A stretch of 64,000 bases of DNA from Marinibacterium anthonyi. Lineage in GTDB: Bacteria > Pseudomonadota > Alphaproteobacteria > Rhodobacterales > Rhodobacteraceae. Shown piece after piece: positions 1-64,000 of the stretch (position 1 is the first letter of the stretch; the number at the start of each line of letters is the position of its first letter). A program made the position numbers and the translations under genes. The notes below the pieces were generated by a model. The model saw only the letters and a list, made by a program, of their open reading frames with translations. It did no database searches and was not told where the DNA came from. The stretch spans positions 5,411,501-5,475,500 of the forward strand of contig CP031585.1 in NCBI GenBank assembly GCA_003217735.2, read 5' to 3'.

Positions 1-5
1 CCTGA

Positions 6-1049
6 ATGTCCTCCCTGTCTTCGACCCTTCGTCGTCTGCTGACCGTCGCGCTGGCCGCGGTGGGGGTGGTCGTGTTCAAGCTGGCGGACCTGCCGCTGCC
101 CTTTCTGTTCGGGCCGATGTGCGGCTGCCTTCTGGCCGCGCTGGCCGGCGCGCCGCTGAAGGGGCTGGGCGAGGTTTCGACGGCGTTCAGGACCATCCTT
201 GGCGTGGCGATCGGCGCGTCGATCACGCCCGAGGTGGTGGGGCGGCTGCCGCAGATGGCGCTGTCGGTGGCGCTGATCCCCATCTACATCGCGGTGATCG
301 GCTGTGTCGGCGTGCCGTTCTTCCGCAAGGTCTTCGGGTTCGACTGGGCGACGTCATGGTACGCGGCGATGCCGGGCGGGCTGCAGGACATGGTGATCTT
401 CGGCACCGAAGCCGGGGGCGACATGCGGGCGCTGTCGCTGATCCATGCGACGCGGGTGCTGATCATCGTGTCGCTCGCGCCGCTGATCATGACTCACGGC
501 TTCGGCGTGTCCCTGTCCAACCCGATCGGCGCGCCGGCGTCGGATATTCCGCTGAAGGAACTGGGGCTGATGGCGCTGGCGGCCATCGTCGGCTGGAAGG
601 GCGGCGAACGGATCGGTCTGTTCGGCGCGTCGATCCTGGGGCCGATGATCGTGACGGCGGTGCTGTCGCTGTCCGGGCTGATCCATTCGCGGCCACCGGC
701 GGAATCCATCGTGGCGGCGCAGTTCTTCATCGGGATGAGCATCGGCGTGGGCTATGTCGGCGTCACCCTGCAGGAATTGCGGCGGGTGGTCAGCGCCGGA
801 GTGCTGTTCGTGGTGCTGCTGGCGGCGCTGGCGGCGGTCTTTACCGAACTGGTCGTGCACCTGGAACTGGCGCATCCGGTCGAAGGGTTTCTGGCCTTCG
901 CGCCGGGCGGGCAGGCCGAAATGACGGTGCTGTCGATCATCGCGGGCGCGGACCTGGGGTTTGTCATCGTGCACCATCTGACGCGGGTGCTGATCGTGAT
1001 CACGGGCGCGCCCATCGCCGCGCGCTTGATGCGGCGGGACGGCGAATAG
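6..1049 (+). CDS. AbrB-family integral membrane protein (putative ammonia monooxygenase-type regulator/transporter)
   Basis: A 347-residue protein made almost entirely of hydrophobic segments, about ten predicted helices. It falls into two similar halves, each with Gly-rich loops: GPMCG near residue 37 and GPMIV near 213, and PGG at about 123 and again near 300 (APGGQAEM). This two-fold repeat is the AbrB/DUF4914-like AbrB duplication architecture, a family of inner-membrane proteins of poorly known function often labelled ammonia monooxygenase. A TGA triplet lies directly before the ATG, so an upstream gene may end there and the two may be co-transcribed. Substrate unknown. The family call is fairly secure; function is not assigned. 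Confidence 0.75.
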   Translation: MSSLSSTLRRLLTVALAAVGVVVFKLADLPLPFLFGPMCGCLLAALAGAPLKGLGEVSTAFRTILGVAIGASITPEVVGRLPQMALSVALIPIYIAVIGCVGVPFFRKVFGFDWATSWYAAMPGGLQDMVIFGTEAGGDMRALSLIHATRVLIIVSLAPLIMTHGFGVSLSNPIGAPASDIPLKELGLMALAAIVGWKGGERIGLFGASILGPMIVTAVLSLSGLIHSRPPAESIVAAQFFIGMSIGVGYVGVTLQELRRVVSAGVLFVVLLAALAAVFTELVVHLELAHPVEGFLAFAPGGQAEMTVLSIIAGADLGFVIVHHLTRVLIVITGAPIAARLMRRDGE

Positions 1050-1059
1050 CGGCGGGGCC

Positions 1060-1132
1060 GGGCAGCCCCCGAACGCTCCCGCCCGCCCACCCCGCGTCCG
1101 GGGGCTGCCCTGTGCGCGGACCCCGGACGCGG
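1060..1132 (+). promoter_or_regulatory. Two mutually exclusive hairpins upstream of purU
   Basis: Three segments pair in two alternative ways. Segment 1060-1071 (GGGCAGCCCCCG) is perfectly complementary to 1099-1110. Segment 1092-1103 (CCGCGTCCGGGG) is perfectly complementary to 1121-1132. The middle partners overlap at 1099-1103, so both 12-bp stems cannot form together. The region lies 11 nt after the membrane protein gene and about 190 nt before the chosen purU start. There is no T tract. It may be an attenuator-like switch, a protein-dependent terminator or just a GC-rich intergenic repeat. Confidence 0.4.
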
Positions 1133-1321
1133 CAAGGCTGTCCCCGATCCGCGGCGCGCCGTTCCCGATAATGGAGCCATGCCGCGCTGCAGAACGCGCC
1201 GACGCCGGTGACGGCCTGCGACAGGTCGCAAGCGAAATTGACAGGGTTTGCCGCAGAATAGAGGACTTGGCCGGATCGCGTGCCTGACCGGCCGCCACCA
1301 GACATGTTCAGGGAACCCCAA

Positions 1322-2206
1322 ATGACGACTTTCGTCCTCACCGTCCAATGCCCGTCCAAGCGCGGGATCGTTGCCGCGATCTCGGGCTACCTGGCCGATG
1401 CCGGGTGCAACATCACCGATGCCTCGCAGTTCGATGACACGGAAACCGGCCGTTTCTTCACCCGGATCACCTGCATCCCCGAAACCGGCGCCACGCTGGA
1501 CAGCCTGCGCGCGGGCTTTGCGCCCATCGCCGAAGTCTTCGACATGCAATGGGGCATCCACGACGCCGCCGAACGGATGAAGGTCATCCTGATGGTGTCG
1601 AACTTTGGCCATTGCCTGAACGACCTGCTGTATCGCTGGCGCATCGGCGCCCTGCCGGTGGATATCGTCGGCGTGGTGTCGAACCACCTGACCTACCAGA
1701 AGCTGGTGGTGAACCACGACATCCCCTTCCACCAGGTGCGGGTCACCAAGGAAAACAAGCCCGAGGCCGAGGCCCGTCTGCTGTCCATCGTCGAGGATTC
1801 CGGCGCCGAACTGGTTGTGCTGGCGCGCTACATGCAGATCCTCAGCGACAGCCTGTGCCAGAAGATGTCGGGGCGGATCATCAACATCCACCATTCCTTC
1901 CTGCCGTCCTTCAAGGGCGCGAACCCCTACAAGCAGGCCTATGAACGCGGCGTGAAGCTGATCGGGGCGACGGCGCATTACGTGACCGCCGACCTGGACG
2001 AAGGCCCGATCATCGAACAGGACACCGTGCGCGTGACCCATGCGCAAAGCGCGTCGGACTACGTGTCGCTGGGCCGCGATGTCGAAGCCCAGGTGCTGGC
2101 CCGCGCGGTGCACGCGCATATCCACCGCCGCTGCTTCATGAACGACGACAAGACGGTCGTCTTCCCGGCAAGCCCCGGGTCCTACGCATCGGAACGGATG
2201 GGCTGA
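1322..2206 (+). CDS. purU: Formyltetrahydrofolate deformylase
   Basis: PurU hydrolyses 10-formyl-THF to THF and formate, balancing one-carbon pools in the cytosol. This 294-residue protein has an N-terminal ACT domain (about residues 4-80, starting FVLTVQCPSKRG) and a formyltransferase-like catalytic domain (about 88-285) with the NIHHSFLPSF motif carrying the catalytic Asn/His and the later Asp in HYVTADLDEG. Length matches the family. The start at 1322 is chosen over an in-frame codon 14 codons upstream because AGGGA sits 8 nt before it and the protein then begins directly at the ACT domain. Gene stands alone, convergent with the OmpA gene. In this bacterial group purU often serves methyl-group oxidation, but no such genes are adjacent. 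Confidence 0.93.
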   Translation: MTTFVLTVQCPSKRGIVAAISGYLADAGCNITDASQFDDTETGRFFTRITCIPETGATLDSLRAGFAPIAEVFDMQWGIHDAAERMKVILMVSNFGHCLNDLLYRWRIGALPVDIVGVVSNHLTYQKLVVNHDIPFHQVRVTKENKPEAEARLLSIVEDSGAELVVLARYMQILSDSLCQKMSGRIINIHHSFLPSFKGANPYKQAYERGVKLIGATAHYVTADLDEGPIIEQDTVRVTHAQSASDYVSLGRDVEAQVLARAVHAHIHRRCFMNDDKTVVFPASPGSYASERMG

Positions 2207-2213
2207 CGGGTCA

Positions 2214-2236
2214 GGCCGGCCCGCAGGGGGCCGGCC
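2214..2236 (+). terminator. Probable terminator hairpin between convergent purU and OmpA genes
   Basis: Eight-bp perfect stem GGCCGGCC (2214-2221) / GGCCGGCC (2229-2236) with a 7-nt loop, followed by GTTT. It lies in the 40-nt gap between the convergent stop codons and could serve both strands. The T tract is short. Confidence 0.5.
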
Positions 2237-2246
2237 GTTTGCCGGG

Positions 2247-3998
2247 TCAGTAAAGCAGGCCGGTGATGTTGCGCACCGCCGCGCGGCGGTTGGCGCGTTC
2301 GTCGGTCAGCACCGAAACCTTCAGGTCGCTTTCGCCGTAGCCCTGGGTGATCAGGTTCTGCGGCGGCACGTTGAAATACTGCGTCAGCGCCAGCGCCACG
2401 GTTTCCGCCCGCCGGTCCGACAGGGCCAGGTTGTAGCTGGCGCTGCCCACCGCATCCGTGTGGCCTTCGATCAGGAAGACCGCGTCGGGTTCCTGTTCGA
2501 TGATGTCGCGCATCGACAGGCCCAGCGTGCTCAGCGCCTTTGCCTGGCTGGGCTGGATCGCGGCCGAGCCGGTGGCGAAGGTCACGGTGTCCAGTTCCAC
2601 CTGCGGCGCCAGCGCGCGGACCTGCTTGTAATCGCGGATCTGCTGCAGCGAAAAGTGGCGGGTCACGTCGCCGGCCACGGCATTGCGCAGCGCGGCTTCA
2701 AGCGCCTGCTGATCGTTCAGCGACGGGCGGGCCTGCTTGGCGGCCAGTGTTTCGACCGAGGGCAGGGCGTCGAAATCGACCGGATCGGCCTGCTGGGTGT
2801 CGTCGAACAGCACGACCTCTTCGCCATCCTGGGCCCGGATCACGCTGCGGCGCAACACGGTGCCATCGGCGGCGCGCACGGTGATGGTCTGGCTGCCGTC
2901 CTCGTAGGATACGGTTTCACGGGTGGAACCGTCCTGAAAGGTCTGGCTTTGCACCTGCGCGCCGGGCTGGCGCAGCAATTCGTCGTCGTTTTTCAGCACT
3001 TTCAGTTCGCCATCGCGTTCCACGACCACCCGGTCGCCGGAATTCGACACGACCTCGTCGCCATTGTTCAGGATGGTGCCAACCACGGCAGCGCCCAGCC
3101 CGGCCAGCAGCGCCTTTTCGAACGTCGACAGGCGCTTGTCGTCTTCCTTGGGCGCATCGACGGTCTCGTTCACGGCGGTGTCGAAATCCTGGTCGGCCTT
3201 GCGGACGTCGTCTTCGTTCACCGTTTCGGTTTCGGTTTCCGCCTTGGCCTGTTCCTTGTCATCGGAACGGGCAGCGGCGATGGCTTCGCGACGGTCCGCA
3301 CGGACCTGGGCAAGGCGCTGACGCTGCGCGTCGGTCAGCTTGCGCTGGCCGGCCTCGCCCACGGGCTGGTCATCGGTCCCGGCTTCCGCCTTGGCTTCGG
3401 ATTTGGCTTGCGCCTCGGTCTTGGGGCGTTCCGAAGCCGCGGGCGCGGCCGCCTCGGTGGTCGCCGCCTTGGCCTGATCGTCCTTTGCCTTGGGCTTCTG
3501 GGATGTTGCGGGGGCTGTGGTTTCAGCCGTCGCCCTGGTCCCTGTCGCATCCGGCTTGGCCTCAGGCTTGGCCTTGGGCTTTTCCGAAGCGGCGGGCGCG
3601 GCGGCTTCGGTGGCCGGCGCCTGGGTCACATCCGGGGTTTCAAGCGGCTGGCCATCGGCGGTGGCCAAGGCGATCACCTGGTTGCGCACCACTTTCGGCG
3701 CGGCCTGCAGCGCGGCTGTCATGTCGTCCCCGCCGCGTTCGATGCCCCGGCGAATCGCCCCGGCGGTGCAATTGGGCACGTCACCGGGGACGGGCGTGTC
3801 CGCCTGGGCGGTCGGATCCTGAAGGTACTCCATCAGCTCGATAGACAGCAGGCGCGGGTTGTCGGCAACCTCGGCGGTGGGGGCCAGGCAGGGGAAGGGG
3901 CGGCTTTCGGTGTCGTCTTGCGCAAGAACCGGCGCGGGGGTCGCCAGCGCAAGGCACATCGCCACTGCGGTGGTCGAGGCGAGAGCATGGGGTTTCAT
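2247..3998 (-). CDS. OmpA-family outer membrane / peptidoglycan-binding protein with long disordered linker
   Basis: A 583-residue exported protein. It starts with a signal peptide ([27 protein letters not shown]) preceded by GGAGGACATCC, which fixes the start at 3998 rather than 20 codons upstream. A central Ala/Lys/Glu/Pro-rich region (about residues 120-280) contains two imperfect copies of EAAAPAASE(K/R)PK-type repeats and is probably disordered. A short hydrophobic stretch ([17 protein letters not shown]) follows. The last 120 residues form an OmpA C-terminal domain: [26 protein letters not shown] with the peptidoglycan-contacting Asp, and [10 protein letters not shown]. It probably links the outer layers of the envelope to peptidoglycan. 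Not an 8-stranded OmpA barrel; function beyond anchoring is unknown. Confidence 0.85.
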
Positions 3999-4230
3999 GG
4001 ATGTCCTCCGTCTTTTCTTGTGCCGGATTCGGCAGGGGTCAGGGAAGGCAACCGACAACCATCGGTGGAAGTTCCGGATGCCGCGCCCGTCCGGCGCGTT
4101 TCCGCGGACCCTTGCGCGTCGGTTTCGTGCCAGGACGCCGCGTCATCCCGGGCGGCAGTTGATCCACCACAAGGACAGGCGCTTCGATGCGGACGACCCT
4201 GCAAGGAAGCCATCCGAAAAGGAGTCCCTC

Positions 4231-5259
4231 ATGTCACTTCCCAAGACAATGAAAGCCGCTGTCGTGCCCGCCCTGGGCCAGCCGCTTGAGATCCGCGAGG
4301 TTCCGGTGCCGCAGGTCGGGCCGGGCCAGGCGCTGATGCGGGTGCGCGCGTCCGGCGTTTGCCACACCGATCTGCACGCCGCCGAAGGCGACTGGCCGGT
4401 CAAGCCGACCGCGCCGTTCATCCCCGGCCACGAAGGCGTGGGCGAGGTGGCGGCCCTGGGCGCGGGGGTCACCCATCTGAAGGAAGGCGACCGGATCGGC
4501 GCGCCCTGGCTGCACACGGCCTGCGGGCGCTGCGAACATTGCGTCGGCGGGTGGGAAACCCTGTGCGAAAGCCAGCAGATGACCGGCTACACCGTTGATG
4601 GCGGTTATGCCGAATACGTGCTGACCGATGCCAATTACGTCGGTCGCCTGCCCGACGGGCTGGACTGGGGTCCGGCGGCGCCGGTGCTGTGCGCTGGCGT
4701 GACCGTCTACAAGGCGCTGAAGGAGACCGAGGCCAGGCCCGGCCAATGGGTCGCCATTTCCGGCATCGGCGGTCTGGGCCACATGGCGGTGCAATACGCC
4801 AAGGCGATGGGGTTGCGGGTGATCGCGGTCGATATCGCGGACGAAAAGCTGAAGCTGGCCAAGGAGATGGGCGCCGAAATCGCGCTGAACGCGGTGGACA
4901 CCGACGTGGCGGCCGAGGTCCACAAGCTGGTCGGCGGCGCGCACGGGGTGCTGGTGACGGCGGTGTCGAACGCGGCCTTCGGGCAGGCCGTGGGCATGTG
5001 CCGGCGCGGCGGGTTCATGTCGATGGTGGGTCTTCCGCCGGGCAGCTTCCCGCTGCCGATCTTCGACATCGTGCTGAACCGGATCACCGTGCGCGGGTCC
5101 ATCGTGGGCACCCGCAACGATCTGGCCGAGGCGCTGGCCTTTGCCGGCGCGGGCCAGGTGAAGACGCATTTCACCTGGGACAAGCTGGAAAACATCAACG
5201 CCATCTTCGACAGGATGCGCGCCGGCCAGATCGACGGCCGGATCGTGATGGAGATCTGA
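4231..5259 (+). CDS. adhP: Zinc-dependent alcohol dehydrogenase (AdhP type)
   Basis: NAD-dependent medium-chain alcohol dehydrogenase oxidising short alcohols to aldehydes. The 342-residue protein has the catalytic zinc ligands Cys44 and His67/Glu68 (GHEGVGE), the structural zinc set Cys98, Cys101, Cys104 and Cys112, and a Rossmann motif GIGGLGHM around residue 175. The family length is about 340. The open frame extends far upstream, but the start at 4231 follows AAAAGGAG at good spacing and gives the canonical N-terminus [10 protein letters not shown]. The gene is divergent from the OmpA gene with a 232-nt gap and convergent with the large repeat protein. Substrate range is not predictable. 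Confidence 0.9.
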
Positions 5260-5280
5260 TCGGGGGTAGAAGGCCAACGG

Positions 5281-5299
5281 CCCCGGCATCATGCCGGGG
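5281..5299. terminator. Perfect palindromic hairpin between convergent adh and repeat-protein genes
   Basis: CCCCGGC / GCCGGGG with a 5-nt loop (ATCAT), 20 nt after the adh stop and 4 nt beyond the repeat-protein stop. No strong T tract follows on either strand, so it may act with Rho or as an mRNA end stabiliser. Confidence 0.45.
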
Positions 5300-5302
5300 C
5301 TG

Positions 5303-8300
5303 TCAGGTCAGGAAATAGTCGTCCGGGGACAGGCCCGACAGGTGGATCGTCCCGTCCAGCAGCCCGTCATCGGCATCGAAATCGGACAGCGTCGGTCCGC
5401 CGTAGACGACGTAGACCTTGCCGGCATTGGTCGTGTCGCCCACATCGGCCGCCCATGCGCTGACGATCAGGTCGTCATAGCCGTCGTTGTTGATGTCGCC
5501 GGCACCGGAGACCGCGTTTCCGGCGGTGTCATCGGTCGCCTCGCCAAGCAGGATGTAGCCGTTCGTTCCGTCCAGTGCGCCCAGGTCGATCTGGGCATCC
5601 AGACCGCTGTCGGATCCGAAGACAAGGTAGGCGGCGCCCGTTCCTTCGGCTGTCCAGGCTCCGATGATCAGGTCTTCGATCCCGTCGCCGTTCACATCCC
5701 CCGCGCCTGATATCGAATTCCCGGCATTGTCGCCTTCGGAGACGCCGTTCAGCACAAAGCCGTCGGTTCCGTTCAAGGCCGTCAGGTCGATGGTCGCGTC
5801 GAAACCGCTGTCTCTGGCAAGGACGACGTAGACCTTGTTCGCGGTCGGATCCCCGACGACCAGATCCGCGAAACCGTCACCGTTGATGTCGACATTCGCC
5901 GACAACAGCTCCGGGTCCCCCGTCAAGCCCAGAAGCTGGGTGCCATCCGTGCCGTCGAGGTCGTCCAGAAAGTCCTCTCCGGCATCTAGCCCGGTGCCGG
6001 ACTGGCCGAAGACCACGTAATTGTCGACGATGAAGTCATCGGTCCCGTCGGCGTTCAGATCGCCCGCAAGTCCGACGCTGGTCGCGGACCATATGATGGT
6101 ATCACCGGCCACCGAAGAGGTGGCATCGGTCGGTGACCCCGTTCCGTAGATGATCCGGACGCTGTCGTCGCCATAGTCGAACTGGAGTGGATTGAGTTCG
6201 ACCGTGTACAGGATGTCGTCAAAGCCGTCGCCATTGACGTCCGCGGACACCATGTTCTCGCCGATGTTCACGTATGAGGTGCTGCCGAGGATCCGGAAGC
6301 CGTTTGTGCCGTCCAGGTTTTCGTACGAGATATCGGTGATCCGGTCGAACCCGTCTTCGGTTCCGAACACGACATAGATCGTGCCGTTCTCGTATTGCGT
6401 ATTCGCGATCAGCAGGTCCTCGAGACCGTCGCCGTTGATGTCGCCAGCAGAGATCGTGTCGGCGAAATACTTGTCGGCCGGCGCGCCTTCGAATGTCGTT
6501 CCGTCCGTCGAAGTGGCCGGTACGATGTAGGCCGGGAAGCTGTCGCCGGTTTCCTGGTCCCGGCCCGAGAGCAGAAAGGCCGTTCCCGTGCCCGCGGTCA
6601 CACCGGATCCGACAATCAGATCGTCTATCCCGTCGCCATCCACATCCCCCACGCCCGCAACGGCCTTGCCCATGCGTTCGTTGATCTCGGTGCCGACGAT
6701 CTCGAAGCCGAACGGATTTGGGCCGTCCGCCGCGCCTGTGCCGCTGACCTCGAATACGATGGTCTGGGTCGTCTCCGCTCCGAATCCGTCGACCGCGCGG
6801 ACGTCGACGGAAACGGTTTCGGTCTGGCCATCGACCAGGTAGCGGAAATCCAGGCCCGGATCGAAGGTCAGATTTGCGCTTCCGGCGCTGTAGCTCGCCG
6901 TGCCCTTGTGCGGACCCGAGACCACCGAGTAGTACATGTCATCCCCGTCCGGATCTTCGAACAGCGAACCCAAGTGGATGACGATCGGATCGGAATCTTC
7001 GCTCAGCTGGATCGGGTCGGTGCCGCCGACGTAAAACGGCGTGTCGTTCACGCCGGTGACGGTGAAGGTCATCCGTGTGACCGTGGAGCCGCCCTGGGGA
7101 TCCGTGACCCTGACCCAGACGTCCACCGACGCCGTTTCAGCGCCGTATTGCCCGACCTGGGCCAGGGTGTCGAAGTCCCCGTTGGTATCAAAGACCAGGG
7201 ACGTTCCGTCGATGGTCGCGGTGCCCAGGGACGGGGCCGTTGAGATTTCGAAGGCAAAGCCGCCGTCATCGTCGATATCGGTGACCAGGGCAGACAGGTC
7301 GATCGCCGCCTGGTCGTTCTGGGACATTGTCCGTTCGACAGCGGCCAGAACCGGTGCGTCGTTGGTTCCGCTGACCTGCATGGTGATCGTCTGGGCGGTC
7401 GATGCGCCTTGGCTGTCGGTGGCGACGACCTTGATCTGGACGTCGCGGGTTTCGCCTTCGCCCAGGTCCTGGAAGCCGGATCCGGGATTGAACCGCAGGA
7501 CCGATCCGTTGAGCGACGCGATACCCTCGTCCGGCTGGCCGGTGATCGTGTAGGTCAGCGCATCGCCTTCCGGATCCGCCGCCAGCGCGTTCAGGTCCAC
7601 GGTCGCGATCGACCCGTCCTCGACGGCGGTCAGCGTGGTCGTGGCAAAGGTCGCCTTGTCATTGCTGCCGGTCACCTGGACCGTCACCGTCGCGGTGCCT
7701 GACGCGCCCAGGCTGTCGGTGGCCCGCACGGTGATCTGGACATCCCGGGTCTCGCCCTGGCCGAGATCCTGGAATGCCGATCCCGGGTTGAACCGAAGCG
7801 TCGACCCGTTCATCGACGCGACGCCTTCGGCCGGCTGGCCGATGATCTCGTAGGTCAGCGCGTCGCCGTCGGCGTCGGACGCCAGCGTCGCCAGGTTCAC
7901 CGTGACCACATCGCCGTCTTCGCGCGTGGCCAGAGAGGCCGCGCCGATCACCGGCGCATCATTGGTGCCGGTGACGCGCATGGTGATCGTGTTGGTGCTG
8001 ACCGCCCCGAAGGCGTCGGTCGCGGTGATCTCGATCCGGACATCGCGGGTTTCGCCCTGGGCCAGGTCCTGGAAACCGGAGGCCGGGTTGAACCGCAGGA
8101 CCGATCCGCTTATCGACGCCTTGCCCTCGGCCGGCTGGCCGGTGATGGCGTAGGTCAGCGTGTCGCCGTCGATGTCCGAGGCCAGCGTGTTCAGGTTCAC
8201 CTTCGCGATATCGCCGTCCTCGCGGGCCGACAGCAGGGCCGCGCCCATGATCGGCGCATCGTTGGTGCCGGTGACGCGCACGGTCACCGTGCCCGTCGTC

Positions 8301-10030
8301 GCGGCGCCAAAGGCGTCGGTCGCGGTGACCTCGATCTGGACATCGCGGGTTTCGCCCTGGGCCAGGTCCTGAAAGCCGGAGCCCGGGTTGAACCGCAAAA
8401 CCGATCCGTTCATCGACGCCTTGCCTTCGGCCGGCTGGCCGGTAACGGCGTAGGTCAGCGTATCGCCGTCGACGTCCGAGGCGATCGAGCCAAGGTCGAT
8501 CGTGACCACGTCGCCGTCTTCGCGGGCTGCCGTCGATGCGTCCGTCATCAGTGGTGCGTCGTTGGTGCCGGTCACGCGCACCGTCACCGTATTGGTCACT
8601 GCCGCGCCATGGGCATCGGTCGCGGTGACCCGGATCGCCACATCGCGGGTTTCGCCCTGGGCCAGGTCATCGAACTCCGACCCCGGCCTGAACACCAGCA
8701 GCTTGCCCGAAAGCGACGCCGTGCCTGCCCCCGGCTGCTGCGCGATCGAATAGGTCAGCGTGTTGCCGTTGTCGTCACCGTCCACGTCCGAGGCCAGCGT
8801 CGCCAGGTTCAGCACCAGCCGCGGGCCGTCCTCCTGCGCGCGCATGAGGCCGCTGGCCATCCTGGGCGCGTCGTTGCGGCCGGTGACGGTGACCGACATC
8901 GTCGCCTTGGTCAGGGTGCCGACCGAATCCGTGGCCGCGACCCGGATGTTCACGTTGTATGTCTCGCCCGCCGCCAGGAATTCGAAATCGACACCCGGAT
9001 CAAAGCTCAGCATGTGCCCGTCGATCGCCGCCAGCCCCAGGTTCGGCGCGGCGGATATGGAATAGCGCAGCGTGGTCCCGTCTTCGCCATTGTCCATGTC
9101 GTCGGCCAGGGTCGCCAGATCCAGCAGCGACAGCCCGCCGCCGTCGCGCGCCGCGATCCGGCCGTTGGCAAAGGTCGCGGCGTCGTTCATCCCCTGCACC
9201 GTGACGGTCACGGTTTCGGTGGCGGTGTCGCCGTCGGCATCCACGATCCGGTAGGTGAAACTGTCGGTCAGGGTCTGTCCCTGGGCCAGCGACTGGATCT
9301 GGGTCGAATTGGCCAGGTGATAGATGAAGGTCCCGTCGCCGGCGATCTCGACATGTCCCCAGGTGGCGTCGCTGGCCAGGACGACGTCGGCCACCAGGTC
9401 CAGCACCGAATCGTTGGCCAGCACGTTGCCGGTGACCATCTCGCTGTCCTCGCCGATCTCGGCGGTGTCCGCGGCGGTCACTGCGGGCTGGTCGTAGGGG
9501 TCAAGCTGGACGCCGTCGACGTAGACCTCGACAGTCTCGATCTGCTGCGCCGTCAGCCCGAGGCTGTCGAAAGTAAAGGGCTGATCCGCGTCGGCCGTGC
9601 CGATGTGGGCAAGGTAGGCGGACAATTCGGCCTGGAACGCCACGTCGAACCAGGTGGCGCCGTCGACGTAGATCCGCAGGGTGTCCTGACCGGCGCCGCC
9701 GTCGTAGAAATCGGTACTGCCCCGGTTTTCGGTCGCGGAATAGATCAGCCGGTCGTCACCGGTGCCGGCCATGACAATGTCGTTCCCCGCCCCGCCGTCG
9801 ACCACATCGGCCCCGGCGCCGGACAGGATCGTATCGTTGCCGCCCAGCCCCGCGATCCCGTCGGACGCACCGGATCCGACAAGAACGTCGTCGGCTTCGG
9901 TCCCCGGGACCTGGGCTTGCATCGTGCCTCCGGCTGTGACGTGCGTCGTGGTTGCGGTGCTGTTGGTCGAAAACGATCCGGACCGAGTGTATTCAAAATC
10001 GTCTAAAGAAATCTTCTTGAACGTGCCCAT
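5303..10030 (-). CDS. Giant RTX / VCBS / cadherin-like / FG-GAP repeat protein, putative secreted adhesin
   Basis: A 1575-residue acidic repeat protein without an N-terminal signal peptide. Order of modules: short N-terminal tail; RTX calcium-binding nonapeptides (GLGGNDTIL, GGAGNDIV, about residues 60-95); a region ending in DGGAGQDTLRI; one VCBS-like domain (about 195-285); eight cadherin/Ig-like repeats of about 100 residues, each closing in G-x-N-D-x-(P/T/A) (about 285-1110); and seven or so FG-GAP integrin-type blades with DVDGDGIDDLIVG, DINGDGLEDLLI, DVNGDGFDDILY and similar Asp-rich calcium loops (about 1130-1550). The C-terminus ends DDYFLT, compatible with a type I secretion signal, but no ABC exporter is adjacent. 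AAGG 9 nt upstream supports the start. Probably calcium-stabilised surface attachment; inferred from architecture only. Confidence 0.85.
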   Translation of the reverse strand: MGTFKKISLDDFEYTRSGSFSTNSTATTTHVTAGGTMQAQVPGTEADDVLVGSGASDGIAGLGGNDTILSGAGADVVDGGAGNDIVMAGTGDDRLIYSATENRGSTDFYDGGAGQDTLRIYVDGATWFDVAFQAELSAYLAHIGTADADQPFTFDSLGLTAQQIETVEVYVDGVQLDPYDQPAVTAADTAEIGEDSEMVTGNVLANDSVLDLVADVVLASDATWGHVEIAGDGTFIYHLANSTQIQSLAQGQTLTDSFTYRIVDADGDTATETVTVTVQGMNDAATFANGRIAARDGGGLSLLDLATLADDMDNGEDGTTLRYSISAAPNLGLAAIDGHMLSFDPGVDFEFLAAGETYNVNIRVAATDSVGTLTKATMSVTVTGRNDAPRMASGLMRAQEDGPRLVLNLATLASDVDGDDNGNTLTYSIAQQPGAGTASLSGKLLVFRPGSEFDDLAQGETRDVAIRVTATDAHGAAVTNTVTVRVTGTNDAPLMTDASTAAREDGDVVTIDLGSIASDVDGDTLTYAVTGQPAEGKASMNGSVLRFNPGSGFQDLAQGETRDVQIEVTATDAFGAATTGTVTVRVTGTNDAPIMGAALLSAREDGDIAKVNLNTLASDIDGDTLTYAITGQPAEGKASISGSVLRFNPASGFQDLAQGETRDVRIEITATDAFGAVSTNTITMRVTGTNDAPVIGAASLATREDGDVVTVNLATLASDADGDALTYEIIGQPAEGVASMNGSTLRFNPGSAFQDLGQGETRDVQITVRATDSLGASGTATVTVQVTGSNDKATFATTTLTAVEDGSIATVDLNALAADPEGDALTYTITGQPDEGIASLNGSVLRFNPGSGFQDLGEGETRDVQIKVVATDSQGASTAQTITMQVSGTNDAPVLAAVERTMSQNDQAAIDLSALVTDIDDDGGFAFEISTAPSLGTATIDGTSLVFDTNGDFDTLAQVGQYGAETASVDVWVRVTDPQGGSTVTRMTFTVTGVNDTPFYVGGTDPIQLSEDSDPIVIHLGSLFEDPDGDDMYYSVVSGPHKGTASYSAGSANLTFDPGLDFRYLVDGQTETVSVDVRAVDGFGAETTQTIVFEVSGTGAADGPNPFGFEIVGTEINERMGKAVAGVGDVDGDGIDDLIVGSGVTAGTGTAFLLSGRDQETGDSFPAYIVPATSTDGTTFEGAPADKYFADTISAGDINGDGLEDLLIANTQYENGTIYVVFGTEDGFDRITDISYENLDGTNGFRILGSTSYVNIGENMVSADVNGDGFDDILYTVELNPLQFDYGDDSVRIIYGTGSPTDATSSVAGDTIIWSATSVGLAGDLNADGTDDFIVDNYVVFGQSGTGLDAGEDFLDDLDGTDGTQLLGLTGDPELLSANVDINGDGFADLVVGDPTANKVYVVLARDSGFDATIDLTALNGTDGFVLNGVSEGDNAGNSISGAGDVNGDGIEDLIIGAWTAEGTGAAYLVFGSDSGLDAQIDLGALDGTNGYILLGEATDDTAGNAVSGAGDINNDGYDDLIVSAWAADVGDTTNAGKVYVVYGGPTLSDFDADDGLLDGTIHLSGLSPDDYFLT
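7080..9190 (-). repeat. Tandem ~300-bp repeats inside the giant repeat gene
   Basis: The cadherin-like modules are also visible as DNA repeats. Matching segments recur at an exact 300-bp spacing in the central part, for example the near-identical stretches beginning 7741, 8041 and 8341 (CATC(C/G)CGGGT(C/T)TCGCCCTGG) and the module ends near 7351, 7651, 7951, 8251 and 8551. Modules at both flanks have drifted more. The pattern suggests recent internal duplication or gene conversion. Confidence 0.8.
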
Positions 10031-10325
10031 TTCAAACCTTCAGACTTAAATCCCGTCGCGTGCCACCACGCTGGTTAAAATATCGTTACTTCAAATGTAT
10101 TGATAGGCATTCATGATAAAGTATTCGTAGTACATTACTTCCAGTTTTCTAAAATTAACCTCTAGTTGGTTAACGGCGGTCGCCGATGCGAAACGGCGGC
10201 GTGCATGGCGACGGGCCGGCGCCAGGTCTGACCGAAAACAATCACCAAAGACCGATATCGGTCACAGCGGTGTTACATGGGTCGTGGATACGGTCGGCAT
10301 GATCAGCAGACCGGGCACGCCGCAC
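10031..10325. other. AT-rich divergent intergenic region
   Basis: This gap of about 295 nt between the giant repeat gene (minus) and the DeoR gene (plus) is strikingly AT-rich at 10045-10175 compared with its surroundings, as expected for promoters. It contains an inverted repeat TTAACC (10155-10160) / GGTTAA (10168-10173) with a 7-nt spacer, a possible regulator site. I see no small ORF or RNA gene in it. Confidence 0.45.
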
Positions 10326-11108
10326 ATGGATCGCACCGCACAGTCCATCGCCTCCCAGCGCCAGGGCAGGATCGTCGACCGCCTGCGGTCGGCCTCGTTT
10401 CTCGGCATCCAGGACCTCTGTGCCGACCTTGGCATTTCCGAAGCGACGGCGCGGCGCGACCTGGCCGAGCTGGAAAGCCAGGGCCGGCTGCGCCGCACCC
10501 ATGGCGGCGCGGTGCCCTGCCAGCAGGTGGCGCGCGATTTCACCAATGCCGAACGGCTGTCCCGTCACCCGGCCGAAAAGCAACGCATCGCCCAGGCGGC
10601 GGCGGCCCTGGTTCAGGAAGGCGACGTTGTCTTCCTGGATGCCGGCACCACCACGCTGCAGGTCGCCCAGGCGCTGAGCACCCGGCGCGACCTGACTTTC
10701 ATCACCAACGGCGTGGATATCTGCAACCACCTGACCGCGGCGCAGGTCGACCGGCTTTACGTGATCGGCGGCCAGTATTTCGACGCGACCCACGGCTTTG
10801 CCGGGCCCCTGGCGGCCGAGGCGATCGGGCGGTTCACCGTCGACAAGGTGTTCCTGAGCGTCGGCGCGGTGGACCTGGAACGCCGGACGATCTGTATCTC
10901 GCTGCCCGAACTGGCCGAGGCACAGCGCGCCATGATCGCGATTGCCCACAAGGTCTATGTGGTTGCCGATCATTCGAAATTCGAACGCAGCGCGTTGTCG
11001 GTCATCGCCGCGCTGGATGACCTGGACTGTGTGATCACAAACGCCGCCACCCGCGCGATCGCGCGGGACCTGTCCACCGAGATCGCGCGCAAGATCGTCT
11101 TCGCCTGA
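10326..11108 (+). CDS. DeoR/GlpR-family transcriptional regulator
   Basis: A 260-residue regulator. An N-terminal winged helix-turn-helix (about residues 20-62; LGISEATARRDLAELE and LRRTHGGAV) precedes a DeoRC sugar-phosphate sensor domain with DAGTTTLQVA (about 100), a phosphate-binding type loop, and VFLSVGAVDLE. DeoR proteins usually repress an adjacent sugar or sugar-phosphate uptake operon until a phosphorylated metabolite binds. It lies 12 nt upstream of the ABC ATPase gene, so it most likely controls that operon and itself. The start is uncertain: in-frame GTG at 10284 and ATG at 10299 are alternatives and none has a clear Shine-Dalgarno; 10326 gives the family-typical N-terminus. Confidence 0.88.
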   Translation: MDRTAQSIASQRQGRIVDRLRSASFLGIQDLCADLGISEATARRDLAELESQGRLRRTHGGAVPCQQVARDFTNAERLSRHPAEKQRIAQAAAALVQEGDVVFLDAGTTTLQVAQALSTRRDLTFITNGVDICNHLTAAQVDRLYVIGGQYFDATHGFAGPLAAEAIGRFTVDKVFLSVGAVDLERRTICISLPELAEAQRAMIAIAHKVYVVADHSKFERSALSVIAALDDLDCVITNAATRAIARDLSTEIARKIVFA

Positions 11109-11120
11109 GGTTTTTCACCC

Positions 11121-12188
11121 ATGTCCGTCCTTCAAGTCAGTGCCCTGCGGAAAAGCTGGGGCGATACCCGCGTGCTTGACGACATCAGCTTCGCCACGCG
11201 CGAGGGCGAGTTCATCTCGCTTCTGGGGCCGTCGGGCTGTGGCAAATCCACGACGCTGCGGCTGATCGCCGGGCTGGAAACGGCGGACCGGGGGCGGATC
11301 ATGCTGGACGGGCGCGACATCACCGGGCTGCCGTCGGCGCAAAGGGGCCTGTCGATGGTGTTCCAGTCCTACGCGCTGTTTCCGCATCTGACCGTCGCCC
11401 AGAACATCACCTTCGGCCTGTCGGTCCGGGGCGAAAAACGCGCGGCGCAGCGGGAAAAGCTGGGGCGGGTGGCGCCCCTGCTGGGGCTGGAAAAGCTGCT
11501 GGACCGCAGGCCCGCGCAGCTGTCCGGCGGACAGCAGCAGCGGGTGGCGCTGGGGCGCGCCCTGATCGCCGAGGCGCCGGTTTGCCTGCTGGATGAACCG
11601 CTGTCGAACCTGGACGCCAAGCTGCGGGCCGAGATGCGTGCCGAGATCCGCGCGCTGCAGCAAAGCCTTGGGATCACGATGATCTTCGTCACCCACGACC
11701 AGACCGAGGCGATGTCGATGTCCGACCGCATCGTGCTGTTGCGCGACGGGCGGATCGAACAGGTGGGCACCCCGGACGAGCTGTACAACAGCCCCGCGAC
11801 CAGCTTTGTCGGCGCATTCATCGGCGCGCCGCCGATGAACATCGTCACGCCCGACCTGCTGGGCGACCGGGGCAAGGCGCTGCCGCGGAACGTACTGGTG
11901 GGGCTGCGGCCCGAACAGATCCGGATCGCCGGGGACGGATACCCCGGCATCGTCAGATCCATCGAATTCCTTGGGGCGGATTCGATCCTCTCCGTGGAAA
12001 TCGGCGGTGCGCGCCTGGTGGTGCGTGTCGCCGGACGCCCGGCCAACCGGATTGGCCAGGCGATCCGCCTGAGGTGGCCGGCGGCTGCCGAACACCTCTT
12101 CGACGAAAGAACCGGGACCCGACTGAACGGCAATTCCGCAGGCCCCGGCACTTCGCAACTTGCATCAGTCCAAGGAAGTTACCAATGA
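11121..12188 (+). CDS. ugpC: ABC importer ATPase, UgpC/MalK type
   Basis: Cytoplasmic ATPase subunit of a CUT1-type sugar or glycerol-phosphate importer. The 355-residue protein has Walker A GPSGCGKST at residues 36-44, Q-loop in VFQSYALFPH, signature LSGGQQQR near 134, Walker B CLLDEPLSNLD and switch His in VTHDQTEA. The C-terminal part (about 240-355) is the TOBE/regulatory domain of MalK-like proteins, with NIVTPDLL and GLRPEQIRI. The stop codon overlaps the start of the binding-protein gene (ATGA), showing translational coupling. The UgpC name marks subfamily resemblance; the actual substrate is inferred from the operon and could be another phosphodiester or a sugar. Confidence 0.9.
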   Translation: MSVLQVSALRKSWGDTRVLDDISFATREGEFISLLGPSGCGKSTTLRLIAGLETADRGRIMLDGRDITGLPSAQRGLSMVFQSYALFPHLTVAQNITFGLSVRGEKRAAQREKLGRVAPLLGLEKLLDRRPAQLSGGQQQRVALGRALIAEAPVCLLDEPLSNLDAKLRAEMRAEIRALQQSLGITMIFVTHDQTEAMSMSDRIVLLRDGRIEQVGTPDELYNSPATSFVGAFIGAPPMNIVTPDLLGDRGKALPRNVLVGLRPEQIRIAGDGYPGIVRSIEFLGADSILSVEIGGARLVVRVAGRPANRIGQAIRLRWPAAAEHLFDERTGTRLNGNSAGPGTSQLASVQGSYQ

Positions 12189-13477
12189 CTGCTCTCACGC
12201 TCAAGCACGCGCTTCTGGGTGGCGCCGCGGCCCTGTCGCTGCTGTCGACCCCGGCACTGGCCACCGACATCACCTTTTTCTACCCGGTGCAGGTCGGCGG
12301 CCCGCTGACCCAGATCATCGACGGTTACGTCGCCGGGTTCGAGGAAAGCCATCCCGACATCCATGTGGATGCCGTCTATGCCGGCAATTACATCGACACC
12401 ACCAACCGCGCCCTGACCGCGGCGCGCAACGGCACCCCACCCGACGTTGCCGTGCTGCTGGCCACCGACATCTTCACCCTGATCGACAACGAGGTCGTCG
12501 ACCCGATCGACACCTTCATCCAGACCGACGACGACAAGGCATGGATCGACGGTTTCATGCCCGCGTTCCTGGCTTCGGCCAAGGTCGACGGCCACCTCTG
12601 GGCCGCGCCGTTCCAGCGGTCCACCGCCATCGAGTTTTACAACAAGGACGCCTTCCGCAAGGCGGGCCTGGACCCCGAACAGCCGCCCAAGACCTGGGAC
12701 GAACTGGTCGAGATGGGCCAGAAGCTGACCAGGCGCGATGCCAACGGCAACGTCACGCAATACGCCATCGGCATCCCGGGCAATTCCGGGTCCGCCCAGT
12801 GGCTGTTCGGCGCGCTGGCCGCCCAGAACGGCGCCCGGCTGATGAGCGATGATGGCACCAGGACCTATTTCAACGATCCCAAGGTGGTCGAGGCGCTGCA
12901 GTTCTGGGTGGACCTGGGCCAGAAATACGGCATCCATCCCGACAGCATCCAGCAATGGGCCACCACGCCGCAGGACTTCCTGGAAGGGCGGCTGGTCATG
13001 GCCTGGACCACCACCGGCAACCTGACCAACCTGCTGGGCAAGGCCGATTTCGACATCGGCACCGCCCCCTTCCCGGGCCATCCGACGCCGGCATCGGTGC
13101 TGGGCGGCGGCAACTTCTACATCTTCAAGGACGTCTCGGACGAGAAGAAGGAAGCCGCCTTCGAATTCGTCAAGTACATGACCTCGCCCGCGATCCTGGC
13201 CGACTGGAGCATCCGGACCGGCTATGTCGCCCCGCGCGACGACAGCTGGCAGACCAAGGCGCTGACCGATTACGTTGCCAGCACCCCGCAGGCCATCGTC
13301 GCCCGCGACCAGATCCCCGATGCCGTGCCGGAGCTGTCCACCTATGAAAGCGCCCGCGTCGGCCAGGCCCTGAACGACGGGCTGCAAGCGGCGCTGACCG
13401 GCACCGCCACCCCGCAGGAGGCAATGGACCGCGCCCAGGCCGAGGCCGAACGCATCCTGCGTCCCTACCAGAACTGA
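12185..13477 (+). CDS. ABC importer substrate-binding protein, UgpB-like
   Basis: Periplasmic binding protein of 430 residues. A signal peptide (MTALTLKHALLGGAAALSLLSTPALA) is followed by a family 1 extracellular solute-binding fold: ITFFYPVQVGGPLTQIIDGYVAGFE, the GTPPDVAVL loop, and the typical WAAPFQRSTAIEFYNKDAF segment near residue 140. The GGGNFYIFKD and KYMTSPA segments are also family typical. Start chosen at 12185 because AAGGAAG lies just upstream and the signal peptide begins there. The closest style is UgpB (glycerol-3-phosphate and glycerophosphodiesters) though general carbohydrate binding is possible. Second gene of the transport operon; permease genes follow after 28 nt. Confidence 0.88.
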   Translation: MTALTLKHALLGGAAALSLLSTPALATDITFFYPVQVGGPLTQIIDGYVAGFEESHPDIHVDAVYAGNYIDTTNRALTAARNGTPPDVAVLLATDIFTLIDNEVVDPIDTFIQTDDDKAWIDGFMPAFLASAKVDGHLWAAPFQRSTAIEFYNKDAFRKAGLDPEQPPKTWDELVEMGQKLTRRDANGNVTQYAIGIPGNSGSAQWLFGALAAQNGARLMSDDGTRTYFNDPKVVEALQFWVDLGQKYGIHPDSIQQWATTPQDFLEGRLVMAWTTTGNLTNLLGKADFDIGTAPFPGHPTPASVLGGGNFYIFKDVSDEKKEAAFEFVKYMTSPAILADWSIRTGYVAPRDDSWQTKALTDYVASTPQAIVARDQIPDAVPELSTYESARVGQALNDGLQAALTGTATPQEAMDRAQAEAERILRPYQN

Positions 13478-13505
13478 TCGTGCCAAGGGCCGTGAGGACG
13501 GAAGA

Positions 13506-14381
13506 ATGAAGATATCCCGAAACCTTGCCTGGGGCAGCGTGCTGCTGCTGCCCTCCGTGATCTTTCTGAGCGTTTTCACCTTCTTCCCCACGGCCGCCAC
13601 GATCTGGGACAGCCTTCATTCAACCCCGCGCGGCCGCCGCGCGGCGGTCTGGGTGGGGCCCGACAATTATACCGCGATGATGGCCGATCCGGTCTTCATC
13701 AAGGCGTTGGCGAACAACCTGGTCTATGCCGCCGTGACGATCCCGCTGTCGGTCGGGCTGGCGCTTGGAATGGCGTTGCTGGTCAATGCGCATATCCGCT
13801 GGAAGGGCTTTGCCCGGCTGGCGTTTTTTACGCCGACGATCCTGCCGATGATCGCCGTCGCCAATATCTGGACGTTCATCTACGCCCCGGATTACGGGCT
13901 GCTGGACCGGTTCCTTGGTCTGCTGGGCAATGGCGGCACCAACTGGCTGGGTTCGCCGGACACGGCGCTGCCCGCGCTGATGGCGATTGCCGTCTGGAAG
14001 AACGCGGGCTTCTACATGATCTTCTACCTCGCCGGGCTGCAGGCGATCCCGCCGACCCTGCTTGAAGCCGCCCGGCTGGAAGGCGCCGGCCCCTGGCAAA
14101 GGCTGCGCCGGGTGATCCTGCCGCTTCTGGGGCCGACGACGCTGTTCGTGGTGATCAACGCGGTGATCAACGCCTTTTCGCTGGTCGATCACGTGGTGGC
14201 CCTGACCAGGGGCGGGCCGGACAATGCCACGCAGTTGCTGCTGCATTACATCTACCAGATGGCCTTCAACTACTGGGATACCGCCTATGCCGCGACGCTG
14301 TCGGTCGTGTTGCTGGCGGTCCTGGCGGTGATCGCGCTGGTCCAATTCGCCCTGGCCGACCGCAGGACATTCTACCGATGA
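13506..14381 (+). CDS. ABC importer permease, UgpA/MalF-like
   Basis: Inner-membrane permease of 291 residues with about six transmembrane helices, the first at residues 8-31. The cytoplasmic coupling loop EAARLEGAGPWQRLRRVILPLL (near 200; EAA motif) contacts the ATPase. Family length is about 290. It follows the binding-protein gene by 28 nt with GAGGACGGAAGA before the ATG, and its last codons overlap the next permease start by 4 nt (ATGA). It forms a heterodimer with the downstream permease. Confidence 0.9.
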   Translation: MKISRNLAWGSVLLLPSVIFLSVFTFFPTAATIWDSLHSTPRGRRAAVWVGPDNYTAMMADPVFIKALANNLVYAAVTIPLSVGLALGMALLVNAHIRWKGFARLAFFTPTILPMIAVANIWTFIYAPDYGLLDRFLGLLGNGGTNWLGSPDTALPALMAIAVWKNAGFYMIFYLAGLQAIPPTLLEAARLEGAGPWQRLRRVILPLLGPTTLFVVINAVINAFSLVDHVVALTRGGPDNATQLLLHYIYQMAFNYWDTAYAATLSVVLLAVLAVIALVQFALADRRTFYR

Positions 14382-15181
14382 CACGTTCGCCGCTGACCTC
14401 TGTCGCCGCCCTGGGCCTTGGCCTGCTGTGGCTGCTGCCCCTGCTGTTCGCCATCTGGACGGCGTTCCACCCGCCGGAATACGCCACCCGTTTCGACCTG
14501 CTGGCGCCCCTGACTTTGGAGAACTTCGAACGTGTCTGGTCCCAGGCGCCCTTCGACCGCTATTTCCTGAACACGGTGATGCTGGTGGTGCTGGTGGTCG
14601 TCTGCCAGTTCACCCTGTGCACGCTTGCCGCCTATGCCTTTGTCGCCTTCCCGTTCCGGGGCAGCCAGGCGATCTTCATGCTGTTCCTGGTGCAGCTGAT
14701 GATCATGCCCGAGGTCCTGTTGCAGCGGAACTATTCCACCGTCCTGGCCCTGGGGGTGATGGATACCAAGCTGGCCATCGCGCTGCCGTATCTCGCTTCG
14801 GCCTTCGGGATCTTCCTGTTCCGGCAGGCGTTCAAGACCGTCCCGAAAGAGCTTGAGGAAGCCGCCCGGATGGAAGGGTCCGGCCCGCTGCAGGTGCTGT
14901 GGCGGGTCTACGTGCCCTTGGCCAAGCCGGTCTACCTGGCCTACGGGCTGGTGATGGTGTCGTATCACTGGAACAATTTCCTGTGGCCGCTGATCGTCAC
15001 CAATTCGGTCGAAACCCGGCCGATCACCGTGGGGCTGCAGGTGTTTTCCAGCCCCGAACAGGGCATCGACTGGTCCACGATCTGCGCCGCGACGCTGATC
15101 TCGGTCGGCCCGCTTCTTATCGCCTTCCTGATCTTCCAGCGCCAGTTCGTCCAAAGCTTCATGCGCTCGGGCATCCGCTGA
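14378..15181 (+). CDS. ABC importer permease, UgpE/MalG-like
   Basis: Second permease subunit, 267 residues with about six helices. The EAA coupling motif EEAARMEGSGPLQVLWRVYVPL lies near residue 165, and the C-terminus FQRQFVQSFMRSGIR is typical of UgpE and related MalG-like subunits. Translation is coupled to the preceding permease by an ATGA overlap. Together with the upstream ATPase, binding protein and first permease it completes a CUT1 importer. The family FVQSFMRSGIRG-type tail is compatible with glycerol-phosphate importers but not diagnostic. Confidence 0.9.
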   Translation: MTRSPLTSVAALGLGLLWLLPLLFAIWTAFHPPEYATRFDLLAPLTLENFERVWSQAPFDRYFLNTVMLVVLVVVCQFTLCTLAAYAFVAFPFRGSQAIFMLFLVQLMIMPEVLLQRNYSTVLALGVMDTKLAIALPYLASAFGIFLFRQAFKTVPKELEEAARMEGSGPLQVLWRVYVPLAKPVYLAYGLVMVSYHWNNFLWPLIVTNSVETRPITVGLQVFSSPEQGIDWSTICAATLISVGPLLIAFLIFQRQFVQSFMRSGIR

Positions 15182-15195
15182 CACGAGGTAATTCC

Positions 15196-15969
15196 ATGAT
15201 CATCGCCCATATATCCGACCTGCACATCGCGGCCGGAGCGCCCGAAACGGCGCTTTTGCGCCCCGACACCAACGCCCGGGCGCGGGCGCTGGTCGCCCAC
15301 CTGGCCGCCTGTCTGCCGGCCATCGACCTCGTGGCGATCTCGGGCGACCTGTGTGACACTGGCACGCCCGCCGACTACGCCCTGCTGCGCGAGATCCTGA
15401 GCGTCCTGCCGATGCCGTTCGTCATCATCCCCGGCAACCACGACCGCCGCGCCCCCCTGCGCGCCGCTTTCGCCGATCTGCCGTTCGAAGACGCCACCGC
15501 CCTGCACTACGAATACCGCGTGCCCGGCCTGCGCATGCTGGCGGTGGATTGCATCGTTCCCGGCGAACCCCGGGGCCGCCTGGGCCCGCGCGATCTGGCG
15601 TGGCTTGGTGCGAAGCTGAGCGAAGAGACACAAGGCGCGACCTTCGTCATGCTTCACCACCCGCCTTGCCAGACGCGGATGGGCATGGCCGATGCCGCTA
15701 TCCTGACCGAAGGTGCCGAGGCCCTGCGCGCCCTGCTGGATGGCGCGCCGAACCCGGTCACGATCCTGTGCGGGCACATGCACCGCCCGTTCGAGGCCCG
15801 CTTCGGCAAGACGCCGGTCCACGCCGCCACCAGCACGGCCTTTGAATTCGACCTTGTCCCCGATGCCGCCACCGAACCCGGCCCGACCGATGCGCCCTAT
15901 GGCTACCAGCTGCATTTCCTGACGGCCCCGGCCGGCCACGTGGTGCATCGTGTGCTCCCGGCCCTTTGA
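15196..15969 (+). CDS. GpdQ-like metallophosphodiesterase
   Basis: A 257-residue two-metal phosphodiesterase of the class III cyclic-nucleotide/GpdQ group. All metal-binding blocks are present: Asp8-x-His10 (SDLHI), GDLCD around Asp51, Gly80-Asn81-His82-Asp83, His154/His155 (MLHHPP) and Gly193-His194-x-His196 (GHMHR). No signal peptide, so it acts in the cytoplasm on imported substrate. GpdQ-type enzymes cleave glycerophosphodiesters and other diesters. GAGGTA stands 5 nt before the ATG. Position immediately after the permease genes and before an inositol-phosphatase-like gene suggests it splits the imported diester. A cAMP phosphodiesterase role is an alternative. Confidence 0.85.
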   Translation: MIIAHISDLHIAAGAPETALLRPDTNARARALVAHLAACLPAIDLVAISGDLCDTGTPADYALLREILSVLPMPFVIIPGNHDRRAPLRAAFADLPFEDATALHYEYRVPGLRMLAVDCIVPGEPRGRLGPRDLAWLGAKLSEETQGATFVMLHHPPCQTRMGMADAAILTEGAEALRALLDGAPNPVTILCGHMHRPFEARFGKTPVHAATSTAFEFDLVPDAATEPGPTDAPYGYQLHFLTAPAGHVVHRVLPAL

Positions 15970-15991
15970 ATTCCCAACCGAAAGAAACCAG

Positions 15992-16759
15992 ATGCTCACC
16001 AAACTGATCCCCATCGTCGAAGAGGCCGGCGCGCTGGCCCTGGGCCATTTCCACAGCCTCGCGCCCACGGATGTCGACGAGAAGGGCCACCTGGACCTGG
16101 TCACAATCGCCGACCGCGCGGTCGAGGTGTTGCTGGCCGAACGCCTGCAGGCGGCCTTCCCCGGCGATGGCGTCTATGGCGAAGAAGGCACGCGCGACAT
16201 GGGGCAAACCGGGCGGATCTGGGTGATCGACCCGATCGACGGCACGTTCAACTTCGTGCGGGGCCGCGACGACTGGGCCGTGTCGGTGGGGCTGTACGAC
16301 GGCGTGGCGCCGGTTCTGGGCGCGGTCCTGCAGCCGGTGCGGCGACGCCTGCTGACCGGCGGCCGCGACGTGGCACCCTGCCTTGACGGGCGGCCGCTGG
16401 CCCCGCTGACGCCTTTCCGGCCCGAGGTGGCGGCGGTGCAGCTGGGCAATGGCGGCGGCGATCCCAAGGTGGACGTGGCCGACACGCTGCGCCTGTTGTC
16501 CGGCCCCGGACAGGCGATGGCGCGCATGACCAACGCCGCGACCGCGGCGATGATGGAATTGGTCATGGGGCAGGTCGACGGCTACGTGTCCTGCGGGGAT
16601 TCCAGCTGGGACCTGATGGGCACCTGGTCGATTGCCACGGCCCTGGGCGCGACATCGACACTGGACTGGGCGGGCTTCGGGTTGCAGGACCGGGGCCATT
16701 TCGTCATCGGCAAGCAGGGCCTTGTCGACATGTGCACCGGGATCGGGCTGTTCGCCTGA
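15992..16759 (+). CDS. Inositol-monophosphatase-family phosphatase
   Basis: A 255-residue Mg-dependent sugar-phosphatase-fold protein. It carries the metal and phosphate motifs Glu64-Glu65 (GEEG), Asp80-Pro-Ile-Asp83-Gly-Thr (WVIDPIDGTFNF) and a late WD motif in CGDSSWDLMG. The family includes inositol-1-phosphatase, histidinol phosphatase and FBPase-like enzymes. Given a GpdQ-like enzyme 22 nt upstream and a UgpABCE-like importer, dephosphorylation of an alcohol phosphate released from an imported diester, such as inositol phosphate or glycerol phosphate, is plausible but inferred. Start at 15992 follows GAAAG; a start 14 codons upstream would overlap the previous gene. Confidence 0.82.
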   Translation: MLTKLIPIVEEAGALALGHFHSLAPTDVDEKGHLDLVTIADRAVEVLLAERLQAAFPGDGVYGEEGTRDMGQTGRIWVIDPIDGTFNFVRGRDDWAVSVGLYDGVAPVLGAVLQPVRRRLLTGGRDVAPCLDGRPLAPLTPFRPEVAAVQLGNGGGDPKVDVADTLRLLSGPGQAMARMTNAATAAMMELVMGQVDGYVSCGDSSWDLMGTWSIATALGATSTLDWAGFGLQDRGHFVIGKQGLVDMCTGIGLFA

Positions 16760-16786
16760 TCGTCGCAAGGGCGGGGGCTTTCCCCG

Positions 16787-16825
16787 CCTGAACCACCTGC
16801 CTGAACCACCTGCCTGAACCCTCCG
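16787..16825 (+). repeat. 13-bp tandem repeat, three units
   Basis: CCTGAACCACCTG at 16787-16799 and again exactly at 16800-16812, then a degenerate unit CCTGAACCCTCCG at 16813-16825. It is non-coding and sits between the phosphatase stop and the tRNA terminator. Confidence 0.85.
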
Positions 16826-16850
16826 CCTAAACCCGCCCCACAAAAGCAAA

Positions 16851-16882
16851 AACCCCCGGAGGCCGAAGCATCCGGGGGGTTT
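16851..16882 (-). terminator. Rho-independent terminator of tRNA-Leu
   Basis: Read on the minus strand, a stem of at least nine bp (TCCGGGGG-type arm at 16871-16879, partner 16852-16860) with a 10-nt loop is followed by GTTTTTGCTTTTG. It lies 10 nt beyond the tRNA 3' end. On the plus strand the same hairpin is followed by GTTTTG and may also end the phosphatase operon. Confidence 0.85.
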
Positions 16883-16891
16883 TGAAGACGA

Positions 16892-16977
<86 letters not shown>

Positions 16978-16993
16978 AGGTGTCGTGGGGGGC

Positions 16994-17022
16994 CGTTTAA
17001 GGCTGTGCGCAGGGAGTGTCAA
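16994..17022 (-). promoter_or_regulatory. Promoter of tRNA-Leu
   Basis: On the minus strand a perfect -35 box TTGACA (17022-17017) is separated by exactly 17 nt from TAAACG (16999-16994) as -10. Transcription would start about 7 nt further on, roughly 10 nt before the mature tRNA 5' end. Confidence 0.7.
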
Positions 17023-17061
17023 ACGGATTCGTAACGGTTTTTCGCAGAAGATTGCTCCGCT

Positions 17062-17083
17062 GGCCCCAAGTCGGCCCCAAGTC
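17062..17083 (+). repeat. 11-bp direct tandem repeat, two units
   Basis: GGCCCCAAGTC occurs twice back to back (17062-17072, 17073-17083) in the intergenic region between the tRNA promoter and the NDUFA9-like gene. A short inverted repeat CCTTGT/ACAAGG follows near 17116-17129. Confidence 0.8.
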
Positions 17084-17177
17084 GGCACCGTGCCGGCTTC
17101 CGGCGGCGATTTGCGCCTTGTTTACAAGGGCTGGCGGCGGTAATCCCAAGGGAAGTCCAGACAAAGGAGAGGCCCCC

Positions 17178-18161
17178 ATGTCGAAGCTTGTCACGATTTA
17201 TGGCGGATCCGGGTTCATCGGTCGCTACGTCGCGCGGCGGATGGCCAAGGCCGGTTGGCGTGTTCGCGTCGCGACCCGCCGCCCGAACGAGGCTCTCTTT
17301 GTCAAACCCTACGGGGTCGTCGGACAGGTGGAACCCGTGTTCTGCAACATCCGCGACGACGCGTCCGTGGCCGCGGTGATGGCGGGGGCCGATGCGGTGG
17401 TGAACTGCGTGGGTGTCCTGACGGAAAGCGGCAAGAACACGTTCGAGGCCGTGCAGACCGAAGGCGCGGGCCGAATCGCGCGGATCGCCGCCGAGAACGG
17501 GATTGCCACCATGATCCACATCTCGGCCATCGGCGCCGACGTGGACAGCAAAAGCGTCTATGCCCGCACCAAGGGCAAGGGCGAGGCCGCAGTGCTTGAC
17601 CATATGCCCGGCGCCGTCATCCTGCGCCCCTCGGTCGTCTTCGGACCCGAGGACCAGTTCTTCAACCGCTTCGCCCAGATGACCCGCATGGGGCCTGTCC
17701 TGCCTGTGGTGGGTGCGAACACGAAGTTCCAGCCGGTCTATGTCGACAACATCGCCGAGGCCGCCGAGAAGGCGATCAGGGGCGAGGTGCCCGCCGGTGT
17801 CTATGAACTGGGCGGCCCCGACGTGATGACCTTTCGCGCGCTGATGCGGCAGATGCTGGGGATCATCCGCCGCCGCCGCCTGATCCTGAACATGCCCTTC
17901 GGAATCGCGCGCCTGGTTGCCGGCTGCCTTGGCCTGGCCGAAACGCTTACGCTCGGGATCTTTTCGAACACCATGCTGACGAAGGACCAGGTGGTGAACC
18001 TGGCCCATGACAACGTGGTGTCCGAAGGGGCCAGGGGCCTGGCCGATATCGGCGTCGACCCCGTGGCGATGGAGGCGGTGCTGCCGGACTACCTGTGGCG
18101 CTTCCGCCCGTCGGGCCAGTACGAGGAAATCAAGGAATCGGCCCGCGATCTGCGGGCCTGA
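17178..18161 (+). CDS. NDUFA9-like atypical SDR (complex I accessory / NAD(P)-binding protein)
   Basis: A 327-residue extended/atypical short-chain dehydrogenase homologue. N-terminal Rossmann motif GGSGFIG (residues 9-15), a conserved ISAIGAD segment near 115, YARTKGKGE with the usual Tyr/Lys positions, and RPSVVFGPEDQFFNRFA match the NDUFA9 / complex I 39-kDa family found in alphaproteobacteria and mitochondria. That subunit binds NADPH and stabilises complex I rather than acting as a dehydrogenase. AAAGGAGAGG lies upstream of the ATG. No other complex I genes are near. UppP lies convergent downstream. A generic ubiquinone-biosynthesis or nucleoside-sugar epimerase role is less likely. Confidence 0.85.
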   Translation: MSKLVTIYGGSGFIGRYVARRMAKAGWRVRVATRRPNEALFVKPYGVVGQVEPVFCNIRDDASVAAVMAGADAVVNCVGVLTESGKNTFEAVQTEGAGRIARIAAENGIATMIHISAIGADVDSKSVYARTKGKGEAAVLDHMPGAVILRPSVVFGPEDQFFNRFAQMTRMGPVLPVVGANTKFQPVYVDNIAEAAEKAIRGEVPAGVYELGGPDVMTFRALMRQMLGIIRRRRLILNMPFGIARLVAGCLGLAETLTLGIFSNTMLTKDQVVNLAHDNVVSEGARGLADIGVDPVAMEAVLPDYLWRFRPSGQYEEIKESARDLRA

Positions 18162-18197
18162 TCCGCTTCGTCCTCGGTTTCGTCCTCGGTTTCGTCT

Positions 18198-19001
18198 TCA
18201 GGCGTAGGCGTAAACCAGAAGCACCACGCCCAGGATCACCCGGTAGACGACATATGGCGTGAAGCTGATCTTGCGGGTCAGTTTCATCATCACCGCCAGC
18301 GCCAGCAGCGCCGCGGCAAAGGCCATCACGGCGGCGATGGCCGCGTCATGGGCGCCGGACCAGTCTCCGGCCTCGACCAGATCCAGGCCCAGCAGCGCGC
18401 CGGATGCCATGATCGTCGGGATCGACATCAGCATGGAAATGCGCGCCGCCTCTTCGCGGGTATAGCCCAGTTGCCGGCCGCTGGTGATTGTGATCCCCGA
18501 CCGCGAGGTTCCCGGGATCAGCGCCACCGCCTGCCAGACCCCCATGACGAGGGCATCGCGAAAGCGCCAGTCCTCGATCGTCCTGGTCTGGGCGCCCCGC
18601 TGATCGGCCCAGTACAGCACGATGCCGAAGATCAGCATCGTCCAGCCGATCACCGCGACCGACCGCAGCATCTGGTCGATGCCGGTCACGTGCAGGACCA
18701 GCCCCGCCGCCATCACCGGAATCGTCGCCAGGATCAGCCCGGCCGCGACCCGCGCGCCCAACGTGTCCATGCGCCCGCGCACCAGCCGCCCAAGGCCGGC
18801 CAGCACCGCGACCACATCCCTGTGGAAATAAAGGATTACGGCGAACAGCGTACCGACATGGACGGCCACGTCGATCATCTGCCCCTGGTCCTGCATCCCC
18901 GTGAGACCGGGCAGCAGGATCAGGTGACCCGACGAGGAAATGGGAAGAAATTCGGTCAGACCCTGGATTATGGCGACCAAAACGAGGTTCAGCAGAGGCA
19001 T
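18198..19001 (-). CDS. uppP: Undecaprenyl-diphosphatase
   Basis: Inner-membrane BacA/UppP enzyme that recycles undecaprenyl pyrophosphate to the monophosphate carrier for peptidoglycan and polysaccharide synthesis; overexpression gives bacitracin resistance. The 267-residue protein has about eight hydrophobic segments and both signature blocks: EFLPISSSGHLIL (near residue 20) with the catalytic Glu, and PGTSRSGITIT (near 165). Start taken at the ATG at 19001; an in-frame TTG at 19022 with GGAAAGGG before it is an alternative. It is divergent from gltD. Confidence 0.93.
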   Translation of the reverse strand: MPLLNLVLVAIIQGLTEFLPISSSGHLILLPGLTGMQDQGQMIDVAVHVGTLFAVILYFHRDVVAVLAGLGRLVRGRMDTLGARVAAGLILATIPVMAAGLVLHVTGIDQMLRSVAVIGWTMLIFGIVLYWADQRGAQTRTIEDWRFRDALVMGVWQAVALIPGTSRSGITITSGRQLGYTREEAARISMLMSIPTIMASGALLGLDLVEAGDWSGAHDAAIAAVMAFAAALLALAVMMKLTRKISFTPYVVYRVILGVVLLVYAYA

Positions 19002-19022
19002 GGAGGATAGGATCCTGTGCAA

Positions 19023-19235
19023 AAGGTCCCTTTCCGTGTATAAGATGCGTCTGAAGAAGGAAATTCAGTTAATAGGTCCGGTTTGCGACCTAAAACTGCA
19101 GTCGAGACCCCAAGAATCTGGTCTCGGCACCTAAATTACCCCTATATAGGTCAGCCTTGCTGACTTTTCTTCCAAAAGGACTTCGCATAAAGAAGCCCAG
19201 CTACTGCACCGAGGGATCAACCAAGGGACGTCTCC
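19023..19235 (+). promoter_or_regulatory. gltD leader with several small hairpins
   Basis: The 210-nt region before gltD is AT-richer than the genes and holds a series of inverted repeats: AGGTC/GACCT near 19074-19091, CGAGACC (19103-19109) / GGTCTCG (19120-19126), a 10-bp palindrome CCTATATAGG at 19141-19150, and GTCAGC (19150-19155) / GCTGAC (19159-19164) followed by TTTTCTT. The last is a small terminator-like hairpin about 70 nt before the start codon. It may be a leader or attenuator for the gltD-gltB region. Confidence 0.4.
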
Positions 19236-20684
19236 ATGGCCAAGCAGCCAATGCTCAAATTCGTGAAGATCGAACGGGACATGCCCGTGAAACGGCCCGC
19301 TTCGGACCGCAAGGAAGATTTCCGCGAAATCTATGCCGAGTATGCCGACGCGAAGGCCAAGGAACAGGCCAGCCGTTGCAGCCAGTGCGGCGTGCCGTAT
19401 TGCCAGTCGCATTGCCCGTTGCACAACAACATCCCCGACTGGCTGCGCCTGACCGCCGAAGGCCGGCTGCAGGAAGCCTATGGAATCAGCCAGGCCACCA
19501 ATACCTTCCCCGAGATCTGCGGCCGCATCTGCCCGCAGGACCGGCTGTGCGAAGGCAATTGCGTGATCGAACAATCGGGCCATGGCACCGTGACCATCGG
19601 GTCTGTCGAGAAATACATCACCGACACCGCCTGGGAAGAAGGCTGGGTCCAGCCGATCGTTCCGGTGGCCAACCGGTCGGAAAAGGTCGCCGTGATCGGC
19701 GCCGGTCCGGGCGGGCTTGCCGCGGCGGACGTGCTGGTGCGGGCGGGCTGCAAGGTGACCGTCTATGACCGCTACGACCGTGCCGGCGGGCTGCTGACCT
19801 ATGGCATTCCCGGTTTCAAGCTGGAAAAGGACATCGTCCTGCGCCGCGTCGATCAGCTGGCGCAGGCCGGGGTCGAATTCGTGATGAACTGCGACGTCGA
19901 CGCCGATATCTTCGCCACCATCCGGGCCGAGAACGACGCCATCATCATCGCAACGGGTGTCTACAAGTCGCGCGACCTGGAATTGCAGGGGTCCGAAGCG
20001 GCGGGCATCGTCAAGGCGATCGATTATCTGACCTGCTCCAACAAGGTGGGTTTCGGCGACAGCATCCCCGAATACGACAGCGGCGAACTGAACGCGGCCG
20101 GCAAGAAGGTCGTGGTCATCGGCGGGGGCGACACCGCGATGGATTGCGTGCGCACGGCGATCCGGCAGGGCGCGGAAAGCGTCAAGTGCCTGTACCGCCG
20201 CGACCGGGCCAACATGCCGGGCTCGCAGCGCGAAACCCAGAACGCCGAGGAAGAAGGCGTGGTCTTTGAATGGCTCAGCGCGCCCAAGGGGTTTGTGACC
20301 GAGCCGGGCGAAGGCGCGGCCAGGGTGACCGGCGTTCATGTCCAGAAGATGCGTCTGGGCGCGCCGGATGCCACCGGGCGCCAATCGCCCGAGATCATCG
20401 AGGGCGCGGATTACGTCGAGGACGCCGACCTGGTGGTCAAGGCGCTTGGCTTCGAACCCGAAGACCTGCCGACGCTTTGGGGCCAGCCCGAACTGACCGT
20501 GACCCGCTGGGGCACGGTAAAGGCGGCCTTTACCACCGGCGCGACCGAAATGCCGGGCGTTTACGCCGTCGGGGACATCGTGCGCGGTGCCTCGCTTGTG
20601 GTCTGGGCGATCCGCGACGGGCGGGATTGCGCCGCCGCGGTGCTGGAAGGCTTTGACACACCGGCCACGGTTGCGGCCGAATAA
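19236..20684 (+). CDS. gltD: Glutamate synthase (NADPH) small subunit
   Basis: Beta subunit of bacterial GOGAT, 482 residues. It passes electrons from NADPH through FAD and [4Fe-4S] clusters to GltB, which makes two glutamates from glutamine and 2-oxoglutarate. N-terminal cluster ligands are in CSQCGVPYCQSHCP (about residues 48-61) and CGRICPQDRLCEGNC (about 100). FAD motif GAGPGGLAAADV lies near 155 and the NADPH motif VIGGGDTAMDC near 295. AAGGGA precedes the start. Unusually, three genes separate it from gltB on the same strand. Confidence 0.96.
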   Translation: MAKQPMLKFVKIERDMPVKRPASDRKEDFREIYAEYADAKAKEQASRCSQCGVPYCQSHCPLHNNIPDWLRLTAEGRLQEAYGISQATNTFPEICGRICPQDRLCEGNCVIEQSGHGTVTIGSVEKYITDTAWEEGWVQPIVPVANRSEKVAVIGAGPGGLAAADVLVRAGCKVTVYDRYDRAGGLLTYGIPGFKLEKDIVLRRVDQLAQAGVEFVMNCDVDADIFATIRAENDAIIIATGVYKSRDLELQGSEAAGIVKAIDYLTCSNKVGFGDSIPEYDSGELNAAGKKVVVIGGGDTAMDCVRTAIRQGAESVKCLYRRDRANMPGSQRETQNAEEEGVVFEWLSAPKGFVTEPGEGAARVTGVHVQKMRLGAPDATGRQSPEIIEGADYVEDADLVVKALGFEPEDLPTLWGQPELTVTRWGTVKAAFTTGATEMPGVYAVGDIVRGASLVVWAIRDGRDCAAAVLEGFDTPATVAAE

Positions 20685-20768
20685 ACACCGCATTCGACAC
20701 CGGCCCGCGCCGGTGTCCCGATCAACCCGAGCCGCGCCAGAAACGGCGGGCCGTCGGAGACCAAGGAC

Positions 20769-21227
20769 ATGATGGACGACGCGCAAACCAGGGATCGCGC
20801 CGGGGGCTGCATGTGCGGCGGCGTGCGCTTTGCCGCGCGCGCCGTCCCGCTGAAATTCGGCGCCTGCCACTGCGAGATGTGCCGCCGCTGGACCGGATCG
20901 GCCCTGCTGGGCGTGACCGTGCCCGCAGCCAACATCACCTGGACCGGCGAACAGAACATCGCGCGGATCCAGTCCAGTTCCTGGGCCGAACGGGCGTGGT
21001 GCGGCGCGTGCGGATCGAACCTTTTCTTCCGGTTCACCGGCGGCGGCGCGCCGGTGGGCGATATCGAACTGCCGATCGGTCTGTTCGACGACGCCGGCGG
21101 CATGGTCCTGCACAACGAGATCTACATCGACCACAAGCCCGACAGCTTTGCCTATGCCGCGAACGACCGCCAGGTGCTGACCCGGGCGCAATGCGTCGCG
21201 AAATTCCCGTTGCTGGACGGGGCCTGA
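20769..21227 (+). CDS. GFA / CENP-V family zinc protein
   Basis: A 152-residue protein of the glutathione-dependent formaldehyde-activating (GFA) fold. The zinc ligands are complete: Cys14 and Cys16 (GGCMCGG), Cys33, Cys35 and Cys38 (ACHCEMCRRW), Cys78 and Cys81 (WCGACGSNLFF). Family members range from proposed S-hydroxymethylglutathione synthase to proteins of unknown role; nothing here proves formaldehyde chemistry. AAGGAC precedes the start. It follows gltD by 84 nt and is 3 nt before the first hydrolase gene, so it is in the gltD-gltB transcription unit. Confidence 0.85.
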   Translation: MMDDAQTRDRAGGCMCGGVRFAARAVPLKFGACHCEMCRRWTGSALLGVTVPAANITWTGEQNIARIQSSSWAERAWCGACGSNLFFRFTGGGAPVGDIELPIGLFDDAGGMVLHNEIYIDHKPDSFAYAANDRQVLTRAQCVAKFPLLDGA

Positions 21228-21230
21228 GCC

Positions 21231-22001
21231 ATGTCGGTGATTCAAGACCAGCAGAACCGGACCAGGGCCGGACATGTCGCGAAGGGACCGCTTCGCGTCG
21301 ACAGCGACCTGTTGCTGACCCACTATCCGGGGCAGACGGATACGCTGGTCGTGACGTTCAACAGTGCGGGCCACGGGTTGTGGACCGACCAGCCCGACGA
21401 ATTCATCGGCATGGCCAGGGGCGCGGACGGTCATCACGTGATCGCCGTGTCGGACCTGCGGCGCAGCTGGTATTCGGCGCCCGGCCTGCAGGAACGGGTT
21501 GTCGAGGATATCCGCGACTTTGCCGATGCCAACGGGATTGCGCGCATCGCCATGCTGGGGTCGTCCATGGGCGGCTACGGCGCACTGTCCTTTGCCGAAC
21601 GCGTGGGCGCACAGGCGGCCATGGGCATCGTGCCGCAGTTTTCGATGCACCCGCGGTTCAACGAACCGCGCTGGAGCGAACTGCGCCCCGGCATGGTGGA
21701 AAAGCGTCTGGGCACGCTGGGCAGCTACCTGACCGGCCAGACCCGCGCCTTTTGCCTGACCGGAGCAAAGGACCGTCACGACCGGCGGCATTACAACATG
21801 ATCACGCGGCGCTGCCCGGTCCAAGGCTACCTGCTGAAGGACTGCGGGCACGATCTCGCTTTGCAATTGAAGACAATGGGGCATCTGCCGCGGCTTGTCG
21901 CGGCGATGATCGCCGGGGAAGATGAAGTCTTCGACACGATTCTCTCGCCGCTGGTGCAGCGAGAGACGGCAGCTTCGGCCGCCGGAAGCGGAGAAGACTG
22001 A
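21231..22001 (+). CDS. Alpha/beta-hydrolase-fold protein, paralogue 1
   Basis: A 256-residue cytoplasmic protein that I cannot assign to a named family. It has a nucleophile-elbow motif Gly110-Ser-Ser112-Met-Gly114 after a hydrophobic strand (RIAMLGSSMGGYG), an acidic candidate at Asp181/Asp184 after strand AFCLTGAK, and His207 in KDCGHD, so a Ser-Asp-His triad is plausible. A conserved block RRSWYSAPGLQERVVEDI (residues 77-94) is nearly the same in the next gene. The two are clear tandem duplicates. It follows the GFA gene by 3 nt and ends one base before the next ATG, inside the gltD-gltB unit. Substrate unknown. Confidence 0.75.
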   Translation: MSVIQDQQNRTRAGHVAKGPLRVDSDLLLTHYPGQTDTLVVTFNSAGHGLWTDQPDEFIGMARGADGHHVIAVSDLRRSWYSAPGLQERVVEDIRDFADANGIARIAMLGSSMGGYGALSFAERVGAQAAMGIVPQFSMHPRFNEPRWSELRPGMVEKRLGTLGSYLTGQTRAFCLTGAKDRHDRRHYNMITRRCPVQGYLLKDCGHDLALQLKTMGHLPRLVAAMIAGEDEVFDTILSPLVQRETAASAAGSGED

Positions 22002-22002
22002 C

Positions 22003-22758
22003 ATGAATTCGTCCTTCAATACGGCGACGCCCGCCGCCCGGCCCGAAGCCGACCTGCGCATCGTCCTGGAAGACGACGCGCTGCGGGTCAGCCATTACCG
22101 GGGCGACACCGATGTCGCCGTGGTGGCGTTCACCGGCATCGGCCACGGCATGGGCGCGATCCAGCAGGACGAATTCGTCGGATCCGCGTTGGGGGCCGAA
22201 CGCAACCACGTGATTTCCGTCATCGACAAGAACCGCAGCTGGTATTCCGCGCCGGGCATCCAGAAACGGATCGTCGAGACGCTTGAGCAGCTAAAGACCG
22301 AACTTGGCGTGCGGCGGGTGGTCTGCCTGGGCAATTCCATGGGCGGCTTCGGCGCGCTTCTTTTTGCCGAACGGATCGGCGCCGACACTGCCGCCGCCTT
22401 CGTGCCGCAATACACCATGCGCCTGGAATTCGGCGAACGCCGCTGGGACAATTTCCGCGACGCGATGGTCAACGACAATCTCGATACGCTGGCCAAGCAC
22501 CTGACCGGAAAGACGCGCGCCTATGCCGTCTTTGGCGCCGACGACCTGCGCGACCGGATGCACGTGCAGCGCCTGAAGGACAATTGCATCGCCCGCGTCC
22601 ACGAGGTGGCCGGCTGTGATCACAATACACTGACCCAGGTTCTCAAGCGCCAGGGTGTTCTTTCTCCGCTCATTGCCGCGATGATCGCCGGCGATGACGC
22701 ACAGGTGGCGCGCCTTCTTGCGCCGTTTTCCGTCAACCCGGGCCAAGGTCCGGCCTGA
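22003..22758 (+). CDS. Alpha/beta-hydrolase-fold protein, paralogue 2
   Basis: A 251-residue tandem paralogue of the preceding gene. Motif positions match exactly: Gly110-Asn-Ser112-Met-Gly114 (VVCLGNSMGGFG), Asp180/Asp181 (AVFGADDLRDRMH) and His207 (AGCDHN). Shared blocks include GHG near residue 48, DEF(V/I)G near 56-60, (K/R)NRSWYSAPGIQ at 77-87 and LIAAMIAGDD near the end. GGAGAAG precedes the ATG at 22003, and gltB starts 15 nt after its stop. No signal peptide or membrane segment. Because the triad positions are kept in both copies, both are probably active serine hydrolases, but the substrate is unknown. Confidence 0.75.
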   Translation: MNSSFNTATPAARPEADLRIVLEDDALRVSHYRGDTDVAVVAFTGIGHGMGAIQQDEFVGSALGAERNHVISVIDKNRSWYSAPGIQKRIVETLEQLKTELGVRRVVCLGNSMGGFGALLFAERIGADTAAAFVPQYTMRLEFGERRWDNFRDAMVNDNLDTLAKHLTGKTRAYAVFGADDLRDRMHVQRLKDNCIARVHEVAGCDHNTLTQVLKRQGVLSPLIAAMIAGDDAQVARLLAPFSVNPGQGPA

Positions 22759-22773
22759 AAAGGAGCTACTGTC

Positions 22774-25700
22774 ATGTCGCATGAAATGGACAACTGGGCG
22801 GAAGCCGAACGCACCAAGCGCCGCTGGCTGGCCGAGCACGGGATGTATTCCGAATCCGACGAAAAGGCCAATTGCGGGGTCGGGCTTGTCGTGTCGATCG
22901 ACGGGCAGAAAAGCCGCAAGGTGGTGGCCGCCGGGATCAATGCGCTGAAGGCGATCTGGCACCGCGGTGCCGTGGACGCCGACGGCAAGACCGGCGACGG
23001 CGCCGGGATCCATGTGCAGATCCCCGTCCCGTTCTTCCACGACCAGATCAAGCGTACCGGTCACAATCCCCGCAAGAACGAGATGATGGCCGTCGGCCAG
23101 GTGTTCCTGCCGCGCACCGATTTCGGCGCGCAGGAACGTTGCCGGACGATCGTGGAAACGGAAGTCCTGCGGAAGGGCTACTATATCTATGGCTGGCGCC
23201 ACGTGCCGGTGGATATTTCGGTGCTGGGCGAAAAGGCCAATGCGACCCGCCCCGAGATCGAACAGATCATCATCTCGAACTCCAAGGGCGTGGACGAGGA
23301 ACGGTTCGAACGTGAACTGTACGTCATCCGCCGCCGGATCGAAAAGGCCGCGGCCGCCGAAGGCATCCACGGTCTGTACCTGGCGTCGCTGTCGTGCCGG
23401 TCGATCATCTACAAGGGCATGATGCTGGCCGAACAGGTCGCCGAATTCTATCCCGACCTGAAGGACGAGCGGTTCGAATCCGCCTTTGCCATCTACCACC
23501 AGCGCTATTCCACCAACACCTTCCCCGAATGGTGGCTGGCCCAGCCGTTCCGCATGCTGGCCCACAACGGCGAGATCAACACGCTGAAGGGCAACACCAA
23601 CTGGATGAAAAGCCACGAGATCCGGATGGCGTCGTCCGCCTTCGGCGAGATGGCGGATGACATCAAGCCGATCATCGCGGGCGGGTCTTCGGATTCCGCC
23701 GCGCTGGACGCGGTGTTCGAGGTGCTGGTGCGCGCCGGCCGGTCCGCGCCGATGGCCAAGACGATGCTGGTGCCGGAAAGCTGGTCCAAGCAGGCGGTCG
23801 AACTGCCCGAAGCCTGGCGCGACATGTATTCCTACTGCAACTCGGTGATGGAACCCTGGGATGGCCCCGCCGCCCTGGCCATGACCGATGGCCGCTGGGT
23901 CTGCGCCGGTCTTGACCGCAACGGGCTGCGGCCGATGCGCTACGTGGTGACGGGCGATGGCCTGGTCATCGCGGGCTCCGAAGCCGGGATGGTCCCGGTG
24001 AACGAGGCCAAGGTCGTCGAGAAGGGTGCCCTGGGTCCGGGGCAGATGCTGGCCGTCGACATGGTCGAAGGCAAGCTGTTCCACGACACCGAGATCAAGG
24101 ACAAGCTGGCCGCGTCCCAGCCGTTCGGCGAATGGGTCGGCAAGATCAACGACGCCGACGAGGTGCTGGCCAAGGTCGACGAAACGCCGATGTTCGAAGG
24201 CGCCGACCTGCGCAAGCGCCAGATCGCGTCCGGCTACACGATCGAGGAAATCGAACAGCTGCTGGCGCCGATGGCCGAGGACGGCAAGGAAGCGCTGGCG
24301 TCCATGGGCGACGACACGCCGTCGGCCGTGCTGTCCAAGCAATACCGCCCGCTCAGCCATTTCTTCCGGCAGAACTTCTCCCAGGTGACCAACCCGCCGA
24401 TCGACTCCTTGCGCGAATTCCGCGTGATGAGCCTTAAGACCAGGTTCGGCAACCTCAAGAACGTGCTGGACGAAGACAGCTCCCAGACCGAGATCATCGT
24501 GCTGGAAAGCCCCTTTGTCGGCAACGCCCAGTGGGACCAGCTGACCGAGGAATTCAACGCCCAGCTGGTCGAGATCGACTGTACCTTCGCGCCGGGGTCC
24601 CGCGCGCTGAGCGAGGGTCTGGACCGGATTCGGGCCGAGGCCGAGGATGCCGTGCGTTCGGGCGCCGGCCACCTGGTGCTGACCGATCAGCACACGTCCG
24701 AAGGCCGCGTGGCCATGCCGATGATCCTGGCGACGTCGGCGGTGCATTCGCACCTGACGCGCAAGGGTCTGCGGACCTTCTGTTCGCTGAACGTGCGGTC
24801 GGCCGAATGCATCGATCCGCATTACTTCGCGGTGCTGATCGCCTGCGGCGCGACGATCGTGAACCCCTACCTGGCCGAAGACACCCTGGCCGACCGCATC
24901 AAGCGCGGCCTTTACGAAGGTACGCTGAACGAAGCGGTGGCCAAGTATCGGGAAGCCATCGACCAGGGCATGCTGAAGATCATGGCCAAGATGGGGATCT
25001 CGGTGATTTCGTCCTATCGCGGTGGTCTGAACTTCGAGGCTGTCGGGCTGAGCCGCGCCATGTGCGCCGAATACTTCCCCGGCATGCTGTCGCGGATTTC
25101 CGGCATCGGGGTCAGCGGCATCCAGCGCAAGGCCGAGGAGATCCACGCCAGGGGCTGGACCAGCGGGCTGGACGTTCTGCCCATCGGCGGCTTCTACAAG
25201 GCGCGGAAATCGGGTGAAACCCACGCCTGGGAAGCCACGTCGATGCACATGCTGCAGATGGCGTGCAACCAGGCGTCCTTCGAGATCTGGAAGCAGTATT
25301 CGGCCAAGATGCAGGCGAACCCGCCGATCCACCTGCGCGACCTGCTGGACTTCAAGCCGCTGGGCGAACCCGTGCCGCTGGAAGAGGTGGAAAGCATCAC
25401 CGCGATCCGCAAGCGGTTCGTGACGCCGGGCATGTCGCTGGGCGCGCTGTCGCCCGAGGCGCACAAGACGCTGAACATCGCCATGAACCGCATCGGTGCG
25501 AAATCCGACAGCGGCGAGGGTGGCGAGGATCCGGCGCATTTCGTGCCCGAACCCAACGGCGACAACCCGTCGGCCAAGATCAAGCAGGTGGCATCCGGGC
25601 GTTTTGGCGTGACGGCGGAATACCTGAACCATTGCGAAGAGCTTGAGATCAAGGTGGCCCAGGGCGCCAAGCCCGGCGAGGGCGGCCAGCTGCCGGGCAT

Positions 25701-27306
25701 GAAGGTGACCGACCTGATCGCGCGGCTGCGGCATTCGACCAAGGGCGTGACCCTGATCTCGCCGCCGCCGCACCACGACATCTATTCGATCGAAGACCTT
25801 GCCCAGCTGATCTACGACCTCAAGCAGATCAACCCGCGATGCAAGGTGACGGTGAAGCTGGTGGCGTCGTCGGGCGTGGGGACCATCGCGGCGGGCGTCG
25901 CGAAGGCCAAGGCCGACATCATCCTGATCTCGGGCCACAACGGCGGCACCGGGGCGTCGCCCGCGACGTCGATCAAGTACGCCGGCCTGCCGTGGGAAAT
26001 GGGCCTGACCGAAGCGCACCAGGTGCTGGCGATGAACCACCTGCGCGACCGGGTGACTTTGCGCACCGACGGCGGTCTGCGCACGGGCCGTGACATCGTC
26101 ATGGCCGCGATGATGGGGGCCGAGGAATACGGCATCGGGACAGCGGCACTGATCGCCATGGGCTGCATCATGGTCCGCCAGTGCCAGTCGAACACCTGCC
26201 CGGTGGGCGTCTGCACCCAGGATCCGGCGCTGCGTGAGAAGTTCACCGGCAACGCGGACAAGGTGGTGAACCTGATCACCTTCTACGCCCAGGAAGTGCG
26301 GGAAATCCTTGCCCGTCTCGGCGCGCGGTCGCTGGACGACGTGATCGGCCGGGCCGACCTGCTGAACCAGGTCAGCCGTGGCTCGGCTCACCTTGACGAT
26401 CTGGACCTGAACCCGCTGCTGATCACCGTCGATGGCGCGGACAAGATCGTCTACGACCGCAACAAGCCGCGCAACCCGGTGCCGGACACGCTGGACGCCC
26501 AGATCGTGCACGATGCCGCGCGGTTCCTGGAAGAAGGCGAGAAGATGCAGCTGTCCTATGCGGTGCAGAACACGCACCGTACGGTCGGCACGCGGACGTC
26601 CAGCCACATCGTCAAGAACTTCGGCATGCGCAACGCGTTCCAGCCGGACCACCTGCATGTGAAACTGCAGGGCTCGGCCGGCCAGTCGCTGGGCGCCTTC
26701 GCGGCGCCGGGGCTGAAGATCGAGGTGTCGGGCGATGCCAACGACTATGTGGGCAAGGGTCTGTCCGGCGGTCTGATCGTCGTGCGCCCGCCGCAGGTTT
26801 CGCCGCTGAAGGCGGACGAGAACACGATCATCGGCAACACGGTTCTGTATGGCGCGACCGACGGTTACCTGTTTGCCGCGGGCCGCGCGGGCGAACGGTT
26901 CGCGGTGCGGAACTCGGGCGCCAAGGTGGTGGTCGAAGGCTGCGGGTCGAACGGGTGTGAATACATGACCGGCGGCATCGCGGTGATCCTGGGCGAGATC
27001 GGGCCGAACTTTGGCGCCGGGATGACCGGCGGCATGGCGTACCTGTACGACCCCGAGGGCAAGGCCGAGACGATGCTGAACATGGACACGCTGGTCACCT
27101 GCCCGGTGACGGTGGACCATTGGGAAGCCGAACTGCACGGGCTGATCACCGGCCACGCGACCGAGACGTTCTCGCGCAAGGCCAAGGATATCCTGCAGCA
27201 CTGGGAGCTTGAGAGGGCGAACTTCCTGCAGGTCTGCCCGAAAGAGATGCTGGTGCACCTGCCCGCACCGCTAAGCATCGAGGAACAGGCCATGCCGGCC
27301 GAATGA
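22774..27306 (+). CDS. gltB: Glutamate synthase (NADPH) large subunit
   Basis: Alpha subunit of GOGAT, 1510 residues, the usual length. The N-terminal glutaminase is an Ntn hydrolase whose catalytic Cys34 (KANCGVG) is exposed by removal of a 33-residue propeptide. The central and FMN-binding synthase domains follow (about 430-1250), with the [3Fe-4S] ligands in CIMVRQCQSNTCPVGVC (about residue 1130) and the substrate segment GAKSDSGEGGEDP near 910. The C-terminal GXGXG beta-helix is visible in GCGSNGCEYMTGG and GPNFGAGMTGG (about 1390-1425). AAAAGGAG precedes the start. Ammonia made by the N-terminal domain is channelled to 2-oxoglutarate. Confidence 0.97.
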   Translation: MSHEMDNWAEAERTKRRWLAEHGMYSESDEKANCGVGLVVSIDGQKSRKVVAAGINALKAIWHRGAVDADGKTGDGAGIHVQIPVPFFHDQIKRTGHNPRKNEMMAVGQVFLPRTDFGAQERCRTIVETEVLRKGYYIYGWRHVPVDISVLGEKANATRPEIEQIIISNSKGVDEERFERELYVIRRRIEKAAAAEGIHGLYLASLSCRSIIYKGMMLAEQVAEFYPDLKDERFESAFAIYHQRYSTNTFPEWWLAQPFRMLAHNGEINTLKGNTNWMKSHEIRMASSAFGEMADDIKPIIAGGSSDSAALDAVFEVLVRAGRSAPMAKTMLVPESWSKQAVELPEAWRDMYSYCNSVMEPWDGPAALAMTDGRWVCAGLDRNGLRPMRYVVTGDGLVIAGSEAGMVPVNEAKVVEKGALGPGQMLAVDMVEGKLFHDTEIKDKLAASQPFGEWVGKINDADEVLAKVDETPMFEGADLRKRQIASGYTIEEIEQLLAPMAEDGKEALASMGDDTPSAVLSKQYRPLSHFFRQNFSQVTNPPIDSLREFRVMSLKTRFGNLKNVLDEDSSQTEIIVLESPFVGNAQWDQLTEEFNAQLVEIDCTFAPGSRALSEGLDRIRAEAEDAVRSGAGHLVLTDQHTSEGRVAMPMILATSAVHSHLTRKGLRTFCSLNVRSAECIDPHYFAVLIACGATIVNPYLAEDTLADRIKRGLYEGTLNEAVAKYREAIDQGMLKIMAKMGISVISSYRGGLNFEAVGLSRAMCAEYFPGMLSRISGIGVSGIQRKAEEIHARGWTSGLDVLPIGGFYKARKSGETHAWEATSMHMLQMACNQASFEIWKQYSAKMQANPPIHLRDLLDFKPLGEPVPLEEVESITAIRKRFVTPGMSLGALSPEAHKTLNIAMNRIGAKSDSGEGGEDPAHFVPEPNGDNPSAKIKQVASGRFGVTAEYLNHCEELEIKVAQGAKPGEGGQLPGMKVTDLIARLRHSTKGVTLISPPPHHDIYSIEDLAQLIYDLKQINPRCKVTVKLVASSGVGTIAAGVAKAKADIILISGHNGGTGASPATSIKYAGLPWEMGLTEAHQVLAMNHLRDRVTLRTDGGLRTGRDIVMAAMMGAEEYGIGTAALIAMGCIMVRQCQSNTCPVGVCTQDPALREKFTGNADKVVNLITFYAQEVREILARLGARSLDDVIGRADLLNQVSRGSAHLDDLDLNPLLITVDGADKIVYDRNKPRNPVPDTLDAQIVHDAARFLEEGEKMQLSYAVQNTHRTVGTRTSSHIVKNFGMRNAFQPDHLHVKLQGSAGQSLGAFAAPGLKIEVSGDANDYVGKGLSGGLIVVRPPQVSPLKADENTIIGNTVLYGATDGYLFAAGRAGERFAVRNSGAKVVVEGCGSNGCEYMTGGIAVILGEIGPNFGAGMTGGMAYLYDPEGKAETMLNMDTLVTCPVTVDHWEAELHGLITGHATETFSRKAKDILQHWELERANFLQVCPKEMLVHLPAPLSIEEQAMPAE

Positions 27307-27314
27307 CCGCAATT

Positions 27315-27372
27315 GGCCCGGGCGCGGATATCGCGGCCGGGCCGGACCCTGATGCGCCCCAACGGGGCGTTT
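27315..27372 (+). terminator. Two consecutive hairpins after gltB
   Basis: A large stem GGCCCGG (27315-27321) / CCGGGCC (27337-27343) with an inner CGCG/CGCG stem is followed by CGCCCC (27355-27360) / GGGGCG (27364-27369) with loop AAC and then TTTC. The second resembles a short rho-independent terminator. It begins 8 nt after the gltB stop. Confidence 0.6.
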
Positions 27373-27428
27373 CGCCCGGCGGCAAAAGCCGTTAGGTAGG
27401 GGACCCAAAGGCAGCGAATGGGGCCCGC

Positions 27429-28184
27429 GTGGCGAAACAGGCGTCGAAGAAACCCGGAAAAACCAGAAAGTCCAAGGCCACGGTCACCGAAACGCCGCTT
27501 GTGCGGCGAATCCGCCCGGGCCGCTGGCTGGTCCGCAACCTGATCCGCCTGGCCCTGGTCATCGCGGCCATCTTCGTCGTGCTGGTGTTCCTGTTTGCCG
27601 TCGTGAACCCGCCCGTCACCCATACGATGTGGGTCGAATACGGGCGCTACGGACCGTTGGAACGCGAATGGGTGCCGCTGGACGACATCGCGCCGGTGAT
27701 GGCCCGGTCCGTCGTCGCGGCCGAGGACGCCAATTTCTGCCTGCACTGGGGGCTGGATGTCGACGCGATCAAGTCCGCCATGGAAGACGGCGGCACGCGC
27801 GGCGGTTCGACGATTTCGCAGCAGGTCAGCAAGAATGTCTTCCTGTGGCAGGGCCGATCCTATGTCCGCAAGGCGATGGAGACGATGATCACGTTGATGG
27901 TCGAACTGGTCTGGCCCAAGCGCCGCATTCTCGAGGTCTACCTGAACGTGGCCGAAACCGGGCCTGGCATCTTCGGGGTCGACGCCGCCGCACGCCACTA
28001 TTTCGATGTCTCCGCCGCCGACCTGACCCCGATGCAGGCCGCGCGGATCGCCGCCGTGCTTCCGTCGCCCCGCACGCGGAATCCCGCCAATCTGTCGCCC
28101 GGACAACGCCGAAGGGCGGTTTCGATCGCCGATGGGGCGGCGACAATCGCCGTCGATGGCCGCGCCGCCTGTTTCGAGGATTGA
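27429..28184 (+). CDS. mtgA: Monofunctional biosynthetic peptidoglycan transglycosylase
   Basis: Glycosyltransferase family 51 enzyme that polymerises lipid II glycan strands in the periplasm. The 251-residue protein has a basic N-terminus, one membrane anchor (about residues 37-59) and the GT51 motifs VVAAEDANFCLHWGLD with catalytic Glu99, GGSTISQQVSKNVFLW (about 123-138) and KRRILEVYLN (about 165). No transpeptidase domain, as expected for MtgA. The start is a GTG at 27429. The gene stands alone between gltB and a GST. Confidence 0.93.
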   Translation: MAKQASKKPGKTRKSKATVTETPLVRRIRPGRWLVRNLIRLALVIAAIFVVLVFLFAVVNPPVTHTMWVEYGRYGPLEREWVPLDDIAPVMARSVVAAEDANFCLHWGLDVDAIKSAMEDGGTRGGSTISQQVSKNVFLWQGRSYVRKAMETMITLMVELVWPKRRILEVYLNVAETGPGIFGVDAAARHYFDVSAADLTPMQAARIAAVLPSPRTRNPANLSPGQRRRAVSIADGAATIAVDGRAACFED

Positions 28185-28239
28185 AGTCCGCTACCGCTCG
28201 GCGTTACAAACAGGTCATTCCCCTTTGACAAAGTCCCCA

Positions 28240-28905
28240 ATGGCCCGCCTTTTCCACGTTCCGCTGTCGCCCTTCTGCCGCAAGGTCCGCCTGTCTCTCG
28301 CCGAGAAGAAGATCGAGGTCGAACTGGTCGAGGAACGCTATTGGGAGAAGGACGCGGACTTCCTGCGGCGCAACCCGGCGGCCAAGGTCCCGGTGCTGAA
28401 GCTGGACAACAAGCTGATGGCCGAAAGCGCCGCCATCTGCGAATACCTTGAGGAAACGCGCCCGGAACAGCCGCTGCTGCCCAAGGATGCCGAGGGCCGG
28501 TACGAGGTGCGCCGCCTGATCGGCTGGTTCGACGACAAGTTCCACAACGAAGTGACGTCGAAGCTGCTGTACGAACGGGTCAACAAGAAGGTCATGGGGC
28601 AGGGCTTTCCCGACAGCCGCAACGTCAAGGACGGGGCCAAGGCGATCAAGTATCACCTGGACTACATGACCTGGCTGCTGGACCACCGCCGCTGGCTGGC
28701 CGGCGATATCATGACGCTGGCCGATTTCGCCGCCGCCGCCCATCTGTCGTCGCTTGATTACATCTCGGACGTGGATTGGAACCGGTCGGCCGTGGTCAAG
28801 GACTGGTACGCCAAGATCAAGTCGCGCCCGGCCTTCCGGTCGATCCTTGCAGACCAGATCCCGGGTTTCCCGCCGCCGCCCCACTACGCTGACCTGGACT
28901 TCTGA
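28240..28905 (+). CDS. Glutathione S-transferase family protein
   Basis: A 221-residue GST. The N-terminal thioredoxin-like half (about residues 1-78) begins MARLFHVPLSPFCRKVRLSL, with Ser10/Pro11/Cys13 at the catalytic end of helix 1 and the glutathione-binding PVL/ESAAICEYLEE block (residues 51-70). The C-terminal helical half has GDIMTLADFAAAAHLSSLDY, the usual N-capping box with Asp. It probably conjugates or reduces electrophiles with glutathione. It starts 55 nt after mtgA without a strong ribosome site. Convergent with the glutathione peroxidase gene. Confidence 0.88.
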   Translation: MARLFHVPLSPFCRKVRLSLAEKKIEVELVEERYWEKDADFLRRNPAAKVPVLKLDNKLMAESAAICEYLEETRPEQPLLPKDAEGRYEVRRLIGWFDDKFHNEVTSKLLYERVNKKVMGQGFPDSRNVKDGAKAIKYHLDYMTWLLDHRRWLAGDIMTLADFAAAAHLSSLDYISDVDWNRSAVVKDWYAKIKSRPAFRSILADQIPGFPPPPHYADLDF

Positions 28906-28970
28906 GACTGATTCGGTCCCGACCGATGCTGCGGTCGTTGAATGAAAATTGCGGAAAAATTGATCCATAG

Positions 28971-28990
28971 CCGGTAAAGGACCGGTTTCG
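28971..28990 (+). terminator. Weak terminator-like hairpin after GST
   Basis: CCGGT (28971-28975) / ACCGG (28981-28985) followed by TTTCGGG. Short stem, 65 nt downstream of the GST stop in an AT-richer convergent gap. Confidence 0.35.
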
Positions 28991-29063
28991 GGATAAAAAA
29001 GTTCAACGCCGTGCGTACGCGCCTTGGCGGTTGGCGCGCCGCGTGCGGACAGACCGGAAACCC

Positions 29064-29612
29064 TTAGTCCAGCGTTGTTTCTATGAGGTCTACGATCTCG
29101 GGACTTTCCGGTGGGGTGTTCGACCGCCATGTGCCCATGATTTCTCCGTCCGGGCCAATGAGAATCTTGTTGAAATTCCATTGCGGCACAAACGATATCC
29201 GGTCCTTTACGGACTTGAAAAACGGATGAGCTCGGTTACCCTTAACATGAGTAATATCTGTCATTGGTAAATCCAATCCGAAGGTGATCATGCAAAAGTC
29301 CTTAACGTCCGCGGCAGAGTTCAGCTCTTGATTGAAGTCGTCCGAGGGAATGGCAAGCACGATCAATCCCTTGTTGCGGTAGCGATCGTACAGGGACTGC
29401 ATGCCTTCGTATTGGTAAGTGTATCCGCATTGAGAGGCGGTGTTGACCACCAGAACCGGTTGTCCGCGCCAGTCTTCCAGCGCAAGCGTGCCTCCGTCGA
29501 TCGACGGGAATGTCCCTGTCAACCCATCGGCAAAGGCCGTCCGGGCACAGAGCACGAGTAGCAAGAGCAGAAGGCGCATGTTGATTAACCATCTTGGCGA
29601 GGTAGGTCGCAT
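29064..29612 (-). CDS. Exported glutathione peroxidase family protein
   Basis: A 182-residue thioredoxin-fold peroxidase. An N-terminal signal sequence (hydrophobic MRLLLLLLVLCARTAFA after 11 residues) directs it to the periplasm. GPx motifs: NTASQCGYTYQYEGMQ with the peroxidatic Cys in place of selenocysteine, LAIPSDDFNQEL with the Gln-type position, and WNFNKILIG with the catalytic Trp/Asn. The ATG at 29612 follows AAGGTGAAC, favouring it over the ATG 11 codons later. The base composition is clearly AT-richer than flanking genes (many A/T third positions), a sign of different origin or low expression. It likely detoxifies lipid or organic peroxides, perhaps with thioredoxin-like donors. Divergent from msrB. 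Confidence 0.88.
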   Translation of the reverse strand: MRPTSPRWLINMRLLLLLLVLCARTAFADGLTGTFPSIDGGTLALEDWRGQPVLVVNTASQCGYTYQYEGMQSLYDRYRNKGLIVLAIPSDDFNQELNSAADVKDFCMITFGLDLPMTDITHVKGNRAHPFFKSVKDRISFVPQWNFNKILIGPDGEIMGTWRSNTPPESPEIVDLIETTLD

Positions 29613-29696
29613 CCGTTCACCTTGAGGAAAATAGGGCTTGGAAGTTCCTGGACCAGCCCCACATTAAGTCGTCATACACGTTAGAAAGGAATTCCC

Positions 29697-30146
29697 ATGG
29701 CGCGATATACCATATCCGACGAAGCTCTCGCCGCGCTGACCGAGGAGGAATTCTATGTCACGCAGCAAAGCGGAACCGAACGCCCCGGAACCGGCAAGTA
29801 CCTGGCCAACAAGGAGCCGGGCATCTATGTCGACGTGGTGTCCGGCGAGCCGCTGTTCGCATCCGCGGCGAAATACGAATCCGGGTGTGGCTGGCCCAGT
29901 TTCGTGAAACCGATCGAGCCCATGAATGTCGTGGAAAAGACCGACCGCACACACGGCATGGTCCGCACCGAAGTCCGCTCGAAACACGGCGACAGCCATC
30001 TTGGCCATGTCTTTCCGGACGGACCAAGGGATCGGGGCGGTCTGAGGTATTGCATCAATTCTGCGGCGCTGCGTTTCGTTCATCGGGACGAAATGGAAAG
30101 CAGAGGTTATGGTGACTACATTCAATTTGTGGAGGATTTGTCATGA
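29697..30146 (+). CDS. msrB: Peptide methionine-(R)-sulfoxide reductase
   Basis: Reduces Met-R-sulfoxide in proteins. The 149-residue protein has the MsrB blocks [10 protein letters not shown] (Cys64, candidate recycling Cys), [11 protein letters not shown] and [11 protein letters not shown] with the catalytic Cys119. The two CxxC pairs that bind structural zinc in many MsrBs are absent (SGEPLF and SKHGDS occupy those places), so it is of the non-zinc class. GAAAGGAATT precedes the ATG. Its stop overlaps the msrA start by 4 nt. No signal peptide. Confidence 0.94.
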
Positions 30147-30655
30147 CCAAACGCGAACGCGCCGTATTGGCAGGTGGTTGTTTCTGGGGGATGCAGGACC
30201 TGATCCGCAAGCTTCCCGGCATCCAGACCACCCGCGTGGGCTATACCGGAGGTGACGTTCCCAACGCCACCTACCGCAATCATGGCACCCATGCCGAAGC
30301 CATCGAGATCTGGTTCGATCCCGACGTGATCAGTTATCGCGATCTGCTGGAATTCTTCTTCCAGATCCACGACCCGACGACGATCAACCGCCAGGGCAAC
30401 GACATGGGTCTCAGCTATCGCTCTGGAATCTATTTCGAATCCGAGGATCAGCGCCAGGTGGCCCTGGATACGATCATGGACGTGAACAAGTCCGGGCTGT
30501 GGCCGGCCCGCGTCGTGACCGAGGTCAACCCGGTCGGCGATTTCTGGGAAGCCGAACCCGAACATCAGGATTACCTGAAGCGGTTCCCGAATGGCTACAC
30601 CTGCCATTTCCCGCGCGCGGGCTGGGTTCTGCCCCGCCGAAAAGCCGCAGAATGA
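30143..30655 (+). CDS. msrA: Peptide methionine-(S)-sulfoxide reductase
   Basis: Reduces Met-S-sulfoxide; partner of MsrB for complete repair. 170 residues with the catalytic GGCFWG motif (Cys13) and the [16 protein letters not shown] and FFQIHDPTT family blocks. A C-terminal Cys in [11 protein letters not shown] can serve as resolving Cys. Translation is coupled to msrB by ATGA. With the divergent exported GPx and the GST just upstream this forms a small oxidative-damage group. Confidence 0.95.
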
Positions 30656-30666
30656 CAGCGGAATGA

Positions 30667-31701
30667 TCAGGGTCCGAGGCGCGTGCAAGCCCAGCGTGCC
30701 GCCTCGGCGACAGTATCGTCAGAGTCGGATCTGAGTCCTGCCGCCACGGGCATCAGCCGCGCGTCCTTCGAATTTCCGATGGCATAGAGCACGTTTCGCA
30801 CGAAACGATCCCGCCCGATCCGCTTGATCGGCGATCCCGAGAACCGCGCGCGGAACCCGGCGTCGTCCAGGCGGGCCAGTTCTTCCAAAGGGGCGGTGGC
30901 GTCGCCCATGTAGCGCAGATCCGATGCTGCCCTGGCGAACTTGTTCCAGGGGCAGATCGCCAGGCAATCGTCGCAGCCATAGATCCGGTTGCCCAGCAGC
31001 GGCCGCAGGTCTTCGTCGACCGGACCCTTGTGTTCGATCGTCAGGTAGGAAATGCAGCGCCGCGCATCCAGCCGGTAAGGTTCCGGAAAGGCGTTCGTCG
31101 GACAGATGTCCTGGCACAGCCGGCACGACCCGCAGTGATCCACCTCGGCCGGGTCCGCCGGCAGGTCCAGCGTGGTGAAAATCGCCCCCAGGAAGCACCA
31201 GTTGCCCCAGTCGCGGCTGACCAGGTTGGTGTGCTTGCCCTGCCACCCCAGCCCCGCCGCCTGCCCCAGCGCCTTTTCCGGCACCGGCGCGGTATCGACA
31301 AAGACCTTGATCGCGGGATCCGATCCCGCCGCGTCGATCAGCCAGCGGCCCAGCCGTTTCAACCGTTTCTTGACGATGTCGTGGTAATCCCGCCCCCGCG
31401 CATAGGCCGAAACCACCCCGCGGTCGTGCTGCTCCAGCAGCGGCAGGGGATCGGACTCCGGCGCATAGCTTTCCGCCAGCATGATCACCGACCGCGCCTC
31501 GGGCCAAAGCGCGGCAGGATCCGCGCGCCAATGCACCCGGTCTTCCAGCCACCCCATCTGCCCGTGATACCCCGCGTCCAGGAACGCCCGCAGCCGGTCC
31601 GCCACTTCGGGCACCGCGTCGGGCCGACAGATGCGCATGGCGACGAACCCTTCGTCCAGGGCGCGGGTGTTCAGACGGTCTTTCAGCGCGGCGAGGTCCA
31701 T
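30667..31701 (-). CDS. queG: Epoxyqueuosine reductase
   Basis: Last step of queuosine synthesis: cobalamin-dependent reduction of epoxyqueuosine at position 34 of tRNAs. The 344-residue protein has the catalytic-Asp block [26 protein letters not shown] (about residues 137-162) and two ferredoxin-like [4Fe-4S] sets, [17 protein letters not shown] (about 193-209) and [14 protein letters not shown] (about 243-256). The C-terminal HEAT-like segment ([14 protein letters not shown]) is present. Convergent with msrA (11-nt gap), divergent from the MBL gene. Confidence 0.94.
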
Positions 31702-31772
31702 ATCGCTCCTTAACTGTCTTCGCGATCGCTGCCAAACATGCAGGACCTATACATCGCCAAAGGACCTCCTCC

Positions 31773-32648
31773 ATGTCCCAGTCCCCGATCGTCCGGGCTT
31801 TCTTCGACCGCCCGACCGGCAGCCTGCAATACGTCTTCCACGATCCGGACACCCGCAAGGGCGCCATCGTCGATCCGGTCTGGAACTTCTTCCCCGAGGC
31901 CGGCGCCGTCACCACCCGATGCGCGGACAAGATCCTGGCCTATGTCGCGCAGGAATCGATCCAGGTCGACTGGATCCTCGACACCCATCCCCATGCCGAC
32001 CACTTCAGCGCGGCGGTCTACCTGTCAGAGCAGTTGGGCGGCGTACCGCGCGCCATCGGGGAAAAGGTGACGGGGGTGCAGAAGCTGTGGCAGGGCCTGT
32101 ATCACCTGCCGGACCTGAAGACGGACGGCAGCCAGTGGGACAGGCTGTTCGCCGATGGCGACAGTTTCATGCTCGGCAATATCGAGGTGAAGGTGATGTT
32201 CTCGCCCGGTCACACGCTGGCGTCGATCACCTACGTGGCCGGCGACGCCGCCTTCGTGCATGACACGCTGATGATGCCCGAAAGCGGCACCTCCCGGGCC
32301 GATTTCCCCGGTGGCAGCGCGGCCGAGCTTTGGCAATCGCTGCAAGCCATCCTAGCCCTGCCGACCCACACACGCCTTTACATCGGCCACGATTACCCCG
32401 CCGCCGGGGCCCAGCCGACCTATATGGCGACCGTCGCCGAACACCGCCTGCGCAACACGCACGTCAAGGACGGCATCTCGCGCGAAGAATTCATCGCCAC
32501 GCGCGACGCCCGCGACGCCACGCTGAAACTCCCCGACCGCATGCTCGCCGCGCTCCAGGTCAACATCCGCGGCGGCCGCCTGCCCGAGCCCGAAGAAGAC
32601 GGCACCAGTTACCTGAAACTCCCCATCGGCCGCTTTGCCCCCCGCTGA
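31773..32648 (+). CDS. ETHE1/Blh-like MBL-fold protein, probable sulfur (persulfide) dioxygenase
   Basis: A 291-residue metallo-beta-lactamase-fold protein. Metal motif Thr71-His72-Pro-His74-Ala-Asp76-His77 (THPHADHFSAA), SPGHTLASITY with a further His, VHDTLMMPESGTSRADFPGGSA and YIGHDYP are the pattern of ETHE1-type persulfide dioxygenases, specifically the bacterial Blh branch (VDPVWNFFPE, GEKVTGVQK). These oxidise glutathione persulfide to sulfite and help remove sulfide. AAAGGA precedes the ATG. No BigR regulator or rhodanese is adjacent, which usually accompanies blh. Glyoxalase II activity is the main alternative but less likely. Confidence 0.85.
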   Translation: MSQSPIVRAFFDRPTGSLQYVFHDPDTRKGAIVDPVWNFFPEAGAVTTRCADKILAYVAQESIQVDWILDTHPHADHFSAAVYLSEQLGGVPRAIGEKVTGVQKLWQGLYHLPDLKTDGSQWDRLFADGDSFMLGNIEVKVMFSPGHTLASITYVAGDAAFVHDTLMMPESGTSRADFPGGSAAELWQSLQAILALPTHTRLYIGHDYPAAGAQPTYMATVAEHRLRNTHVKDGISREEFIATRDARDATLKLPDRMLAALQVNIRGGRLPEPEEDGTSYLKLPIGRFAPR

Positions 32649-32658
32649 CGCGCGCCGC

Positions 32659-32687
32659 CCCTGTCTTCTTCTTGGCTCAAATACCTC
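32659..32687 (-). repeat. Dispersed intergenic element, copy A
   Basis: On the minus strand this 29-nt stretch starts GAGGTATTTGAGCC and continues with AAGAAGAAGACAGGG. It matches copy C at 59439-59467 at 27 of 29 positions. It lies just beyond the EamA stop on the minus strand, after two stem-loops (see 32694-32725). Confidence 0.75.
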
Positions 32688-32693
32688 GGGGGA

Positions 32694-32725
32694 ATCCTCG
32701 GCACGAGGATGGGGGCAGCGCCCCC
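32694..32725 (-). terminator. Double stem-loop after the EamA gene
   Basis: GGGGGC/GCCCCC (32711-32716 with 32720-32725, loop AGC) and ATCCTCG/CGAGGAT (32694-32700 with 32704-32710, loop GCA) sit directly next to each other, beginning 2 nt after the EamA stop on the minus strand. No T tract. They precede copy A of the dispersed element and may belong to it. Confidence 0.5.
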
Positions 32726-32727
32726 GA

Positions 32728-33597
32728 TTACCCCTTCGCCTGCCGCGCCAACTGCACGGCAAGGATCCCTGCGGTGATGATCGCCACCCCCACCAGGTCC
32801 ATCGCCGTCATTCGTTCCCCCAGCAGCAGCCAGGCCACCGCGACGCCGAAAACCGGGTTCAGGAAATGGAACGTCGCCGCCCGGACCGCGCCGATCCGGT
32901 CCAGCAGCAGCACCCAGACAAAGGTGGCCAGCAACCCGGGCACCAGCGTGGTGTAAACGAAGGCCGCCAGCAGCTTCCAGCTCGGTTCGACCCGCGGGGT
33001 TTCGACCGCCAGCGCCACGACGGCCAGCACCGCGGCGCCGATCAGCATCTGCAGGCCGACGATCATCATGAAATTCCCGCCCGATGTCGCGCCGCGGATG
33101 GCCAGCGTCGCGAAGGTCAGCGCCAGCGCGCCGCCCAGGCACAGCAGGATGCCGATCACATCCGTCCCGCCCGAGATCCGCGCGCCCATGATCACCGCCA
33201 CGCCGACAGCTCCGGCGACCAGGCCGGCAATGCCCACGGGGCCCAGTTTCTCGCCAAAGATCAGCCAGGTGGCCAGCGCCACCAGCAACGGCATGGTCGA
33301 CGCGATGATCGTGGCCATCGACGCTTCGATCCATTGCATCGCGACAAAGTTCAGGCCCAGGTACAGCGCGTTCTGACAGACCCCGAACAGGATCGTCGCC
33401 CGCCACTGGACCCGCGTCAGGTGCCAGCTTTGGCCCATCGCCCGCGCGATGATCACGCCCAGCAGCCCCGACACCAGGAACCGCGCCGCCAGCGAAAACA
33501 GGGGCGAGGCATCCGCCACGATGATCCGGGCCGAACTGAAGGCCGAAGACCACATGAAGGCAAAGGCCACCCCCATGCCAAGCGCGCGCAGGTCCAT
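32728..33597 (-). CDS. EamA-family DMT transporter
   Basis: A 289-residue inner-membrane protein with ten hydrophobic segments in two EamA repeats (about residues 5-135 and 150-285), each ending in a GExL-type loop (IFGEKLGPVG near 115; LLGERMTAMD near 260). The drug/metabolite transporter superfamily mostly exports amino acids, nucleosides or similar small molecules; substrate not predictable. The start is set at 33597 rather than two codons upstream because GAGGGG is adjacent to the first ATG but at proper spacing from the second. Confidence 0.85.
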   Translation of the reverse strand: MDLRALGMGVAFAFMWSSAFSSARIIVADASPLFSLAARFLVSGLLGVIIARAMGQSWHLTRVQWRATILFGVCQNALYLGLNFVAMQWIEASMATIIASTMPLLVALATWLIFGEKLGPVGIAGLVAGAVGVAVIMGARISGGTDVIGILLCLGGALALTFATLAIRGATSGGNFMMIVGLQMLIGAAVLAVVALAVETPRVEPSWKLLAAFVYTTLVPGLLATFVWVLLLDRIGAVRAATFHFLNPVFGVAVAWLLLGERMTAMDLVGVAIITAGILAVQLARQAKG

Positions 33598-33672
33598 GTT
33601 CATCCCCTCAGATCATTCGCGGCCGACCATTTCCCAATCGCCGGCGCGCCGCAAGGCGGCAGGGCAGGCGAT

Positions 33673-33716
33673 GGATGAAAGGCGGATGAAAGGCGGATGA
33701 AAGGCGGGCAAAAGGT
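33673..33716 (+). repeat. 11-bp tandem repeat, three to four units
   Basis: GGATGAAAGGC occurs three times in a row (33673-33683, 33684-33694, 33695-33705), followed by a diverged unit GGGCAAAAGGT and a further GGGCAAAAG. It lies between the HU terminator and the EamA promoter. Confidence 0.85.
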
Positions 33717-33720
33717 GGGC

Positions 33721-33751
33721 AAAAGAAAAGGGCCGTCCAATGACGGCCCTT
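33721..33751 (-). terminator. Rho-independent terminator of the HU gene
   Basis: Perfect 10-bp stem AAGGGCCGTC (33728-33737) / GACGGCCCTT (33742-33751) with a 4-nt loop; on the minus strand it is followed by TTTTCTTTT. It lies about 24 nt after the HU stop. Confidence 0.88.
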
Positions 33752-33774
33752 GCGATGTGCGTTGCCTGTGGGGA

Positions 33775-34068
33775 TCAGGCTGCGTTCACGCTGTCCTTCA
33801 GGGCTTTCGCGATGGTCATCTTGACCACCTTGTCAGCTTCCTTGGTGAAGGTTTCGCCGGTGGCCGGGTTGCGGACCTCACGCTCGGGGCGTTCGCGGCA
33901 ATAGATCTTGCCGACGCCCGGCAGGGTCACGGCGCCGCCGCCCGACACTTCGCGGGTGATGATGCTGATCACCGCATCCAGCGCACCGGTGGCGGCTTTC
34001 TTGTCGGTGCCCATTTCTTCGGCCAGAGCGGCCACAAGCTGGGTCTTGGTCATGGGTTTGTTGGCCAT
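33775..34068 (-). CDS. hup: HU/IHF-family DNA-binding protein
   Basis: A 97-residue histone-like protein that bends and compacts DNA. It shows the standard fold: N-terminal helices (MTKTQLVAALAEEMGTDKKAATGALDAV), beta saddle with LPGVGKIYCRERPERE, and the flexible arm with RNPATGE containing the intercalating Pro, then the C-terminal helix. AAGGAG precedes the ATG at 34068; an upstream extension of the open frame is not needed. A strong terminator follows. The 290 nt upstream hold its promoter and nothing else that I can recognise. Confidence 0.93.
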   Translation of the reverse strand: MANKPMTKTQLVAALAEEMGTDKKAATGALDAVISIITREVSGGGAVTLPGVGKIYCRERPEREVRNPATGETFTKEADKVVKMTIAKALKDSVNAA

Positions 34069-34358
34069 GTGCTGTGCTCTCCTTGTTCTGCCCGATTTAT
34101 GGGGCCTCAACGCAAGAATGTAACGCCATCTTGTGGGTGCACACAACTCGTAGGGGCCCGAAAGATGCAGAAACGCCGCACTTTTCAGGGGAATTTCGGC
34201 GATCATCCGCCCTTATGAGCTTTGTTACCCACCGTCAGGCAGTCGCGCAGGGCTAGATCGGGCCGTTTCCAACGTCAAGAGCGACCTCGCGGAGCCTGCG
34301 GACAACGGGCGCCAAACCGCCGCCAAGCGTTGAAAACAAGCGGATTCGGCGCCCGGCG

Positions 34359-35813
34359 TCAAAGAAACGCGGTCTCGTCGAACGACCGCAACTTGCGGCT
34401 GTGCAGCCGTTCCAGCGGCATCGTGCGCAGCGTTTCCATCGCCTTGATGCCGATGGCCAGGTGCCGGCTGACCTGGGTGCGGTAGAAATCCGACGCCATC
34501 CCGGGCAGCTTCAATTCGCCATGCAGCGGCTTGTCGGACACGCACAGCAGCGTGCCATAGGGCACCCGGAACCGGTAGCCGTTGGCCGCGATCGTCGCGC
34601 TTTCCATGTCCAGCGCCACGGCGCGCGATTGCGACAGCCGCTGCACCGGGCCGGACTGGTCGCGCAGTTCCCAGTTGCGGTTGTCGATGGTGGCCACCGT
34701 GCCGGTGCGCATGATCCGCTTCAGGTCATAGCCCTGAAGTTCGGTCACGTCTTCCACCGCCTGTTCCAGCGCCACCTGGATTTCCGCCAGCGCCGGGATC
34801 GGCACCCAGACCGGCAGGTCGTCGTCCAGCACGTGATCCTCGCGCAGGTAGCCATGGGCCAGCACGAAATCCCCCAGCGCCTGGGTGTGGCGCAGCCCGG
34901 CGCAATGGCCGACCATCAGCCAGGCATGGGGCCGCAGCACGGCGATATGGTCCGTCGCCGTCTTGGCATTCGACGGCCCCACCCCGATGTTGACCAGCGA
35001 AATCCCGTTCCCGTCCGCCCGTTTCAGGTGAAAGGACGGCATCTGCGGGTTCTTTCCCGTCGGGGGCAGCACGTCGTCGGGTGTCGTGATCTCGGCATTC
35101 CCGGTAGATACGAAGCTGGTGTATCCGCTGTCCGGATCGGCCAGCGCGGCACGGGCAAAGGCTTCGAATTCGGACACGTAGAACTGGTAGTTGGTGAACA
35201 GCACGTGGTTCTGGAAATGCTCGGGATCCGTCGCCGTGTAATGGCTGAGCCGGGCCAGCGAATAATCCACCCGCTGCGCCGTGAACGGCGCCAGCGGGCC
35301 GGTGCCATCGGGCGAGACATAGGTGCCGTTGACGATATCGTCGTTGGTTGTCGTCAGGTCCGGCACGTCGAAATAATCGCGCAACACGAAATCCACGGCG
35401 CCTTCCTGCGGCACGGTCAGCCCGCCGACGGCGAAATGCACCGGGATCGGCGTGTCCGACGGCCCGATGATCACCGGCTGGCCGTGGTTTTCTATCAGCA
35501 GGCGGATCTGCTGGGTCAGGTAGCTGCGGAACAGGTCGGGCCGCGTGATCGTCGCCGCATAGGTGCCGGGCGTGTAGACATGACCAAAGCTCAGCCGCGT
35601 GTCGACGCGGGCATGGCTGGTCGTGGTCAGCCGGACCTCGGGGTAGTAGGCGCGCAACCGGCTTTCCGGCGTCTGGCCGGACATCGCCGACTTGAAGCCC
35701 TCGGTCAGGAAATCGGTGGCCGCGGAATACAGCTCCTCAAGCCGCGCGACGGCGGCTTCGGCGGCGTCGAACGCTTCGGGGCCCGGGATCTTGGGGGTCT
35801 TCAACTGGATCAT
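34359..35813 (-). CDS. amn: AMP nucleosidase
   Basis: Hydrolyses AMP to adenine and ribose 5-phosphate in the cytosol. The 484-residue length equals that of bacterial Amn. The N-terminal Amn domain (about residues 1-170) precedes a nucleoside-phosphorylase-like catalytic domain with NIGVGPSNAKTATDHIAVLRPHAWLMVGHCAGL (about 275-307) and the ribose-binding DMESATIAANGYRFRVPYGTLLCVSDKPLHGE block near 400. Its start overlaps the adenine deaminase stop by 4 nt, so the released adenine can be deaminated at once. Confidence 0.94.
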   Translation of the reverse strand: MIQLKTPKIPGPEAFDAAEAAVARLEELYSAATDFLTEGFKSAMSGQTPESRLRAYYPEVRLTTTSHARVDTRLSFGHVYTPGTYAATITRPDLFRSYLTQQIRLLIENHGQPVIIGPSDTPIPVHFAVGGLTVPQEGAVDFVLRDYFDVPDLTTTNDDIVNGTYVSPDGTGPLAPFTAQRVDYSLARLSHYTATDPEHFQNHVLFTNYQFYVSEFEAFARAALADPDSGYTSFVSTGNAEITTPDDVLPPTGKNPQMPSFHLKRADGNGISLVNIGVGPSNAKTATDHIAVLRPHAWLMVGHCAGLRHTQALGDFVLAHGYLREDHVLDDDLPVWVPIPALAEIQVALEQAVEDVTELQGYDLKRIMRTGTVATIDNRNWELRDQSGPVQRLSQSRAVALDMESATIAANGYRFRVPYGTLLCVSDKPLHGELKLPGMASDFYRTQVSRHLAIGIKAMETLRTMPLERLHSRKLRSFDETAFL

Positions 35814-37612
35814 GACAGCGGCTCGAACAGCGGGATTTTCTGGAAGCTGCGGACATCGACAAGACCAAGGTCCGAGATGCGAAGTTCGGGGATGACGACC
35901 AGCGCCAGCAGCGAATGCTGCATGTAGGCATTGTTCAGCGTGCAGCCGCAGTCGATCATCGCCTCGACCATCTTCTGCGCCTTGGCGGCGACGTCGGTGG
36001 CCGGCGCGTCCGACATCAGCCCGGCGATGGGCAGTTCGACAAGGGCCAGTTCCTGACCATCGCGGAAGATGGTAATGCCGCCGCCCACTTCGGCCAGCCG
36101 GTTCGCGGCCAGCGCCATCTGGTCGCGGTCGGTGCCCACGACGATCATGTGGTGGCTGTCATGTGCCACGGTCGACGCGATGGCCATCTTGCCCTGATAT
36201 CCAAAGCCCGAAACGAAGGCATTGGTCACGCCACCGGTGGCCTGGTGGCGTTCCACCAGCGCGATCTGGCACACCTCGCCTTCGGCTTCCACCAGCCCGT
36301 CCTTGACCGGCAGATCGGCCTTCAGCGCCTTGGTCGGGGCCTGGTTTTCCACCACACCGATCACGTTGGCCCGCACCGCATTGGCGCCTTCGGGGGCCGT
36401 CACCTCGAAATCGCGCGCGCTCATCGCGTGGCCCAGCCGCACGGTCTGGCGCGCGGTATCGGGCCAGTCGTAATGCGGGCAGTCCACCAGGCAGTCTCCG
36501 TCCTTCGCCACCACCTGGCCGCGCGCGATCACCAGTTCGATCGGCAGGTCCGTCAGGTCAGACGTCAGGATCACGTCGGCCCGCCGTCCCGGGGTCAGCG
36601 ACCCGATCTCGCGTTCCAGCCCGAAATGGGTCGCGGTATTGATCGTCGCCATCTGCAGCGCCACCAGCGGATCGCAGCCACAGGCAATGGCGTGGCGCAC
36701 CACCCGGTTCATGTGCCCGTCGTTCACCAGCGTGCCGGAATGGCAATCGTCGGTGCACAGGATGAACCCCCGCGGATCCAGCCCCTTTTCGGTCACCGCG
36801 GTGATCTGCGATTCCACATCGTACCAGGCCGATCCCAGCCGCAGCATCGACCGCATGCCCTGCCGCACCCGCGCGATCGCGTCCGCTTCGCGCGTGCCCT
36901 CGTGATCGTCGGCGGGCCCGCCCGCGACATAGGCCGCGAAATCGTCGCCCAGGTCGGGCGAGGCATAATGCCCGCCCACCGTCTTGCCCGCGCGCTGGGT
37001 CGCGGCGATCTCGGCCAGCATCTTGGGATCGGCGGCGGCGACACCGGGAAAGTTCATCATCTCGCCCAGGCCCACGATGCCGGGCCAGGTCATCGCCTCG
37101 GCTACATCCTCGGGCGAGATCTCGAAGCCCGTCGTCTCAAGCCCCGGCGCCGAGGGCGCGCAGGACGGCATCTGGGTGAACACGTTGACCGGCTGCAGGA
37201 TCGCCTCGTCGTGCATCATGCGCACGCCGTCCAGCCCCAGCACATTGGCGATCTCGTGCGGGTCGTGGAACATGGACGTGGTGCCGTGCGGGATGACCGC
37301 GCGGGAAAATTCGGCCGGGGTCAGCATGCCGCTTTCGATATGCATGTGCGCGTCGCACAGCCCGGGGATCATGTAGCGCCCGTTGGCCTCGATCACTTCG
37401 GTATCCGGCCCGATGCGACGACCGGCATCGGGAACGACGCAGGCGATGCGGCCTTCCACGATGCAGATGTCATGTCCGGGCAGGGCCTCGCGCGTGTGGA
37501 CGTTCACCCAGATGCCGCCACGGATGACCATGTCGGCAGGGGCGCGCCCGGCGGCGACGGCGATGAGCTGAGGGGCGACGGAGGGCCAGTCGGCGATACG
37601 CATATGTTCCAT
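35810..37612 (-). CDS. ade: Adenine deaminase
   Basis: Converts adenine to hypoxanthine and ammonia. The 600-residue protein is an AdeC-type amidohydrolase: metal motif DAHMHIESGM (about residue 88-97), FHDPHEIANVLG, CTDDCHSGTLVNDGHMN (about 285), and C-terminal AHDSHHMIVVG (about 480) and GGGITIFRDG. It is the first gene of a two-gene operon with amn: AMP to adenine to hypoxanthine, a route that drains adenine nucleotides for nitrogen or guanine synthesis. An ATG three codons downstream is an alternative start; neither has a clear Shine-Dalgarno. Confidence 0.93.
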   Translation of the reverse strand: MEHMRIADWPSVAPQLIAVAAGRAPADMVIRGGIWVNVHTREALPGHDICIVEGRIACVVPDAGRRIGPDTEVIEANGRYMIPGLCDAHMHIESGMLTPAEFSRAVIPHGTTSMFHDPHEIANVLGLDGVRMMHDEAILQPVNVFTQMPSCAPSAPGLETTGFEISPEDVAEAMTWPGIVGLGEMMNFPGVAAADPKMLAEIAATQRAGKTVGGHYASPDLGDDFAAYVAGGPADDHEGTREADAIARVRQGMRSMLRLGSAWYDVESQITAVTEKGLDPRGFILCTDDCHSGTLVNDGHMNRVVRHAIACGCDPLVALQMATINTATHFGLEREIGSLTPGRRADVILTSDLTDLPIELVIARGQVVAKDGDCLVDCPHYDWPDTARQTVRLGHAMSARDFEVTAPEGANAVRANVIGVVENQAPTKALKADLPVKDGLVEAEGEVCQIALVERHQATGGVTNAFVSGFGYQGKMAIASTVAHDSHHMIVVGTDRDQMALAANRLAEVGGGITIFRDGQELALVELPIAGLMSDAPATDVAAKAQKMVEAMIDCGCTLNNAYMQHSLLALVVIPELRISDLGLVDVRSFQKIPLFEPLS

Positions 37613-37687
37613 GGTCTGATTTTGTGGATCGGCGCGGCGTGTGCAAGCTGTTTTCCGGGGCTGATAGGCGGTGCGGATGACGCCGGT

Positions 37688-37753
37688 GTGACGTCACCCT
37701 CCCGCAAGGTGGTCAAAACGGGGATCAACACGGGGATCAACACGGGGATCAAC
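37688..37753 (+). repeat. 10-bp palindrome followed by 12-bp tandem repeat, three exact units
   Basis: GTGACGTCAC (37688-37697) is a perfect palindrome. ACGGGGATCAAC is then repeated exactly three times (37718-37729, 37730-37741, 37742-37753). The stretch is in the divergent region between ade and the VOC gene and could read as an in-frame GIN-T repeat only in an unlikely extension of the VOC gene. Confidence 0.85.
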
Positions 37754-37846
37754 CTGGCGTGCCTGCACCGCTTCGGACGGGGGTTCTGGCCGGCGCCCGG
37801 ACAGGGCATGCTGCACGGGAAACCCACGACGGGAAAGGGCGGGATC

Positions 37847-38269
37847 ATGGATTACGACAGCGTCGAGGCCCCCGATTTCGGGCGCAGCCTGACGGGGATC
37901 GGGCTGAACCTGCTGGTGCGCGACGTGCCGGGGCGCTGTGATTTCCTGGTCCAGGTCTTCGGGATGCGCGCCTACCAGGTTTCTGGGGATTTCGCGATCC
38001 TGCGCTATGGTGATACGGTGTTCCAACTGCACGCGGACGGGACGTATCACGCCAATCCGCTGCTGAGCCTGCTGCCCGAGACCCCGCCGCGCGGCGCGGG
38101 GATCGAACTGCGGCTGTATGACACCGACCCCGACGCGGCGGTGGCCCGGGCCAAAGCGCTGGGGGCCGTGATCCTGCAGGGGCCGACCGACAAGCCGCAC
38201 GGGCTGCGCGAGGCCTACGTGCTGGACGACGACGGCTATGCCTGGGTGCCCAGCCGACGCCTGGCATGA
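37847..38269 (+). CDS. VOC (glyoxalase/bleomycin-resistance) superfamily protein
   Basis: A 140-residue single-domain VOC protein: IGLNLLVRDVPGRCDFLVQVFGMRAYQVSGDFAILRYGDTVFQLH forms the first beta-alpha-beta-beta-beta unit and GIELRLYDTDPDAAVARAKALGAVILQGPTDKPHGLREAYVLDDDGYAWVPSR the second. Possible metal ligands are few, so catalysis is not certain. AAGGGCGGG precedes the ATG; the open frame extends far upstream but antisense to ade. Function unknown. Confidence 0.75.
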   Translation: MDYDSVEAPDFGRSLTGIGLNLLVRDVPGRCDFLVQVFGMRAYQVSGDFAILRYGDTVFQLHADGTYHANPLLSLLPETPPRGAGIELRLYDTDPDAAVARAKALGAVILQGPTDKPHGLREAYVLDDDGYAWVPSRRLA

Positions 38270-38387
38270 CCTGCGCCGTCGCCGCGACGTTTCCGGTGGG
38301 CGGGCCACCGACCTGTTTGCAAACCGGCACCAACCCCTGCAGGTTGGGCCCAAGCCCGACAATGTGCCAGGACCAGGAGAGAATGCC

Positions 38388-39143
38388 ATGAGCGTTGCCG
38401 AACTCAGACCGAACCTCGACCACTGGCAGGAGCGCGTGGACCTTGCCGCGGCCTTCCGCTGGACCGTGCGGCTGGACATGCACGAGGGCGTCGCGAACCA
38501 CTTCTCGCTGGCGGTGAACGATGACGGAACCAGGTTCCTGATGAACCCCAACCAGATGCATTTTGGCCGGATCCGGGCCAGCGACCTTCTGGAACTGGAC
38601 GCCAACGATCCGTCGACCATGGACAGGCCCGACGCGCCGGACCCCACCGCCTGGGGCCTGCACGGCACGCTCCACCGGCTGTGCCCGCATGCGCGCTGCG
38701 CCATGCATGTCCATTCGATCCATGCGACCGTCCTGGCGTCGCTGTTCGACAGCCGGCTGCTGCCGATCGACCAGAATTCGGCGATGTTCTTCAACCGCCA
38801 CGTCATCGACGAGAATTACGGCGGGCTGGCCTTCGAGGAAGAGGCGCTGCGCTGCGCCGAACTGCTGGCCGACCCGAAGCAGACCGTGCTGATCATGGGC
38901 AACCACGGCATCATGGTGATCGGCCAGACCGTGGCCGAAACCTTCAACCGCATGTTCTATTTCGAACGCGCTGCCGAAACCTATATCCGCGCGCTGCAGA
39001 CCGGCCAGCGCCTGCGGGTGCTGTCGGACGAGGTCGCCGAAAAGACCGCGGCCGAAATCGAGACCTATCCCGAACAGGCCGACCGGCATCTGTCCGAGAT
39101 CAAGCTGCTGCTGGACGGCGAAGGGTCGGATTACGCCGCCTGA
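38388..39143 (+). CDS. Class II aldolase/adducin-family protein
   Basis: A 251-residue protein of the class II aldolase fold. The family signature is clear: GVANHFSLAVNDDGTRFLMNP near residue 35, CAMHVHSIHATVLASL with two zinc-binding His (about 103-107), and IMGNHGIMVIGQTVAETFNRMFYFERAAETYIRA with the third His (about 170). Members are aldolases, epimerases or decarboxylases of small hydroxy compounds. CCAGGAG precedes the ATG. It opens a cluster with an acyl-CoA dehydrogenase, CoA ligase and CaiD-like hydratase, so a retro-aldol or decarboxylation of a carnitine-like or hydroxy-acid intermediate is conceivable, but not shown. Confidence 0.82.
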   Translation: MSVAELRPNLDHWQERVDLAAAFRWTVRLDMHEGVANHFSLAVNDDGTRFLMNPNQMHFGRIRASDLLELDANDPSTMDRPDAPDPTAWGLHGTLHRLCPHARCAMHVHSIHATVLASLFDSRLLPIDQNSAMFFNRHVIDENYGGLAFEEEALRCAELLADPKQTVLIMGNHGIMVIGQTVAETFNRMFYFERAAETYIRALQTGQRLRVLSDEVAEKTAAEIETYPEQADRHLSEIKLLLDGEGSDYAA

Positions 39144-39213
39144 AGGGCGCGAACCGGCGAGAGACGGGACAAGACGCCGGCCAGATTGGCCGGGGACAGG
39201 AATTGAGGCAAGA

Positions 39214-40374
39214 ATGCAATACGGGCTGAGTGACGAGCAGGAGATGATCGTCTCGACCGTTCGTCGATTCGTCGAAACGGAAATCTACCCCCACGAAGAC
39301 CTGGTCGAACGCAGCGGCGACGTGCCGGCCGAGATCGCGGCCGAGATCAAGCGCAAGACGCTGGAGCTGGGGTTCTACGCCTGCAACTTCCCCGAAAGCG
39401 TCGGCTGCGCGGGGCTGAGCCACATGGATTTCGCCCTGGTCGAACGGGAACTGGGCCGCGGATCCATGGCGCTGAACCATTTCTTCGGGCGGCCCCAGAA
39501 CATCCTGATGGCCTGCGAGGGCGACCAGGTGGATCGCTACCTGATGCCCGCCGTCCGGGGCGAGCGGATGGATGCGCTGGCGATGACCGAACCGGGCGCC
39601 GGGTCGGACGTAAGGGGCATGAAATGCGCCGCGGTGCGCGATGGCGGCGACTGGGTCGTGAACGGGACCAAGCATTTCATTTCCGGAGCGGACCACGCCG
39701 ATTTCATCATCGTCTTCATCGCCACGGGCGAGGATCAGACACCCAAGGGGCCCAAGAAGCGCATCACCGCCTTTCTGGTCGACCGGGGCACGCCGGGCTT
39801 CACCATCCGCGACGGCTACAAATCGGTCAGCCACCGCGGCTACAAGAACATGATCCTGGATTTCGACGACTGCCGCCTGCCCGACGCCCAGGTCCTGGGC
39901 GAGGTCGACGGCGGGTTCGACGTGATGAACACCTGGCTTTACGCCACGCGCATCACGGTCGCGACGATGTCGGTGGGCCGGGCGCGGCGGGTGTTCGATT
40001 ATGCGTTGAATTACGCCGCCGAGCGGGAACAATTCGGCCAGCCCATCGGTAAGTTCCAGGGCGTGTCCTTTCAGATCGCCGACATGATCACGGAAATCGA
40101 CGCCGCCGACCTGCTGACGCTGGCCGCCGCCAATCGGCTGGACCAGGGGCTGCCGGCGAACCGGGAAATCGCCAGCGCCAAGGTGTTCGCATCCGAGATG
40201 CTGGCCCATGTGACCGACGCGGCGATCCAGATCCATGGTGGCATGGGGCTGATGGACGATTATCCGCTGGAACGGTTCTGGCGCGACGCCCGCGTCGAAC
40301 GGATCTGGGACGGGACCAGTGAAATCCAGCGCCACATCATCTCGCGCGAATTGCTGCGGGCGTTGGGCGCATGA
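39214..40374 (+). CDS. Acyl-CoA dehydrogenase family protein
   Basis: A 386-residue flavoprotein of the usual ACAD length. FAD/substrate blocks: AMTEPGAGSDVRGM (about residue 128), GTKHFISGADHADF, SHRGYKNMILDFDDCRLP, REQFGQPIGKFQGVSFQIADM and QIHGGMGLMDDYPLERFWRDARVERIWDGTSEIQR. In this last block the position just before Gly-Thr, the catalytic Glu of medium/short-chain ACADs, is Asp366. The true base may lie elsewhere (as in isovaleryl-CoA dehydrogenase) or the enzyme may act as a reductase or on a special acyl group. GAGGCAAGA precedes the ATG. Part of a five-gene cluster; the CaiD-like gene suggests a crotonobetainyl-type substrate. Confidence 0.88.
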   Translation: MQYGLSDEQEMIVSTVRRFVETEIYPHEDLVERSGDVPAEIAAEIKRKTLELGFYACNFPESVGCAGLSHMDFALVERELGRGSMALNHFFGRPQNILMACEGDQVDRYLMPAVRGERMDALAMTEPGAGSDVRGMKCAAVRDGGDWVVNGTKHFISGADHADFIIVFIATGEDQTPKGPKKRITAFLVDRGTPGFTIRDGYKSVSHRGYKNMILDFDDCRLPDAQVLGEVDGGFDVMNTWLYATRITVATMSVGRARRVFDYALNYAAEREQFGQPIGKFQGVSFQIADMITEIDAADLLTLAAANRLDQGLPANREIASAKVFASEMLAHVTDAAIQIHGGMGLMDDYPLERFWRDARVERIWDGTSEIQRHIISRELLRALGA

Positions 40375-40393
40375 GGCAGGTGTAGGTTTGGGA

Positions 40394-40416
40394 TATTTGG
40401 ACAAAGATGAAGCCAG
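40394..40416 (+). repeat. Dispersed intergenic element, copy B
   Basis: TATTTGGACAAAGATGAAG plus CCAG matches the core of copy C (59443 onward) at 20 of 23 positions. It lies 20 nt after the acyl-CoA dehydrogenase stop and overlaps the probable TTG start of the next gene. Confidence 0.65.
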
Positions 40417-42439
40417 AAGCGTCGGGAAAGGTGCCCTGACGCGGTTGCTGGCCCCGAAGCGGATCGCCGTGGTGGGCGGCGGGGCCTGGGCGGCCTCGGT
40501 GCTGGGCGGGGCCGAACGGCTGGGGTTCGCCGGGGCGCTGACCTTTGTCCATCCCAGGGGAAAGGCGCCGGACGGCGCGCATGTGGTGACCTCGCTGGCG
40601 CAGCTGGACGCGGCGCCGGATGCGGTTTTCCTGGCGATCAACCGCCATGCCTCGATCGACGCGGTGCGCGAACTGCGCGAGATGGGCGCCGGCGGGGTGG
40701 TCTGTTTCGCCAGCGGCTTCACCGAGGCGCTGGCCGAGGATGCGACCGGCGCCGATCTGCAAGGCCAACTGGTCGAGGCGGCGGGCGACATGCCGATCCT
40801 GGGGCCCAATTGCTACGGCTATGTCAACGCGCTGGACGGCGCGGCGATCTGGCCGGATCAGCACGGGATGGCGCCGGTGGATCGCGGCGTGGCGATCCTG
40901 ACGCAAAGTTCGAACATCGCGATCAACCTGACCATGCAGCAGCGCGCCCTGCCGCTGGCGATGATGGTCACCTGCGGGAACATGGCCCAGCAAAGCCAGG
41001 CGCGGATCGCCGCGGCGCTGCTGGATGATCCCCGCATCACCGCGCTGGGGCTGCACGTGGAAGGCTTCGGCGACATCGCCGAATGGGAAGCGCTGTCCGA
41101 CAAGGCGCAGGACCGTGGCGTGCCGGTTGTCGTGCTCAAGGTCGGCCGGTCGTCCCAGGCGCGGGCGGCGACGGTGTCGCACACCGCCTCGCTGGCCGGC
41201 AGCGATGCCGGGGCGCAGGCGCTGATCGACCGGCTGGGGTTTGCCCGGCTGGATGACCTGTCGTCTTTCCTGGAAACGCTGAAGCTGTTGCACGTGACCG
41301 GCCCGCTGCCGTCGCGCAACATGGCCGCGATCAGCTGTTCGGGCGGCGAGGCCAGCCTTGTGGCCGACATGGGCGCGGCCCGTGGGCTGAGCTTTCCGCC
41401 CCTGACCGAGGCCCAGGGCAAGGAGCTGCGCGCGGCGCTGGGACCCATGGTCGCCCTGGCCAACCCGTTGGATTACCACACTTACATCTGGCGCGACGTG
41501 CCGGCGATGACGCGGGCCTGGGCCGGCGTTGCGATGGGCGCGCAGGCCATGACCCTGTCGGTCGTCGATTACCCGATCACCGATGCCACCGACTGGATCT
41601 GCGCGACCGAGGCGGCGCTGGCCGTGCGGCGGCAGACCGGCAAACCCTTCGGCGTGGTGGCAAGCCTGCCCGAACTGATGCCGCGCGAGGTCGCCCTGCA
41701 CCTGATGGACGGTGGTGTCGTGCCGTTCAATGGGCTGGCCGAGGCGCTGAATGCCATCGTGGCCGCCCAGCAGGTCATGGGCATGGCCCCGCCCGTTCTG
41801 CCCGCGCCCGCGGTCGCCGGCGACCAGGTGCTGGACGAGGTGGCGGCCAAGACGCTGTTGCAGCGCGCCGGCGTGCATGTGCCGCGCCACATCGTGATCC
41901 CGCGCGGCACGACGCCCGACCTGGGCGATCTGCGCGGGCCGTTTGCCGTCAAGGGGCTGGGCCTGGCGCATAAATCCGACAGCGGCGCGGTGCGGCTGAA
42001 CATCGACGCCAAGGATGTCGGTTGCGTCGCCGAATCCATCGGCACCGATCGCGTGCTGGTCGAACAGATGGTGCGCGGCGGTTCGGTCGAGCTTCTGGTC
42101 GGCGTGGTGCGCGACCCGGCGCATGGTTTCGTGCTGACCCTGGGATCGGGCGGCGTGATGACCGAGATCCTGCGCGACACCGTCTCGCTTCTGGTGCCAA
42201 GCCCGTCCGAAATGGTGCTTGAGGCGCTGCAAAAGCTGCGCTGCTGGCCGATGATCGACGGCTATCGCGGCCGGGCGCCCGTGGATCTGGACGCGCTGCT
42301 GGACGCCGTCGCCTCGGTTCAGGCGCTGGTCGAGGCCGAGTCGCACCGCCTGCTGGAGCTGGAGATCAACCCGCTGATCTGCGGCCCCGGCGGGGCGGTG
42401 GCGGCCGATGCGCTGATCCGGTTCGGGGATCCGTCGTGA
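40397..42439 (+). CDS. NDP-forming acyl-CoA synthetase (acetate-CoA ligase family)
   Basis: A 680-residue fused alpha-beta acyl-CoA synthetase. The CoA-binding Rossmann domain comes first (KRIAVVGGGAWAASVLGG), then the succinyl-CoA-synthetase-like domain with LGPNCYGYVNALDG, LTQSSNIAINLTM and SHTASLAG carrying the phospho-His (about 270), and finally an ATP-grasp domain (about 460-680; GPFAVKGLGLAHKSDSGAVRL, ELEINPLI). It activates a carboxylate to its CoA thioester using ATP or GTP. No ATG or GTG is available near the N-terminus; the TTG at 40397, inside a repeat element, is the best start (40388 is an alternative). In this cluster the substrate may be carnitine-like or another hydroxy acid. 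Confidence 0.85.
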   Translation: MDKDEARSVGKGALTRLLAPKRIAVVGGGAWAASVLGGAERLGFAGALTFVHPRGKAPDGAHVVTSLAQLDAAPDAVFLAINRHASIDAVRELREMGAGGVVCFASGFTEALAEDATGADLQGQLVEAAGDMPILGPNCYGYVNALDGAAIWPDQHGMAPVDRGVAILTQSSNIAINLTMQQRALPLAMMVTCGNMAQQSQARIAAALLDDPRITALGLHVEGFGDIAEWEALSDKAQDRGVPVVVLKVGRSSQARAATVSHTASLAGSDAGAQALIDRLGFARLDDLSSFLETLKLLHVTGPLPSRNMAAISCSGGEASLVADMGAARGLSFPPLTEAQGKELRAALGPMVALANPLDYHTYIWRDVPAMTRAWAGVAMGAQAMTLSVVDYPITDATDWICATEAALAVRRQTGKPFGVVASLPELMPREVALHLMDGGVVPFNGLAEALNAIVAAQQVMGMAPPVLPAPAVAGDQVLDEVAAKTLLQRAGVHVPRHIVIPRGTTPDLGDLRGPFAVKGLGLAHKSDSGAVRLNIDAKDVGCVAESIGTDRVLVEQMVRGGSVELLVGVVRDPAHGFVLTLGSGGVMTEILRDTVSLLVPSPSEMVLEALQKLRCWPMIDGYRGRAPVDLDALLDAVASVQALVEAESHRLLELEINPLICGPGGAVAADALIRFGDPS

Positions 42440-43047
42440 TGCGAACCGTGGGCGCCGTGCTGTTTCCCGGGTTCGAGATGCTGGATCTGTACGGCCCGCT
42501 TGAGATGTATGCGCTGCTGTCGCAGGACTTCGAGATCCGCACTGTTGCCGAAACCCCCGGCCCGGTCGCGGCGAAGAACGGCCCGGCGACGCTGGCCACC
42601 GACGGGTTCGGTGACAACCGCGCCTATGACCTGCTGCTGATCCCCGGCGGCAGCGGCACCCGGACGCAACGGCACAATACGGCGATGACCGACTGGCTGG
42701 CCCGTGCCGCCGAACGCACCGAATGGGTGACGACGGTCTGCACCGGATCGATGCTGTTCGCCGCGACGGGCCTTTTGGACCGGCGCCGGGCGACCACCAA
42801 CAAGCTGGCATTCGGCGAGGTCGCGGACGCCTACCCGGCTGTCGACTGGCAACCCCGGGCGCGGTGGGTGCGGGACGGGCAGATGGTGACATCGTCCGGG
42901 ATATCGGCCGGGATGGACATGACGCTGTCCGTGATCGCCATGCTGCTGGGCCCCGACCGGGCCCGTGACGTCGCCCGCTGGGCCGAATACACCGCGGTCA
43001 CCGACCCCGACAACGACCCTTTCTGCGCCAAGGATGCCCCTGAATGA
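42439..43047 (+). CDS. DJ-1/PfpI-family protein, isonitrile-hydratase-like
   Basis: A 202-residue protein of the class I glutamine amidotransferase-like DJ-1/PfpI superfamily: AVLFPGFEMLDLYGPLEMYALL at the N-terminus, LLIPGGSGTRTQ, and the nucleophile elbow VTTVCTGSMLFAATGLLDRRRATTNKLAF with Cys near residue 101. This pattern is closest to isonitrile hydratase (InhA) and transcriptional-regulator AraC N-domains, but no AraC domain follows. The ATG overlaps the previous stop by one base (TGATG), and its own stop overlaps the CaiD-like start (ATGA). Role in the CoA cluster unknown. Confidence 0.8.
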   Translation: MRTVGAVLFPGFEMLDLYGPLEMYALLSQDFEIRTVAETPGPVAAKNGPATLATDGFGDNRAYDLLLIPGGSGTRTQRHNTAMTDWLARAAERTEWVTTVCTGSMLFAATGLLDRRRATTNKLAFGEVADAYPAVDWQPRARWVRDGQMVTSSGISAGMDMTLSVIAMLLGPDRARDVARWAEYTAVTDPDNDPFCAKDAPE

Positions 43048-43829
43048 CCGACTCTCCGCTGAAGACCCGCCGCGAGGGCGGCATCCTCGAAGTCACGCTT
43101 GACCGGCCCAAGGCCAATGCGATCGACCTCGCGACCTCGCGCCTGATGGGCGAGGTGTTCCGCGACTTCCGCGACGACCCGGATCTGCGGGTGGCCATCG
43201 TCACCGGCGGCGGCGAAAAGTTCTTTTGCGCCGGCTGGGACCTGAAGGGCGCGGCGGATGGCGATGCGGTCGATGGCGATTACGGCGTCGGCGGCTTTGG
43301 CGGCCTGCAGGAACTGCGGGCGATGAACAAGCCGGTGATCGCCGCCGTCAACGGCATCTGCTGCGGTGGCGGCTTCGAACTGGCGCTGTCGGCCGACATT
43401 ATCCTGGCCGCCGACCACGCGCGGTTCGCCTTTCCCGAGATCCGGTCGGGCACCGTGGCCGATGCCGGCACGATCAAGCTGCCCAAGCGCATTCCCTACC
43501 ATGTGGCGATGGAAATGCTGCTGACCGGGCGCTGGTTCGAAGTGGACGAGGCCAGGCAATGGGGCATCGTGAACGAGATCCTGCCGGGCGACGCGTTGAT
43601 GGACCGGGCCTGGGACGTGGCGCGGCTGCTGGAAAGCGGGCCGCCGCTGGTCTATGCCGCGATCAAGGAAATCGTGCGCGACGCCGAGGATTCCAAGTTC
43701 CAGGACGTGATGAACCGCATCACCGGGCGCCAGCTGGACTCGGTCGACACGCTGTATGCCTCCGAAGACCAGATGGAAGGCGCGCGGGCCTTTGCGGAAA
43801 AACGCGATCCGGTCTGGAAGGGGCGCTAA
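43044..43829 (+). CDS. caiD: CaiD-like carnitinyl-CoA dehydratase (enoyl-CoA hydratase family)
   Basis: A 261-residue crotonase. The segment FCAGWDLKGAADGDAVDGDYGVGGFGGLQELRAMNKPVIAAVNGICCGGGFELALSADI is distinctive for carnitinyl-CoA dehydratase, which hydrates crotonobetainyl-CoA to L-carnitinyl-CoA. Oxyanion-hole positions are in the CAGWDL and GICCGGGFE stretches; the PEIRSGTVADAG block carries acidic residues near the active site. Length equals E. coli CaiD. Start is coupled to the DJ-1 gene by ATGA. With an acyl-CoA dehydrogenase and CoA ligase in the same cluster this suggests quaternary-amine CoA chemistry, though no CaiB CoA transferase or betaine transporter is present here. Confidence 0.82.
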   Translation: MTDSPLKTRREGGILEVTLDRPKANAIDLATSRLMGEVFRDFRDDPDLRVAIVTGGGEKFFCAGWDLKGAADGDAVDGDYGVGGFGGLQELRAMNKPVIAAVNGICCGGGFELALSADIILAADHARFAFPEIRSGTVADAGTIKLPKRIPYHVAMEMLLTGRWFEVDEARQWGIVNEILPGDALMDRAWDVARLLESGPPLVYAAIKEIVRDAEDSKFQDVMNRITGRQLDSVDTLYASEDQMEGARAFAEKRDPVWKGR

Positions 43830-43922
43830 GCCGTCCTGCGACGACATGGTCGGACTCCGACCTTGGAACCGGGGCACCGCGCGCACATCTTGGTTTCAGG
43901 ATGCGTGATTGAGGAGACGATC

Positions 43923-44324
43923 ATGTCCGAACTTGGATTTCAGGTGAGCCTGACCGAAGATTTCGATGCCGCCCTGGACCGCGTCACCGCGGCCTTGGCC
44001 GATCAGGGCTTTGGCGTGATTTCGCGCATCGATCTGGACAAGGCGTTCCGCGACAAGCTGGGCGTGGATTTTCGCCGCTACACGATCCTGGGCGCCTGCA
44101 ACCCCGGTCTGGCCCACAAGGCGGTGACAGCCCGGCCCGAGGTCGGATTGCTGTTGCCCTGCAACGTGACGGTCGAAGACGCCGGCGCCGGATCGGTGGT
44201 GCGGATCGTAGACGCCGGGATGATGATGGGCACCGGCGATCTGGGCGACACGCCCGAGATCGCCGAACTGGCCAGGGACGCCTCGGCCCGGCTGGCAAAG
44301 GTCGTCGCCGCGCTTGGCGCCTGA
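43923..44324 (+). CDS. DUF302-family protein
   Basis: A 133-residue small soluble protein: GFGVISRIDLDKAFRDKLGVDFRRYTILGACNPGLAHKAVTARPEVGLLLPCNVTVED is the DUF302 core (about residues 28-88), with conserved Cys in GACNP and LPCNV. Family members may bind small ligands or participate in sulfur or heme-associated processes; function undefined. TTGAGGAG precedes the ATG at 43923. It follows the CaiD-like gene by 93 nt and is convergent with the secreted cysteine-rich protein. Confidence 0.82.
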   Translation: MSELGFQVSLTEDFDAALDRVTAALADQGFGVISRIDLDKAFRDKLGVDFRRYTILGACNPGLAHKAVTARPEVGLLLPCNVTVEDAGAGSVVRIVDAGMMMGTGDLGDTPEIAELARDASARLAKVVAALGA

Positions 44325-44326
44325 GT

Positions 44327-45613
44327 TCAGGGTTTGAGCGCCTTCAAAGAGAACCATTCCATCGATCCGCCGCTGCCGGCCCCCCGGTTGTCGGCGCTCT
44401 GCGCGCCGTTCCAGTTGGGGTTCTTCAGTTCCTGGCCGAAGCGGACGCTTTGCACGAACCAGTTGTTCGGGTTGGACCAGCCATCGCCGAACACCTTGGC
44501 CACGCCGGCATCGGTCGCCCCGTCGTAGCCCTTTTTATAGGCCACGCCCCGCAGCATCGACACGAATTGCGCCCAGCTGATCGTGGCGCCGAACTGGCTG
44601 TTGGCGAAGGCCGTGTCGCCGGTGGGCTGGCCCTGTGACGTCCACAAACGGGCGACATAGGGTTTCTTGCCGCCACCCAGAGGGATCGAAACCGTCGTTT
44701 CCGTGCCCGATGGCCCGAACTGGCCGGAATAGTAATTCTGGCCATCCTCGCCCTGCTTGGGATCCATCGACACCCGGTTCGGACAATCGCTGTCGCGTTT
44801 CGACACGCTGGAGTGGTTGCAGAAGGTCCGCATGCCGATGTTCAGCACGCCGTCGTCGCGCAGACCCGGCGTGCCGTTCGAATTGCGCAGCAGGAACCGA
44901 AAGATCTGCACGGCGCCCGAATATCCGTTGTCCTGGAACCCGGCATAGGTCTGTTCGGTGCCGATCTGCAGCTTGTAGGAGTCCTGGCAGGCGGTGTCAT
45001 GACAATCCCCGGCGCCGAAGAAGGGCCGCATCCGGTCCTTGGGCGCGACATAGGCCGACCGGAAATTGAAATAGATCCCCTGCACATCGGCGAACTTGGT
45101 ATGGGACGAGACCTGAAGAAAGGCCTGTTTGCCATCCTCGCCGGTGCCGCTGCGCAGGTACAGCCCGATGCCGCCGGCGTCCTTGTCCTGGGACAGCGCG
45201 ACAAAGGATTCGCCGCGCGCGTCGGACGTGGGGCACTTGGGCATGAACACCTGGTCGGTCAGCAACCCGGTCCGGGCGCGGACGTTTTCGGGCGGATAGG
45301 GCACCTCGGCGGTGGCGGCGCTGATACAGCGCGCCTCGGCCATGTTGTCGCAAAGCCGGGCGGTCTTGCCCGGCGGCTTGCAGGCAAAGCTTGGATCCGG
45401 CGCCGCGCGGAAACTGGCCCACAGACCCGGGACGCGGTCCCGCGGATTGCCCTGCCCCCACAGGATGTGGTCGAATCCTGTCATCATCTGCGGCGAGGAA
45501 GACATTTCGTCCCGGGACGAGATGAACTTGTCCGGCTGCTGCTGCGCCATCCCCGAACCGGCGCCCATGGCGATGGCGATCATGCTGGCGAAAAGGCGGG
45601 TAAAGACGACCAT
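44327..45613 (-). CDS. Unrecognised secreted cysteine-rich protein
   Basis: A 428-residue protein with a clear signal peptide (MVVFTRLFASMIAIAMGAGSGMAQ). I do not recognise the family. The mature part has eight cysteines (in ACKPP, LCDNM, RCISA, KCPTS, GDCHDTAC, TFCNH and DCPNR), compatible with disulfides in the periplasm or outside the cell, and many Gly/Asn/aromatic residues (GYSGAVQIFRFLLRNSNGT, SWAQFVSMLRGVAYKKGY), suggesting a beta-rich fold such as a carbohydrate-binding or lectin-like domain. AAGGAG lies before the ATG at 45613. It stands alone, convergent with the DUF302 gene. Confidence 0.7.
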   Translation of the reverse strand: MVVFTRLFASMIAIAMGAGSGMAQQQPDKFISSRDEMSSSPQMMTGFDHILWGQGNPRDRVPGLWASFRAAPDPSFACKPPGKTARLCDNMAEARCISAATAEVPYPPENVRARTGLLTDQVFMPKCPTSDARGESFVALSQDKDAGGIGLYLRSGTGEDGKQAFLQVSSHTKFADVQGIYFNFRSAYVAPKDRMRPFFGAGDCHDTACQDSYKLQIGTEQTYAGFQDNGYSGAVQIFRFLLRNSNGTPGLRDDGVLNIGMRTFCNHSSVSKRDSDCPNRVSMDPKQGEDGQNYYSGQFGPSGTETTVSIPLGGGKKPYVARLWTSQGQPTGDTAFANSQFGATISWAQFVSMLRGVAYKKGYDGATDAGVAKVFGDGWSNPNNWFVQSVRFGQELKNPNWNGAQSADNRGAGSGGSMEWFSLKALKP

Positions 45614-45719
45614 GGCCGCGCTCCTTTGGCTCCCGTTTGCCTCAGAACGGTTAAGCCCAAGTGACGGTCCGGCCAAGCCCTTCACGTGCACGACAGGACG
45701 GCCGGCCGGAACGCGCCGG

Positions 45720-46619
45720 TCACCTCAGGTGGTCTTCGCCCCGGGCGCGGGCCAGGCGGATCTGCTTCTGGCGTTCGCGGAATCGGGCCTTGTCGGCCTG
45801 CGACGTCTCGTCGATGCACTGGTGGCAGGACACGCCGTCTTCGAATTCGGGGCGGTCGCGATCCTGGGGCAGGATCGGGCGGCGGCAGCCGTGGCACAGC
45901 GCATAGGGACCTTCCTTCAGCCCGTGGCCGACGCTGACCCGGTTGTCGAAGACGAAACATTCGCCCTGCCAGGTGCTGTCTTCGGCGGGCATTTCTTCGA
46001 GATAGCGCAGGATGCCGCCCTTGAGGTGATAGACCTCGTTCAGCCCTTCGTTCAGCAGGTAGTTGGTCGATTTCTCGCACCGGATGCCGCCGGTGCAGAA
46101 CATGGCGATGCGCTTGCCGGCATAGTCGTCCTTGTGGGCGCGCCACCAGTCGGGGAATTCGGTGAAGGACTGGGTCATCGGGTCGACCGCGCCTTCAAAG
46201 GTGCCGATGGCGACCTCGTAATCGTTGCGGGTGTCGATCACCACCACGTCCGGGTCGCGGATCAACGCGTTCCAGTCCGCCGGTTCGACGTAATGGCCCA
46301 CCCGCGCCAGCGGATCCACGTCGGGCTGGCCCATGGTCACGATCTCCTTTTTCAGGCGCACCTTCATGCGTCCGAACGGGGGGTGGTCGGCGGTGGCTTC
46401 CTTCCAGTCCAGATCGTCGCAGCCCGGCAGCGCCCGGATATGGGCCAGCACCTTGTCGATGCCGTCGCGCGGGCCGGCGATGGTGCCGTTGATGCCTTCG
46501 CGGGCCAGCAGCAGGGTGCCCTTGACGTCCTGTCCGCAGCACAGCGCGGCCAGCGGGCCCTTCAGCGCGGCGGGGTCGTCGAATCGGGTGAAATGATAGA
46601 GCGCGGCGATCGTGTACAT
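45720..46619 (-). CDS. trhO: tRNA uridine(34) hydroxylase, rhodanese family
   Basis: YceA/TrhO makes 5-hydroxyuridine at the tRNA wobble position. About 299 residues: an acylphosphatase-like N-terminal domain (MYTIAALYHFTRFDDP to about 95), a rhodanese domain (about 115-225) with the active-site loop MFCTGGIRCEKSTNYLL, and a C-terminal Cys-rich tail with CHGCRRPI and CHQCIDE (possible zinc site). The start is set at MYTIAAL as in the family; an ATG four codons upstream (46631) is equally possible and neither has a clear ribosome site. Confidence 0.9.
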   Translation of the reverse strand: MYTIAALYHFTRFDDPAALKGPLAALCCGQDVKGTLLLAREGINGTIAGPRDGIDKVLAHIRALPGCDDLDWKEATADHPPFGRMKVRLKKEIVTMGQPDVDPLARVGHYVEPADWNALIRDPDVVVIDTRNDYEVAIGTFEGAVDPMTQSFTEFPDWWRAHKDDYAGKRIAMFCTGGIRCEKSTNYLLNEGLNEVYHLKGGILRYLEEMPAEDSTWQGECFVFDNRVSVGHGLKEGPYALCHGCRRPILPQDRDRPEFEDGVSCHQCIDETSQADKARFRERQKQIRLARARGEDHLR

Positions 46620-46669
46620 GGGCGCTGGCATAGACCCGTCGCCGGGCCCCGTTCAAGAGGGACGCAATG

Positions 46670-46720
46670 CCTCAGTTTATGGGGCCTCAGCTGATGGGGC
46701 CTCAGCCGATTGGGCCTCAG
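46670..46720 (-). repeat. 15-bp tandem repeat carrying successive in-frame stop codons
   Basis: On the plus strand CCTCAG recurs at 46670, 46685, 46700 and 46715, with 9 variable bases (xxxATxGGG type) between. On the minus strand each unit begins TGAGGCCC, and the first TGA is the stop codon of the phosphotransferase gene; the next three TGAs follow at five-codon steps in the same frame. Confidence 0.85.
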
Positions 46721-47601
46721 GCTTCGTCCATCAGCACGTCCAGCACGTGGTGCGCCTGACGTGACAGGGTGGGGTGGTTGTCGCCGTAATAGGCCAGGTT
46801 GATCACCGCCCCGTACAGCGCCCAGCCCTTGCCCCGCCGGATCGTCGCCGCGTCGATGCCCGCACGCGACAGGAAGGCCGACCGCGCGGCGCCGTCGAAC
46901 ACCGACCAGGCCGGCGTCAGGTCCACCGCCGGGTCGCCCCGGGCGATCAGCCCGAAGTCGATCACCGACGACAGACGCCCCCCGGTGCACAGCAGGTTGG
47001 TCGGCGACAGGTCCCCGTGCACCCACAGCGGCGCGCCGGACCACGACGGCGCGGCCAGCGCGTCGTCCCACAACGCCATCAGCGTGGCGACTGGGTACTG
47101 GCGGGCGATATCGCCGATCGCCTGCCGGGTGGCCACGTTGATGCCGGTCAGCGGCACGCCCCGGTTGTGGTTCGTCGATCCGGCGATCGGCCCGCCTTCG
47201 CCGGACAGGTCGCGCAGCGCCGTCAGGAAATTCCCCAGCGCCTCGGCCGAGGCCATCGTGTTGGCGGGCGGACGCGCGTGCAGGGTTTCGCCGGGCAGCC
47301 AGGACAGGACCATCCAGGGATGCGGATACCCGTCGTCCGGTTCCCCCAGCGCCAGCGGTTCGGGCACGGCCAGGGGCAGGCCGCGCAGATGCGGCAGCCA
47401 GTCCCATTCGCGGCGCAGCTGCATCACCGCCGAGGGCCGGCGGGGCAGGCGCAGGACCTTGTCGCCGCCCAGTCGGAACATCCAGTTGTCGGTGCCCGTG
47501 GCCGCAAGCGGCCGCACCGGCTGGCCGGCCCACTGGGGCATGCCCCGATCCACCAGCCGGGCGGCCAGGGCGGTGCTGACGGGTATCTCATCCTGATGCA
47601 T
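46717..47601 (-). CDS. Phosphotransferase (APH / choline-kinase-like fold)
   Basis: A 294-residue small-molecule kinase homologue: Gly-rich N-lobe with LAATGTDNWMFRLGGDKVLRLPRR, catalytic loop LWVHGDLSPTNLLCTGGRLSSVIDFGLIARGDPAVDL with Asp in HGD and metal-binding Asp in IDFG. This matches aminoglycoside/macrolide phosphotransferase-like proteins; in environmental bacteria the usual substrate is unknown, and antibiotic resistance should not be assumed. AAGGAG precedes the ATG at 47601. Divergent from pncA. Confidence 0.85.
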   Translation of the reverse strand: MHQDEIPVSTALAARLVDRGMPQWAGQPVRPLAATGTDNWMFRLGGDKVLRLPRRPSAVMQLRREWDWLPHLRGLPLAVPEPLALGEPDDGYPHPWMVLSWLPGETLHARPPANTMASAEALGNFLTALRDLSGEGGPIAGSTNHNRGVPLTGINVATRQAIGDIARQYPVATLMALWDDALAAPSWSGAPLWVHGDLSPTNLLCTGGRLSSVIDFGLIARGDPAVDLTPAWSVFDGAARSAFLSRAGIDAATIRRGKGWALYGAVINLAYYGDNHPTLSRQAHHVLDVLMDEA

Positions 47602-47737
47602 GACGCTCTCCTTGGCAGTCCGGCTACCCTGATTTGCCCCATTTGGCGAGACCCGCCGCGTCGGGTCACCCCGCGCTTGACCGGATCTTTGCCGACGCCT
47701 ACCCCAAGAGGGAAGCCCCGTTGAAGGAGACCCGCCC

Positions 47738-48328
47738 ATGCACGCGCTTCTGGTGATCGACGTCCAGACCGATTTCTGCCCCGGCGGCGCGCTGGCGGTC
47801 GAAGGGGGCGACGCCATCGTGCCCCGCATCAACGCCATGATGGACGATTTCGACGCCGTCCTGCTGACGCAGGACTGGCACCCGGCCGGTCATTCGTCCT
47901 TTGCCGACAGCCACCCGGGCACGTCCCCGTTCCAGGTGATCGACATGCCCTATGGTCCCCAGGTCCTGTGGCCCACCCATTGCGTGCAGGGCACCGAAGG
48001 CGCGGCGTTTCACCCCGATCTGCGCACCGACGGCGACCTGATCATCCGCAAGGGGTTCCGCCCCGGCATCGACAGCTATTCCGCCTTCTTCGAAAACGAT
48101 CACGAAACGCCCACCGGGCTCGACGGCTACCTGCGCACCCGGGGCATCACCCGGTTGACCATGGTGGGCCTGGCGCTTGATTTCTGCGTGAACTTCTCGG
48201 CCGTGGACGCGGCGAAACTGGGCTTCGAGGTGACCGTCGACATCGCGGCGACACGGGCCATCGACCTGGACGGATCGCTGGCCGCCGCCCGCGCGGGCAT
48301 GACCGAGGCGGGCGTCATTTTGACGTGA
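47738..48328 (+). CDS. pncA: Nicotinamidase
   Basis: Hydrolyses nicotinamide to nicotinate for NAD salvage. 196 residues with the catalytic triad Asp8 (LVIDVQTDFCPGGAL), Lys105 (IIRKGF) and Cys150 (LALDFCVNFSA), and metal ligands Asp46, His48 (DWHPAGH) and His81. AAGGAG precedes the ATG. The next-step gene pncB lies 2.4 kb downstream on the same strand, separated by one kinase gene. Confidence 0.95.
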   Translation: MHALLVIDVQTDFCPGGALAVEGGDAIVPRINAMMDDFDAVLLTQDWHPAGHSSFADSHPGTSPFQVIDMPYGPQVLWPTHCVQGTEGAAFHPDLRTDGDLIIRKGFRPGIDSYSAFFENDHETPTGLDGYLRTRGITRLTMVGLALDFCVNFSAVDAAKLGFEVTVDIAATRAIDLDGSLAAARAGMTEAGVILT

Positions 48329-48406
48329 CCCGGCGCGCGGACGTTGCTTTGCGCGGGGCGCGGCACTAGCCTGAGTGCAACCTGATCACGCGGCGGAGAA
48401 CGGGTA

Positions 48407-50665
48407 ATGGCCGACACCGACGTGACCCGGACCGGGGAAGCGCAGCCAGACGACGCATCTGGACGGTATTATCCCGACCAGCTCATGCTTCGATATGCGC
48501 GCGGCCGGGTCCGCTTTTTCGCGCAGCGGCAGATCCTGACGGTGCTGGGATCGGGTATGCTGTGGCTGATCGACGGGCCGGTGGCCGGACTGCTGGCCCT
48601 GTGCCTGGCGCTTGCCGGCGAAGCGGTCGATTGCCTGTACCTGCGCGGCATGAAGCCCCGGCTGGCGGCCGGAACGCCGCTGATCCGGGCACAGAGGATC
48701 AGCACGCTGACCGCCGTCTTCCAGGCGCTGACCATTTCCCTGTGCGTGTCGCTGGCCTGGTTCGGCGCGCTCGGGCAGTTGTCTTTGCTGTTCCCCGTCG
48801 CCTTCCTGGCGGGCGCGGCGATCAACGCGGGCATCGTGCTGCCCTACAACCGCCCGGCGGGCTATGCCCGCCTTGGGGTCTATGCGGTGACTGCCGTGAT
48901 CTTCGCCTTCCACGGCGCGATCCACACCGCCGACAGTCTTGCGGTCCTGGCGGTGGATCTGTCCGGCTTCGCGATCATGACCTATATCGTCATCGCCTTT
49001 GTCGGCTTCGTCGGCCTGGGGTTCGAACGGCAAAGGCACTATTTCTCGATCCTGGCCGAACAGACCCGCGTGCAGGCCCGCACCAACGAGGCCCTGCGCC
49101 AGCGCGAATTCGAGGCGCGGCGGCTGACCACCGCGGTGCGCAACGCCAACGACAGCGTGGTGGTCGCCGGGCCCGATGGCCGGATCACCTGGGCCAACGC
49201 CGCCTTCACGCGGATCACCGGCTATGAACTGGACGAAGCCGTGGGGCGGATGCCCGGCGACCTGCTGAACTCTCCCAACACCGATCCGGCCACGATCCGG
49301 GCGATATCCGAGGCGCTGCGCAAGGGCATCCCGTTCCGGGGCGAAATCCTGAACCGCACCAAGTGGGGCGGCGAGATCTGGATGGAGGTCAGCCAGGTGC
49401 CGGTGGTCGAAAGCGGCGCGGGCGGGCGGCCCGACATGTTCGTGGCGATCGAACGGGATGTCACCCTGGCCAAGCGCCAGGCGCGGGAACTGGCGCAGGC
49501 CAAGCAGGCCGCCGACGATGCCGCCCGGGCCAAGACCGAATTCCTTGCCACCATGAGCCACGAGATCCGCACGCCGATGAACGGCGTGATCGGCGTGTCG
49601 GACCTGTTGTGCGACACGGATCTGACGCGGGAACAGCGGGATTATGCGGAAACCATCCGCGGATCGGCCCAGGCGCTGCTGAAGATCATCAACGACATCC
49701 TGGATCTGTCGCGGATCGAAGCCGGCAAGATGGACCTGGCGCCCGAACCCTTCGATCTGCGCCATTGCGTGGACGGGGCGCTGAAACTGGTGCGCCCGCA
49801 AGCCCAGAAGAAGGGCCTGGCGCTTGAGGCGCGGATGGGTCCGGACCTGCCGGACCGGGTCAAGGGCGACGACGGGCGGCTGCGCCAGGTGCTGGTGAAC
49901 CTGCTGGGCAACGCGGTGAAGTTCACCGAGAAGGGCGCCGTGAACGTGTCCGTCGATATCCGCCCCGAAGGTCGCGGCTGGCGCGCGGAGATCGAGGTGC
50001 GCGACACCGGCATCGGCATCCCGCCCGAACAGCAGGCGGCGATCTTCGAAAGCTTTACCCAGGCCGATGCCACCACCACCCGCCGCTTCGGCGGAACCGG
50101 CCTGGGGCTGACCATCTCGTTGCGGCTGGTGCAGGCGATGTCGGGCGACCTGACCGTCACGTCCGAGCCGGGCCAGGGGTCCTGTTTCCGCCTGTCGCTG
50201 CCGCTGGACCGCGCCGAGGCGCAGGCCCCCCCGCCCCGCCCCGGCAAGAAATCGCCGGACGAGGATGTGTCGCAACTGGAAGGGCTGGACCTGCTGGTGG
50301 CCGAGGACAGCGAGGTGAACCGCTTTGTCATGGAACGGTTCCTGTACGACACGGGAATGCGGCTGCGGTTTGCCCATGACGGCGGGCAGGCAGTGGACAT
50401 GGTCGTGCAGCGGATGCCCGATATCATCCTGATGGACATGTCGATGCCGGTGCTCAGCGGCATCGACGCCACGCGCGAGATCCGGTCGCGGCCGGGGCGG
50501 CAGCCGATCATCGTGGCGCTGACCGCGAATGCCTTTGACGACGACCGCGAAGCCTGCTTCGCGGCGGGGATGAACGACTTTCTCAGCAAGCCTGTGGGCC
50601 GGTCCGATCTGATCGAATGCCTGTCGCGCTGGCGCGGACAGGTTGCAGAGGCGCCCGAAGCCTGA
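48407..50665 (+). CDS. Membrane-bound hybrid sensor histidine kinase (PAS-HisKA-HATPase-REC)
   Basis: A 752-residue sensor. The N-terminus has about six hydrophobic helices (residues 45-205), then a short coiled segment (about 208-240), a PAS domain (about 242-350; VVVAGPDGRITWANAAFTRITGY), HisKA with phospho-acceptor His385 (MSHEIRTPMNG), HATPase with the N box GNAVKFTEKG, G1 DTGIGIP and G2 GGTGLGL (about 500-570), and a C-terminal receiver domain (about 627-745) with phospho-Asp677 (IILMDMSMP). Such hybrids pass phosphate through an Hpt protein, not found here. It lies between pncA and pncB in the same direction. Stimulus unknown. Confidence 0.92.
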   Translation: MADTDVTRTGEAQPDDASGRYYPDQLMLRYARGRVRFFAQRQILTVLGSGMLWLIDGPVAGLLALCLALAGEAVDCLYLRGMKPRLAAGTPLIRAQRISTLTAVFQALTISLCVSLAWFGALGQLSLLFPVAFLAGAAINAGIVLPYNRPAGYARLGVYAVTAVIFAFHGAIHTADSLAVLAVDLSGFAIMTYIVIAFVGFVGLGFERQRHYFSILAEQTRVQARTNEALRQREFEARRLTTAVRNANDSVVVAGPDGRITWANAAFTRITGYELDEAVGRMPGDLLNSPNTDPATIRAISEALRKGIPFRGEILNRTKWGGEIWMEVSQVPVVESGAGGRPDMFVAIERDVTLAKRQARELAQAKQAADDAARAKTEFLATMSHEIRTPMNGVIGVSDLLCDTDLTREQRDYAETIRGSAQALLKIINDILDLSRIEAGKMDLAPEPFDLRHCVDGALKLVRPQAQKKGLALEARMGPDLPDRVKGDDGRLRQVLVNLLGNAVKFTEKGAVNVSVDIRPEGRGWRAEIEVRDTGIGIPPEQQAAIFESFTQADATTTRRFGGTGLGLTISLRLVQAMSGDLTVTSEPGQGSCFRLSLPLDRAEAQAPPPRPGKKSPDEDVSQLEGLDLLVAEDSEVNRFVMERFLYDTGMRLRFAHDGGQAVDMVVQRMPDIILMDMSMPVLSGIDATREIRSRPGRQPIIVALTANAFDDDREACFAAGMNDFLSKPVGRSDLIECLSRWRGQVAEAPEA

Positions 50666-50669
50666 TTTT

Positions 50670-50700
50670 GTGCGCTCCGCACCGGGGGGCGTCCCCCCGG
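50670..50700 (+). promoter_or_regulatory. Twin hairpins in the pncB 5' leader
   Basis: GTGCG/CGCAC (50670-50674 with 50678-50682) abuts an 8-bp stem CCGGGGGG (50682-50689) / CCCCCCGG (50693-50700) with loop CGT. They begin 5 nt after the kinase stop and end just before the pncB ribosome site GAGGAGG. They may end part of the kinase mRNA or shape pncB translation; they also resemble the GC hairpins near the dispersed element. Confidence 0.45.
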
Positions 50701-50720
50701 ACACGAGGAGGGGCCCGCCC

Positions 50721-52010
50721 TTGGACATCGCGACGCGCGTCTACAATCACAAATGGAAGATCGATCCGATCGTCCGCTCGCTGATCGATACCGATTTCTA
50801 CAAGCTGCTGATGTGCCAGTCGGTCTTTCGCAACCGGTCCGACACGCGGGTCACCTTTTCGCTGATCAACCGGACGACGTCCGTGCCCCTGGCAAAGCTG
50901 ATCGACGAAGGCGAACTGCGCGAACAGCTGGATCACATCCGGTCCCTGTCGCTGTCGCGCGGCGAAAGCACCTGGCTGCGCGGCAACACCTTCTATGGCA
51001 AGCGCCAGATGTTCCGCTCCGATTTCATGGAATGGTTCGAGAACCTGCGCCTGCCGCCCTACACGCTGGAACGCAAGGGCGACCAGTATGAACTGACCTT
51101 TGAAGGGTCGTGGCCCGAAGTCATGCTGTGGGAGATCCCGGCGCTGGCCACATTGATGGAGCTGCGGTCCCGCGCCGTCCTGAACGAGATGGGGCGGTTC
51201 GAACTGCAGGTCCTGTATGCCCGGGCCATGACCCGCGTCTGGGAAAAGATCGAACCGCTGCGCGATGTCGAGGGCCTGAAGATCGCCGATTTCGGCACGC
51301 GGCGGCGGCATTCCTTCCTGTGGCAGGACTGGTGCGTGCAGGCGATGATGGAAGGGCTGGGACCCAAGTTCACCGGCACGTCCAACTGCCTGATCGCCAT
51401 GCGCCGCGACCTGGAGGCCGTGGGCACCAACGCCCATGAACTGCCGATGGTCTATTCCGCGCTGGCGACAACCGACGATGCCCTGGCCCGCGCGCCCTAT
51501 GACGTGCTGTCGGACTGGCACGAGGAACACGACGGCAACCTGCGCATCATCCTGCCCGATACCTACGGCACCAAGGGGTTCCTGGACAACGCGCCCGACT
51601 GGCTGGCCGGCTGGACCGGCATCCGCATCGACAGCGGCGATCCGGCCACCGGCGCCGAAACCGCCATCGACTGGTGGAAGGCCCGGGGCGAGGATCCGAC
51701 GCAGAAGCTGGTGATCTTTTCCGACGGGCTGGATGTCGACAAGATCATCGCCCTGCATCACCAGTTCAAAGGCCGGGTGCGGCCCAGCTTTGGCTGGGGC
51801 ACGCTGCTGACCAACGATTTCCGCGGGCTGGTGTCCGGCGACCGGCTGGCGCCGTTCTCCTTGGTGTGCAAGGCGGTGTCGGCCAACGGGCGCCCGACGG
51901 TGAAACTGTCGGACAACCCGGAAAAGGCCATGGGCCCGCAGACCGAGATCGACCGCTACAAGCGCGTTTTCGGCGTCGGTGAACAGGAACGGATGGAAGT
52001 CATCGTCTAG
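50721..52010 (+). CDS. pncB: Nicotinate phosphoribosyltransferase
   Basis: Condenses nicotinate with PRPP (ATP-dependent) to nicotinate mononucleotide. 429 residues; blocks LIDTDFYKLLMCQSVF near residue 25, the GTRRRHSFLWQDWCVQAM segment with the phosphorylated-His region (about 193-210), GTSNCLIAMRRDL, IRIDSGDPA and FGWGTLLTNDF are all PncB features. The start is a TTG at 50721 preceded by GAGGAGG, giving LDIATRVYNHKW as in homologues; an upstream extension would run into the kinase. Its TAG stop shares bases with the convergent EamA stop (CTAG at 52007-52010). Confidence 0.94.
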   Translation: MDIATRVYNHKWKIDPIVRSLIDTDFYKLLMCQSVFRNRSDTRVTFSLINRTTSVPLAKLIDEGELREQLDHIRSLSLSRGESTWLRGNTFYGKRQMFRSDFMEWFENLRLPPYTLERKGDQYELTFEGSWPEVMLWEIPALATLMELRSRAVLNEMGRFELQVLYARAMTRVWEKIEPLRDVEGLKIADFGTRRRHSFLWQDWCVQAMMEGLGPKFTGTSNCLIAMRRDLEAVGTNAHELPMVYSALATTDDALARAPYDVLSDWHEEHDGNLRIILPDTYGTKGFLDNAPDWLAGWTGIRIDSGDPATGAETAIDWWKARGEDPTQKLVIFSDGLDVDKIIALHHQFKGRVRPSFGWGTLLTNDFRGLVSGDRLAPFSLVCKAVSANGRPTVKLSDNPEKAMGPQTEIDRYKRVFGVGEQERMEVIV

Positions 52011-52939
52011 GCCTCTGGCGGCGTCGCCGCCGAGGTTTTCTTTTTCATCCGCTCCCGCCAGATCACCGTCAGCCCGCCGATCATGATCAGCAGCCCGCCG
52101 GGGAACAGCGTGTTGAACGGCGTTTCGCCGAAGAACAGCCAGCCGAAGATGAACGCTACCGGGATCCCGAAATAGGTGAACGGCGCCAGGTTCGACTGTT
52201 CCGTCATCCGGAACGAAATCACCATCACCAGCACGGCGGTGCCGCCGAACGTGCCCATGGCCAGCAGCCAGAAGGCGTCGGACCAGGTGGTGATCGGGGA
52301 AAACCCGCCGGTCAGGGCGGCGATGACCAGCGATGTGATCATCGAGATCGACACCGAATACAGGTTGATCAGCGGGCTGGGCACCTCGGGGTCGATCAGC
52401 CGCGATGAAATGCCCGACAGCGCGTACAGCAGCGCCGAACCCAGCGGCGCAAGCGTGGCGATCTGAAAGGTCTCGGCGGTGGGGTTCATCACCAGCACCA
52501 CGCCGGCAAAGCCGATCAGCACGGCGAACCAGCGCACCGGCCCCACCTTTTCCCCCAGGATCGGGATCGCCAGCGCAGTCATGAACAGCGCATTGGCATA
52601 GGTGATCGTCGTCGCCGTGGCATAGGCCATCGTTCCCAGCGAGACATAGAAGAACAGCTGCGCAAAGGACACGGACAGCCCGCGCGCAAAGGCCAGTTTC
52701 CATTGTCTCAGCTTCAGCGTCCGCCCGTTCTGGTGCCAGGCCCTGGACGACAGCAGGGCGATGCCGCTGGGAAACAGCCCGAAGAAATTCCGCCAGGCCG
52801 ACAATTCGGCGGCCGAAAAGCGGGGCGAGAGGTGCTTGATCACCAGCCCCATCGACTGGAACAGAACCAGCGCCACCAGCGACAGCAGGATCGCCAGCAC
52901 GACGTTGTCACCCTGACGTTGGATGGGCCGCGTGGTCAT
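52007..52939 (-). CDS. EamA-family DMT transporter
   Basis: A 310-residue inner-membrane protein with ten helices in two EamA units (about 12-150 and 165-295). The unit-closing loops are PILGEKVGPVRW (about 125) and LFFGETPFNTLF (about 265). The C-terminus is basic (RERMKKKTSAA). Substrate unknown. It is not closely similar to the other EamA protein in this window. It lies 6 nt after the aldehyde dehydrogenase stop on the same strand, so it is probably the last gene of that operon. Confidence 0.85.
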   Translation of the reverse strand: MTTRPIQRQGDNVVLAILLSLVALVLFQSMGLVIKHLSPRFSAAELSAWRNFFGLFPSGIALLSSRAWHQNGRTLKLRQWKLAFARGLSVSFAQLFFYVSLGTMAYATATTITYANALFMTALAIPILGEKVGPVRWFAVLIGFAGVVLVMNPTAETFQIATLAPLGSALLYALSGISSRLIDPEVPSPLINLYSVSISMITSLVIAALTGGFSPITTWSDAFWLLAMGTFGGTAVLVMVISFRMTEQSNLAPFTYFGIPVAFIFGWLFFGETPFNTLFPGGLLIMIGGLTVIWRERMKKKTSAATPPEA

Positions 52940-52945
52940 CGTCGG

Positions 52946-54397
52946 TCATCCATGGTGGGCGGCCACCGTCTTGAGTTGTGAAAAGCCATACAATGCCTCG
53001 AATCCTTTCTCGCGCCCGTGGCCGGATTTCCCCCGCCCCCCGAACGGCAGTTCAACACCGCCCCCGGCGCCGTAATTGTTGATGAAGACCTGTCCGGACT
53101 TCAGCCGTTTCGCCAACCGCATCTGCCGCGCCCCGTCCCGGGACCAGATCGACGACACCAGCCCGTAATCGGTGCCATTGGCGATCCGCACGGCCTCGTC
53201 TTCGGTGTCGAAGGGGATAAGCACCTGGACGGGGCCGAAAATCTCGTCCCTTGCCAGGATGTGATCACACGGCACATCGGCGAACAGCGTGGGCGTCACA
53301 TAGGCGCCCGATTGCGGCGTGCCCTTTGTGATCACACCTTTGCCCGCAATGTCCAGACCCGCGCCCTTGTCCAGGAAACCCGTCACGATCTCCTGCTGGC
53401 GGGCCGAGATCAGGGGGCCTACGCGGTAATCCTCCAGCGCCGGCCCGACGGTCAGATCCGCGTAAGCGTCGCCCATCATCGCGCGCACCGCGTCATAGAC
53501 GCGGCGCTGCACCAGGATCCGGGACGAGGCCGAACAGGTCTGCCCGGCGTTCTGGATGCCCGCGTTCACCAGGAACGGCAGCGCGGCGGTCAGATCGGCA
53601 TCGTCAAAGACCAGCTGCGGGGATTTGCCTCCCAGTTCCAGCGTCACCGGCACCACGTTCCTTGCCGCCGCCGCCTGCACCGCGGCCCCCGTGGCGACCG
53701 ACCCGGTGAAGGAAATGTGGTGGATGCCCGGATGCCCCGACAGCGCCGCGCCGGCCTCGGCCCCCAGCCCGGGGACGACGTTCAGCGCACCATCGGGCAG
53801 GCCGGCTTCGACGGCGATATGGGCAAAGGCCAGCGCGGTCAGACAGGCCTCTTCCGCCGGTTTCAGCACGCAGGCATTGCCCATGGCCAGCGCCGCGCCG
53901 ACCGACCGGCCGATGATCTGCATCGGGTAGTTCCATGGCACGATATGGCCCGTCACCCCGTGCGGTTCGCGCAGGGTGTAAACGGTGTAGCCATCCAGAT
54001 AGGGCAGGGTTTCGCCATGCACCTTGTCCGCCGCGCCACCGTAGAATTCCAGGTAGCGTGCCAGCGCCACCGCATCGGCCCGCGCCTGGGTCAGCGGTTT
54101 GCCGACGTCCAGCGCCTCCATCCGGGCCAGGTCATCGACGCGGTCCAGCACCATGCGGCCCATCCTTGTCAGGATCCGGCCGCGTTCCAGCGCGGTCATG
54201 CGGCCCCAATCGCCGTCCAGGGCGGATTGCGCGGCCATGACGGCGGCGTCGATCTCGGGCGGGCCGCCGCGCGCGATCTGGCACAGGGTGGATCCGTCGG
54301 ACGGGTTGATCAGGTCCATCCGTCCGGCTTCGGCCGGGATCCAGCGGCCGCCGATCAGGCATGTCGTGGGGTCGAACCAGGGGGTTCGGTCGGTCAT
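52946..54397 (-). CDS. Aldehyde dehydrogenase family protein
   Basis: A 483-residue NAD(P)-dependent aldehyde dehydrogenase. HIVPWNYPMQIIGRSVGAALAMGNACVLKPAEE (about 146-178) is the cofactor-binding region; catalytic Glu lies in VTLELGGKSPQLVF (about 252) and catalytic Cys in NAGQTCSASSRI (about 286). DEIFGPVQVLIPF and LPFGGRGKSGHGREKG complete the signature. The style is of betaine-aldehyde or aminoaldehyde dehydrogenases but substrate is not certain. Coupled to the upstream GNAT by ATGA, in the ABC importer operon. Confidence 0.9.
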   Translation of the reverse strand: MTDRTPWFDPTTCLIGGRWIPAEAGRMDLINPSDGSTLCQIARGGPPEIDAAVMAAQSALDGDWGRMTALERGRILTRMGRMVLDRVDDLARMEALDVGKPLTQARADAVALARYLEFYGGAADKVHGETLPYLDGYTVYTLREPHGVTGHIVPWNYPMQIIGRSVGAALAMGNACVLKPAEEACLTALAFAHIAVEAGLPDGALNVVPGLGAEAGAALSGHPGIHHISFTGSVATGAAVQAAAARNVVPVTLELGGKSPQLVFDDADLTAALPFLVNAGIQNAGQTCSASSRILVQRRVYDAVRAMMGDAYADLTVGPALEDYRVGPLISARQQEIVTGFLDKGAGLDIAGKGVITKGTPQSGAYVTPTLFADVPCDHILARDEIFGPVQVLIPFDTEDEAVRIANGTDYGLVSSIWSRDGARQMRLAKRLKSGQVFINNYGAGGGVELPFGGRGKSGHGREKGFEALYGFSQLKTVAAHHG

Positions 54398-54852
54398 CGG
54401 GCGTCTCCTCCATCCGCCGTGAACGTGTAGCTGTGCGATTGCGACGGCGTCAGGCCGGGACCCTTTTTCAGGTCGGGCATCTGGGCCAGCGCATCCTCCC
54501 AGAAGGCGCCGGCCATGCCGTGGGCGGCCACCCCGATCACCCAGCGCCCCGGCAGGCGGGCGAATACGCGCCGCGCCGCGCCACGTCCGGTGCCCGCGCG
54601 ACGGTGATCCGGGAAGATCGTGAATTCGGCCAGTTCATGCGTGCCGTCGTCTTGGGTGAAGGCCAGCGCAAAGCCGATCCGCGTGTCGCCGCGCAGGATC
54701 CAGAAGGGATGGCGCGCCGGGCCGAACTGACGCGCGGCGATACCGGCGATGTCGAGCGTCTGTCCCGGGACGATTTCGGCGAGATACCGGGCAAGCGCCG
54801 CCTCCAGCGCGGACTGGTCGGCGGACGTCATGTGATGCAGCGTGATACTCAT
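54394..54852 (-). CDS. GNAT-family N-acetyltransferase
   Basis: A 152-residue acetyltransferase-fold protein: ITLHHMTSADQSALEAALARYLAE at the N-terminus, IGFALAFTQDDGTHELAEFTIFPDHRRAGTGRGAARRVFARLPGRW with the acetyl-CoA pyrophosphate-binding R-x-x-G-x-G/A block (about 92-105). It overlaps the upstream ATPase gene and the downstream aldehyde dehydrogenase gene by 4 nt each, so it is translationally embedded in the operon. Acetyl acceptor unknown, perhaps an imported amine or peptide. Confidence 0.8.
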   Translation of the reverse strand: MSITLHHMTSADQSALEAALARYLAEIVPGQTLDIAGIAARQFGPARHPFWILRGDTRIGFALAFTQDDGTHELAEFTIFPDHRRAGTGRGAARRVFARLPGRWVIGVAAHGMAGAFWEDALAQMPDLKKGPGLTPSQSHSYTFTADGGDAR

Positions 54853-56444
54853 GCGATGTCCGGCAGCACCGGGGGCAGCACCGGGGCCGCGTCGATCAGG
54901 CTGCGGGTGTAGGGATGCGACGGTGCGGTAAAGACCTGTTCGGTCGGCCCCTGTTCCACGATCTCGCCCGCCTGCATGACCATGACGCGGTCGGTGACCG
55001 AGCGGACCACTGTCAGGTCGTGGGAGATGAACAGGTAGGTCAGCCCGTATGCGCCGCAGAGATCGGCAATCAGGTCGAGAATGCGCGCCCGGACGGAAAC
55101 GTCCAGCGCCGAAACCGCTTCGTCGAAGAGGATGATGTCGGGGCGGATGATCAGCGCGCGGGCGATGGCGATGCGCTGGCGCTGCCCGCCGGAAAATTCG
55201 TGGATGTACTTGCCCGCGTCCGAGGGGTGAAGGCCCACGGCGGTCAGCGCCGCGTCGATGGCCTTTTGCCGCGCGGCGCCGGTGGGGGCGCTGTCCAGCA
55301 GGTGAAAGGGTTCGGTGATCAGCCGGTCGACCCGGTGGCGCGGGTTGAACGACCCATAGGGGTCCTGGAACACCACCTGCATGCGGCGGCGGACCTGCGC
55401 GTCGTCCCCGCCGTCCCAGATCGGGGCGCCATCCAGCAGGATCTGCCCGCCCTGGATCGGCTCCAACCCCAGAAGCGCGCGGGTCAGGGTGGACTTGCCG
55501 CAACCGGATTCGCCGACCAATCCCAGGCGTTCGCCTTTCTGCAGGGAGAAGCTGACGCCCTTGACCGCCTCGAACCGCCCCGGCCGGGCAAAGGGATGCG
55601 GGCGGGCGGTGCGGTAGTGGCGGCGGACCTCGCGGACCTCAAGCAGCGCCTGCGGTGGTGGCGGCGCGGGCAGGGTGACCCGGTGGGTGGAGGCGGCGAA
55701 GAGCATCCTGGTATAGGGATGTTGGGCATGGCGCAGCAGGTGCCGCGTGGCGGCGGCTTCGACCACCTGGCCCTTTTGCATGACGGCGATCCGGTCGGCC
55801 ATGTCGGCCACGACGGCAAGGTCGTGGGTGATCATGAGCATGCCCATGCCGTCTTGGGCCACCAGCTGTTTCAGCAGCGTCAGGATCTGGGCCTGGGTGG
55901 TGACATCCAGCGCCGTGGTGGGTTCGTCGGCGATCAGCAGGCGGGGTTTGAGGGCGATGGCCATGGCGATGACCACCCGCTGGCGCTGGCCGCCGGAAAG
56001 TTCGTGGGGAAAGCGGGTGAGCGGGAAGCGGTCCTTGGGCAGGCCGACGCGGGCCAGCACCTCTTCCGCCCGTTTCCGAGCGGCCTCGGGGGGCATGGCC
56101 TTGTGGATCAGGATGGTTTCGACCACCTGGTCGCCGATGGTCTTGACCGGGTTCAGCGCGGTCATCGGTTCCTGGAAGATCATGCCGACGGACTGGCCGC
56201 GTACCCGGCACATGTCGTCTTCACTCTTCGCCAGCAGGTCCTGACCGTCCAGCAGGATGCGCCCTGTGGATTTGGCCCCCTCGGGCACCAATCCCATGAC
56301 GGCGAAGGCGGTCATCGACTTGCCGGACCCGCTTTCGCCGGTGACGGCGACGATTTCCCCGGGTGCGACGGTGATCGAGACGTCGCGCAGGATGTCGTAA
56401 TCGCGGATCCGCAGCGACAGGTTCTCGATCTGCAAAAGGCTCAT
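54849..56444 (-). CDS. Peptide/opine-type ABC importer, fused double ATPase
   Basis: A 531-residue protein with two complete ATPase domains, equivalent to DppD plus DppF. Domain 1 (about 1-265): Walker A GESGSGKS (34-41), signature LSGGQRQR, Walker B LLIADEPTTALD. Domain 2 (about 272-531): Walker A GESGCGKS, signature FSGGQRQR, Walker B IILFDEAVSALD. The HPYTRMLF and HPYTRSLI motifs near each end are typical of oligopeptide importers. Start at 56444 (MSLLQIENLSL) overlaps the permease stop (ATGA). The substrate may be a peptide, opine or nickel-type ligand. No binding-protein gene is found in the operon. Confidence 0.93.
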   Translation of the reverse strand: MSLLQIENLSLRIRDYDILRDVSITVAPGEIVAVTGESGSGKSMTAFAVMGLVPEGAKSTGRILLDGQDLLAKSEDDMCRVRGQSVGMIFQEPMTALNPVKTIGDQVVETILIHKAMPPEAARKRAEEVLARVGLPKDRFPLTRFPHELSGGQRQRVVIAMAIALKPRLLIADEPTTALDVTTQAQILTLLKQLVAQDGMGMLMITHDLAVVADMADRIAVMQKGQVVEAAATRHLLRHAQHPYTRMLFAASTHRVTLPAPPPPQALLEVREVRRHYRTARPHPFARPGRFEAVKGVSFSLQKGERLGLVGESGCGKSTLTRALLGLEPIQGGQILLDGAPIWDGGDDAQVRRRMQVVFQDPYGSFNPRHRVDRLITEPFHLLDSAPTGAARQKAIDAALTAVGLHPSDAGKYIHEFSGGQRQRIAIARALIIRPDIILFDEAVSALDVSVRARILDLIADLCGAYGLTYLFISHDLTVVRSVTDRVMVMQAGEIVEQGPTEQVFTAPSHPYTRSLIDAAPVLPPVLPDIA

Positions 56445-57256
56445 GCGCGGCGCACCCTCAGCCTGGGGTCCAGCATGTCGCGCAGCCCGTCGCCCAGCAG
56501 GTTCAGCCCCAGCACCGTCAGCACCACGGCCAGCCCCGGCACCAGCGCCACGTGCGGCGCGATTGAGATCAGGGTCTGCGCATCGGCCAGCATGCGGCCC
56601 AGCGACGGCGTGGGCGGCTGGACGCCCAGGCCCACGAAGGACAGCGCGGCTTCGACCTGGATGCCAAGCGCGAACTGGATGGTGCCCTGCACGATCAGCA
56701 GGTCGGTGACATTGGGCAGGATGTGTTCGACGGAAATCCGCGTGGTCGACTTGCCCGACACCCGGGCCGCCATGATGAATTCGCGCTGCCACAGGGACAG
56801 GGCCGCGCCCCGGGTGACACGGGCACAGACGGGGATGTTGAAGATGCCGAAGGCCAGCACCGCGTTGAAGGCCGAGGGCCCGAAGACGGCGGTGATCAGG
56901 ATCGCCATCACCAGGAAGGGAAAGGCGAAGACGATGTCGTTGCCGCGCATGATGAGCTCGTCCAGCCAGCGGCCCCGGTTCGCCGCCGCCGCCAGCCCCA
57001 GCGGGATGCCGATGACCAGCCCCACGGTAATCGCCAGCGCCGCGATGGCGATGGAGGTGCGCAACCCCACCATGGTCATCGACAGCATGTCGCGGCCCAG
57101 GTGATCGGTGCCCAGCCAATGGGCGGCGGATGGTTTCTGCAGCTTGGCGGGGATGTCCAGCAGGGTGACATCGTAGGGCGTCCACACCAGCGATATCAGC
57201 GCGAGCACGGCCATGAGCGCGGTCAACGTGGCGCCGATCAGGAAGTTGCGGCTCAT
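56441..57256 (-). CDS. Peptide-type ABC importer permease (DppC-like)
   Basis: A 271-residue permease with about six helices. N-terminal HWLGTDHLGRDMLSMTMVGLRTSI is a strict DppC/OppC hallmark (about residues 46-69), and the coupling EAA loop is AARVSGKSTTRISVEHILPNV (about 165-185). The C-terminal GDGLRDMLDPRLRVRRA is also family typical. Start at 57256 overlaps the DppB-like stop by 4 nt. Works with the upstream permease and downstream ATPase. Confidence 0.92.
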   Translation of the reverse strand: MSRNFLIGATLTALMAVLALISLVWTPYDVTLLDIPAKLQKPSAAHWLGTDHLGRDMLSMTMVGLRTSIAIAALAITVGLVIGIPLGLAAAANRGRWLDELIMRGNDIVFAFPFLVMAILITAVFGPSAFNAVLAFGIFNIPVCARVTRGAALSLWQREFIMAARVSGKSTTRISVEHILPNVTDLLIVQGTIQFALGIQVEAALSFVGLGVQPPTPSLGRMLADAQTLISIAPHVALVPGLAVVLTVLGLNLLGDGLRDMLDPRLRVRRA

Positions 57257-58200
57257 GTGCGGGCTCTCAGCCTTGGATCGACGGCGGCATAGGCCAGGTC
57301 GACCAGGAAGTTGATCACGATGACGGCCATGACCACCAGCATGACCACCGATTCCACCACGATCAGGTCGCGGGCGGTGATCGACTGAAAGATCAGGCGG
57401 CCGAGGCCGGGCAGGTAGAAGACCTGTTCGATGATGATGGTGCCCGCTACGAGGAACGAAAACTGCATGCCGATGATGGTCAGCACCGGGATCAGCGCGT
57501 TCCTGAGCGCGTGCCGCCACAGCGCCTGGCGCCTGGACAACCCCTTGGCCCGGGCGGTGCGCACGAAATCCTCGCCCAGAACGTCGATCAGCGCGGATCG
57601 CATGACGCGCGCCAGGATCGCGCCCTGCGGCAGGGCCAGGGCGATGGCGGGCAGGGTCAGGGCATGCAGCCCGGTCAGGATTCCCTTGTCCCAGCCCGGG
57701 AACCCCCCGGCGTTGAACCAGCGCAGGCGGATGGCGAAGATCAGCACCAGGAACATGGCGAACCAGAAATTCGGGATCGCCACGCCCAGCTGGGTGGCCC
57801 CCATGACGGCCGTATCCCCCGCGCGTCCCCGGCGCGAGGCAGCGTAGATCCCGGCGGGGAAGGCCACGACCAGCGACAGGATCAGCGCGTACAACGCCAG
57901 CGGCGCGGTCACCTGCAGCCGGTCGGCGACCATCTTCGCCACCGGCGTGCGATAGGTATACGAGGTGCCGAAATCCCCCGTCATCATGCCGCCGATCCAC
58001 GCGAAGTACCGTTCGACCCGGGGCTGGTCCAACCCCAGGTCGGCGCGCAGCGCGGCCACCGTGTCGGGCTGGGCGTTCATGCCCAGCATGTAGCTGGCCG
58101 GATCGCCGGGCACGACCTCGATCACGCAAAAGATCACGACCGAGGCAACGGCAAGGCTGACGACCAGCGAGGTCAGGCGTTTGAGGATATAGCGCAGCAT
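57253..58200 (-). CDS. Peptide-type ABC importer permease (DppB-like)
   Basis: A 315-residue permease, first gene of a six-gene operon (two permeases, double ATPase, GNAT, aldehyde dehydrogenase, EamA). MLRYILKRLTSLVVSLAVASVVIFCVIEVVPGDPA is the standard DppB N-terminus; EAA loop VRTARAKGLSRRQALWRHALRNALIPV lies near 225-251; C-terminus DLAYAAVDPRLR. Start at 58200 chosen for this N-terminus. The promoter must lie in the 124-nt divergent gap with the DUF3095 gene. A binding protein is expected in homologous systems but is missing here. Confidence 0.92.
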   Translation of the reverse strand: MLRYILKRLTSLVVSLAVASVVIFCVIEVVPGDPASYMLGMNAQPDTVAALRADLGLDQPRVERYFAWIGGMMTGDFGTSYTYRTPVAKMVADRLQVTAPLALYALILSLVVAFPAGIYAASRRGRAGDTAVMGATQLGVAIPNFWFAMFLVLIFAIRLRWFNAGGFPGWDKGILTGLHALTLPAIALALPQGAILARVMRSALIDVLGEDFVRTARAKGLSRRQALWRHALRNALIPVLTIIGMQFSFLVAGTIIIEQVFYLPGLGRLIFQSITARDLIVVESVVMLVVMAVIVINFLVDLAYAAVDPRLRART

Positions 58201-58324
58201 CGGCGGCAGGTTAGGTCCGGTCCCGGGGCCGGTCCAGAGGCAAAGGTTTTTCGACAACGTGACTTGCGCGACATGCCCCTGGACGGGCAGGAAGGGGAAC
58301 ACATCCCCCGAGCGAGGCCGCCCC

Positions 58325-59440
58325 ATGTCCGACCCGTTCTACGATACCCTGACGCCCGTGTCCGTCTTTGACGCGCTGACCCGCCCCGAGGTCTATGCGC
58401 CCCTGCCCGGCGACTGGTGGATCGGCGTGGCCGACATCGCCAATTCCACGCAGGCCATCGAACAGGGGGCCTACAAGACGGTGAACATGGTCGGCGCCGC
58501 GGTGATCTCGGCCCAGCGGAATGCGCATGGGGGCGAGGGGTTTCCCTTTGTCTTCGGCGGTGACGGGGCGTCCTTTGCGGTGCCGGACGCGGCGGCGGAT
58601 GCGTCGCGCGACGCGCTCAGGGCGGTACAGGCCTGGGCCAGGGACGCCTTTGGGCTTCACCTTCGGGCGGCGATGGTCCCGTTGGCCGGGATCCGCGCGG
58701 GCGGGCGGGATGTGCGCGTGGCGCGCTATTCGGTGACGCAGGCGGTGGATTACGCGATGTTTTCAGGCGGCGGCATGGCCTGGGCCGAGTCCGAGCTGAA
58801 GGCCGGCCGGATCGGGATGGAGCCGGCGGCGACAGGCGTGATGCCGGACCTGACGGGCCTGTCCTGCCGCTGGTCCAACATGAAGGCGCGGCACGGGCGG
58901 ATCGTGTCGCTGCTGGTCCTGCCCGAGGATAACGCCGATCCGGCCGCCTTTGCCGCGTTGTGCGGACGGGTGCTGGCGCTGACCTCGGCGCTGGACCGGG
59001 GTGGGCACCCGGTGCCGGAGGACGGGCCGCCGGTGGCCTGGCCGCCCCCCGGCACAGAGCTTGAGATGGCGGTCACCGGGCGCGGCCGGCTGGCGCTTCT
59101 GGCCGAGACCTTCATGATATGGGTGATCATGAAGACCGGCCGGGGCCCTTCGGGTTTCGACGTGGGGGAATACGTTCGCACCACGGCCCGCAACGCCGAT
59201 TTCCGCAAGTTCGACGACGGGCTGAAGATGACGCTGGATTGCGATGCCGCTACCGTGGCGGCGCTGAAGGCGATGCTGGACGATGCGTCGGGCGTGGCGC
59301 GCTATGGGCTGGAGGAGCAGGACGAGGCGATGATGACCTGTATCGTGCCCTCGGCTTTCGGGGACGATCATCTGCATTTCGTGGATGGCGCATCGGGCGG
59401 CTATACCCGGGCGGCGGCGCGGCTGAAGGGACGGGATTGA
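58325..59440 (+). CDS. DUF3095-family protein (nucleotide-cyclase-like fold)
   Basis: A 371-residue cytoplasmic protein: WWIGVADIANSTQAIEQGAYKTVNMVGAAVISA (about 32-65) resembles the first metal-binding strand of class III cyclases, and FVFGGDGASFAVPD (about 76-90) resembles the second GGD-like strand. DUF3095 proteins are cyclase-like but catalytic activity is unproven. Downstream MKMTLDCDAATVAALKAML is a conserved C-terminal block. The last bases (TGA at 59438-59440) are fused to the dispersed element and to the start of the next gene 5 nt later, so the pair is probably co-transcribed. Confidence 0.82.
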   Translation: MSDPFYDTLTPVSVFDALTRPEVYAPLPGDWWIGVADIANSTQAIEQGAYKTVNMVGAAVISAQRNAHGGEGFPFVFGGDGASFAVPDAAADASRDALRAVQAWARDAFGLHLRAAMVPLAGIRAGGRDVRVARYSVTQAVDYAMFSGGGMAWAESELKAGRIGMEPAATGVMPDLTGLSCRWSNMKARHGRIVSLLVLPEDNADPAAFAALCGRVLALTSALDRGGHPVPEDGPPVAWPPPGTELEMAVTGRGRLALLAETFMIWVIMKTGRGPSGFDVGEYVRTTARNADFRKFDDGLKMTLDCDAATVAALKAMLDDASGVARYGLEEQDEAMMTCIVPSAFGDDHLHFVDGASGGYTRAAARLKGRD

Positions 59441-59467
59441 GGTATTTGGACCAAGAAGAAGACAGGG
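59439..59467 (+). repeat. Dispersed intergenic element, copy C
   Basis: Twenty-nine nt beginning GAGGTATTTGGACC and continuing AAGAAGAAGACAGGG; 27 of 29 match copy A. It begins inside the DUF3095 stop codon and holds the TTG that starts the next gene. Confidence 0.8.
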
Positions 59468-60597
59468 GTTCGGCGCTGAAGCGGCCCCTGTTCATCGGGT
59501 CGGAGATCTATCGCCGGTCGAAGTATTCGGGCTGGCATCCCTTGCGGGTGCCCAGGGTGTCGATGGTGATCGACCTGAGCCGCGCGATGGGGTGGCTGCC
59601 GCGCGAGGTCTATCGGACGTCGCCGCGCGCCAAGCCGCACCTGCTGGAGGCCTGGCATGCGCCGGATTACGTGGCCGCGCTGCAACGGGTGGAGGCGACG
59701 CAGGCGGTGAGCGAGGAGGATCGGACGCGGTACGGGATCGGGACGGTGTCGAACCCGGTCTATCCCGAGATCTTTCGCCGGCCCGCGACGGCGGCGGGCG
59801 GATCGTTCCTGGCAGGGGAACTGCTGGCGCAGGGCGGGGTGGTCTATCATCCGGCCGGGGGGACGCATCACGGGATGCCGGCGCGGGCCAACGGGTTCTG
59901 TTTTCTCAACGATCCGGTGCTGGCGATGCTGTCGCTGCGCCATCATGGGGTCAGGCGGATCGTCTATGTGGATATCGATGCCCATCATTGCGACGGGGTC
60001 GAGGTGGGGTTTTCGGGCGATCCGGATTGCCTGATGATTTCGGTTCACGAGGAGGGGCTTTGGCCCCGGACCGGCGGGTTGGAGGAGACGGCGGGCGGTT
60101 CGGCGATCAACCTGCCGGTGCCCAGGGGGATGAACGATACCGAGATGGAGCTGATCCGGGAGGAGGTGATTCTGCCGGCGGTGGCGGGGTTCGGGCCGGA
60201 GGCGATCGTGCTGCAATGCGGGGCGGATGCCGTCGAGGAGGATCCGCTGTCGCATCTGAGCCTGTCGAACAATGCCCATTGGGGCGTGGTGAGGGGGCTG
60301 ATGGGGATGGCGCCCCGGCTGCTGGTGCTGGGCGGGGGCGGGTACAATCCGTGGTCGGTGGGGCGGCTGTGGACCGGGGTGTGGGCGACGCTGAATGCGA
60401 TCGAGATTCCGGACCGGCTGACGGAGGAGGCGGAGGCGGTGCAGAGGGGGTTGAGCTTTGAGGGGAACCGGCGTGGCAAGAACCCGCCCCGGCATTGGTT
60501 CACCACCTTGAAAGATACGCCCAGGGAGGGACCGGTCAGGGACGAGGTGCGCGAGCGGGTGCGGGTTCTGAAACGGCGGATCGGGGCCGGGGGATGA
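59446..60597 (+). CDS. Histone-deacetylase / acetylpolyamine-amidohydrolase family protein
   Basis: A 383-residue zinc deacetylase-fold protein. The family blocks are complete: YHPAGGTHHGMPARANGFCFLNDPVLAM with the His-His active-site pair (about 130-157), YVDIDAHHCDGVEVGF with the zinc ligands Asp and His (about 172-187), VLQCGADAVEEDPLSHLSLSN with the third zinc-site Asp region (about 245), and LLVLGGGGYNPWSVGRLW with the transition-state Tyr. It removes acyl groups from lysines or polyamines such as acetylspermidine. No ATG or GTG lies before LFIGSEIYRR; the TTG at 59446 within the repeat element is the likely start. Partner of the DUF3095 gene. Confidence 0.88.
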   Translation: MDQEEDRGSALKRPLFIGSEIYRRSKYSGWHPLRVPRVSMVIDLSRAMGWLPREVYRTSPRAKPHLLEAWHAPDYVAALQRVEATQAVSEEDRTRYGIGTVSNPVYPEIFRRPATAAGGSFLAGELLAQGGVVYHPAGGTHHGMPARANGFCFLNDPVLAMLSLRHHGVRRIVYVDIDAHHCDGVEVGFSGDPDCLMISVHEEGLWPRTGGLEETAGGSAINLPVPRGMNDTEMELIREEVILPAVAGFGPEAIVLQCGADAVEEDPLSHLSLSNNAHWGVVRGLMGMAPRLLVLGGGGYNPWSVGRLWTGVWATLNAIEIPDRLTEEAEAVQRGLSFEGNRRGKNPPRHWFTTLKDTPREGPVRDEVRERVRVLKRRIGAGG

Positions 60598-60601
60598 GAG
60601 G

Positions 60602-60619
60602 TGTCCCACGCGTGGGACA
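60602..60619. promoter_or_regulatory. 18-bp perfect palindrome
   Basis: TGTCCCACGCGTGGGACA reads the same on both strands and lies 5 nt after the deacetylase stop. It may be an operator for a dimeric regulator or a mobile-like intergenic palindrome. There is no T tract, so a simple terminator is less likely. Confidence 0.7.
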
Positions 60620-60695
60620 TGTGCCGGTCTTAGGAATATCAATGGGTTACAGCGGCGGATTTACCATTTGTTAGCGGATGGAGCCGTTGGGGTAG

Positions 60696-60716
60696 GATGG
60701 GTTGTTTCAACCCATC
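60696..60716 (+). repeat. REP-like hairpin
   Basis: GATGGGTTG (60696-60704), loop TTT, CAACCCATC (60708-60716): 9-bp perfect stem with a GGTAGG lead-in. It resembles the GTAGGNTGGG-type intergenic repeats of proteobacteria. The region 60598-60836 holds only this and the 18-bp palindrome, in a locally AT-richer stretch; no ORF is supported. Confidence 0.6.
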
Positions 60717-60836
60717 GTGCGCGGGCGGCGGAAATATTTGCGTGCCCGCGCCGTGGCGGGGGCCGGGCGTCTTGAAGGGCGGGGATGCGCACGCCAGTTA
60801 ACCGGCTCTGACCCCCTTGTGCCCGGAGCGCATGAC

Positions 60837-61829
60837 ATGACCGAAATCTGGATCCCGCTGCTGGGCGGCCTGGCCCTTCTGGTCCTGGGCGGAGACCTTC
60901 TGGTGCGGGGCGCCGTCCGCGTGGCGGAGCGGTTGGGCGTGTCGCCGCTGGTCATCGGGCTGACGCTGGTCGGCTTCGGGACGTCGATGCCGGAGCTGGT
61001 GACCTCGGTCCGGGCGGCGCTGGCCGGGTCGCCGGGCATCGCCTATGGCAATATCGTCGGATCCAACATCGCCAATATCCTGCTGATCGTCGGCGCCTCG
61101 GCCCTGCTGTTTCCCATCGCCGTCGCCGCATCGGCGCTGAAGCGTGACGCGGTGGTCATGCTGGCCGTCGCCGCGGGCTTCGCCGCGATCAGCCTGGTCA
61201 TGCCGATGGGCCGCGCGCTGGGCGCGGTGTTTGTCGGGGCGCTGGCGGTCTATGTCTTCATGGCCTTCCGGCAGGAGAAATCCGGCGCATCCGGCGTACC
61301 GGGCGCATCCGGCGCGCTGCAGGCGAAGGAAGCCGCGCTGGAGGCGGTCGATCCGGACCTGAAACCGGGCCTCCCCGGCGTCAACGGCATCATGGCGCCG
61401 CTTGCGATGTCCATCGCCGGGCTGATCTGCGTGCTGGCGGGGGGCGCGTTTCTGGTGGATGGGGCGGTGGCGCTGGCGCAGTCCCTTGCCATCCCGGAAA
61501 CGGTGATCGGGTTGACGGTGGTGGCCATCGGCACGTCGATGCCCGAGCTTGTGACCTCGGTCGCCGCCGCGCTGCGGCGGCAGGGGGATGTGGCGTTCGG
61601 CAATATCGTCGGGTCGAACATCTGCAACATCCTGGGGATCGGCGGCGTTACCGCGCTGATCGCGCCGTCGGACGTGCCGGCGCAGATCGTGACCTTTGAC
61701 AACCTGCTGATGGTCGCTGTTTCGGTTCTGTTGCTGTTCTTTGCCGCCACCGGGCTGCGGATCGCGCGCTGGGAAGGCGGCGTGCTGCTGGCGGGCTATG
61801 CCGGTTACCTGGCCGTCGTCTGGCCCTGA
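60837..61829 (+). CDS. Calcium/sodium antiporter (CaCA family, YrbG-like)
   Basis: A 330-residue inner-membrane exchanger with about ten helices and two alpha repeats that carry the ion site: GTSMPELVTSVRAALAGSPG plus GNIVGSNIANIL (about 50-85) and GTSMPELVTSVAAALRRQGD plus GNIVGSNICNIL (about 235-270). The Glu in each PELV is the ion ligand. A hydrophilic loop (about 145-180; QEKSGASGVPGASGALQAKE, with a short GASG repeat) links the halves. It likely expels Ca2+ using Na+ or H+. Start at 60837. Its 3' end overlaps the convergent methyltransferase gene by 25 bp. Confidence 0.93.
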   Translation: MTEIWIPLLGGLALLVLGGDLLVRGAVRVAERLGVSPLVIGLTLVGFGTSMPELVTSVRAALAGSPGIAYGNIVGSNIANILLIVGASALLFPIAVAASALKRDAVVMLAVAAGFAAISLVMPMGRALGAVFVGALAVYVFMAFRQEKSGASGVPGASGALQAKEAALEAVDPDLKPGLPGVNGIMAPLAMSIAGLICVLAGGAFLVDGAVALAQSLAIPETVIGLTVVAIGTSMPELVTSVAAALRRQGDVAFGNIVGSNICNILGIGGVTALIAPSDVPAQIVTFDNLLMVAVSVLLLFFAATGLRIARWEGGVLLAGYAGYLAVVWP

Positions 61830-62488
61830 GCGGGGCGGGCGACATACAGCACCTGGCCCCGGGGCAGCATGACGTCGCTGCGCGACAGGTCCCAGCCGGT
61901 CATCCGGGCCATGTGATCCACGTCGTCGGGCAGCACGTGGTAGGGCGGGCGGATGTCGTGGGTGACCACGCCGTCGGGCTGGCGGTAGGCGGTCGCGGCG
62001 GTCGCGGCGTCGGGAGCAAGGAAGACGGTGAACAGCAGCGTTTCCAGATGGTTGAAGCGGCGCAGGTTGGTCAGCGCGCGACGCATGTGCGCCATCGGAA
62101 GGTGCGGGAAGACGGCAAAGGCGATGGCGTGGGTGATCGTGTCGGGGATGCCGGGGAAGTCGAACCGGGGGTCTTCGACCAGCTGGCGGAGATCGAGGCG
62201 CGAGGCATCGGCCAGTTCGGTCCGGTGCCCGGCCAGCAGCAGCGCGCGGGCGGCGTCGGTGGCCCAGTAATGGCCCGGATCAAGGTAGGGCACCGCCTTG
62301 CAGCCCAGCCGCAGCGACCCGGCGCCGATGTCCAGCAGGTGGTGGTGCGGCAACAGCCCGGCGCCCTGCAGGATCTGCATCTGGATGCGGCCGGTTTCCT
62401 CCCACCGTCCGCCGACGATGTCGCGATGACGGCCCGCCGCGATGGCGTCGTCGTAGAAACCGGCTTTCTCGTAGGGGTTGGAGGTCAT
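61805..62488 (-). CDS. SAM-dependent methyltransferase (class I)
   Basis: A 227-residue class I methyltransferase. Motif I LLDIGAGSLRLGCKAVPYLDPGHYWATDA (about 50-78) includes the SAM-binding GAGS loop; the N-terminal YEKAGFYDDAIAAGRHRDIVGGRWEETGRIQMQIL resembles a lid helix. FPHLPMAHMRRALTNLRR and PPYHVLPDDVDHMARMTGW complete the domain. Substrate unknown. The ATG at 62488 is chosen over a TTG 17 codons upstream because it gives a compact N-terminus. Convergent overlap with the exchanger gene. Confidence 0.8.
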   Translation of the reverse strand: MTSNPYEKAGFYDDAIAAGRHRDIVGGRWEETGRIQMQILQGAGLLPHHHLLDIGAGSLRLGCKAVPYLDPGHYWATDAARALLLAGHRTELADASRLDLRQLVEDPRFDFPGIPDTITHAIAFAVFPHLPMAHMRRALTNLRRFNHLETLLFTVFLAPDAATAATAYRQPDGVVTHDIRPPYHVLPDDVDHMARMTGWDLSRSDVMLPRGQVLYVARPAQGQTTAR

Positions 62489-62540
62489 GTCGCGGCTTTC
62501 GATCTGGGATGCGCCCAATGGGCCGGGGGGACGCCCCAAG

Positions 62541-62864
62541 TCAACCGGGCCCGCGCAGGCGCAGGTAGCTGTCGGCCAGCGCCAGCACGTCGCGGGGAAA
62601 GGCGGCGTCGTCCCGTGGCGCGATGGCTGCCGGGGCCAGGCCCGGATCCTTGCGGGCGTTCAGCATGGCGCCGATCCGGGTTTTGCGGTCAAGGACAAGG
62701 CGCAGCAGCGCGCGCCGGCCTTCGCCCGGCAGTTCCGCGAGGTGGGCGCGCCGGTCCGGCGCATCGGCCGTGACCAGCTGCGCGGCCTGCTTGAAGACCG
62801 GCGGGGTCTGTCCGCTGCCCAGCATCATGGCGATGTCGCCGCGCAGCTGGTCGGGGATGGTGGC
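62541..62864 (-). pseudogene. 5'-truncated gene remnant, C-terminal ~108 codons
   Basis: A minus-strand stretch with strong G/C third positions encodes (A)RATIPDQLRGDIAMMLGSG ... ALADSYLRLRGPG and a TGA at 62543. The protein-like sequence stops making sense upstream of about 62870, where the opposite strand encodes the end of an SDR. The only internal start (ATG at 62828, giving 95 residues) has no ribosome site. I do not recognise the family. Either a remnant cut by rearrangement or a short orphan gene. Confidence 0.5.
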
Positions 62865-63053
62865 ACGCGCCTGTTCGCCAACCCGAATTCGGCGCGGGTG
62901 GTGGCCGGGGACGGCTATGCGGCGATGATGCGGGGCGATCTGGACGCCTTTGGCGGCATGCGGTTCAAGCGGCGGCTGCAGCAGGTGATCGTGGGGCTTT
63001 TGCCCAGGCGGATGGCGCTGCGGCTGATCCGGCAGGCCCAGGAAACCGCCTGA
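62865..63053 (+). pseudogene. 5'-truncated SDR-family oxidoreductase, C-terminal 62 codons
   Basis: The plus strand encodes TRLFANPNSARVVAGDGYAAMMRGDLDAFGG followed by MRFKRRLQQVIVGLLPRRMALRLIRQAQETA and a TGA at 63051. This is the C-terminal tail typical of short-chain dehydrogenases of the DltE/YqjQ type (GYxAMMxG ... LPRR). The Rossmann fold and YxxxK catalytic part are absent upstream, where the DNA codes on the other strand instead. The two remnants meet head to head near 62870, next to a GAATTC. Confidence 0.6.
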
Positions 63054-63290
63054 GCCGCGCGCGCACGGGTGGGAACCGGCCATGCGGTAGCCATATGGGT
63101 GCCATGTGGGGCGTCGCGGGGCCTTGCATCCGACGCGCGTTGGGGCTTTGGTCTGGGCGTCGCCACCGCCCAACGGCAGAACCATTGACCGCCAGCACCC
63201 GACCCGAGACCGATCCCCGGATCGCATGCCCTTTCGGGCAGGCCGTGGCTTCGCGCGGGTATGGGATTGGTCTGGGGCGGGGATGAGCGC
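63054..63290 (+). other. Non-coding stretch before trkH
   Basis: About 237 nt without a supported gene. It contains a small hairpin TGCCC/GGGCA (63228-63241, loop TTTC). The codon pattern is weak in all frames. It presumably holds the trkH promoter; GGGGATGAGCGC directly before the trkH ATG can act as ribosome site. Confidence 0.4.
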
Positions 63291-64000
63291 ATGACTTTCA
63301 TCATCTTCGTCAATGGGCTGATCCTGATCTTCTTCGCCGTGCTGATGGGGATCGACGCGCTGATCTTTCCCGATACGGCCGAGGTGTTCGGCTTTGCCGC
63401 CCTGCTGACGGGGGCCTTCGGCGCCATGCTGAGCGTGGTGACGGCCTCGTCCTCGTACCGGGGGATCCGGCAATTGCATGCGTTTCTTCTGACCTCGTCG
63501 GTCTGGCTGGTCGCGGGGATGGTCGGGGCGGTGCCACTGTGGATGTGGAACCTGCCGCTGACCGACGCGCTGTTCGAGGCGATGTCGGGGATCACCACCA
63601 CCGGGTCCACGGTGATGAGCGGGTTGGATACGACGCCGCGCGGGGTGATCTTTTGGCGGGCGCTGCTGCAGGCGGTGGGCGGCGTGGGGTTCATCGTGAC
63701 GGGGATTGCCCTGCTGCCGATCCTGAAGGTGGGCGGCATGCAGCTGTTTCGCACGGAAAGTTCCGACAAGGGAGAAAAGGAGCTGCGCAATGCCGCCGTC
63801 TTCGCCTCGGCCACGCTGCAGGTCTATGTCGGGCTGATCGGGGTCTGCGCGGTGGTCTACCTGGCCGGGGGAATGGGGCCGTTCGATGCGATCACCCATG
63901 CGATGACGACGCTGTCGACGGGGGGATATTCCGGCTACGACGCGTCCTTCGGGCATTTCCAAAGCCCGTTCCTGCAATGGGCGGGGACGTTTTTCATGCT
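63291..64000 (+). CDS. trkH: TrkH-family potassium uptake protein, partial at right edge
   Basis: The first 236 codons of a Trk potassium translocation subunit; the reading frame is open to the window end. It begins MTFIIFVNGLILIFFAVLMGIDALIFPD with a membrane helix, then ASSSYRGIRQLHAFLLTSSVWLVAGMVGAVPLWMWNLPLTDALFEAMSGITTTGSTVMSG, in which TTTGST is the first selectivity-filter loop. The next loop THAMTTLSTGGYS is the second filter. The family has four such repeats, so roughly half the protein is missing. It would work with a TrkA regulator outside the window. Confidence 0.93.
   Translation, partial: MTFIIFVNGLILIFFAVLMGIDALIFPDTAEVFGFAALLTGAFGAMLSVVTASSSYRGIRQLHAFLLTSSVWLVAGMVGAVPLWMWNLPLTDALFEAMSGITTTGSTVMSGLDTTPRGVIFWRALLQAVGGVGFIVTGIALLPILKVGGMQLFRTESSDKGEKELRNAAVFASATLQVYVGLIGVCAVVYLAGGMGPFDAITHAMTTLSTGGYSGYDASFGHFQSPFLQWAGTFFM

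Follow-up and report, generated by a model that had tools for sequence, protein, structure and literature searches.

A conserved ACD-ACS-CaiD gene unit of Marinibacterium anthonyi probably forms the gamma-butyrobetaine to carnitine segment of an aerobic quaternary-amine pathway

Three genes in the 64,000-nucleotide stretch of Marinibacterium anthonyi DNA analysed here (the window), encoding an acyl-CoA dehydrogenase (ACD), an NDP-forming acyl-CoA ligase (ACS) and a CaiD-like crotonase (CaiD), probably constitute the CoA-dependent segment from gamma-butyrobetaine to L-carnitine of an aerobic quaternary-amine pathway, a reading to which we assign a probability of roughly 80%. The route itself is already known, having been described in Sinorhizobium meliloti, and the window cluster is most likely its counterpart in a marine bacterium. 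ACS would use ATP and CoA, via a phosphohistidine, to form butyrobetainyl-CoA and may also activate crotonobetaine or carnitine. ACD would convert butyrobetainyl-CoA to crotonobetainyl-CoA with transfer of the electrons to ETF, and CaiD would add water to give L-carnitinyl-CoA. A thioesterase-fused carnitine dehydrogenase (CDH) encoded elsewhere in the genome would then release carnitine and oxidise it to 3-dehydrocarnitine, from which BKACE, together with the CDH-fused thioesterase, would produce glycine betaine. The direction, likely from gamma-butyrobetaine to carnitine, the substrates and the electron acceptor are what we infer; the gene families, the conserved unit, the linkage to and co-occurrence with CDH, the presence of BKACE in linked loci and the orthology are observations.

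All five ORFs of the cluster lie on the plus strand in the order proposed by the first-pass annotation, and their domain matches agree with the families named there (Table 1). That annotation had also described overlapping stops and starts of the last three genes, and the coordinates bear out both overlaps, the DJ-1 start overlapping the ACS stop (42437-42439) and the DJ-1 stop (43045-43047) overlapping the CaiD ATG. ACS combines CoA_binding_2, Succ_CoA_lig and ATP-grasp_5 domains (Pfam) in a single chain; its ORF is listed from 40319, but in the translation that begins at 40367 the match to homologues sets in at residue 22 or so. The family scan took in the cluster and two genes flanking it, and other ORFs at 33-50 kb were inspected by eye.

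Table 1. Genes of the cluster and the upstream neighbour, in window coordinates
Gene product	Position	Strand	Domains and remarks
VOC-fold (glyoxalase-superfamily) protein	37847..38269	+	PF00903, 33 bits; upstream of ALD
ALD, class II aldolase/adducin-like protein of the PRK07490 family, 251 aa	38388..39143	+	NF005689, Aldolase_II
ACD, acyl-CoA dehydrogenase, 386 aa; putative gamma-butyrobetainyl-CoA dehydrogenase	39214..40374	+	Pfam Acyl-CoA_dh N, M and C
ACS, NDP-forming acyl-CoA ligase; putative gamma-butyrobetaine/carnitine:CoA ligase	40388..42439	+	start uncertain
DJ-1/PfpI-family protein, 202 aa	42439..43047	+	DJ-1_PfpI; alternative GTG start at 42436
CaiD-like crotonase, 261 aa; putative crotonobetainyl-CoA hydratase	43044..43829	+	ECH_1

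Conservation of the cluster was checked, as the first-pass annotation had suggested, in 149 genomes of the window's order, every one belonging to the same family as the window (73 genera). An ACS orthologue is present in 107 of them (54 of the 73 genera), and CaiD adjoins it, at most one gene away, in 106 of these 107, the exception being G124. The cluster is therefore more than chance, and ACD, ACS and CaiD together are a conserved unit that forms the core of the cluster. For ACS one orthologue was counted per genome, leaving out weaker or paralogous matches (including G106:C7, G130:C31, G000:C1:3226511, G027:C5, G074:C2:840327 and G110:C31); for CaiD the 106 matches with at least 71% identity were counted and those with at most 53% (G110, G124, G133 and others) left out. 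At some loci genes were called by a simple GC-position script, which failed where GC was low, as at L091.

Between ACS and CaiD, the DJ-1 gene is a rare, lineage-limited and accessory insertion. In 6 of 106 genomes (G000, G001, G093, G103, G109 and G128) the distance between ACS and CaiD is what its presence would give, and on this ground DJ-1 is rejected as a core enzyme. Of these genomes, only G000, G001 and G103 were directly seen to carry a homologue, with homologues of 54-55% identity at the loci L055 and L056, and the odd ACS-CaiD spacing in G040 and G127 goes with an ACS matched in two pieces. The best solved relatives of the DJ-1 protein are 3mgk and isonitrile hydratase.

A connection to carnitine comes from CDH (PRK07531, carnitine 3-dehydrogenase), which is found over the cut-off in all 107 genomes with ACS vs 13 of the 42 without it (Fisher, 4e-21). 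Restricting the comparison to one genome per genus gave a median p of 9e-9 and a largest p of 4e-7 in 1000 draws. The counted CDH matches number 121 in 120 genomes; G015, G019 and G114 have a match just below the cut-off and were scored as lacking CDH. Genome reduction and relatedness can account for part of this co-occurrence, and the 13 CDH genomes without ACS are expected if those genomes use carnitine only. ACS and CDH are also physically linked, lying at most 12 kb apart in 35 genomes of 20 genera. Among named loci, nearly all from Rhizobiales, the order BKACE-CDH-ACD-ACS-CaiD occurs in 74 of the best 80 of 574, and 73 of these 74 complete clusters carry a CdhR-like gene; a Rhizobium-type sequence having served to rank the 574, these loci are not a random sample, and S. 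meliloti itself is absent from them. The neighbour families include BKACE (PF05853) and a GbdR-like DJ-1/AraC regulator, and the CDH at locus L057 scores 727 bits against PRK07531 (cut-off 592) and has a 4HBT_2 thioesterase domain.

Some observations on the window's own genome count against the preferred reading. Queries for CDH, BKACE, aldehyde dehydrogenase and the CdhR-like regulator gave no match in the 19.5 kb around the window unit (L040). The same contig (C1, 5.56 Mb) carries CDH and BKACE 4.1 Mb away from it: CDH, at C1:1320280-1321743, reaches 771 bits against PRK07531 (cut-off 592) over profile positions 3-493 of 495, and BKACE, about 1.8 kb upstream (L082), is 85% identical to the BKACE at L064. 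Phylogenetic trees join the window proteins to the CDH-linked copies and leave out those of a second cluster of the same genome, with groups of 118 leaves for ACS (support 1.0), 118 for ACD (0.994) and 108 for CaiD (0.948), the label CDH-linked being set by locus and including six of the 80 named loci that lack the full set of five genes. Trees and synteny thus show that ACD, CoA ligase and CaiD-type hydratase, co-located in the window, are orthologous to the CDH-linked copies.

Over 262 aligned columns CaiD shares 54.6% identity with E. coli K-12 CaiD, compared with 35.1% for PaaF and 30.7% for PaaG, these two E. coli enzymes being the only hydratase controls. Its top NCBIfam match is crotonobetainyl-CoA hydratase, in agreement with its initial assignment as a CaiD-like hydratase, but the 318 bits fall short of the curated cut-off (500), which counts against the preferred reading, and the next family reaches 226; E132 is present in 122 of 122 distinct relatives, and E157 is E or D. 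The unit might instead serve ordinary short-chain or branched acyl-CoA beta-oxidation with a generic crotonase. Crotonases are promiscuous, and ACD is a generic short-chain-type enzyme, scoring 225-233 bits against several such dehydrogenases. Yet the window hydratase resembles E. coli CaiD much more closely than PaaF, and it is with CDH and BKACE that the unit is linked and co-occurs. This alternative is quite improbable.

A second alternative is that the substrate is another zwitterionic onium acid such as DMSP, with ACS as a DddX-like ATP-dependent lyase/ligase and with ACD and CaiD working on acryloyl-CoA. DddX (7cm9, 177 bits) is the closest solved relative of ACS, for which no NCBIfam model came near its cut-off, and acryloyl-CoA reductase is the best NCBIfam name for ACD (295 bits, cut-off 640). 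DddX and ACS share the NDP-forming ligase superfamily and, if our preferred reading is right, an onium-carboxylate substrate. Moreover, W410 of ACS, an aromatic residue, aligns with Phe435 of DddX, and the phosphohistidine is kept: H272 of ACS (numbered from 40367), present in 123 of 123 distinct relatives, corresponds to His292 of DddX, a residue which the DddX report states to be conserved across the superfamily (PMC8163506). However, in one pairwise alignment of low identity the proposed lyase base of DddX, Glu432, falls into a three-residue gap and Trp391 stands opposite His, an observation that the low identity keeps from being decisive on its own. The neighbours differ as well, since the partner genes of ACS across genomes are carnitine genes, whereas those described for DddX in the same paper (PMC8163506), a transporter, DddB and DddC, are not among the cluster genes and the two flanking genes scanned. 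A DMSP lyase is unlikely, and we regard DMSP or a similar acid as the substrate of the whole cluster as highly improbable.

The gamma-butyrobetaine to carnitine segment leaves the aldolase gene to be placed. ALD scores 407 bits against NF005689 (cut-off 260), and H96, H107, H109 and H173 are found in 60 of 60 distinct relatives aligned. Matches over the cut-off number 107 in 102 genomes, and ALD lies at most 12 kb from ACS in 39 of the 107 ACS genomes. The first-pass annotation had listed aldolase and DJ-1 protein as additions to the carnitine-type enzymes; both genes are indeed present, but DJ-1 does not belong to the core and the aldolase is optional. ALD is accessory and is repeatedly found close to genes for quaternary amines, one of them resembling butyrobetaine/trimethyllysine dioxygenases. 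At five loci (L090, L092, L094, L097 and L111) a VOC gene lies near ALD.

Compatible with the preferred reading, ALD might act as a feeder, splitting 3-hydroxy-trimethyllysine or some other quaternary amine that carries a hydroxyl group and so yielding the aldehyde that becomes gamma-butyrobetaine, an idea we consider unlikely. It is equally doubtful that the PRK07490 aldolase provides the missing bacterial C-C cleavage after BBOX/TMLD-like hydroxylation, the aldehyde being oxidised to gamma-butyrobetaine, which ACS, ACD and CaiD would pass on to carnitine and betaine. The known 3-hydroxy-trimethyllysine aldolases use PLP, so that a metal-dependent class II enzyme would mean new chemistry. CDH is present in 100 of the 102 ALD genomes, and a BBOX/TmpA/TMLD-like dioxygenase gene lies beside ALD in 6 of the 7 genomes where a homologue matches over its full length at 49% identity or more, a count that leaves out a partial match in G144 (57%, adjacent to a fragmentary ALD match). 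In G078 the dioxygenase gene sits between ALD and ACD (L111), and at L107, outside the family, ALD and dioxygenase are separated by a LysR gene. In addition, an Arctic SAR11 island is listed as having a class II aldolase together with two BBOX, CDH, BKACE and aldehyde dehydrogenase genes (PMC12421898). On the other hand, the dioxygenase (E<=1e-60) occurs in only 17 of the 149 genomes vs 102 for ALD, and in no genome do ALD and CDH both lie within 12 kb of ACS, even though the two are 8.7 kb apart in G055. In several relatives ALD is also found beside VOC, LysR, adenine-deaminase or AMP-nucleosidase genes; inheritance may therefore explain part of its linkage to ACS, and it would not be safe to assign ALD a firm role from this linkage alone. 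Among the literature matches listed, no report linking this class II aldolase to trimethyllysine stood out. If the feeder role were true, marine bacteria would possess a full route from trimethyllysine to betaine that relies on a non-PLP aldolase. Its recurrence beside genes of the carnitine type makes ALD a concrete and testable pointer to a step still missing from the catabolism of quaternary amines.

With the gamma-butyrobetaine reading, a gene that plasmid records call only 'acetate--CoA ligase family protein' gains a likely function; the best plasmid match is from a Ruegeria (61.5%). The presence of ACS in 107 of 149 genomes of the window's order and in many rhizobia suggests that the use of gamma-butyrobetaine is wider than gene names tell.

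Taken as a whole, the earlier interpretation is partly supported. Its aerobic-type CoA-thioester route for a carnitine-type betaine, with an NDP-forming ligase in place of CaiC/CaiB, gains support from the co-occurrence and linkage of ACS and CDH and from the 55% identity of CaiD to its E. coli namesake. Its likeness to E. coli carnitine reduction does not extend beyond CaiD. The CaiD-type hydratase, which stays below the NCBIfam equivalog cut-off, is what the window shares with E. coli caiTABCDE. ACD is 28.5% identical to CaiA and differs from this reductase type at D366, an acidic position (D or E in 121 of 122 distinct relatives, one gap) where CaiA has Gly; because of this divergence we reject E. 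coli-like carnitine reduction. Whereas E. coli uses the ligase CaiC, an AMP-forming enzyme, and the CoA-transferase CaiB, the window cluster has one NDP-forming ligase, and the family scan of the cluster and its two flanking genes, with the ORFs at 33-50 kb inspected by eye, revealed neither CaiB and CaiC nor CaiT.

Also counting against the preferred reading, a second, divergent carnitine-like cluster lies in the same genome at C1:3216000-3248000 and may share the work. It resembles the window in encoding ACS-like (38%), ACD (54%) and CaiD (45%) proteins, BKACE and a CDH-like gene, but in the trees its CaiD, ACS and ACD do not group with the window copies, and it adds an ABC transporter (recognised by eye), a betaine-aldehyde-dehydrogenase-like protein, a luciferase-like monooxygenase and a beta-lactamase-fold protein.

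In S. meliloti five enzymes reportedly carry the seven steps from gamma-butyrobetaine to betaine, a description ascribed to Bazire et al. in 2019. Judging from synteny in Sinorhizobium relatives, ACS would be the CoA ligase of that route. For the 3-hydroxyacyl-CoA dehydrogenase SM2011_c01638 of S. meliloti a citing paper gives the conversions of carnitine to 3-dehydrocarnitine and of betainyl-CoA to betaine (PMC12482172). Unlike this type, the window genome has its ACD-ACS-CaiD unit split from CDH and BKACE, a class II aldolase in front and a DJ-1 insertion, and the 19.5 kb around the unit (L040) yielded no CdhR-like regulator. Like it, the window genome has a thioesterase-fused CDH, though unlinked, and BKACE, and Sinorhizobium/Ensifer relatives carry CdhR-BKACE-CDH-ACD-ACS-CaiD in a row, with an ACD about 77% and a CaiD 78-79% identical to those of the window.

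Based on sequence, we consider it probable (roughly 80%) that the acyl-CoA dehydrogenase (ACD), the NDP-forming acyl-CoA ligase (ACS) and the crotonobetainyl-CoA-hydratase-like crotonase (CaiD) of the window form the gamma-butyrobetaine-to-L-carnitine segment of an aerobic quaternary-amine route, with a thioesterase-fused carnitine 3-dehydrogenase (CDH, PRK07531) and a BKACE protein (3-dehydrocarnitine-cleavage family, PF05853) finishing it. ACS, ACD and CaiD would convert gamma-butyrobetaine to L-carnitinyl-CoA, which CDH/thioesterase and BKACE would take on to glycine betaine.

The gene order proposed in the first-pass annotation was confirmed, as five same-strand ORFs agree with it and those of ACS, the DJ-1/PfpI protein and CaiD overlap at their stops and starts. 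A VOC protein gene lies upstream of the run, with adenine-deaminase-like and AMP-nucleosidase-like genes (named by eye) past it, and a DUF302 protein gene lies downstream. Elsewhere in the window the G+C content is 0.613 at 28001-32000 vs 0.647-0.683 in the remaining 4-kb steps, the ORFs there having by eye the look of ordinary chromosomal genes.

Coordinates of the cluster and of related genes in the window's genome (G000, contig C1)
Feature	Position	Strand
ALD, class II aldolase (PRK07490/NF005689)	38388-39143 (window)	same as other four
ACD, acyl-CoA dehydrogenase	39214-40374 (window)	same as other four
ACS, NDP-forming CoA ligase	about 40388-42439 (window)	same as other four
DJ-1/PfpI protein	42439-43047 (window)	same as other four
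CaiD-like crotonase	43044-43829 (window)	same as other four
Dioxygenase (BBOX/TmpA/TMLD-like), ALD paralogue and HIBADH-like	L083 7756-10680 = G000:C1:447755-450679	
CDH	C1:1320280-1321743	
Second divergent cluster (L038, L039)	C1:3216000-3248000	

Conservation of the cluster was followed in 149 genomes of the window's order, every one from the window's family (73 genera). An ACS orthologue is present in 107 of them (54 of 73 genera) and a CaiD orthologue in 106, near ACS every time; the exception, G124, has a weak CaiD match only. The start-to-start distance of ACS and CaiD corresponds to neighbouring genes in all but eight genomes, two of which have ACS matched in pieces. Since the spacing leaves room for a DJ-1 gene only in the other six, the DJ-1 gene is accessory.

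In many relatives the ACD-ACS-CaiD unit adjoins a BKACE gene, CDH (727 bits in locus L057, PRK07531 cut-off 592) and a DJ-1/AraC regulator, for which GbdR is the best NCBIfam match (197 bits, below the cut-off of 480). CDH exceeds its cut-off in 120/149 genomes, comprising 107/107 with ACS and 13/42 without (Fisher, p = 4e-21). When each of the 73 genera was represented by a single genome (1000 draws), the median table was 50/0/10/13 and the median p 9e-9, the largest p being 4e-7. ACS and CDH are gained or lost together within the variable genera g4, g6, g7, g28 and g35, and g3, g13 and g38 include some CDH genomes without ACS. The two genes lie within 12 kb of each other in 35 genomes (20 genera). 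Beyond the order, we inspected the best 80 of 574 named loci, a non-random sample retrieved with the ACS alignment and nearly all from Rhizobiales (Rhizobium, Sinorhizobium/Ensifer, Shinella, Mesorhizobium and others); in 74 of these 80 the five genes run BKACE-CDH-ACD-ACS-CaiD, and 73 of the 74 have a divergent CdhR-like regulator gene as well. In trees the window copies cluster with those of such CDH-linked loci (ACS, 118 leaves, support 1.0; ACD, 118, 0.994; CaiD, 108, 0.948), second-cluster paralogues falling outside.

Queries with CDH, BKACE and CdhR-like matched nothing in the 19.5 kb around the window's unit. The genome's CDH, with a BKACE gene ~1.8 kb away (85% identical to that of locus L064), lies 4.1 Mb from the window on the 5.56-Mb contig; the genome therefore has the later half of the route, at an unlinked site. 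The second divergent cluster, also carnitine-like, has its own ACS-, ACD-, CaiD- (51% identity to E. coli CaiD), BKACE- and CDH-like genes, together with an ABC transporter and a CaiB/BaiF-like gene (both named by eye), a betaine-aldehyde-dehydrogenase-like gene, a luciferase-like monooxygenase and a beta-lactamase-fold protein.

The suggestion of the first-pass annotation that the cluster may serve aerobic use of carnitine, crotonobetaine or another beta-hydroxy quaternary amine stands in part: it agrees with the CDH linkage in relatives and with CaiD, whose identity to E. coli K-12 CaiD is 54.6% (35.1% to PaaF, 30.7% to PaaG). Apart from CaiD, a resemblance to the E. coli reductive system is not supported, ACD and E. 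coli CaiA sharing 28.5% identity. At D366 of ACD, the position where such enzymes usually have their acidic base, 122 distinct relatives have Asp (85), Glu (36) or a gap (one), whereas CaiA has Gly where 121/122 are acidic. At E157 of CaiD, distinct relatives have Asp (86) or Glu (36). The phosphohistidine H272 of ACS is kept in 123/123 distinct relatives, and position 410, mostly aromatic (W 110, F 5, Y 4, other 4), aligns with Phe435 of DddX, an ATP-dependent DMSP lyase. In the pairwise alignment Glu432 of DddX falls in a gap and Trp391 is paired with His. These features suit an onium-acid ligase better than a DMSP lyase, although the identity of the alignment is low; overall, a DddX-like DMSP lyase is highly improbable.

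ALD exceeds the NF005689 cut-off in 102/149 genomes, of which 100 also encode CDH; its distance from ACS is 12 kb or less in 39 genomes (23 genera). A sample of 299 genomes from the phylum contains 14 that fall outside the window's family and carry ALD above the cut-off, 12 of them with an ACS match (E<=1e-90); ACS is divergent (38-42%) in three (G156, G210, G289), and eight of the remaining nine are from one genus. The nearest solved relatives of ALD include NovR and TqaM. Two genomes of another family (L106, L108) have genes for a GbdR/CdhR-like regulator and a choline-dehydrogenase-like protein close to ALD. In L065 (G039) the CDH gene is directly followed by another kind of class II aldolase gene (12370-13101; PRK07044, 357 bits vs a cut-off of 207), a separate case of this fold paired with carnitine genes.

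The boldest reading, placing ALD in a trimethyllysine route as a feeder step from a trimethyllysine-type amine, is clearly unlikely. It draws on an ALD paralogue (74% identical) of the window's genome that sits between two genes, one for a 3-hydroxyisobutyrate-dehydrogenase-like protein and the other for a BBOX/TMLD-like dioxygenase (252 bits to TIGR02409, cut-off 415; 250 to the TmpA model; 126 to the TMLD model). A choline-dehydrogenase-like GMC gene is close by, and G035 (L093) has this set as well. The dioxygenase has a match (E<=1e-60) in 17/149 genomes, seven with a full-length homologue (>=49%); ALD adjoins it in six of the seven (exception G118), and G078 (L111) has the order CaiD, ACS, ACD, dioxygenase, ALD, LysR, VOC. 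However, most genomes with ALD lack a close dioxygenase, several relatives have ALD beside VOC, LysR, adenine-deaminase or AMP-nucleosidase genes, its setting in L102 is seemingly unrelated, and in none of the 149 genomes are ALD and CDH both found 12 kb or less from ACS, although the two are 8.7 kb apart in G055.

In the part of the literature surveyed, we found no paper naming the NDP-forming ligase of this route. Of the cited papers, one gives carnitine and betainyl-CoA as substrates of the S. meliloti 3-hydroxyacyl-CoA dehydrogenase SM2011_c01638 (PMC12482172), another describes growth of Ruegeria pomeroyi on carnitine and increased CdhABC synthesis with N-osmolytes (PMC12478193), and a carnitine transporter is already known (PMC10130141). 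The cluster is most likely a further example of a known route, plus one companion gene, ALD, without an assigned role. The proposed ACD-ACS-CaiD unit matches the aerobic pathway already described in S. meliloti, which, in the original study, reportedly comprises five enzymes and seven steps.
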